Origin: Ruminococcus sp.
GTDB lineage: Bacteria; Bacillota; Clostridia; Oscillospirales; Ruminococcaceae
Length of the DNA stretch: 33,506 bases
Reading direction: 5' to 3'
Assembly (NCBI GenBank): GCA_021203985.1
Contig: JAJQAB010000119.1
Coordinates: 1-33,506 of the forward strand
The notes under the pieces are model-generated. The model ran no database searches. It saw nothing but the letters and a program-made list of their open reading frames with translations, and was not told the DNA's origin. The position numbers and the translations under genes were made by a program. Position 1 is the first letter of the stretch. The number at the start of each line of letters is the position of its first letter. Shown here piece by piece: positions 1-33,506 of the stretch.

Positions 1-85
1 CTCGTTTAACATCTTGTTTTTTCGAGCGCGTGTAACAGTCATTGACAACTCTACATTGATTTCCGTGGTTTGTCTTGGAAACCCC

Positions 86-114
86 TTGATTTTTCTGGAT
101 TTGCATGCTATAAT
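86..114 (+). promoter_or_regulatory. sigma70-type promoter for the topoisomerase pair
   Basis: TTGATT (86-91), 17 nt spacer, TATAAT (109-114) with extended -10 TGC. Confidence 0.65.
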
Positions 115-177
115 AAAAGTGAAACCGTATGCCGAAGGATATTTCGGCTTCTTTAAAAGTATAGAAAGGACGAAAAA

Positions 178-2157
178 ATGGCAAATAAACAAGTTTACGA
201 TAATGAAAGCATCACGATGCTCAAAGGTCCGGATAAAGTGCGAAAGCGACCGGGCGTTATTTTTGGCTCAGATGGACTGGACGGCTGTGCGCACTCGATT
301 TTCGAAGTGATTTCCAACTCGATCGATGAAGCACGCGCCGGCTTTGGCAGTAAAATTATCATCACACGATATCGGGATCACGCTATCGAGGTTGAGGACT
401 TCGGGCGAGGCTGTCCGGTTGACTTTAACCAAAACGAAAATCGCTACAACTGGGAACTGGTCTATTGCGAACTGTACGCAGGCGGAAAATATAACGCGGA
501 TGACGACAACTACGCCTACTCCCTGGGGCTCAACGGGCTGGGGCTTTGCGCAACGCAGTTTGCGTCCGCATATATGGACGTGGAAATCATTCGCGATGGC
601 TTCCAATATAACCTGCACTTCGAAAAGGGCGAAAATGTCGGCGGACTGCAAAAGAAGTCCACGAAGAAAAAACAAACCGGCACGCGTACGCGCTGGATGC
701 CGGATTTGGACGTGTTCACCGAAATCGATGTGTCGGATGCTTATTTCTGTGATACGCTTCGCAGACAGGCCGTGGTAAACCCCAACCTGCTGTTTCTCTA
801 CCGAAGTGAACAGACGGACGGTACTTTCACGGAGCAGCAATTTCTCTATGAAAACGGCATTGCGGATTATGTCCAGGAAATTGCCGGAGAGACGGCGCTG
901 ACGTCCATCCAATCGTGGAGCTGCCAGCGCGAAGGGCGCGACCGTGAGGACAAGCCCACCTATAAGGTAAAGCTCAGCGCCGCGCTGACCTTTTCCAATC
1001 AAGTGCAATGTATCGAGTATTATCACAATTCCAGCTGGCTGGAGCACGGCGGTTCTCCCGAGCATGCGGTAAAACAGGCGTTTGTCTATCAAATGGACGC
1101 CTATCTGCGGCAAAACAACAAGTATCTGAAATCGGAAGCAAAAATTAAATACGAAGACATCGAAACCTGTCTGATTCTCGTTTCCTCGAGCTTTTCCACG
1201 CAGACCAGCTATGAAAACCAAACGAAAAAAGCGATTACTAACAAATTTATCTTCGAAGCGATGACCGATTTTCTCAAACACCAGCTGGAAATTTATTTTA
1301 TTGAAAATCCGGACGAAGCGGAAAAAATCGCCGCGCAGGTGCTGATCAACAAGCGCAGCCGCGAAAACGCGGAAAAGACACGGCTGAATCTGAAAAAGAA
1401 ACTGTCTGGTTCGCTGGATGTCACGAATATGATCCCGAAGTTCGTGGACTGCCGCAGCAAGGATTTGTCCCGCCGCGAATTATACATTGTGGAGGGCGAC
1501 TCGGCGCTCGGCTCTGTCAAAATGGCGCGGGATGCGGAATTTCAGGCGGTAATTCCGGTGCGCGGTAAAATTTTAAACTGCCTGAAGGCAGATTATAACA
1601 AGATCTTCAAAAACGATATCATTACCGATATCATGAAACTGCTCGGCTGCGGCGTGGAGGTTACGACTAAGGCGAACAAGGACATCTCCTCGTTTCATCT
1701 GGACGGATTGCGCTGGAATAAAATTGTCATCTGTACCGATGCCGATGTTGATGGCTTTCAGATTCGCACCCTGATCCTGACGATGCTTTATCGACTAACA
1801 CCGACCCTGATCGATATGGGCTATGTCTATATTGCGGAATCACCGCTGTTTGAAATTACCACGAAAAAGCGCACCTACTTCGCCTATACCGAAAAAGAAA
1901 AAACGGAAATTCTCGCAGAAATCGGAAACGAAAAATTCACGCTCCAGCGCTCAAAAGGTCTGGGCGAAAACGAAGCGGATATGATGGCGCTGACAACGAT
2001 GAATCCGGAAACAAGAAGGCTGATCCAGGTCAAGGCGGATGCCGTGGAGGAAACCGCAGCGATGTTCGACATGATGCTCGGTGACAATCTGCAGGGACGA
2101 AAAGACTTTATCGCAGAATTCGGCAGCGATTATTTAGAGCTCACCGATATCAGCTAA
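178..2157 (+). CDS. parE: Type IIA topoisomerase subunit B (topoisomerase IV ParE/GyrB-like)
   Basis: GHKL-type N-terminus (EVISNSIDEARAG, GLNGLG), TOPRIM EGDSALGS and RGKILN motifs; RBS AGAAAGGA upstream. Confidence 0.85.
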   Translation: MANKQVYDNESITMLKGPDKVRKRPGVIFGSDGLDGCAHSIFEVISNSIDEARAGFGSKIIITRYRDHAIEVEDFGRGCPVDFNQNENRYNWELVYCELYAGGKYNADDDNYAYSLGLNGLGLCATQFASAYMDVEIIRDGFQYNLHFEKGENVGGLQKKSTKKKQTGTRTRWMPDLDVFTEIDVSDAYFCDTLRRQAVVNPNLLFLYRSEQTDGTFTEQQFLYENGIADYVQEIAGETALTSIQSWSCQREGRDREDKPTYKVKLSAALTFSNQVQCIEYYHNSSWLEHGGSPEHAVKQAFVYQMDAYLRQNNKYLKSEAKIKYEDIETCLILVSSSFSTQTSYENQTKKAITNKFIFEAMTDFLKHQLEIYFIENPDEAEKIAAQVLINKRSRENAEKTRLNLKKKLSGSLDVTNMIPKFVDCRSKDLSRRELYIVEGDSALGSVKMARDAEFQAVIPVRGKILNCLKADYNKIFKNDIITDIMKLLGCGVEVTTKANKDISSFHLDGLRWNKIVICTDADVDGFQIRTLILTMLYRLTPTLIDMGYVYIAESPLFEITTKKRTYFAYTEKEKTEILAEIGNEKFTLQRSKGLGENEADMMALTTMNPETRRLIQVKADAVEETAAMFDMMLGDNLQGRKDFIAEFGSDYLELTDIS

Positions 2158-2176
2158 GCACAGGAAAGGAAGCAAA

Positions 2177-4426
2177 ATGGCAAGAAAAAAGCAATCGGAA
2201 AAGCCGAAGAAGTCCACCATTCCAAACGCCTATATTGCCGGCGCTGGAATCGTGGAGGAAGAAAAAATCACGGAAACGCTCGAGAAAAACTACATGCCAT
2301 ACGCCATGAGCGTGATCATTTCCCGTGCGCTGCCGGAGATTGACGGCTTTAAGCCTTCGCACCGCAAGCTTTTGTATACGATGTATAAAATGAATCTGCT
2401 GACCGGCGGTCTGACGAAATCTGCAAATGTCGTTGGTCAGACGATGCGGCTCAATCCGCACGGAGACGGCGCGATCTATGAAACGATGGTGCGCCTTGCG
2501 CGGGGCAATGAAGCGCTGCTGCATCCTTATGTGCAGTCAAAGGGCAACTTCGGCAAAACGTATTCCAGAGATATGACATATGCTGCGTCTCGTTATACGG
2601 AGGTAAAACTTGAGCCGATTTGTCAGGAGCTGTTCCGGGACATCGATAAGGACACCGTGGACTTCGTTCCGAACTATGACAACACCATGAAAGAGCCATC
2701 GCTCTTCCCCACGACATTTCCGGCAATTCTCGTCAATGCCAATGTGGGAATCGCCGTTTCGATGGCGAGCAACGTCTGTCCGTTCAATTTGGCAGAGGTC
2801 TGTGAAACTGCAATCGCTGTCATAAAAAATCCAAAGCACGACATTCTGTCCACCCTAAAAGGCCCTGACTTCCCGGGCGGCGGATTTTTGTACTATGATG
2901 AGACGGAACTGCAGAAAATTTATGACACCGGTCGCGGTAGCGTGTGCGTGCGATCGAAGTGGACCTATAACAAAGCGGATAACTGCCTTGAGGTGACGGA
3001 AATTCCGTACAGCACGACTATTGAAGCGATCATCGACAAAATTGTCGACTGCATCAAGCAGGGCAAGCTGCGCGAAATTTCTTATGTGCGCGATGAAACG
3101 GACATCGATGGTCTAAAAATCGCCATCGATCTGAAACGCGGCAGCGATCCGGATAAGGTCATGCAGAAGCTCTTTCGCATGACGCCGCTCCAGGACAGCT
3201 ATTCCTGTAACTTTAACATCCTCGTAGGCGAATCGCCGCGCGTCATGGGCGTGTGCGAAATTTTAGAGGAATGGACCGCATTTCGTATGGAGTGCGTCCG
3301 GCGGCGGCTGGTCTTTGACTTAAAGAAGAAAAATGAAAAGCTGCATCTGCTGCTGGGACTCGAAAAGATTCTGCTGGATATCGACAAGGCAATCCACATT
3401 GTCCGCGAAACGGAAGAGGAAGCGAATGTGATCCCTAACCTGATGATTGGTTTTGGCATCGATGAAATCCAAGCGGAATACGTAGCGGAAATTAAACTGC
3501 GTCACCTGAACCGCGAATATATTCTAAAGTGCACGCAGGAAACTGATCAGCTCAAGGCGGACATCGCACAGCTCAAGGAAACCATCGAAGATCCAAAGAA
3601 GATCAAAAAGCTGATCATTTCCGAATTGAAGGAAACCGCTAAGCAATATGGACAGCCGCGAAAAACGCTCTTCTACTACGCCTCTGACGTGGAAGAGGAA
3701 CAGGAGGAGGAAGAAATTCCGGATTATCCGGTGCATCTGTTTCTTTCGGAAAGCGGCTACTTTAAAAAAATCCTCCCTGCCTCACTGCGCATGAACAGTG
3801 AGCAGAAACTGAAGGAAGCGGACCGCATCATTTGCCACACAGAAAAGACCAATCGCATTGAACTGCTGTTTTTCACCAATCAACAGCTTATCTACAAAAC
3901 GCGCGCCAGCGAATTTGGCGAATGCAAGGCAAGCGCGCTGGGTGATTATGTGCCGGCAAAGCTGGGATTCGGCGAGGGAGAGCTTGTCGTACAGATGGTT
4001 GCAACTGCCGATTACAGCGGTGATCTACTGTTTATCTTCGCCAACGGCAAGGCGGCGCGCGTTCCCCTGAGATCCTACCAGACAAAGACCAATCGGAAGA
4101 AGCTGCAAAAGGCATACAGCGCAAAATCACCGCTTGTTCAGGTGCAACAGCTACCAGCGGATGATGCACCGTGCCCGATTTTTGTTCGGACGGACGGCAA
4201 CCGCGCTGTCCTGTTTGACGCTTCTCTGATCGCAGCAAAAACAACGCGCGATACACAGGGCGTACAAGTTATCACGCTAAAGGCAAAGCAGCTTGTCTGC
4301 GAAGCGCAGATTCTTACCGAAGAAGATGCGCAGCTGCGGAAGAAATATCGCGTCAAAACCATTCCTGCCGCCGGCAGCATTGTCCGCGATCTGCCAAGCT
4401 CAGGACAGATGGTGCTACCCTCCTAA
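2177..4426 (+). CDS. parC: Type IIA topoisomerase subunit A (ParC/GyrA-like)
   Basis: Motifs MSVIISRALPEIDGFKPSHRKLLYTM and AASRYTEVKL (catalytic Tyr region); directly follows the B subunit. Confidence 0.87.
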   Translation: MARKKQSEKPKKSTIPNAYIAGAGIVEEEKITETLEKNYMPYAMSVIISRALPEIDGFKPSHRKLLYTMYKMNLLTGGLTKSANVVGQTMRLNPHGDGAIYETMVRLARGNEALLHPYVQSKGNFGKTYSRDMTYAASRYTEVKLEPICQELFRDIDKDTVDFVPNYDNTMKEPSLFPTTFPAILVNANVGIAVSMASNVCPFNLAEVCETAIAVIKNPKHDILSTLKGPDFPGGGFLYYDETELQKIYDTGRGSVCVRSKWTYNKADNCLEVTEIPYSTTIEAIIDKIVDCIKQGKLREISYVRDETDIDGLKIAIDLKRGSDPDKVMQKLFRMTPLQDSYSCNFNILVGESPRVMGVCEILEEWTAFRMECVRRRLVFDLKKKNEKLHLLLGLEKILLDIDKAIHIVRETEEEANVIPNLMIGFGIDEIQAEYVAEIKLRHLNREYILKCTQETDQLKADIAQLKETIEDPKKIKKLIISELKETAKQYGQPRKTLFYYASDVEEEQEEEEIPDYPVHLFLSESGYFKKILPASLRMNSEQKLKEADRIICHTEKTNRIELLFFTNQQLIYKTRASEFGECKASALGDYVPAKLGFGEGELVVQMVATADYSGDLLFIFANGKAARVPLRSYQTKTNRKKLQKAYSAKSPLVQVQQLPADDAPCPIFVRTDGNRAVLFDASLIAAKTTRDTQGVQVITLKAKQLVCEAQILTEEDAQLRKKYRVKTIPAAGSIVRDLPSSGQMVLPS

Positions 4427-4455
4427 AAGTGCTGTCGAATCATCAATAGATCAAA

Positions 4456-4515
4456 GAAAAAGACTGACCCAAACCGTTCCGCCAAACAATGGCGGCGCAT
4501 GGCGTCAGTCTTTTT
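4456..4515. terminator. Bidirectional terminator-like hairpin with an inner hairpin
   Basis: AAAAAGACTGAC ... GTCAGTCTTTTT arms enclosing CCGCC-aacaat-GGCGG; lies between convergent genes. Confidence 0.75.
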
Positions 4516-4520
4516 GCATG

Positions 4521-4775
4521 CTACAGCGTCACGTGCAGTACAACCATCAGAATCACACCCGGAATCCCAAGCACAATCCACTGCAGCAGATGCAGCACAT
4601 TCAATGCAGGCGCATAGCCAAACAGGCTGCCGCCGTAATGTACCAAAAGCAATGCAAGCAAGCCGTTCCACGCACCGGTCAGAAACGAGCGAATCTTATG
4701 CTGCCGCCGCAAATAATACACAAGCATGATCGCGCCAAGCACGCCCCATAGCATCCAGAATCTTGTGTCCTCCAT
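4521..4775 (-). CDS. BofA-like small membrane protein (pro-sigmaK processing inhibitor family)
   Basis: 84 aa, two hydrophobic segments, NVLHLLQWIVLGIPGVILMVVL resembles the BofA C-terminal LGIPGV motif. Confidence 0.6.
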   Translation of the reverse strand: MEDTRFWMLWGVLGAIMLVYYLRRQHKIRSFLTGAWNGLLALLLVHYGGSLFGYAPALNVLHLLQWIVLGIPGVILMVVLHVTL

Positions 4776-4809
4776 TGTATTTCTCCTTTTGCATTTCTCA
4801 GGCTGCCAC

Positions 4810-5148
4810 TTATGTCAGCAAATACGCCAATGCCATTAAAAGCTTTTTGTCACAGCCGTCCTTGACGCCCTCTTTATATAGGATCGCCATCAGCGCCAGA
4901 ATCAGCATCGAATCACTGTCCAGCTTCGAAAACACCGATGCCGGATTCGACAACAGATCCTGTAAAAGCGGAATCCCCTCCGGATTTTTCGGCGGCAGCG
5001 TTTCCCGATTTAGCGGCTTCGGCGGATTGTCTGCGTACTGGCGGCGATTGCGCGGTATTGTCGGATGTACACGCTGCTGCATTTCCTCTGCACGCCGCTG
5101 CGCTTCTCGCTGCATTGGGTTTTGCTCCTGCCGCGAATACTGTGCCAT
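4810..5148 (-). CDS. Small conserved hypothetical protein, sporulation-cluster type
   Basis: 112 aa with C-terminal SDSMLILALMAILYKEGVKDGCDKKLLMALAYLLT; strong RBS AGGAGGTGAGAGG before ATG. Confidence 0.55.
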   Translation of the reverse strand: MAQYSRQEQNPMQREAQRRAEEMQQRVHPTIPRNRRQYADNPPKPLNRETLPPKNPEGIPLLQDLLSNPASVFSKLDSDSMLILALMAILYKEGVKDGCDKKLLMALAYLLT

Positions 5149-5194
5149 CCTCTCACCTCCTGCCGATGGTCTTTCGGCAACACCGCGAAAAGCG

Positions 5195-5650
5195 CTACAA
5201 AAGCTCTTGCAGCAAGCTGTTTTCCTTCACATCGCTGAATACCACGTAAAGCCGCAGCAGCTTTACCGCCTGATCCACCTTCTTTTGCCGCTACCCATGC
5301 AAATGTGGACGAAGTGCCAGCAAAAGCTCCGTGCTTTCATCTGAGCCCTGCACCGCACCCATCAGCTCCTGCATTTTCAGCAGCATACTAAGATCAAATC
5401 CCCCGTCACTCAGCTTTTCATCGGTATGTGTGCCGGAGGGCGCTTGCTCCGGCGTGTTGCCCGGCGAATCGTCCACAGTGCTTTCCTACTGCAGCATCTG
5501 CGCCAATTCCTGCAGCTGCCGCACGCTCTCCAGATCGGACAAAATCGCGCCCATCCTTCCGATCATATCATCCACAATACGCACACCACCCTTGCGCTGC
5601 GCTTCCACTGCAGCAGTCCGAACGTCAATTGCATGTATGGGCGAAAACAT
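5195..5650 (-). pseudogene. Decayed small gene with two in-frame TAG codons
   Basis: One frame reads MFSPIHAID...DDMIGRMGAILSDLESVRQLQELAQMLQ*ESTVDDSPGNTPEQ...DLSMLLKMQELMGAVQGSDESTELLLALRPHLHG*RQKKVDQAVKLLRLYVVFSDVKENSLLQELL*; internal TAGs at 5486-5488 and 5291-5293. Confidence 0.6.
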
Positions 5651-5668
5651 CTCGCCCGTGCTTTCACG

Positions 5669-5918
5669 CTATTTCCCGGAAAGCTTTTGATAAAGTGCCT
5701 TTGCCTGCGGCGAATGAATCAGCTGATCCATTTTCTTCGGATCTTGCAGCACCTTTTTCAGCATCTCCGACTCCTTCGCACCCATACTTCCAAGCACCTT
5801 ATCATAGTTTGCCCGATTCCAGCTCCGTCTTCAGCTGCTGTGGTGGAATCCCCAGCTTTTTGCCTGCCGCATCGAGCAGCTGATCTACCTGTTTCGGATC
5901 TAATTTCCGCCGATCCAT
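5669..5918 (-). pseudogene. Small gene with a single-base frameshift
   Basis: MDRRKLDPKQVDQLLDAAGKKLGIPPQQLKTELESGK then a 1-nt shift near 5807 into YDKVLGSMGAKESEMLKKVLQDPKKMDQLIHSPQAKALYQKLSGK*; RBS GGAGGGAG upstream of the ATG at 5918. Confidence 0.6.
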
Positions 5919-5984
5919 CCGGATCACTCCCTCCAAACACCATGCGCCTGTGCGTGCCCTCGAAAAGAATTCTCGAAAAAGATA

Positions 5985-6013
5985 TTGTCATACCTGCAAA
6001 ATTGTGCTATAAT
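5985..6013 (+). promoter_or_regulatory. sigma70-type promoter for the yfcE-like gene
   Basis: TTGTCA (5985-5990), 17 nt, TATAAT (6008-6013). Confidence 0.7.
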
Positions 6014-6101
6014 AAATAGAGAATCCTGATTTCGCAGCTGTCTGTACCACAGACAGCTTCACACAAATTTGTTATGGCAACACCGCACAAAGGAGACACA
6101 C

Positions 6102-6599
6102 ATGCGTATTATTGTCACTTCTGACACGCATCAAAATTATCGGAATCTCGAAACTATCGTGCGCCGCAATCTGGACGCCGACCTTTTCGTACATCTGGGC
6201 GATGGCGAACGCGAATGCACACTGCTGCGAAACGCCATTCCGGAAATTGACGATCGGTTCTACTATGTCAAGGGTAACTGCGACTATGACAATCATCCGA
6301 TTACCGCGTGCATCGATCTGATTCCCGGTCATCGCTTATTTGCGACACATGGTCACCGCTATGCAGTCCACTCCACACTGACACGGCTGACACAGGCGGC
6401 GCGGGAGGAAGGCTGCGACATCGCACTCTACGGGCACACGCATCAATCGCGCAGCACCTATGAGGACGGGATTTATGTGCTAAATCCCGGCAGTGCCTGC
6501 TGTCCTAGAGATGGAAACCCGCCATCCTTTGGCGTTGTCGATGTCTCCTCCGCCGGCGTCATTACCAATGTTGTCTTTCTGGATCGCGCCTGCATGTAA
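6102..6599 (+). CDS. YfcE/MJ0936-family metallophosphodiesterase
   Basis: MRIIVTSDTHQN, HLGDGE, VKGNCD, THGH, YGHTHQ motifs; RBS AAAGGAG. Confidence 0.85.
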   Translation: MRIIVTSDTHQNYRNLETIVRRNLDADLFVHLGDGERECTLLRNAIPEIDDRFYYVKGNCDYDNHPITACIDLIPGHRLFATHGHRYAVHSTLTRLTQAAREEGCDIALYGHTHQSRSTYEDGIYVLNPGSACCPRDGNPPSFGVVDVSSAGVITNVVFLDRACM

Positions 6600-6721
6600 G
6601 AGCCGCCTGCGGTGCGCAGGATCACTTTCGCTGCTGCAGCTTCCGTTTTTAGTATATGCAAGGGCGCGGAAATATTTCCTGCACCGCAAAAATACTCTTC
6701 TATAAGAAGGAGCAATGTCAC

Positions 6722-9181
6722 ATGAAACACAGCTTGCTGCACCGCCCGGTTTGGCGTGAAGAGCGGTGCCGTTATCTTCTGGCTTTTTTGCTGGGATTCG
6801 GAATTCTTCTGATAACGCTGATTCCGATCATGATTGCAGACGGCGGTTATTTCATCTATTACGGCGACTATAATTCGCAGCAAATTCCGTTCTATTCCCT
6901 TGCAAATGACGCCGTGCGCAGCGGCAGTTTCGGCTGGAACTGGTATACTGATTTAGGGTCGAACTTTATCGGCTCTTACTCCTTTTATTTGCTCGGAAGT
7001 CCCTTCTTCTGGCTTTCCACCCTTCTTCCGCGCAGTCTCGTAACGCTGTCGATGCCCATCCTTTTGTGCCTGAAGCACGGGGTCGCATCGCTCACGGCTT
7101 ATGCCTATATTCGACGCTTTGCGCGCAATCCAAACGCCGCGATGATCGGCGGCATTCTCTATGCCTATTCCGGCTTTCAGCTGTTTAATCTTTTCTTCAA
7201 CCACTTTCAAGATGTCACTGCGTTCTTTCCGCTGATGCTGATCGCGATGGAAGAGTGCGTCAATCACAACCGGCGCGGCGTATTTGCGCTTTCTGTCGCG
7301 CTCATGGCATCGATCAACTATTTCTTCTTCACCGGACAGGTGGTTTTTCTGGTGCTGTATTTCGCCCTGCGCTGCCCATCGAAGGACTTTCACGCTTCTT
7401 TGAAAAAATTCTGGTGTCTGCTGCTCGAAGCCGTGATTGGCGTTATGATGGCGTATGCGATTCTTCTCCCCTCGGCGATCGCGGTTCTTTCCAATACGCG
7501 CGTATCGGAACATCTCTACGGAATGGATCTGATCGCATACAGCGACCGCACACGGCTCTGGCGGATTTTGTATAGCTTGTTCCTGATTCCGGACGTTCCG
7601 GCAAGACCGAATCTGTTTTCCTCGGATTATGGAAAATGGGCGTCAATCGGCGGCTATCTCCCTATGTTTTCTATGGCGGGCGTGATTGCATTTCTCAAGC
7701 AGCGCAGCGGTCACTGGGCAAAGCGGCTGACGATTGTCTGCGCAATCTGTGCATGTATCCCGATTTTGAACAGTGCATTTTATGCACTAAACAGCGCTTA
7801 TTATGCAAGATGGTATTATATGCCCATTTTGATCCTTGCTATGATGACTGCTTATGCGCTGGACAACCGTCAGATCCAGTGGAAATTTGGCTTCGGATTT
7901 TGCTTTGTACTGATGGCGGCGTTTGGCGTCATTTCAATCTTACCCGTCAAGGAAAACGAGGAAGTCACGTGGTTTTCTTTCGCCGAATATCCGGCACATT
8001 TCTACCTCGTGCTCGGTGTCTGCGTGGTATCGCTTCTGATTGCGGTATATCTGATTCTGCGGCGCAATCGTCAGAAATCGTTCCTGCGTCTCGCATTGAC
8101 CTGTACCACCGCCGTCAGCATCGCTTGTACTATGGTCGTTGTGTACTTTGGTGCATTCGATTCGTCACGCGCGAAAACCTTTATCGATGAGGCAATCGAC
8201 ACCGAAGGCGAAATCTCGATTTCTGTGTCAGAGGATCAGTTCTTCCGGGTGGATATCGCGGAGAACTATGACAATTACCCCATGCTGTGGCAGCTGCCGT
8301 GCATGCGGACGTTTCACAGCATTGTGCCGCCATCGATCATGGAATTTTACAGTGAGCTTGGCATTACGCGCGATGTCGCGTCACGTGCAGATCTCAGCTA
8401 CTATGCGCTGCGCAGTCTGTTTTCTGTGCAGTATTACTTTGACAAGGCGGATACAGACGACACCGAAGGCACGCCGGAAATTAGTCTGCCTGGCTTTGTC
8501 TATGAGACAACCGAAAACGGCTTTCACCGCTTCCGCAATACCGCGTATGTCCCAATGGGCTTTACGTTTGACACATATATCTCCGAAACCGCATGGGAAA
8601 GCGTTGCAACGAGTCAGCGCACCAATCTGCTCATGCGCGCGCTCGTGTTAAGCGAGGAACAGGTCGAACGCTACGGCAGTTGGATGCAGCCACTCGAATC
8701 CGGTGAGAAATGCATGACGGAGGATGACTATCTGGAGGAATGCGCAGAACGCGCCACAAGTGCCTGCGACAGTTTTTGCTATGATTCGGACGGCTTTACG
8801 GCATCGATCACACTCGACAGCCCGAATCTGGTCTTTTTCAGCGTGCCTTACGACACGGGATGGAGCACCACGGTCAATGGCGAACCGGTTACCATTGAAC
8901 AGGTCGACACCGGCTTTATGGCAGTTCCGGTCGACAGCGGCGAGAGTACGATTGTCTTTACCTATGAAACGCCCGGACTTCACGCCGGACTTTGGATTTC
9001 GTGCGGTGGTGTAATCCTGCTGATCGGCTATTTGCTGATCTGCCGCAAACTCGGAATCCGCACAAATAAGCACGCGGTTTACTGTGTCGATTATCCGGTA
9101 TCCGCAGAGGAAACGCCAGTTCAAGCAACAGACGATCGCGGCACTTCAGCCGAAAGCGAACGCTTTGACCAACATCAATAG
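6722..9181 (+). CDS. YfhO family large membrane protein
   Basis: Multi-TM N-terminal part (GDYNSQQIPFYSLANDAVRSG), C-terminal extracellular domain with FFSVPYDTGWSTTVNGEPV typical of YfhO; RBS AAGAAGGAG. Confidence 0.85.
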   Translation: MKHSLLHRPVWREERCRYLLAFLLGFGILLITLIPIMIADGGYFIYYGDYNSQQIPFYSLANDAVRSGSFGWNWYTDLGSNFIGSYSFYLLGSPFFWLSTLLPRSLVTLSMPILLCLKHGVASLTAYAYIRRFARNPNAAMIGGILYAYSGFQLFNLFFNHFQDVTAFFPLMLIAMEECVNHNRRGVFALSVALMASINYFFFTGQVVFLVLYFALRCPSKDFHASLKKFWCLLLEAVIGVMMAYAILLPSAIAVLSNTRVSEHLYGMDLIAYSDRTRLWRILYSLFLIPDVPARPNLFSSDYGKWASIGGYLPMFSMAGVIAFLKQRSGHWAKRLTIVCAICACIPILNSAFYALNSAYYARWYYMPILILAMMTAYALDNRQIQWKFGFGFCFVLMAAFGVISILPVKENEEVTWFSFAEYPAHFYLVLGVCVVSLLIAVYLILRRNRQKSFLRLALTCTTAVSIACTMVVVYFGAFDSSRAKTFIDEAIDTEGEISISVSEDQFFRVDIAENYDNYPMLWQLPCMRTFHSIVPPSIMEFYSELGITRDVASRADLSYYALRSLFSVQYYFDKADTDDTEGTPEISLPGFVYETTENGFHRFRNTAYVPMGFTFDTYISETAWESVATSQRTNLLMRALVLSEEQVERYGSWMQPLESGEKCMTEDDYLEECAERATSACDSFCYDSDGFTASITLDSPNLVFFSVPYDTGWSTTVNGEPVTIEQVDTGFMAVPVDSGESTIVFTYETPGLHAGLWISCGGVILLIGYLLICRKLGIRTNKHAVYCVDYPVSAEETPVQATDDRGTSAESERFDQHQ

Positions 9182-9193
9182 GAGGTATTTTTG

Positions 9194-9742
9194 ATGCATT
9201 TACAAGAAACAATGACATCCAGTGAAAAGGTCTATCAAGCCAAAATCTTTTACGTGACCAAAGACACCGCAGAGCTAGAGGACGGCAAAATCGTCCAGCG
9301 CGATGTTCTGCACCACTCCGGTGGCGTGTGTGTTGTGCCGCTTACGGATCACGGAACCGTTCTTATGGTAAGGCAGTTCCGCTATCCCATGCAGGAGATT
9401 ACGCTGGAGATTCCAGCAGGGAAAATCGAACCGGGCGAAGATCCGGCGACATGCGGCAAACGGGAACTGTGCGAAGAGGTCGGCCGCACCTGCGGCAAAT
9501 ATACCAGCTTAGGGACGATCTACCCGACTCCGGCATATGATACAGAAGTCATTCACATGTACCTGGCACAGGCGCTTTCTGCACCGCTGACACAGGATCT
9601 GGACGAGGATGAATTTCTGGACATCACGGAGCTTTCGCTGGAGGAAGCCGTACAAACGGTAATGCGTGGCGAAATTCACGATGCTAAAACCCAAACGGCA
9701 CTACTGAAAACTTATTTGCTGATGCAGGACAAACAGGCGTAA
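9194..9742 (+). CDS. NUDIX hydrolase (ADP-ribose pyrophosphatase-like)
   Basis: LEIPAGKIEPGEDPATCGKRELCEEVG NUDIX box; RBS GGAGG at 9181. Confidence 0.88.
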   Translation: MHLQETMTSSEKVYQAKIFYVTKDTAELEDGKIVQRDVLHHSGGVCVVPLTDHGTVLMVRQFRYPMQEITLEIPAGKIEPGEDPATCGKRELCEEVGRTCGKYTSLGTIYPTPAYDTEVIHMYLAQALSAPLTQDLDEDEFLDITELSLEEAVQTVMRGEIHDAKTQTALLKTYLLMQDKQA

Positions 9743-9814
9743 GCGCAGCACCACAAAAAAGAGCCTCCTTTTCACAAAGCGACTCTCCTGTGTTCTTCCA
9801 TAAGAAATATCGTT

Positions 9815-10132
9815 TCAGACGCCCGCCATTTCCTCTGCAACGTCCGGAACGGTCGACTGTGCCTCAGCCTCGGCAACAATCAAATATTGCTGGTATGTCT
9901 CTAAAATGCGCACTTCCACCAGCTTTCTCGCTTCCGCAGAAATCGGATGTACAATATCATGGAACACACCATTCTCATCCTTACAGCTGGGCATTGCAAC
10001 GAATAAACGCTCGTTCCCCTGCACAACCTTAATGTCATGTACGACGAGCATGTTGTAGATTGTCACGGAAACGACTGCGCGCAGACGTCCTTCTGTGATA
10101 ATTCTTCTGATTTTGATATCTGTGATTTCCAT
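9815..10132 (-). CDS. spoVG: Septation/RNA-binding regulator SpoVG
   Basis: MEITDIKIRRI...RAVVSVTIYNMLVVHDIKVVQGNERLFVAMPS...VFHDIVHPISAEARK; RBS GGAGGAGG. Confidence 0.92.
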   Translation of the reverse strand: MEITDIKIRRIITEGRLRAVVSVTIYNMLVVHDIKVVQGNERLFVAMPSCKDENGVFHDIVHPISAEARKLVEVRILETYQQYLIVAEAEAQSTVPDVAEEMAGV

Positions 10133-10250
10133 AAGATGACCTCCTCCAATTGTGGCGAACACTCGAATTTCTACGGGATCTGCCTGCCGTTCGCCAAAAT
10201 GCGGCTTACGATTCACGGTGAAAATTGCGATAAACTTTATTTTATTAAGT

Positions 10251-10308
10251 TTGAGCCTCCATTTACCGTGCTATATACTAGTATACACTATATTTTTGAA
10301 AATTGCAA
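10251..10308. promoter_or_regulatory. Interlocked divergent promoters for murC (+) and spoVG (-) sharing a palindromic -10 region
   Basis: + strand TTGAGC (10251-10256) 17 nt TATACT (10274-10279); - strand TTGCAA (10308-10303) 17 nt TATACT (10285-10280); palindrome TATACTAGTATA 10274-10285. Confidence 0.6.
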
Positions 10309-10328
10309 GAAAGAAAAAGGTGATTTTT

Positions 10329-11756
10329 TTGAACATTGACATTTTAAACGAAAAAAAGCACATTCATATGATCGGCATCGGTGGCAGCGGTATGTATCCG
10401 CTCACGCAAATCCTGCACGCAAAGGGATACTATCTCACCGGTTCTGACAACAACGAAACGGAAACGCTGCAAGCGGTTCGGGATCTGGGGATTCCGGTCT
10501 TTCTCGGTCAGCGTGCAGAGAATATTGAGGGCGCGGATCTGGTTGTGCATACCGCGGCAATTATGGCGGATAATCCAGAGCTGATTGCCGCAAAGATGAG
10601 CGGTGTTCCGGTGTTAGAGCGCAGCGAGCTTCTGGGCATTGTCACAAGCTGGTACGACAACGCCATCTGTGTGGCGGGCACGCACGGCAAAACTACAACC
10701 ACATCCATGATCACACAAATTCTCTTCACCGCCGGCATTGATTTATCCGCGTTCATCGGCGGAAAATTGCCGTGCATTCATGGAAGCGGCAGAAGCGGTT
10801 CGAGCGATATCATGACTTGTGAGGCCTGTGAATTCGTTGACACATTCCTAAAGCTTTTCCCGGACATTGCTGTACTTTTGAACATCGATGCGGATCATCT
10901 GGATTATTTCGGCACGGTGGATAATATCATCCGATCGTTCCACCAATTCGCGCTGCGCACCCGAAAAGCGATTATTTATAATGCCAGCGACGCCAACACC
11001 TGCAAGGCGGTACAGGATCTCACAGACAAGGAATGCATCACGTTCGGCAATACGCCGTCCTGCGACTATTATCCGGCTGATCTCCGGTATGTTTCCGGTC
11101 TGGAAACGCGTTTTCAGCTGATGCACAATCAGCAGCCGCTCGGCAAAATCGTTCTGCATGTTGCAGGCGCGCACAACGTCCTAAACGCAACCGCGGCCAC
11201 AGCCGCGGCCATGTATGTCGGCGTATCTTTTGCGGATGTGGCAAAGGGTTTAGCGGAATTCCGCGGCGCGGGCAGACGCTTTGAAAAGAAGGGCGAGGTC
11301 GGCGGCATTACGCTGGTTGACGACTATGCACACCATCCGACAGAACTGACGGCGACCCTGAATGCCGCAATGGCGATGCCATTCCGCAAGGTGTGGGCGG
11401 TGTTCCAGCCGTTTACGTTTTCCAGAACAGCGATGCTTCTGGACGAATTCGCACAGGCGCTCTCGATTCCCGACTGCGTTGTTCTGACTGATATTATGGG
11501 ATCACGCGAGAAAAACACGTATCGCATTTTCACGCGGCAGCTCGGCGAAAAGATTCCGGGCGCTGTGTGGTTTCCACAGGATGAAACCAATCCGGAAACC
11601 ACTGATCAGCGAAAGTATGAGAATTTTCAACAGGTCGTCACGTATATCTGCGACCACACAAAGCCCGGCGATCTGGTCATCACGTTGGGATGCGGTGATG
11701 TCAATAAGGTAAATCAACAGATTCTAGAAACACTTCAGCAGCGCGCGGGAGCATAA
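10329..11756 (+). CDS. murC: UDP-N-acetylmuramate--L-alanine ligase MurC (TTG start)
   Basis: HMIGIGGSGMYPLTQILHAKGY, VAGTHGKTTTTSM, YAHHPTEL motifs; RBS AAGG before TTG. Confidence 0.9.
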   Translation: MNIDILNEKKHIHMIGIGGSGMYPLTQILHAKGYYLTGSDNNETETLQAVRDLGIPVFLGQRAENIEGADLVVHTAAIMADNPELIAAKMSGVPVLERSELLGIVTSWYDNAICVAGTHGKTTTTSMITQILFTAGIDLSAFIGGKLPCIHGSGRSGSSDIMTCEACEFVDTFLKLFPDIAVLLNIDADHLDYFGTVDNIIRSFHQFALRTRKAIIYNASDANTCKAVQDLTDKECITFGNTPSCDYYPADLRYVSGLETRFQLMHNQQPLGKIVLHVAGAHNVLNATAATAAAMYVGVSFADVAKGLAEFRGAGRRFEKKGEVGGITLVDDYAHHPTELTATLNAAMAMPFRKVWAVFQPFTFSRTAMLLDEFAQALSIPDCVVLTDIMGSREKNTYRIFTRQLGEKIPGAVWFPQDETNPETTDQRKYENFQQVVTYICDHTKPGDLVITLGCGDVNKVNQQILETLQQRAGA

Positions 11757-11779
11757 GCCGGAAGGTGCGTGGCTTTTTA
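11755..11779 (+). terminator. Terminator-like hairpin overlapping the murC stop
   Basis: AAGCC ... GGCTT followed by TTTAT. Confidence 0.45.
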
Positions 11780-11853
11780 TCCACCGATTTCGTAAAAAAG
11801 TGCTTTTTCAAAGCGTCGGGAAGCATTACTTCCAAGAAAATTGAAAAAAGGGC

Positions 11854-11882
11854 TTTTCAACCATCGAAAAATGTTGTATAAT
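11854..11882 (+). promoter_or_regulatory. Promoter for zapA
   Basis: TTTTCA (11854-11859), 17 nt, TATAAT (11877-11882). Confidence 0.55.
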
Positions 11883-11884
11883 AA

Positions 11885-11941
11885 GGACATCTCTAAAAAA
11901 CTCGCCGCATATCTGCACGACAGGAGTTTTTTGAGATGCCC
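11885..11941. repeat. Hairpin repeat family 2, copy 1
   Basis: GACATCTCTAAAAAACTC ... GAGTTTTTTGAGATGCC inverted arms; CTGCACGACAGGAGTTTTTTGAGATGCC matches CTGTACGACAAGGGCTTTTCGAGATGCC in copy 2. Confidence 0.7.
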
Positions 11942-12009
11942 ATAAGAAAAACGGCAGCGGAAAAGCAGATTTTCCCGAAGCCGGAACAACCGGAAAGGAA
12001 TCTTCATTT

Positions 12010-12366
12010 ATGTCAAACAAAGTCAAAGTTGTGATCTGCGGCAAGGATTTTACGCTGCAAACCGCAGAATCCTCGAACTATGTGTTCGGACTGACGCGCA
12101 CATTAGAATCGCGCATCACAGAAATCACCGATGCCAGCAGCAGCGCATCGCCGTTTACCGCCGCGATCATGGTCGGTCTTTCGGCACTGGATGATCTGAG
12201 CAAGGCAAACGCAAGACTCGACAGTTTGCGTGATCAGTCGAAGGAATATGTGGACGAGGCAGGAAAAATGCGGCTGGAACGCGATGCGGCGCTCAAAGAA
12301 GCCGAAACGCTGCGTGCGAAACTTGCTGTCCTGGAACAGGAGCAAGGCGAAAAGCATACGAAATGA
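12010..12366 (+). CDS. zapA: Cell division protein ZapA
   Basis: MSNKVKVVICGKDFTLQTAES..., coiled-coil C-terminus; size and context typical of ZapA. Confidence 0.8.
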   Translation: MSNKVKVVICGKDFTLQTAESSNYVFGLTRTLESRITEITDASSSASPFTAAIMVGLSALDDLSKANARLDSLRDQSKEYVDEAGKMRLERDAALKEAETLRAKLAVLEQEQGEKHTK

Positions 12367-14507
12367 ATACGCCGGAAATTTTAGCGCCTGCGGGCGCACC
12401 GGAATCCCTGACCGCGGCGCTTCAATGCGGTGCAGATGCCGTGTATGCTGGCGGAAAGCAATTCTCTGCACGGCACAGCATTGAGAATTTTGATCAGGCG
12501 CAGCTGGAACAGGCGGTACAGCTCTGCCATTTGTATGGCGCAAAATTTTATCTGACGCTGAATACGATGGTGTTTAACGCGGAATTTGACGCGCTCGAAG
12601 AAACCATCCGGCATGCGGTACATTGCGGCGTGGACGCGTTTTTGGTGCAGGATCTCGGTGTGCTGGATTTGATTCGCACGATTGCGCCGCATACGCCGAT
12701 TCACGCTTCCACGCAAATGATGATCCACACGCCTGAAGGCACACGCTGGGCAAAATCGCACGGGATCTCCCGTGTGGTGGTTTCGCGAGAGCTTTCCCGG
12801 CAGGAAATCCGTGCCATTTGTCAGTGTGGCGTAGAGGTCGAACAGTTTGTACACGGCGCGCTTTGTATGAGAGTCTCCGGACAGTGCGGTCTTTCCGCTG
12901 TGATTGGTTCACGCAGTGCAAACCGTGGTCGATGTGCACAGGCATGTCGCCTGCCATTTTCTGCATCTGGCAACGCATCCTATTGCGCGCTTTCCCTGAA
13001 AGATCTCTGTCTTGTACCCTATGTCCAGCAAATTGCCGCTGACGGCGTTGCCTCCCTGAAAATCGAGGGAAGATGTAAGCGGACAGAATACGTTGCCGCC
13101 GCTGTTACGGCATTGGTGCAGGCGCGAAACGGACAAGAGCCAGATCTCGAAACGCTCCGTGCGGTTTTTTCCCGCAGTGGCTTCACCGATGGCTATTATA
13201 CCGGAAAGCGGCAGCATATGTTCGGCGTGCATCAAAAAGAGGACGTGCTCCACGCAAAGGACGTGCTGTCGGGGCTGGCGCATTCGTATCAAAAGCCGCA
13301 CGGCATCATTCCGCTGACAATGCACGTCACTGTGCAGTCCAATCAGCCTGCGCGCTTGTCCGTCACAGATCCGGATGGCAGCGCCGTCACGATTACAGGC
13401 GAAATGCCGCAGCCGGCAAAAACGCGTCCAACCGATCCGCAGCAGCTCGAGCGACAGCTCGGAAAGCTTGGTGGGACGATCTACACGTTAGACCAGTTGA
13501 CCACAGATTGTGATGGCGTGAGTATGCTTCCGGCATCCGCGCTCAACGCAATGCGCCGGGACTGTGTCACGCAAATCGATCGTCTGCGTATAAAGCGAAA
13601 CACGCCGAAATACACCTTGATGGCTGCACCGCCGCTTTTGGAGAAGGCAGTTTCAAAGCCCGATCCGCCAACTTTTCGTTTGCGGCTATCCGCGTGGAAT
13701 CATAACGCGGAAGCGCTGCTTTCTGATCCGGCTGCGGAAGCACTTTTGCTGCCCGTTTCGGCGGCGGCATCTGTGCCCGAATCGGTGCGCGACAGCATTT
13801 ATCTAACACTACCGCGCTTTTGTGCGGACGAAGCACTTTTACAGCGTGCACTGCAAGAAGCGCGGACGTTCGGCTTTTTGCACCTGGTCTGCGAAAATGT
13901 GGCTCATTGCAAGCTTGGCGCTGACAACCACTTCACGCTGCATGGCGGCATGGGACTTAACGCCGAAAACAGCCGTTGTCTGCACGCGCTTCGAGACGAG
14001 GGTTTGCGCGACACGCTGCTTTCGCCGGAATTGACGCTGGCGCAGACAAAGCACTGTACCGGTCTGCCCATCGGACTTCTAGTTTATGGCAATCAGCCGG
14101 TTATGACGATGCGCAACTGCCCGATTCGGGAGGAGATTGACTGCTCGAGCTGCCGTCATATTCTCCGAAATCGCACCGGCCGTGCATTTCCGGTGTACTG
14201 CGACCCGATGGCTGGCGTTACAACGATGTATAACGCCGTCCCCACCTGGATAGCGGACAAGCTCGATCAGCTCGATCACGCTGCGTTCTGGCTGCTGGAT
14301 CTGACGATCTGCACCGATCCGATCAATGTGTTCCGCGCGTTCCAACAGCGCGCCAAATCACAAGCAACATTTACGCGCGGTTTATTTTTCCGCGGCGTGG
14401 AAAAATTGCAAAAAATCAGGAGGAACTCTTATGTACATATCCATACAGCGGCTGCGCCAAAACGCAAAGCTGCCCTCGCAGGCGACAAAAAACAGCGCCG
14501 GCTATGA
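12363..14507 (+). CDS. Peptidase U32 family protein
   Basis: PEILAPAGAPESLTAALQCGADAVYAGGKQFSAR, FVHGALCMRVSGQCGLSAVIGSRSANRGRCAQACRLPF, SLKIEGRCK motifs. Confidence 0.92.
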   Translation: MNTPEILAPAGAPESLTAALQCGADAVYAGGKQFSARHSIENFDQAQLEQAVQLCHLYGAKFYLTLNTMVFNAEFDALEETIRHAVHCGVDAFLVQDLGVLDLIRTIAPHTPIHASTQMMIHTPEGTRWAKSHGISRVVVSRELSRQEIRAICQCGVEVEQFVHGALCMRVSGQCGLSAVIGSRSANRGRCAQACRLPFSASGNASYCALSLKDLCLVPYVQQIAADGVASLKIEGRCKRTEYVAAAVTALVQARNGQEPDLETLRAVFSRSGFTDGYYTGKRQHMFGVHQKEDVLHAKDVLSGLAHSYQKPHGIIPLTMHVTVQSNQPARLSVTDPDGSAVTITGEMPQPAKTRPTDPQQLERQLGKLGGTIYTLDQLTTDCDGVSMLPASALNAMRRDCVTQIDRLRIKRNTPKYTLMAAPPLLEKAVSKPDPPTFRLRLSAWNHNAEALLSDPAAEALLLPVSAAASVPESVRDSIYLTLPRFCADEALLQRALQEARTFGFLHLVCENVAHCKLGADNHFTLHGGMGLNAENSRCLHALRDEGLRDTLLSPELTLAQTKHCTGLPIGLLVYGNQPVMTMRNCPIREEIDCSSCRHILRNRTGRAFPVYCDPMAGVTTMYNAVPTWIADKLDQLDHAAFWLLDLTICTDPINVFRAFQQRAKSQATFTRGLFFRGVEKLQKIRRNSYVHIHTAAAPKRKAALAGDKKQRRL

Positions 14508-14871
14508 TCTATACGCATGCCTGGACGAGCCACTGACAATTACGCCGGAAGAGATTTGCAAAATCCCCACTGGAATTGCCGTTTCTCCGTCTCGGTCGGA
14601 TGTTGCCCTCTGTATCTTCCCACGTTCGGGACTCTCCGCCAAATACGGCATCACGCTGGCAAACGCTGTCGGTCTTGTGGACAGCGACTACCGCGGTGAA
14701 ATTCAAGTCGCGCTAATCCATCACGGATCTGTGCCATTTGTCGTAGAACCCGGGATGCGCATTGCACAGCTTGTCGTTTTCCCGATTCTTACGCCAGAGC
14801 TGCGCGAAGTGACAGCGCTCGATGAAACAGAGCGCGGCGCAGGGGGCTTTGGCTCAAGCGGACTTTCCTAA
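14431..14871 (+). CDS. dut: dUTP diphosphatase
   Basis: SAGYDLYA, PRSGLSAKYGITLANAVGLVDSDYRGEIQVALIHHG, RGAGGFGSSG motifs; RBS AGGAGG; ORF-track start 14326 trimmed. Confidence 0.92.
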   Translation: MYISIQRLRQNAKLPSQATKNSAGYDLYACLDEPLTITPEEICKIPTGIAVSPSRSDVALCIFPRSGLSAKYGITLANAVGLVDSDYRGEIQVALIHHGSVPFVVEPGMRIAQLVVFPILTPELREVTALDETERGAGGFGSSGLS

Positions 14872-14925
14872 GGCAACACCGCCGGCACCGCAAAGCCGGC
14901 AGATCCCAAATCCATAGAAAGGAGT

Positions 14926-15225
14926 ATGTTTCTCACTCCGAGACACACGCACATTACTGATATGAAAAAAATACTTGTTTATATCGCTTCCATTATGGCT
15001 GCTGTCGTGCTCGGCGGCGTAATCGGCAATCTCTGTGCAGATGTTTCCTCATTGCAATGGCTGGATTACACACTGCCGCTTCACATCAAAACACATGACT
15101 GGAACTGGTACATCGCCGATGTCACATTCGGCATTGATTCCAAATTCAATATCGCGCAGTTAATTCTCACAATCATCGCCCTCTTTACCGCGCCGAAAAT
15201 TTCATCGCTTATCAAAAAAAAATAA
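14926..15225 (+). CDS. Small membrane protein (DUF4321-like)
   Basis: MKKILVYIASIMAAVVLGGVIGNL ... FGIDSKFNIAQLILTIIALF; internal ATG at 14962 is an alternative start. Confidence 0.5.
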   Translation: MFLTPRHTHITDMKKILVYIASIMAAVVLGGVIGNLCADVSSLQWLDYTLPLHIKTHDWNWYIADVTFGIDSKFNIAQLILTIIALFTAPKISSLIKKK

Positions 15226-15331
15226 ATCGCCTTCGCTTTTGTACAAAGTACTGTAAATATCCACCGCGAATTTCTTTTGTTTTTACAAAAGCATAGAATT
15301 TCACCGCCACAGAAAATTCCCGAAAAAATGA

Positions 15332-15360
15332 TTGCCACGTTTCCAAAATCGTGGTATAAT
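15332..15360 (+). promoter_or_regulatory. Promoter for mreB
   Basis: TTGCCA (15332-15337), 17 nt, TATAAT (15355-15360). Confidence 0.65.
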
Positions 15361-15420
15361 AAAAGAGTTCGAAAACGAATCGAAAAACAAATACACACCG
15401 CGATTGTATTTTCTCATGAT

Positions 15421-15452
15421 TGCTCCTGCACACAAATCGACATGCGGGAGCA
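15421..15452 (+). promoter_or_regulatory. Leader hairpin upstream of mreB
   Basis: TGCTCCTGCA ... TGCGGGAGCA, complementary with one G-U pair. Confidence 0.5.
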
Positions 15453-15462
15453 TCCTCTATTC

Positions 15463-15545
15463 GGTATTTCGAAAAACTCCTGCCGTACGGATGTGCGATC
15501 GGCTAGACGCCGCATGCCTGTACGACAAGGGCTTTTCGAGATGCC
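15463..15545. repeat. Hairpin repeat family 2, copy 2
   Basis: 26-nt arms GGTATTTCGAAAAACTCCTGCCGTAC / GTACGACAAGGGCTTTTCGAGATGCC; all six non-Watson-Crick positions are transitions. Confidence 0.7.
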
Positions 15546-15581
15546 ACAGAATAACAACTATGCCCAGAAGGAGCACACGAC

Positions 15582-16598
15582 ATGTTTACAAAAGATATTG
15601 GCATTGATCTCGGGACAGCAAACACCCTTGTCTATCTGCGCGGCAGAGGGATTATTATACGAGAGCCATCGGTTGTTGCGGTGAACACCCATACCGACCG
15701 AGCAAAGTGTGTTGGAAAGGAAGCAAAGGAAGTCATTGGGCGTACACCCGGCTCGATTGTCGCGGTGCGCCCTTTGAAGGACGGTGTCATCGCCGACTTT
15801 GATACCACAACTATTTTATTACAGGAATTCATCCGCAAAGCCATGCGCGGCAAGATGTTCGCAAAGGCGCGCATCATTATCTGCATTCCCTCCGGCGTCA
15901 CCGCAGTAGAGTACCGTGCGGTACGGGATGCGGCGGATCACGCCGGTGCAAAGCCGGTGCTGATTGTCGAAGAGCCTATGGCGGCGGCGATTGGCGCTGG
16001 ACTTCCCACAACAGAACCGACCGGCTGTATGGTCGTGGATATCGGTGGCGGCACAAGCGAGGTCGCAGTTATTTCGCTCGGCGGCATTGTCTGCTCCAAA
16101 AGTATTCGATGCGCCGGTGATGAATTCGATGCAGCCATCATTAACTATATCAAAAAGCGATATAATCTGCTCATCGGTGAGCGAACTGCCGAAATCATCA
16201 AAATCCAGATTGGATCGGCATATCCGGTTGGCCGGGACGAGGTGATACAAATCAAGGGGCGCAATTTGATGAGCGGTCTCCCGGAAAATATGAACATCTC
16301 ATCCAAGGAAATTCGCAAAGCGCTGGCAGAGCCACTTTCATGGATTGTGGATGCGGTTCGCTATACGCTCGAGCAAACACCGCCGGAGCTTGCGGCGGAC
16401 ATCATTGATCACGGCATTACATTGACCGGCGGCGGTGCGCTTTTGCGCGGACTCGATCAGCTGATTCACAAGGAAACGGGTATGCCCGTCTATATCGCAG
16501 AATATCCGCTGGACTGTGTCGCGGAGGGTACCGGGAAAATTCTGGAAAACCTCGAAAAATACCGCGATGCGCTTTCGGATGAAGAGAAATTCATCTGA
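15582..16598 (+). CDS. mreB: Rod shape-determining protein MreB/Mbl
   Basis: [70 protein letters not shown]. Confidence 0.95.
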
Positions 16599-16630
16599 TT
16601 GCCGCGTACTTACGACAGGAGGGAAGGCTC

Positions 16631-17476
16631 ATGGGCGGTTTTTTTCGCAACAAAAAATTTCGTATTATTCTCTGCATCATTGCCCTGCTGATCGGCATTA
16701 TGCTCTATTCTGTCACGCAGGACGGCTATACACTTCCGACAACGGGATTTGTCGGCAGGATTCTCAATCCGGTGCGCTCCGTCTCGAACCGCATTTCCGA
16801 CAGCGTAGAGGATGCGCTGGAGATGTTCACGGACGCGAAGGATGCACAGGAGGAAAACGAAGCGCTACGCCAACAGGTGGCGGAATTGGAAAAACAGCTG
16901 GTTGACTATCAGTCGACACAGAACGAATTGGAAGAACTGAAAAAAATCATGGGCGTAAAAGAAGAACACAGCAGCGATGAATTGTCAAGTCCATGCACCA
17001 TTATTGGCTATGTAGAAAATGACCCGTTTCATAGCTTTTATATCAACAAGGGCAGCAAGGACGGGCTGTCCGTCTATGACCCAGTTGTCACGGCGGAAGG
17101 GCTTGTGGGCATTATTTCCGAAATTTCCGAAACCTATGCCACAGTAGAAACGCTCTGCTCGCCCAATCTCTCGGTCAGCGTTGTTGCTTCCGGCACAAAT
17201 GAATCAGGTATCGTGGAAGGCGATGTTACATTGACAGCGTCCTATCAGTGCCGCATGATTTATCTGGACAAGGATACCACGCTAAAAAAAGGCGACCTTT
17301 TGGTGACATCCAACTCCGTGGGGATTTTCCCACAGGGCTATCTGATTGGATCGGTGGAGTCGATTGAGCTGATGGAAAGTGGCTTAAGCTACAGCGCCGT
17401 GATCGAGCCGGCAGTGGATTTTGAAAATCTGACCAGCGTGATTGTCGTAACCAATTTTGCCGGAAAGGAGCAGTAG
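16631..17476 (+). CDS. mreC: Rod shape-determining protein MreC
   Basis: N-terminal TM, coiled coil, DPVVTAEGLVGIISEISETYATVETL; downstream of mreB. Confidence 0.9.
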   Translation: MGGFFRNKKFRIILCIIALLIGIMLYSVTQDGYTLPTTGFVGRILNPVRSVSNRISDSVEDALEMFTDAKDAQEENEALRQQVAELEKQLVDYQSTQNELEELKKIMGVKEEHSSDELSSPCTIIGYVENDPFHSFYINKGSKDGLSVYDPVVTAEGLVGIISEISETYATVETLCSPNLSVSVVASGTNESGIVEGDVTLTASYQCRMIYLDKDTTLKKGDLLVTSNSVGIFPQGYLIGSVESIELMESGLSYSAVIEPAVDFENLTSVIVVTNFAGKEQ

Positions 17477-17477
17477 A

Positions 17478-18056
17478 ATGCGGCAGAGTAAACAATTGTT
17501 TCTTCCGCCAAAGAAAAAAAGACGAACGAGACTGCGAAACGTCATTCGATGGATTCTTTATGTCCTGTTGATTCTTCTGGCGTTTTTGCTGGCGAATACC
17601 GGCGACTATCTCAAGCCCCTTCTCCTGATTCCGATCGCATTCTGTATTTCCTCCGTCTCCGGAACGATCATTTCTGCCACAGTCGGGATCGTCTGCGGTC
17701 TATTGATGGACATTTCTACAGGAACGCTGCTCGGCTATCACACCATCGTCTTATTCGTATTTTGCATGCTCATTTCCGTTCTGTACGATCGGCTGATGCA
17801 GCAGCGATTTTTGAATCTAGTTTTGTTTACGGCAATCGCTTCGTTTTTCATCACCGGATGCGATTACATTTTCCGCTACGCGATCTGGAGCTATGACAAC
17901 GTCTCCTACTTATATTTGCACCACTCGCTGCCCTGCATGGTTTACACGATCATCAGCAGTATGGTGTGCTACCCGATCTTTTCTCTGATTCATAAAGGTC
18001 TGTTGCCGCCGCGCAAACGCACGGTCGAAAAGACGGTGAAACCTATCGAGGAATAA
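17478..18056 (+). CDS. mreD: Rod shape-determining protein MreD
   Basis: Small multi-TM protein between mreC and PBP2 (VGIVCGLLMDISTGTLLGYHT). Confidence 0.85.
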   Translation: MRQSKQLFLPPKKKRRTRLRNVIRWILYVLLILLAFLLANTGDYLKPLLLIPIAFCISSVSGTIISATVGIVCGLLMDISTGTLLGYHTIVLFVFCMLISVLYDRLMQQRFLNLVLFTAIASFFITGCDYIFRYAIWSYDNVSYLYLHHSLPCMVYTIISSMVCYPIFSLIHKGLLPPRKRTVEKTVKPIEE

Positions 18057-18095
18057 GCCGTACCCCACTGCCCTGATCCCAAAAAGGAGTTTTCT

Positions 18096-20219
18096 ATGAA
18101 ACGAACTGCTTCTAGCTATGTGAAATTGACGCTCGCCAGCACGCTGGTTCTGACTTCCTGCTGTCTTTGCGCCTGGCGGCTTATAAAAATCCAGGTGGTG
18201 GAAAACGAAACCTACGCCAAAAGCAGCGTTTCTACACAGACCTATCAGCAGATGATCAGTGCAACGCGCGGCGAAATCGTGGATTCTGAAGGTAACGCAA
18301 TTATTGAAAACAAAGTTGGCTATAATATCGTTATCGAGCCGGATGTTTTCCCGGAGGACAATGCCGAGGGGAATCAGGTGCTGCTCAATATGCTGGAAAT
18401 CATGGAAGAGGAGGGCACGGAATGGAACTCTTCGCTGCCGATTTCGGAAACCACGCCCTATACCTTTACAGAGGATGACGATGCGGTCGAAAGTCTCAAG
18501 GAAAACCTGAACCTGAATGTCTATGCAACCGTGGAAAACTGCATGGACAAGCTGATCGAGGACTATGACATCGACACATCCTATTCGCAGCAAGAGCAGT
18601 ACGAACTCGCCGCGATTCGCTATGAAATGCAGTTGTGCGGCTTTTCTCTAAGCAACCGTTTTACCTTAGCGGAGGATGTGCCGCTTGCAACGGTTATGGC
18701 GCTCAAGGAAAAGGGTGTCACCATGCCAGGCATGGATATTGTAGAAGAGCCAATTCGATCGATTGCACAGGGCGATATTATTCCGCACGAAATCGGAACT
18801 GTCGGATCGATTTATGCGGAGGAATACGAGGAACTTCAGGCGGAAGGCTATGATTTAGACGATATTATCGGGAAAAGCGGCATTGAACGTGCATTCGACC
18901 TGACGCTTCGCGGCAGCGATGGTGTCAAGGAAATTACGGTGGAAAACGGCGAGATTGTCTCCTCTGAGATCACAACACCGGTCGAAGCCGGAAACACTGT
19001 ACAGCTTACCGTCAGCAGCGACTATCAGCGCGAATTGCAAACGATTCTGGAAAATTTCATCGCAAACTTTGATAATCTCCGCGATGACAAAACCACAGAG
19101 CTCGGCGAAGTCTCCTGCGGTGCGATCGTTGTTCTAGATGCAACGGACGGCGGCGTTTTGGGGATGGCGACAGCGCCAACCTATGACCTGAACGATTATA
19201 AAACCAACTATGAGGATTTGCTCAGCAAGGAAAATACGCCGCTGTTCAACCGCGCAACAGATGGCCTCTACCGACCGGGTTCGACCTTTAAAACGATCAC
19301 CGCAATCGCTGGTCTTAACGAAAGCATCATCACGCGCAGCAGCACCTATTACTGTGGACACACCTACCGCTTTAAGGATCACGATTACAACTGTACGGGT
19401 TATCACGGCGACATCTCTCTTACGCGCGCACTTCAAGTTTCCTGCAATATCTTTTTCTATCAGCTTGCAGAGGAGCTTACGATTGAACGGATCTCTGAAT
19501 ACGCAACGCTCTTTGGACTCGGTCAATCGACTGGGCTGGAAACTTGCGATGCAGCAGGACATCTTTCGAATCAGGAAACCTTTGAAGAGCTTGGCGTTGA
19601 CTGGACGGTGGGACAAGTGCTGCAGAGTGCGATCGGTCAAGGCGAATGGGCAGTCACGCCGCTGCAAATGGCAAATGTTGCATGCACCATTGCCAACAAC
19701 GGCACGCGATATGAAACGCATCTCGTAGACAGCATCTGGGATTATAACCACACCGAATGCTTAGAGGAAATCGAACCGGTGATTGCAGAGCAAATCACTC
19801 CAATTGACGATGACGTGTTCCAGGCCGTAGAGGACGGTATGATTGCCGCTTCTACAAATAGCTTCCCAGACGCATACTCGCTCAGCGATCTCGGCTTTGA
19901 CGTGGCAATTAAAACCGGTACGCCGCAGAACAGCAGCCGTGTACAGGATTCGTTCTTCATCGGCTATGCGCCGGCTGACGACCCGGAAATTGCATTTGCT
20001 GGCGTGATCGAAGGCGGCGAATATTCAAAATATATGATCCATTCGATCATTCAGGCGTATTATCAGTGCGTCAAGGGCGAAGATGTTACGGCCGACAACT
20101 ACGGAAGCAAGTCCACAGTTACGGGAATGACTGTGGTGACAGACGAAAGTAGCAACCTGGTTACCGCTTCCTCCGAAACGACAACAACTGCCGTGACGAG
20201 CACGTCAGTCGCCGAATAG
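18096..20219 (+). CDS. mrdA: Penicillin-binding protein 2 (transpeptidase)
   Basis: TRGEIVDSEGN, YRPGSTFKTITAIAGL (SxxK), SCNIFFY (SxN), AIKTGTPQ (KTGT); context. Confidence 0.9.
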   Translation: MKRTASSYVKLTLASTLVLTSCCLCAWRLIKIQVVENETYAKSSVSTQTYQQMISATRGEIVDSEGNAIIENKVGYNIVIEPDVFPEDNAEGNQVLLNMLEIMEEEGTEWNSSLPISETTPYTFTEDDDAVESLKENLNLNVYATVENCMDKLIEDYDIDTSYSQQEQYELAAIRYEMQLCGFSLSNRFTLAEDVPLATVMALKEKGVTMPGMDIVEEPIRSIAQGDIIPHEIGTVGSIYAEEYEELQAEGYDLDDIIGKSGIERAFDLTLRGSDGVKEITVENGEIVSSEITTPVEAGNTVQLTVSSDYQRELQTILENFIANFDNLRDDKTTELGEVSCGAIVVLDATDGGVLGMATAPTYDLNDYKTNYEDLLSKENTPLFNRATDGLYRPGSTFKTITAIAGLNESIITRSSTYYCGHTYRFKDHDYNCTGYHGDISLTRALQVSCNIFFYQLAEELTIERISEYATLFGLGQSTGLETCDAAGHLSNQETFEELGVDWTVGQVLQSAIGQGEWAVTPLQMANVACTIANNGTRYETHLVDSIWDYNHTECLEEIEPVIAEQITPIDDDVFQAVEDGMIAASTNSFPDAYSLSDLGFDVAIKTGTPQNSSRVQDSFFIGYAPADDPEIAFAGVIEGGEYSKYMIHSIIQAYYQCVKGEDVTADNYGSKSTVTGMTVVTDESSNLVTASSETTTTAVTSTSVAE

Positions 20220-20306
20220 CCCCTTTCAAATCCGTCAAATTGTACAAAAATGATCATTGAAAGTACCATATATTTCACAATCTTAGCGCCAAAACGCATA
20301 AAAACT

Positions 20307-20334
20307 TTGACAAATCTCAAATTTGTGCTATAAT
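20307..20334 (+). promoter_or_regulatory. Promoter for mgsA
   Basis: TTGACA (20307-20312), 16 nt, TATAAT (20329-20334). Confidence 0.75.
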
Positions 20335-20438
20335 AAAAGTGAGACAATTTTTCGAAGAATCGGAGAGGTTTTCTCCTTAGACATACATTTTTATTCTATG
20401 ATAATGATACTGCAACGTAGAAAGGATTGATAATTCAC

Positions 20439-20843
20439 ATGACAATTGCTTTAATTGCACACAACGCAAAAAAGGAACTGATGATTCAATTTTGTATTGC
20501 ATACTGCGGTATTTTATCTCGGCATACACTCTGTGCTACTGGCACGACAGGGAAACAGATTGTGGAGGCGACCGGGCTGCGAATTCAGTGCTTTATGAGC
20601 GGATCACAGGGCGGCGATCAGCAAATTGCTGCGCGGATTTCCTGCAACGAAATTGACGTGCTGCTGTTTTTCCGTGATCCGATTAACCGGAAATCTTCCG
20701 AGCCGAATGAAATGAATTTGCTGCGTCTTTGTGACGTGCACAATGTTCCGGTTGCAACAAATATTGCCACTGCCGAGGCACTGATTATGGCGCTCAAACG
20801 CGGTGATTTAAATTGGCGCGAAATAGGAAATCCAATAATTTGA
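20439..20843 (+). CDS. mgsA: Methylglyoxal synthase
   Basis: MTIALIAHNAKKELMIQF, ATGTTGKQI, SGSQGGDQQIAARI, FFRDP, PVATNIATAEAL. Confidence 0.95.
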   Translation: MTIALIAHNAKKELMIQFCIAYCGILSRHTLCATGTTGKQIVEATGLRIQCFMSGSQGGDQQIAARISCNEIDVLLFFRDPINRKSSEPNEMNLLRLCDVHNVPVATNIATAEALIMALKRGDLNWREIGNPII

Positions 20844-20887
20844 CCGATGTAAAAGCACTTTCTTCTGGCGAAATTTCTATAAGAAAA

Positions 20888-20961
20888 AAACGGCTTGTGC
20901 TACCAAGCTAAAACGCTATGCCGTCCCCTTTTTCGGAAGGGGTTATTTTTTGCAGCCGTTT
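20888..20961 (+). promoter_or_regulatory. Structured mgsA-hisS intergenic RNA with terminator hairpin
   Basis: AAACGGCT/AGCCGTTT outer pairing enclosing GCTTG..CAAGC and CCCCTT-tttcgg-AAGGGG-TTATTTTTT; ACGGC can alternatively pair with GCCGT. Confidence 0.5.
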
Positions 20962-21011
20962 GATGCATTTGTAATGCATTGAATTGATTAAAAACAGGAG
21001 GTTTTGGATCT

Positions 21012-22301
21012 ATGGCGATTAAGATCACGCGCCCACAGGGAACAGAGGACGTTACGCCCAAGCAAATCTATAAATGGCACACCATTGAACACATGATGCG
21101 GGAAACCGCAGAAAATTTCGGATTTCATGAAATCCGCATTCCAACATTCGAACAAACCGATTTATTCTTGCGCTCTGTCGGCGAAACAACCGATGTCGTG
21201 CAAAAGGAAATGTACACGGTAAAGGCAAAGGAGAGTGAATTTACCCTGCGGCCTGAGGGAACTGCCGGTACGATTCGCGCTATGCTGCAAAACGGTCTTT
21301 TGAACGATGCGCTGCCGCAAAAGGTATTCTATCTGCTCTCCTGCTTCCGTCACGAACGTCCGCAGGCTGGGCGGCTTCGCGAGTTCCACCAGTTCGGCGT
21401 TGAAATGGCGGGCAGTGCCGGACATGCGGCGGATGCGGAAATTATCGCGCTGGCAAGGGCACTTCTCGACCGTGCTGGACTGAAGAACATTGTTCTGCAC
21501 ATCAATTCCATCGGCTGTCCGACCTGCAGATCTGACTATCACAAGGCGCTGCGTGCTTATTTCGAGCCGCACAAAGACGCGCTCTGCGAAACCTGTCAGA
21601 CCCGACTGCAAAAAAATCCCATGCGGATTCTGGACTGCAAAAGTCTGATTTGTGCAGAGATTGCAAAAAATGCGCCGCTGATTCCGGATTATCTCTGCTC
21701 GGATTGCCGCACGCATTTCGAGACGCTGCAAAACGACTTAAAGGCAATGCAGATTGACTTTCAGCTCGATCCAAAAATTGTACGCGGGCTGGATTATTAC
21801 ACGAAAACGGTATTCGAATTTATCACAACAGACATCGGCGCACAAGGCACAATCTGTGCTGGCGGGCGATATGATGGTCTGATTGAGCAATTGGGCGGAA
21901 AGCCAACGCCGGCAATGGGCTTTGCGCTTGGGCTCGAACGGCTGATTCTCACGATGGAAAATCAAGGCTGTCCTTTTGAGGAAACAAAGACCTGCGGTTT
22001 GTACATTGCACCGATGGACGACACCGCCGTTCCGACCGCCATGCAGCTCGGAAACACGCTGCGGCTTTCGGGCTATCAGGTGGAATATGATCTCATGCAG
22101 CGCTGTCTGAAGGCGCAGATGAAGTACGCCAACAAGATTGGTGCGTACTTTGTCATGGTGCTTGGAGACAACGAGCTGCAATCGAAAAAAGCAAACCTGA
22201 AGAATATGGAGACAGGTGAGCAAACAGAACTTTCTCTGGACGAAACGTTTGAAGAACGCTTTAACGATTTGATGGTTCAATATATGTTTCACGATTTCTA
22301 A
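21012..22301 (+). CDS. hisS: Histidine--tRNA ligase
   Basis: RPQGTEDVTPKQIYKW, RPEGTAGTIRAM, VRGLDYYTKTVFEF motifs. Confidence 0.95.
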   Translation: MAIKITRPQGTEDVTPKQIYKWHTIEHMMRETAENFGFHEIRIPTFEQTDLFLRSVGETTDVVQKEMYTVKAKESEFTLRPEGTAGTIRAMLQNGLLNDALPQKVFYLLSCFRHERPQAGRLREFHQFGVEMAGSAGHAADAEIIALARALLDRAGLKNIVLHINSIGCPTCRSDYHKALRAYFEPHKDALCETCQTRLQKNPMRILDCKSLICAEIAKNAPLIPDYLCSDCRTHFETLQNDLKAMQIDFQLDPKIVRGLDYYTKTVFEFITTDIGAQGTICAGGRYDGLIEQLGGKPTPAMGFALGLERLILTMENQGCPFEETKTCGLYIAPMDDTAVPTAMQLGNTLRLSGYQVEYDLMQRCLKAQMKYANKIGAYFVMVLGDNELQSKKANLKNMETGEQTELSLDETFEERFNDLMVQYMFHDF

Positions 22302-22330
22302 AAAAACACAGAAAAGGAGTGTCAAGCAAG

Positions 22331-24115
22331 ATGGACCTGATGCAAGAATTACGCCGCACCTGTTACTGCGGCGAGGTAACAACGCCTGGGAGTACGGTGG
22401 TAGTCGGCGGATTTGTCCAAAAGGTACGCAATTTGGGCAACCTGATCTTTATCGATTTGCGCGACCGCACGGGAATCATTCAGCTCGCGTTCAACTATCA
22501 GACGAACAAGACGGTCTTTGAAAAGGCTGCGTCCTGCCACAGCGAATATGTCGTTATGGCAAAGGGAATGGTTGCAAATCGTTCGAGCGTCAACCCGGAT
22601 CTGAAAACCGGTGCAGTCGAAATCCTCGTAGAAGATCTTCGCGTTTTATCCAAAGCGCAAACGCCGCCCTTCGCTATCACCGATGAAACAAAGGTCAATG
22701 AAGAGCTTCGCCTGAAATATCGCTACTTAGACCTGCGACGCGCACCGCTCCAGCAGAATCTTATCATGCGGCATAAAATCGCAGCAGCGGCACGCGAATA
22801 TTTCTATGCCAACGGCTTTATCGAAATCGAAACGCCAATGATGATGAAGTCCACACCCGAAGGTGCTCGCGATTATCTCATTTCCTCCCGGATTCACAAC
22901 GGGAAGTTTTATGCCCTGCCGCAGTCGCCGCAGATTTATAAGCAGCTTCTGATGGTTTCCGGAATGGATCGGTACATTCAGATTGCGCGCTGCTTTCGAG
23001 ACGAAGACCTGCGCGCAGATCGGCAGCCGGAGTTCACACAGATCGACTTAGAGATGTCCTTTGTGGATGTAGAGGACATTTTGCAAATGACAGAGGGCTT
23101 TCTCCAGCATTTGTTCCAAAAGGTGCTTGGAAAGACGCTGCCGCTGCCAATCCCGCGGATGACATATCGGGATGCTATGGAGCGCTATGGCTCAGACAAG
23201 CCGGACATGCGCTTCGGCATGGAACTGCAGGATCTCTCTGCGCTGGTGGCTGATGTGGACTTTATGGTGTTCCACTCTGCGCTCGAGCAAGGCGGTAGTG
23301 TTCGTGCGATTGTTGCAAAGAACGCCGCTTCGGTTTTGACGCGCAAGGAAATTGACAAGCTGACAGAAAAAGTGAAAGGCATCGGTGCAAAGGGTCTGGC
23401 ATTTATTCGCTGGAACGATGCAAAACCAACCTGTTCGTTCGCAAAATTCCTGCCGAACGGGAAGCTGGATGAAATCCTGTCCCATCTAGGCTGTACACAG
23501 GGCGATGTCGTGCTGATTGTCGCGGATAAAAACAAGGTCACGCTGCCGGTGCTGGGTGCGCTGCGGCTGGAGGTTGCGAAAAAGCTGGATTTGATTCCGG
23601 AAGGAACATTCCACTTCCTGTGGATCACACAGTTTCCGTTTTTCGAATGGGACGAGGACAGCCAGACTTGGGTGGCAATGCATCACCCGTTCACTATGCC
23701 AATGGACGAATGCCTACCCTACTTGGACAGCGATCCGGGGAAGGTAACTGCAAAGGCATTTGACTTAGTCTTAAACGGCACAGAGCTTTCCTCCGGTTCG
23801 ATTCGTATTACGGATTATGAGTTACAAAAAAAAATGTTCTGTGCGCTGGGTCTGACACCGGAGGAAATCGAAGCGAAATTTGGTTTCCTGGTGGAGGCGT
23901 ACCATTATGGCGCACCGCCCCACGGCGGACTCGGAATCGGTCTGGATCGCTTGACCATGGTTCTGTTACAGGCGGAAAGCCTGCGCGATGTCGTGGCGTT
24001 CCCGAAGGTACAAAACGCCAGCGAACTGATGAGCGAATGCCCGTCAACCGTTGATGACGAAAGTCTGGATGTGTTAGGCATTCAAGTTACAAAGCACGAA
24101 CAGGAAAATTCATAA
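22331..24115 (+). CDS. aspS: Aspartate--tRNA(Asp/Asn) ligase
   Basis: FIDLRDRTGIIQLAF, RYLDLRR, FRDEDLRADRQPEFTQIDLEMSF, GLGIGLDRLTMVL. Confidence 0.95.
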   Translation: MDLMQELRRTCYCGEVTTPGSTVVVGGFVQKVRNLGNLIFIDLRDRTGIIQLAFNYQTNKTVFEKAASCHSEYVVMAKGMVANRSSVNPDLKTGAVEILVEDLRVLSKAQTPPFAITDETKVNEELRLKYRYLDLRRAPLQQNLIMRHKIAAAAREYFYANGFIEIETPMMMKSTPEGARDYLISSRIHNGKFYALPQSPQIYKQLLMVSGMDRYIQIARCFRDEDLRADRQPEFTQIDLEMSFVDVEDILQMTEGFLQHLFQKVLGKTLPLPIPRMTYRDAMERYGSDKPDMRFGMELQDLSALVADVDFMVFHSALEQGGSVRAIVAKNAASVLTRKEIDKLTEKVKGIGAKGLAFIRWNDAKPTCSFAKFLPNGKLDEILSHLGCTQGDVVLIVADKNKVTLPVLGALRLEVAKKLDLIPEGTFHFLWITQFPFFEWDEDSQTWVAMHHPFTMPMDECLPYLDSDPGKVTAKAFDLVLNGTELSSGSIRITDYELQKKMFCALGLTPEEIEAKFGFLVEAYHYGAPPHGGLGIGLDRLTMVLLQAESLRDVVAFPKVQNASELMSECPSTVDDESLDVLGIQVTKHEQENS

Positions 24116-24135
24116 ATCGTATCATTTGTCAGCAC

Positions 24136-24167
24136 AAATCCCCTGCCATAAAGACAGGGGATTTTTT
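24136..24167 (+). terminator. Rho-independent terminator after aspS
   Basis: AAATCCCCTG ccataaaga CAGGGGATTT TTTC. Confidence 0.85.
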
Positions 24168-24228
24168 CTTTTTCGTCAGCCACGCACATTTTCGCGCGAT
24201 CTGCTTTACTTCTGATATTTGTACCTTG

Positions 24229-24812
24229 TTAAAACACGCCCTTTATAAAAATCTCAATTCCGATCGCAATTAAGATCACACCACCCAAAATTTGTGCGCG
24301 ATTCGACAGCTTTGTTCCGAATTTTTTTCCGATCCATAGTCCTGCGATACAAATCACAAATGTAACAGCCGCGATAATCAGTGCCGCAGCAATCGCCATT
24401 TTCCATCCGTAGTCGGCGATCGTAAACCCGACAGAAAGCGCGTCAATCGAAATAGCAACGCCCTGTGCCATCAGTGCACCGATGCTAAGACGTCCCGCGG
24501 CTTCCTCGGTGTTTTGGCTTCAGAATACATCGATCAGCATCTTTCCGCCAAGAAATAGCAGCAAAACGAGCACAATCCACGGGATACACCGTTCAAATAC
24601 CGCAAAATACTGCGCAATCGTATGGACACAGATCCAACCGATCATCGGCATGAGCGCCTGAAAAAATGCATAAACGCCGGCAATTCCACACATCCTACGC
24701 CGATGCATCTGTGGTTCATTCAGTCCGTTCGCCATCGATACCGAAAATGCATCCATTGCAAGTCAAACACCCAGCAAAATGCTATTGATCAAAAAAGAAA
24801 ATGCACATCCAT
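24229..24812 (-). pseudogene. mntP: Putative manganese efflux pump MntP, decayed
   Basis: GV*LAMDAFSVSMANGLNEP ... FLGGKMLIDVF*SQNTEEAAG..IGALMAQGVAISIDALSVGFTIADYG; in-frame TGA at 24763-24765 and 24520-24522, plus a shift between the RBS-linked ATG (24812) and the MntP frame. Confidence 0.8.
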
Positions 24813-24844
24813 CGTTCGAATTCCTCCTGTTTTTCCATAGCAAA

Positions 24845-24901
24845 AGACCCAAGCATAGCCACAACTCTGCTTTACAGCAGTTATAGGCTATACATGAGTC
24901 T
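24845..24901 (-). terminator. Terminator-like expression platform hairpin of the Mn riboswitch
   Basis: AGACTCATGTATAGCCTATAACTGCTGTAAAGCAGAGTTGTGGCTATGCTTGGGTCTTTTG: long imperfect hairpin followed by a short T-rich run, overlapping the P1 3' strand. Confidence 0.6.
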
Positions 24902-25158
24902 CGCAACTTGAGGCAATACTGCACAAAGACCACCTACGGCTTTGCACGTCATCTGCTTACATCTTTTCCTTTATCTTGCAAAGTTCCTCCTTGCATTACA
25001 TAGAGTATTGCTTCGTCGTCACTTCACAATCTAAAGAAAAATCTGTGGCGCATCTGGCACACAATCTTCGCGCGGTGTCGCCTCTGAAACAAGCCAGACC
25101 GAAAAACGATCAGAATGTTGACTTGCTACACACTGTGTGTGCTCGCTACTCCCCCACG
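24893..25158 (-). ncRNA. yybP-ykoY family (Mn2+) riboswitch aptamer interrupted by a repeat element
   Basis: GGGGGAGUAGC ... AAGUCAACAUUCUGAUCG-UUUU-CGGUCUGGCUU ... GCGAGACUCAUG; P1 CGUGGG/CUCAUG; upstream of mntP. About 91 nt once the 175 nt element is removed. Confidence 0.75.
24910..25084. repeat. TIR repeat (MITE-like) family 1, copy A
   Basis: Ends GAGGCAATACTGCACAAAGA / inverted GAGGCGACACCGCGCGAAGA; both ends similar to copy B. Confidence 0.65.
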
Positions 25159-25221
25159 GGAATTTTACTATTCTGTTTTCTTCGCAGCACCGGCTCTTCC
25201 GTTTCCCGTACCGCCATTTTT

Positions 25222-25251
25222 ATTATAGCACCTGCCCTTTCGGTTAGTCAA
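25222..25251 (-). promoter_or_regulatory. Promoter for the Mn riboswitch-mntP transcript
   Basis: Minus strand TTGACT, 18 nt, TATAAT with extended -10 TGC. Confidence 0.65.
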
Positions 25252-25283
25252 GCGTAACATGCGGCAAATCGGCACAATTTTCC

Positions 25284-26621
25284 TTATTTTTCACGCGAAT
25301 CCTTCATTTCACGCAACATCGCGTCCAATGCTACAAAATCCGCCGCACAGGGCGCATACGCGCCGTAACGCACCGCATCATAGTGATCCGTCACATCGAA
25401 CCAGTACGGCTCTGCGCGCCCCGTTTTCTGCAAGTGCGCCAAAATCTGTCCTGTGCTATCGGAATCGTGCGCTAGATCCTCCGGCAGACGTGCCAACGCC
25501 AACGCATAGCCCAAGCGATAACGCGCCGCTTGCTGCGGCATACGCAGGTAACGGCGATACGACCGATTCCAGCTTCGCCGCGTCATAGTGCGCTGCGGCA
25601 AAATCTTATCCGCCCCGGTTGTCCACAAATCCTCGACCTTGTCATAATACGCAGCGGCTTCTTCCTGCGGCACTGTCTTTCTGCCAAAGCGCATCGCTGC
25701 CCAGCGCCGCAAGCCGTGCCAGGCGTCCTGGATCGCATGCCCTATTTCCCGGCGCTTCCAGATCACCAATAGCGCTACGCTAACACCGACAACGATCTCG
25801 GTGATCAGCCAGACCCAGTATGCGGCGGTGTTTTGTTCCACGGTCTGAAGCTGTGCAGTCACCGTCTCTGGCGGCGCTGTTTCCTCCGTGGTGTCATTCT
25901 TAGACGCAAAGAGCCAATAGAGCAAATACCACGCACCGACAGAAATCCAGCACCCGATCCAGCGCAGCAGCCGCGCTGCCGGCACACCAAGCAGCGGAAT
26001 TGCGGCACAAATAACACACAGGATCGCCATCATCCGAAAATTGCTCCGGTGGATTTCCTTCGGCACTTTTTGGATCTTCGCTCTGTCACGAAAAAGCAGC
26101 TGTTCAAACGCCTGCAAATTATTCGCCAGAAGAGACAGGATCGCATTCCCGATCAGAATGCACAAAATCGGTATTATTGACATTTCCGGATCATACACCC
26201 GGCAGATAAGTCCCAGCACCACATCGACCGTGCACACGGCGATTCGCACAAACGGACGTGACAACCGCTCCAACGGCTGGATCGCAAGACGTGTTCCCGC
26301 ATAAAAGCAGCCACCAAGCAAGATACCGCAGTACACACGAAAGCGCATCGCCGGATATGGTAGCCCGTACGTGCCGACCGCCAGCAACAGGATTGTGCCA
26401 AGCCAAAAGCTGCACGCGATCAGGCGCGGGTGTTTGCGATATCGCGAAAAGAGCAGCAGCTGCAGCGCCGTTCCCAGCCATGCAGCGAGGATTAACATTC
26501 CCGTGATCCATAGCGCAAGCGATGTGTTCTGATTTTCCCGCACGATAAATAATGCCGGAATCGGGTAAAGCGCCGCGGCGAATCCCGCGATCAGTCCCAT
26601 TCGCAGCAGAAATTTTTTCAT
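25284..26621 (-). CDS. Multi-TM membrane protein with DUF4129-like C-terminal region
   Basis: Hydrophobic N-terminal half, C-terminal YDKVEDLWTTGADKILPQRTMTRRSWNRSYRRYLRMPQQAARYRLGYALALARLPED; RBS GGGAGGGAAG before ATG 26621. Confidence 0.45.
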   Translation of the reverse strand: MKKFLLRMGLIAGFAAALYPIPALFIVRENQNTSLALWITGMLILAAWLGTALQLLLFSRYRKHPRLIACSFWLGTILLLAVGTYGLPYPAMRFRVYCGILLGGCFYAGTRLAIQPLERLSRPFVRIAVCTVDVVLGLICRVYDPEMSIIPILCILIGNAILSLLANNLQAFEQLLFRDRAKIQKVPKEIHRSNFRMMAILCVICAAIPLLGVPAARLLRWIGCWISVGAWYLLYWLFASKNDTTEETAPPETVTAQLQTVEQNTAAYWVWLITEIVVGVSVALLVIWKRREIGHAIQDAWHGLRRWAAMRFGRKTVPQEEAAAYYDKVEDLWTTGADKILPQRTMTRRSWNRSYRRYLRMPQQAARYRLGYALALARLPEDLAHDSDSTGQILAHLQKTGRAEPYWFDVTDHYDAVRYGAYAPCAADFVALDAMLREMKDSREK

Positions 26622-26647
26622 GAATACGCTTCCCTCCCTTTCCACGG

Positions 26648-26700
26648 GCAAAAAAGCAGCACACAGTGGCTGTTTTTTTGCCGCCGTGTGCTGTTCCATG
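26648..26700 (-). terminator. Terminator downstream of the DUF2500-like gene
   Basis: Minus strand CAGCACAC ... GTGTGCTG followed by CTTTTTTG. Confidence 0.7.
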
Positions 26701-26719
26701 CACGCTTAGACGCGATGCG

Positions 26720-27265
26720 TTAGCGCCGGTTTCCTGCCGCCGTACCAATCGGCGCAGTGCGGAACGCATTCAAGTCCTCTACCACTTCTCCGCCGTTGTA
26801 TTGGAATCGAATCAGCTGGTCGCCCTGAAACGTCAGCTGCCCCTGCTGATGAAACGGTGTCTCCACATAAGTGCGCTTGCTTGTTACGATATGTAAAATC
26901 TCGCCCTTTCTGGTCTTAAAAATCAGCTCATAATATTCATTGTACAGCTTCATTGTACCGCTTGGATCCATCGTTCGGCGGCGTTCGTCCACCTTTTGCA
27001 CCAGCACAGCAATGACCGAGCGCGATGGATTCTTTCCACGATTCGGTTTTCGCATGTTTCTCTCTCCCGTCACATAATATTCTCGATTATATTCCAACGG
27101 CATACGTTTTTCATTGGAATTCGGATTTTGCGGCAGTATACGGCTGATCTTATGCCAAAATTGGCTTTGCCGCGATCCGAGCATTACCACAAGCAGCAGC
27201 ACAATTGTCACTGCCACCATGATAATCAAAAAGTTATCGATCACATCTCCAAATTTATCTGACAT
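26720..27265 (-). CDS. DUF2500-like membrane-anchored protein
   Basis: N-terminal TM; VIAVLVQKVDERRRTMDPSGTMKLYNEYYELIFKTRKGEILHIVTSKRTYVETPFHQQGQLTFQGDQLIRF. Confidence 0.55.
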   Translation of the reverse strand: MSDKFGDVIDNFLIIMVAVTIVLLLVVMLGSRQSQFWHKISRILPQNPNSNEKRMPLEYNREYYVTGERNMRKPNRGKNPSRSVIAVLVQKVDERRRTMDPSGTMKLYNEYYELIFKTRKGEILHIVTSKRTYVETPFHQQGQLTFQGDQLIRFQYNGGEVVEDLNAFRTAPIGTAAGNRR

Positions 27266-27292
27266 AATACCTCCCTTTCTCTTCCGCCGCTT

Positions 27293-28303
27293 TCATATGC
27301 CGTTGGGATTTTGCAGCGTAAAGCGCCAGCTGTCCGCGCACATTTCTTCCAGGTTCGAAACTGCTTCCCAGCCCAAAAGCTCCTTTGCCTTTGTCGGATC
27401 TGCATAAGACGTTGCAATATCTCCTGCGCGCCGTTCCACAATTTGCAGCGGAATCTGCTTTCTACATGCTTTTTCATAGGCGTGCACCACTTCAAGCACG
27501 CTGCTTCCCTTTCCTGTGCCCAGATTGATCGGTTCAAATCCTGTATGCTGCATCGCATAATCCAGCGCTGCCACATGGCCATTTGCCAAATCCATTACAT
27601 GAATATAATCGCGCACGCCCGTGCCGTCCGGCGTATCATAGTCGTTTCCAAAAACGCTCAGCTGTTTGAGCTTCCCGACAGCAACCTGTGCCACATAGGG
27701 AACGAGATTGTTTGGAATCCCCTTCGGATTCTCGCCGATCAGTCCACTTTCGTGCGCGCCGATTGGGTTAAAATAACGCAGCACCACTGCGCGGAACGAG
27801 GAATTCGCCGTGCAGACGTCCCGCAAAATCTGTTCGATCATCACCTTGGTATAGCCATAAGGATTCGTTGCCGAGATCGGCATATCCTCCAGATAGGGAA
27901 CAGGGTTGTCGCAGCCGTACACCGTTGCGCTGGATGATAATACCATCGTATTGCACTGAAATTCCGCCATAACTTCCAGCAGTTTTATCGTTCCGCCGAT
28001 ATTGTTCTCATAATATTCCAGCGGCTTTTCCACTGATTCACCGACCGCTTTCAGACCGGCAAAATGAATCACTGCGTCAATTTTATTGTTCAGGAAGATT
28101 TGACGCATGCCCTCTACATCACGCATATCAGTACGATAAAAGCGTACATGTTTGCCCGTGATCATTTCGATTCTTGCAGCCGCCTCTACCTTTGAGTTGG
28201 ACAAATTATCCATCAGAACGACCTGGTAACCGGCGTTGATAAACGCAATGCACGCGTGGCTGCCGATAAACCCAGTGCCCCCCGTAATTAAAATCTTTCC
28301 CAT
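27293..28303 (-). CDS. galE: UDP-glucose 4-epimerase
   Basis: MGKILITGGTGFIGSHACIAFINAGY, SSSATVYG, NPYGYTK, LRYFNPIGAHESGLIGE. Confidence 0.95.
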   Translation of the reverse strand: MGKILITGGTGFIGSHACIAFINAGYQVVLMDNLSNSKVEAAARIEMITGKHVRFYRTDMRDVEGMRQIFLNNKIDAVIHFAGLKAVGESVEKPLEYYENNIGGTIKLLEVMAEFQCNTMVLSSSATVYGCDNPVPYLEDMPISATNPYGYTKVMIEQILRDVCTANSSFRAVVLRYFNPIGAHESGLIGENPKGIPNNLVPYVAQVAVGKLKQLSVFGNDYDTPDGTGVRDYIHVMDLANGHVAALDYAMQHTGFEPINLGTGKGSSVLEVVHAYEKACRKQIPLQIVERRAGDIATSYADPTKAKELLGWEAVSNLEEMCADSWRFTLQNPNGI

Positions 28304-28329
28304 TTATCTTCATCCTTTCTAATCATCTG

Positions 28330-29664
28330 TCAAATCAAAACTGTCTGACCGCCCACCGGTCGAATGCGCAGTACGTGGCAGCATCTTCTGCCGAGCGCCG
28401 CTTCCATTTTGCTACAGAACTGCGACAGCAGCACCGTTGGCACAAACGCCTGAATCGTACTGCCAAATCCGCCGCCATGCACACGAATCGCGCCGCGTCC
28501 GCCAAGGATTGTCGACCCAACTGCAAGTGCAATTGAAACCGGCTGATGCTGTGGCATCGATGACGGATACACGTTCTGGAGCAAGCAGTAGGACGACTGG
28601 CCCGAGCTTTGTACCAGCTGCAAAAACGAAGAAAAGTCGTTCCGTTCTAAAGCATCCGATTCACCCTGTGCGCGGCCATCCTCCCGGAAGAAATGCAGTG
28701 CGCGCAAAACCGCGCGATCGCCACACGCCGCACGCAGCGCCGGAATCGCACCCATCACCTGTTCCTCGGTGATTTCAAAGAGAACCTCTTTGCCAAAATA
28801 AGACACAACCGCGCGCATTTCCCTTGGAATCGCCGCATATTCCTCTGTCAGGCTTGCATGACTTCCGCCGGTGTCGACAATACAAAGCGCATAGCCCGTA
28901 TTGGAAAAATCGAACGCAATGGGTTTCACCGATGGCTTCGCGGGATTCGCAAAGTCAATCGCCACAACGCCGCCAACAGAGGACGCCATCTGATCCATCA
29001 GACCGCAGGGCTTTCGGTAAAAGACGTTTTCGGCATACTGCCCGATCTCTGCCAATTTCACCGCATCAAACGCGTAATCCGCATAAAGCGCATTGCAAAT
29101 CGTTCCGATCAGTACTTCAAATGCCGCAGAAGAAGAAAGCCCAGATCCTTTCATCACACGCGATGTAGTATAGGCGTCAAATCCAGTGGCAAGCGGATAG
29201 CCCAGCTCTCCATATCGTGCGACAACGCCGCGAACCAATTCCCCGGCATGCAGTTCTTGATCCTCGGGAATCGGCAGAAGTTCATCCAGCGAAATCACAT
29301 CAAACGGATGCCCCTCGGATTGTACGCGAATCGTACGGTCCGTTCGTTTCGCAACAACTGCCAGAATATCCAGATTCACGCTTGCCGCAAGCACATGGCC
29401 GCGCTGATGATCGGTGTGATTGACACCCAATTCGGTTCTGCCCGAGGCAGAAAAAATTGCAATTTCCCGATCGCCGCCGAATTTCGCTGCAAATCGATCC
29501 AACATCCGGAGCAGCCGTTCCCGATCGGGCGAAAGCCCTGTCTTGTCACCGCTAAGCCGAAACAGCAAATCATCCAATTTTCCGCTGTGCAGCAAACGGC
29601 GCACCTCTGCAATTTGCCTCAAAAAATCTCTTCCTTTATCTGCCAAAGCCCTCCCGGGCAGCAT
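28330..29664 (-). CDS. galK: Galactokinase
   Basis: GRTELGVNHTDHQRGHVLAASVNLD, GSGLSSSAAFEVLIG, GGRGAIRVHGGGFGSTIQAFVP. Confidence 0.93.
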   Translation of the reverse strand: MLPGRALADKGRDFLRQIAEVRRLLHSGKLDDLLFRLSGDKTGLSPDRERLLRMLDRFAAKFGGDREIAIFSASGRTELGVNHTDHQRGHVLAASVNLDILAVVAKRTDRTIRVQSEGHPFDVISLDELLPIPEDQELHAGELVRGVVARYGELGYPLATGFDAYTTSRVMKGSGLSSSAAFEVLIGTICNALYADYAFDAVKLAEIGQYAENVFYRKPCGLMDQMASSVGGVVAIDFANPAKPSVKPIAFDFSNTGYALCIVDTGGSHASLTEEYAAIPREMRAVVSYFGKEVLFEITEEQVMGAIPALRAACGDRAVLRALHFFREDGRAQGESDALERNDFSSFLQLVQSSGQSSYCLLQNVYPSSMPQHQPVSIALAVGSTILGGRGAIRVHGGGFGSTIQAFVPTVLLSQFCSKMEAALGRRCCHVLRIRPVGGQTVLI

Positions 29665-29703
29665 TCACGCCGCCCGACGACTTCCCACAACTTCTCGTCT
29701 TTC

Positions 29704-29732
29704 AGTATACCAGATTTTCACACATTTTGCAA
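29704..29732 (-). promoter_or_regulatory. Promoter for galK-galE
   Basis: Minus strand TTGCAA, 17 nt, TATACT. Confidence 0.6.
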
Positions 29733-29874
29733 GTTCTATTTTTGTTTTTTTACAAGAAGATAAAAAAAGAAGCCTCCGCCTTCTATTCCGAAGAAAAAAT
29801 AAAGCAATCGCCTGAGAAGATTTTCCCTCTGAAAGCGCCTTTCCCTGGCGTTTTTATAGCAAAGCGAAAAACCC

Positions 29875-29903
29875 TTGACAAAGCCGTCAGGATCTGCTAT
29901 AAT
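29875..29903 (+). promoter_or_regulatory. Promoter for the thi operon
   Basis: TTGACA (29875-29880), 17 nt, TATAAT (29898-29903). Confidence 0.8.
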
Positions 29904-29908
29904 AAATA

Positions 29909-30021
29909 TAATACCGTACAAAGTACGTCTACGGTTTTTCACATCATCTGCTGGTATATTGCCTTTATTGTAAAGAAAAACCTAAGGCGCATTTGACGCT
30001 GGGTCTTGTGCGGTATTGCTT
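29909..30021. repeat. TIR repeat (MITE-like) family 1, copy B (internally deleted relative to copy A)
   Basis: AATACCGTACAAAG...CTACGGTTTTTCACATCATCTGCT...CCTTTAT.. AAGAAAAACCTAAGGCGCATTTG...CTTGTGCGGTATTGCTT; both ends align to copy A. Confidence 0.65.
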
Positions 30022-30041
30022 AAAATCAAATCAATATGTAA

Positions 30042-30087
30042 AAAATGGGGTGCACCACCGCGGGTGCAGCCCATTTTCTGTCTTTTT
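30042..30087 (+). terminator. Attenuator-like hairpin immediately upstream of thiS
   Basis: AAAATGGGGTGCACC-ACCGCG-GGTGCAGCCCATTTT followed by CTGTCTTTTT. Confidence 0.65.
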
Positions 30088-30107
30088 GCAGAAAGGAAGA
30101 TGTTTTT

Positions 30108-30302
30108 ATGCGTGTCAATGGTACAGAACAGACACTCGCACAACCGACAACGCTCGCGCAATTCTTAGCGCAGCAAGGCTATCGCGTGGAACGCATTGTC
30201 GTTGAGAGAAACGGCGAAATTGTTCCCAAGGCTGCCTATGCATCCGTGCAGCTCTGCGACAGCGATGTCATCGAAATCGTCAGCTTTATGGGCGGCGGCT
30301 AA
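30108..30302 (+). CDS. thiS: Sulfur carrier protein ThiS
   Basis: 64 aa, MRVNGTEQ..., C-terminal VSFMGGG. Confidence 0.92.
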   Translation: MRVNGTEQTLAQPTTLAQFLAQQGYRVERIVVERNGEIVPKAAYASVQLCDSDVIEIVSFMGGG

Positions 30303-30362
30303 TGCCACGGGCAGTATGTTTTCAGCACCACACTAAAACCCCAAGAAAGGAATTTTGATACC

Positions 30363-31142
30363 ATGCAAAGCTTGCAACAAGATCCGCTGATTCTCGGCGG
30401 CAAAACATTTCACTCTCGTTTCATCCTCGGCTCGGGCAAGTTCTCGCTTCAGCTGGTCCGTGATGTCATGACATACGGAAAATGCGAAATGGCGACCATT
30501 GCCCTGCGCCGTGCCAATGCCGACAGTCCGGAGAATATCCTCGATTTTCTGCCGGAACACCTTACGCTATTACCGAATACTTCCGGTGCGCGCAATGCGG
30601 AGGAAGCCATTCGAATTGCACACCTGTCACGAGAGCTTGGCTGCGGTGACTTTATCAAGATCGAAGTCATCCCCGATACGAAATATCTTCTGCCGGACAA
30701 TGGTGAAACCATTCGCGCCACGGAAATTCTAGCAAACGAAGGCTTCCACGTTTTGCCGTATATGTATCCGGATCTCATTTGTGCGCGTCATCTTGTCGAT
30801 GCCGGCGCTGCTGCAATTATGCCGCTTGGCGCGCCGATCGGCAGCAACAAGGGGCTGCGCACCAAGGATTTTATCCGGATTCTGATCGATGAAATCGACC
30901 TGCCCATTATCGTTGACGCCGGAATTGGCACGCCATCTCAGGCGTGCGAAGCGATGGAAATGGGGGCTGCTGCGGTTATGGCGAACACGGCAATTGCAAC
31001 CTCCGATCACTGCGCGATGATGGCACATGCCTTCCGGCTTGCAATCGAAGCCGGACGTGCCGCGTATCTGGCAAAGCTCGGCAGAGTGCTCGACAACGAT
31101 GCAGAAGCGTCCAGTCCGCTGACGGGCTTCTTGCAGGATTAA
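30363..31142 (+). CDS. thiG: Thiazole synthase ThiG
   Basis: [69 protein letters not shown]. Confidence 0.95.
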
Positions 31143-31185
31143 AGCGCCTGATCCGATCTTGTCCGAAACAAAAGGAGAATTTTCT

Positions 31186-32349
31186 ATGCGTAAAATCTAT
31201 GATCCAATAGAATTCCAGCCGGGAATGAAGACGATCGATTCCAATCTTTTCGATCGTGTCCTGGATGCACGAAACCGAAACAATCCGGCTTCCTATACCA
31301 CAGCTGATGCACAAAACGCCCTACAAAAGGAGACGCTGTCCTACGAGGATTTTGCGGCGCTGTTGTCCCCTGCCGCGGAACCATTATTAGAGCCAATGGC
31401 GCAGCGCGCAAAGGCAGAGCGCGAAAAGAACTTCGGCAACAATGTCCTCTTGTTTACGCCGCTCTATCTCTCCAATTTCTGCGAAAATCAGTGTGTCTAC
31501 TGCGGCTTTAACTGTCAAAATCCGATCACACGTTATCGGCTCAACACTGCGGAAATGGAAGCGGAAATGGAAGCGATTGCCAAAACCGGCATGCGTGAAA
31601 TTCTGCTGCTCACCGGCGAAAGCCGCAGCGCTTCCGACCCGGAATATATCGCAGAAGCGGTACGAATTGCCAGGAAATATTTTTCTACAATTGGTCTGGA
31701 AGTCTACCCGATGAACGTGGACGAATACCGGATGCTATGTGAAAGCGGCGCAGATTTTGTGACAGTCTTTCAGGAGACTTATGACTTAGAGCGCTACAAG
31801 GAGCTGCATCTTGCCGGCACAAAACGCTGCTTCCCATATCGCGTCTGTGCCCAGGAGCGCGCACTTATGGGCGGCATGCGCGGCGTAGGATTCGGCGTAT
31901 TGCTGGGGCTTGCAGATTTCCGCAGGGACATGTTTGCCGCCGGTGTACACGCTGCGATCCTGCAGAAAAAATATCCGCATGCAGAAATCGCGCTCTCGTT
32001 CCCACGGCTTCGTCCCTATAAAAATCACGCGGAAGCCAATCCACACGATGTGCATGAAACGCAGCTATTGCAGATGATGCTGGCTTGCCGCATTTTCCTA
32101 CCGTTTGCAAGCTTTACCATTTCCACGCGGGAGCGCGCCGATTTTCGTGATCACGTGCTCCCCCTTGCGGCTACGAAAATATCCGCCGGCGTGAATGTTG
32201 GAATCGGTGGGCACAAGGATCAAAGTGCGCAAAAGGGCGATGCGCAGTTTGAAATTTCAGATCCTCGTTCCCTGGCGGAAATTCATGACGCGATTATCGC
32301 GCAGGGCATGCAGCCGGTCTATACCGACTACATCAACACGAACGCATGA
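31186..32349 (+). CDS. thiH: 2-iminoacetate synthase ThiH (radical SAM)
   Basis: LYLSNFCENQCVYCGFNCQN (CxxxCxxC), LLTGESRS, VFQETY, GGMRGVGFGVLLGL. Confidence 0.95.
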   Translation: MRKIYDPIEFQPGMKTIDSNLFDRVLDARNRNNPASYTTADAQNALQKETLSYEDFAALLSPAAEPLLEPMAQRAKAEREKNFGNNVLLFTPLYLSNFCENQCVYCGFNCQNPITRYRLNTAEMEAEMEAIAKTGMREILLLTGESRSASDPEYIAEAVRIARKYFSTIGLEVYPMNVDEYRMLCESGADFVTVFQETYDLERYKELHLAGTKRCFPYRVCAQERALMGGMRGVGFGVLLGLADFRRDMFAAGVHAAILQKKYPHAEIALSFPRLRPYKNHAEANPHDVHETQLLQMMLACRIFLPFASFTISTRERADFRDHVLPLAATKISAGVNVGIGGHKDQSAQKGDAQFEISDPRSLAEIHDAIIAQGMQPVYTDYINTNA

Positions 32350-32933
32350 AGCTGATTTGTGTAACGAACCGAAAGCTCTGCGCTGCGGATTTTTTGCAGC
32401 GTATTGAAGCGATTGCCGCGGCAGGTGTGGACGCAATTCTGCTTCGGGAAAAGGATCTGCCCGTGGCGTCCTATCGCTCGCTCGCGCTGCGCTGTCAAAG
32501 CATCTGTCAAAAATACCGCACGCCGCTGATTTTGAACACCTTTGCCACAGTGGCAGCAGAGCTTCATTTGCCGGTGCAGCTATCGATGACGCTGCAGTGC
32601 CAGTTACCCGATGACCTTCGGTCGAATCTTCCGGCAGTCGGCGCATCGATGCACAGTCTCGAAGAAGCCGTTTCCGCGAGTCAGCGCGGTGCGGACTGGC
32701 TGATTGCCGGACATATCTTCCCCACCGCCTGCAAAGCGGATCTGCCGCCGCGTGGGGTGCAATTTTTGCAGGAAATTTGCGAGAATGTCTCGATTCCGGT
32801 CTATGCCATTGGCGGAATTACCGCGGAGCAGCAGCAGATCGTGCAATGTGCCGGGGCGGTGGGCTGCTGCGTCATGTCGGAGCTGATGCAATGTCATGAC
32901 CCAAAGGAAACAATTTACAAATGGAAGTGTTAG
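32346..32933 (+). CDS. thiE: Thiamine phosphate synthase-like (ThiE/TenI family)
   Basis: MKLICVTNRKL, ILLREKDL, ADWLIAGHIFPTACKADLPPRGVQFL, IPVYAIGGIT; ends the thiSGH run. Confidence 0.8.
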   Translation: MKLICVTNRKLCAADFLQRIEAIAAAGVDAILLREKDLPVASYRSLALRCQSICQKYRTPLILNTFATVAAELHLPVQLSMTLQCQLPDDLRSNLPAVGASMHSLEEAVSASQRGADWLIAGHIFPTACKADLPPRGVQFLQEICENVSIPVYAIGGITAEQQQIVQCAGAVGCCVMSELMQCHDPKETIYKWKC

Positions 32934-32934
32934 C

Positions 32935-33466
32935 ATGAAACAAAATCCGCTTACGATGGACGTCATCCGGCGGTACATCTTATTCATTATCAGTCTATTT
33001 TTCAGCGCGATGGGCGTTGCAATCACCAAAAAAAGGCGAGCTTAGCGTATCACCGATTTCTTCGGTCGCCAACGTTATGAGCATACAGTTTGACGCGCTC
33101 TCCTTAGGAAACTGGCTGATCCTCTGGAACTGCGTATTAATTCTAGGGCAGATTCTGCTGCTGCGCAAGAAATTTCAATGGATTCAACTGCTCCAAGTTC
33201 CGCTTTCCTTTTTATTTGGCTGGTTCACCGACTTTGGCGTTTGGCTGCTTTCTTTTTTCGAGCCGCAGCAGTATTGGCAGCGTCTTGGACTTGTACTCGC
33301 CGGAACGATTGTGCTGGCATTTGGAATCTCGCTATCCGTCATTGCGAACGTCATCATGAATTCTGACGAAGCCTTTGTCAAAGCTATTTCCAACACGACA
33401 CATCGCGAATTCGGCAACGTGAAGATTCTCTTTGATGTAAGCTGTATCGCTCTGAACCGCTCCCCA
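32935..33466 (+). pseudogene. YczE/YitT-type integral membrane protein, frameshifted and 3'-truncated
   Basis: Frame 1 MKQNPLTMDVIRRYILFIISLFFSAMGVAITKK then, after one A is removed from an A7 run, GELSVSPISSVANVMSIQFDALSLGNW...FGNVKILFDVSCIAL; reading departs at the IS-like junction. Confidence 0.7.
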
Positions 33467-33506
33467 AAAGTTAGACAATATGGTATAATATAAATATACC
33501 CAAAAG
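33462..33506. mobile_element. Putative IS end (IS3-family-like terminal sequence), truncated by the window edge
   Basis: CCCCAAAAGTTAGACAATATGGTATAATATAAATATACCC resembles IS3-type ends; coincides with abrupt loss of the YczE/YitT reading. Confidence 0.45.

Follow-up and report, generated by a model that had tools for sequence, protein, structure and literature searches.

The two long hairpins in the 5' leaders of zapA and mreB in this Ruminococcus genome are very probably short, decayed MITE-like insertions with ends like those of the IS5 family, placed downstream of promoters that already existed. The window (the whole stretch of DNA analyzed, 33,506 nucleotides) is contig C134 of a 140-contig draft assembly of 1.88 Mb that is 99% complete, and the gene order around the hairpins is zapA, U32 peptidase, dUTPase, mreB, mreC and PBP (Table 1). 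The first-pass annotation of this DNA had offered two readings, either a dispersed palindromic repeat or a cis-regulatory RNA shared by envelope genes. The first of these is borne out by six elements in both orientations next to unrelated genes, by relatives' leaders that are empty, by IS-type ends and by a target duplication at one copy; the second is not supported, as the hairpins are not conserved in congeners, their neighbors are not restricted to envelope genes, neither strand consistently folds better, and there is neither a terminator nor pairing with the ribosome-binding site (RBS).

Table 1. Positions of the elements, genes and promoters in the window.
Feature	Coordinates	Strand	Basis or remark
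zapA promoter TTTTCA-17-TATAAT	11854..11882	+	kept in congeners without the element
Left target-site duplication ATAA, copy 1	11881..11884	.	identical to 11942-11945; overlaps the -10 box at its end
Copy 1: complete 57-bp palindromic MITE-like element, zapA 5' leader	11885..11941	+	sequence, folding, end match
Right target-site duplication ATAA, copy 1	11942..11945	.	perfect 4-bp direct repeat with the left one
zapA (cell division protein ZapA)	12010..12366	+	Pfam PF05164, E 2.5e-13
mreB promoter TTGCCA-17-TATAAT; -10 at 15355-15360	15332..15360	+	similar promoter in G005
Copy 2: 85-bp palindromic element, mreB 5' leader	15462..15546	+	26-nt arms 15463-15488, 15520-15545
mreB	15582..16598	+	Pfam PF06723, E 3.9e-145

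Copy 1, in the zapA leader, had been described as lacking about 26 nt of its 5' arm; it is in fact a complete hairpin of its own, with a left arm at 11885-11903 and a right arm at 11924-11941, in which the 5' arm GGACATCTCTAAAAAACTC pairs with GAGTTTTTTGAGATGCCC. Its arms agree with the terminal consensus of the IS elements and MITEs described below at 15/18 and 16/18 positions, and its ATAA/ATAA flanks fit the 4-bp A/T duplication of related MITEs exactly. The earlier placement of this copy directly after the -10 box was correct, the element starting 2 nt past the TATAAT of a good promoter.

Copy 2, in the mreB leader, shares a right half of about 38 nt with copy 1, as had been noticed, and the consensus CGACARGRGYTTTTYGAGATGCC has three matches in the window against 0.00 expected (none in 100 shuffles). 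Its arms match the terminal consensus at 13/18 and 15/18 positions, and its flanks (TATT/CAGA, 1/4 identical) retain no clear target duplication. Recomputing the 26-nt arms of 15463-15545 again gave six differences, every one a transition, which had been taken to reflect tolerated G-U pairing. In the mRNA sense, 3/6 of these differences are G-U pairs and 3/6 are A-C mismatches, the latter becoming G-U in the opposite strand only; because the G-U pairs are thus split 3:3 between the strands, copy 2 gives no evidence of strand-specific RNA pairing, and the observation that all are transitions says little, since any transition in a palindrome makes a G-U pair on one of the two strands. Nor does copy 2 closely follow the mreB promoter, contrary to what had been proposed: the -10 box lies about 102 nt upstream of it.

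Further copies were sought across the genome by pattern and BLAST and then with a sequence-only model built from nine arms; this search, which the first-pass annotation had suggested as a check, brought the total to six elements, in both orientations. They lie in the leaders of zapA, mreB, polA, a WYL regulator and a flippase-like gene, with one more after phoU, so that the genes following the copies are not envelope genes only. Copy 3 (C80), in the opposite orientation, forms a hairpin 7 nt past a TATAAT, upstream of a gene for a WYL-domain regulator, and has flanks that are 3/4 identical (CCTA/CGTA). A partial element (C122) lies upstream of a polysaccharide-synthesis/flippase-like gene, and another (C118) lies in a putative polA leader, polA being named from a reading of the first codons of the gene alone. 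The sixth (C8) adjoins the phoU stop codon and spans 336 bp; a dispersed repeat of another family separates its two arms, and its flanks are 1/4 identical, without a perfect target duplication. Poor duplications such as those at copy 2 and at C8 would not be surprising in copies that are old and decayed. The model scores of 9/10 arm hits are not independent evidence, because those nine are the training sequences; the polA-leader element lies outside the training set (E 0.0013).

The repeat GGCAACACCGCAC...GTGCGGTGTTGCC belongs to another dispersed family, present in this genome and in relatives: in the window at 5157-5186 and 14853-14882 and elsewhere at L072 (~2143-2315) and L158 (~1340-1560). 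The palindromic elements of C8 and G152 each enclose a copy of it, which looks like a nested insertion. Promoter-like 35-nt stretches (TGCTATAATAAAAGTGA...) recur in the window at 106-140, 20326-20360 and 29895-29929 with 80% and 66% identity.

The ends of the elements point to their origin. The termini GGRCATCTCKAAAA agree with the terminal inverted repeats of an IS5-family insertion sequence and of 98-158-bp MITEs from other genera of the bacterial family; eight arms of the elements studied here agree with the 18-bp IS/MITE terminal consensus at 13-16 positions. A search of 149 genomes of the family with the IS terminal repeat GGGCATCTCTAAAAACCC, allowing up to 2 mismatches, found 44 places in 21 genomes, against 7 for a reversed-pattern control. 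One full IS (in G080, L133) is 1241 bp long with a TATA/TATA duplication, and its transposase belongs to the IS5 family (NF033581, 272.4 bits with a cut-off of 140, plus PF01609 and PF05598). The congener G008 carries a multi-copy IS bounded by a near-identical terminal repeat, with a left end that reads GAGCATCTCTAAAAACCCCC, then a promoter-like TATAAT, then an ORF beginning MKVRQRSFFDEENRMEKISKIGDPLEML. The copies of this IS5-type IS are collapsed at contig ends (L116-L119), and their left flanks are all A/T-rich (TTTA, TTAA, TTAT). The 98-158-bp MITEs of the other genera have perfect 4-bp A/T duplications (TATA, ATAT, TTAT, AATA), and an element in G152 is split by another repeat, as is the C8 copy here.

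The likeness to IS5-family IS (NCBIfam transpos_IS5_4, NF033581) and their MITEs thus includes the exact-end GGRCATCTCKAAAA, the inverted arms, the A/T target and, at copy 1, the 4-bp A/T duplication. In contrast, the elements studied here are 57-85 bp long and nearly all arm, carry no transposase gene (57 and 85 bp are too short for a transposase ORF) and have interiors unrelated to those of the relatives' MITEs; neither NF033581 (IS5_4) nor the G080 transposase found a match in this 140-contig draft assembly (G000). Homology of the interiors with those of the G050 and G152 MITEs was considered and dropped, at best 12/500 shuffles being as good, which is no significant similarity. Because the interiors do not match, what ties the elements to IS5 is their ~18-bp ends, their architecture and the 4-bp duplication. 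With the MITEs of 156-158 bp and 98 bp (G050, G152, G073) the elements share the terminal repeat and, at copy 1, a 4-bp A/T-only target duplication, and the G050 copy, like copy 3, lies 7 nt past a TATAAT; those MITEs are, however, longer and have a distinct interior. Six copies are few for a MITE, and this counts against our reading.

The element pattern had no match in 15 congeners, and the sequence model found no significant copy of this type in them; it gave only weak hits (E 0.05-0.3), four of which are identical ends of the multi-copy IS in G008. The zapA leaders of congeners keep the GAAAAATGT-TATAAT promoter and lack the hairpin, and the zapA orthologue in G005 provides an empty site (TATAATAAG): its sequence there is TATAATAAGTGATG, whereas in this genome TATAATAA is followed by the element and then by ATAAGAAAAACGG. 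The mreB leaders of congeners are likewise without the element, with flanks too diverged for a clean empty-site alignment. The exact pattern had no matches in viral contigs and plasmids; three matches in contigs of other genomes, from Geobacter and two Phycisphaerae MAGs, were taken as chance. Of the hits that copy 2 gave in relatives by BLAST, those inspected (L014-L017) were set aside as resembling, by eye, protein-coding sequence, and a hairpin in the G005 mreB leader was rejected as a homologue of copy 2, 155/300 shuffles being as good.

The zapA promoter with the GAAAAATGT spacer before TATAAT (window 11840-11885) is strongly kept throughout the genus, unlike the remainder of the leader. 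Upstream of copy 2, the mreB leader has a separate hairpin, GCTCCTGC...TGCGGGAGC (window 15421-15452, -16.0 kcal/mol), of which a similar one occurs in the G005 mreB leader (5/300 shuffles as good), a better match than that of copy 2; other congeners have hairpins at this position that are, by eye, unlike in sequence. Possibly there is a conserved, structured mreB leader.

A structured 5' UTR RNA that co-regulates envelope and division genes would account for the fact that 5/6 elements lie in likely 5' leaders, that three of them are strong hairpins and that copies 1 and 3 start 2 and 7 nt past a TATAAT, yet we regard it as very improbable: the orthologous leaders of congeners do without the element, the neighbors include polA, the WYL regulator, the flippase-like gene and phoU, copy 3 is oppositely oriented and the G-U pairs of copy 2 favor neither strand. 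Across copies 1-3, the mRNA strand is not always the one predicted to fold more stably, and copy 1, at -19.6 kcal/mol in the sense and -27.8 in the antisense direction, speaks against such an RNA; copy 2 is predicted to fold at -39.1 on the mRNA strand and -35.9 on the opposite strand, and copy 3 at -19.0 and -19.8, respectively. Rfam gave no match at the gathering threshold in the window, which also speaks against a shared leader RNA, and a known RNA family was rejected, the hits elsewhere in the region being at chance level; an intrinsic terminator or attenuator was rejected as well, no U-tailed GC-rich stem being present on the + strand at copy 1 or 2. A dispersed operator, with paired sites for a DNA-binding protein at the promoters of a species-specific regulon, would explain palindromic DNA at or just past the -10 boxes of several genes, but transposon ends are the better fit for arms of 18-26 bp, variable spacing (57 vs 85 bp, and 336 bp at C8) and decay, there is one perfect target duplication, and the same ends bound IS elements; we consider such an operator extremely improbable.

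That the MITE insertions were later co-opted, with the hairpin serving the stability or RNase III processing of the zapA and mreB mRNAs, would be an addition to the MITE explanation and not its replacement; we judge it to be rather unlikely. The hairpins are predicted to form an independent module of the leader: when the zapA and mreB leaders were folded with and without the element, the remaining predicted structure, including the RBS region, was essentially the same and no pairing of the RBS by the elements was predicted, while the mreB leader went from -27.7 kcal/mol without the element to -70.1 with it. Correia elements in Neisseria provide the precedent, a copy between the native promoter and mtrCDE being transcribed as a hairpin and leader copies, this one included, being bound or cleaved by RNase III (PMC2649163; reviewed in PMC10969869). 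Against co-option, conservation is absent beyond this genome and the sense-strand fold is under no consistent pressure. Correia/NEMIS elements (CREE) are similarly short mobile palindromes that often lie 5' of genes, but they have different ends, a TA target, lengths of 104-157 bp and many more copies, and the RNase III processing known for them is, for the elements described here, possible by analogy. REP/REPIN sequences are also short dispersed extragenic palindromes (PMC3116915; PMC2817692). REPs are, however, tied to tyrosine (RAYT) transposases and have a high copy number, unlike these few elements with terminal inverted repeats and a target duplication.

Under the MITE reading, the elements would have inserted downstream of zapA and mreB promoters already in place, probably mobilized in trans by an IS5 transposase that this assembly no longer shows; decay would have followed. 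A preference for A/T-only tetranucleotides would make -10 boxes likely targets and so put copies at or just past transcription starts, where they would be transcribed as an independent leader hairpin; effects on the mRNA are possible and might include RNase III cleavage or 5' stabilization, as with Correia elements. The simplest account of the leader bias would be insertion into A/T-rich -10 regions combined with purifying selection against other insertions. Of the 511 A/T-only 4-mer sites in the non-coding part of the window, 36 (7%) have a TATAAT no more than 12 nt away. By comparison, 2/4 elements with both ends in this genome (binomial P 0.027), 4/9 in a wider tabulated set (P 0.0023) and 4/12 when three more elements are added, none of them near a TATAAT by eye (P 0.0077), lie as close, proximities that are suggestive only, since the background is one window of one genome, few elements are counted and copies 1 and 3 had already been seen when the test was picked. 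Target choice may thus explain the leader bias (4/12 elements near TATAAT against ~7% expected). The stronger proposal is that the MITE transposase favors -10 boxes, so that its insertions would systematically provide core-gene mRNAs (those of zapA and the WYL regulator and, at a greater distance downstream, of mreB and polA) with a 5'-terminal hairpin while leaving the promoter intact; it seems quite doubtful to us.

The elements are thus of an ordinary kind, MITE-like palindromes, and their positional bias alone is mildly interesting. Recognizing them as such removes a false lead, that of a leader RNA shared by envelope genes. It also illustrates a way in which essential genes can acquire transcript hairpins from A/T-targeted MITEs. 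A preference for -10 boxes, if real, would give mobile DNA a simple route to rewire the 5' ends of mRNAs while leaving the promoters alive.
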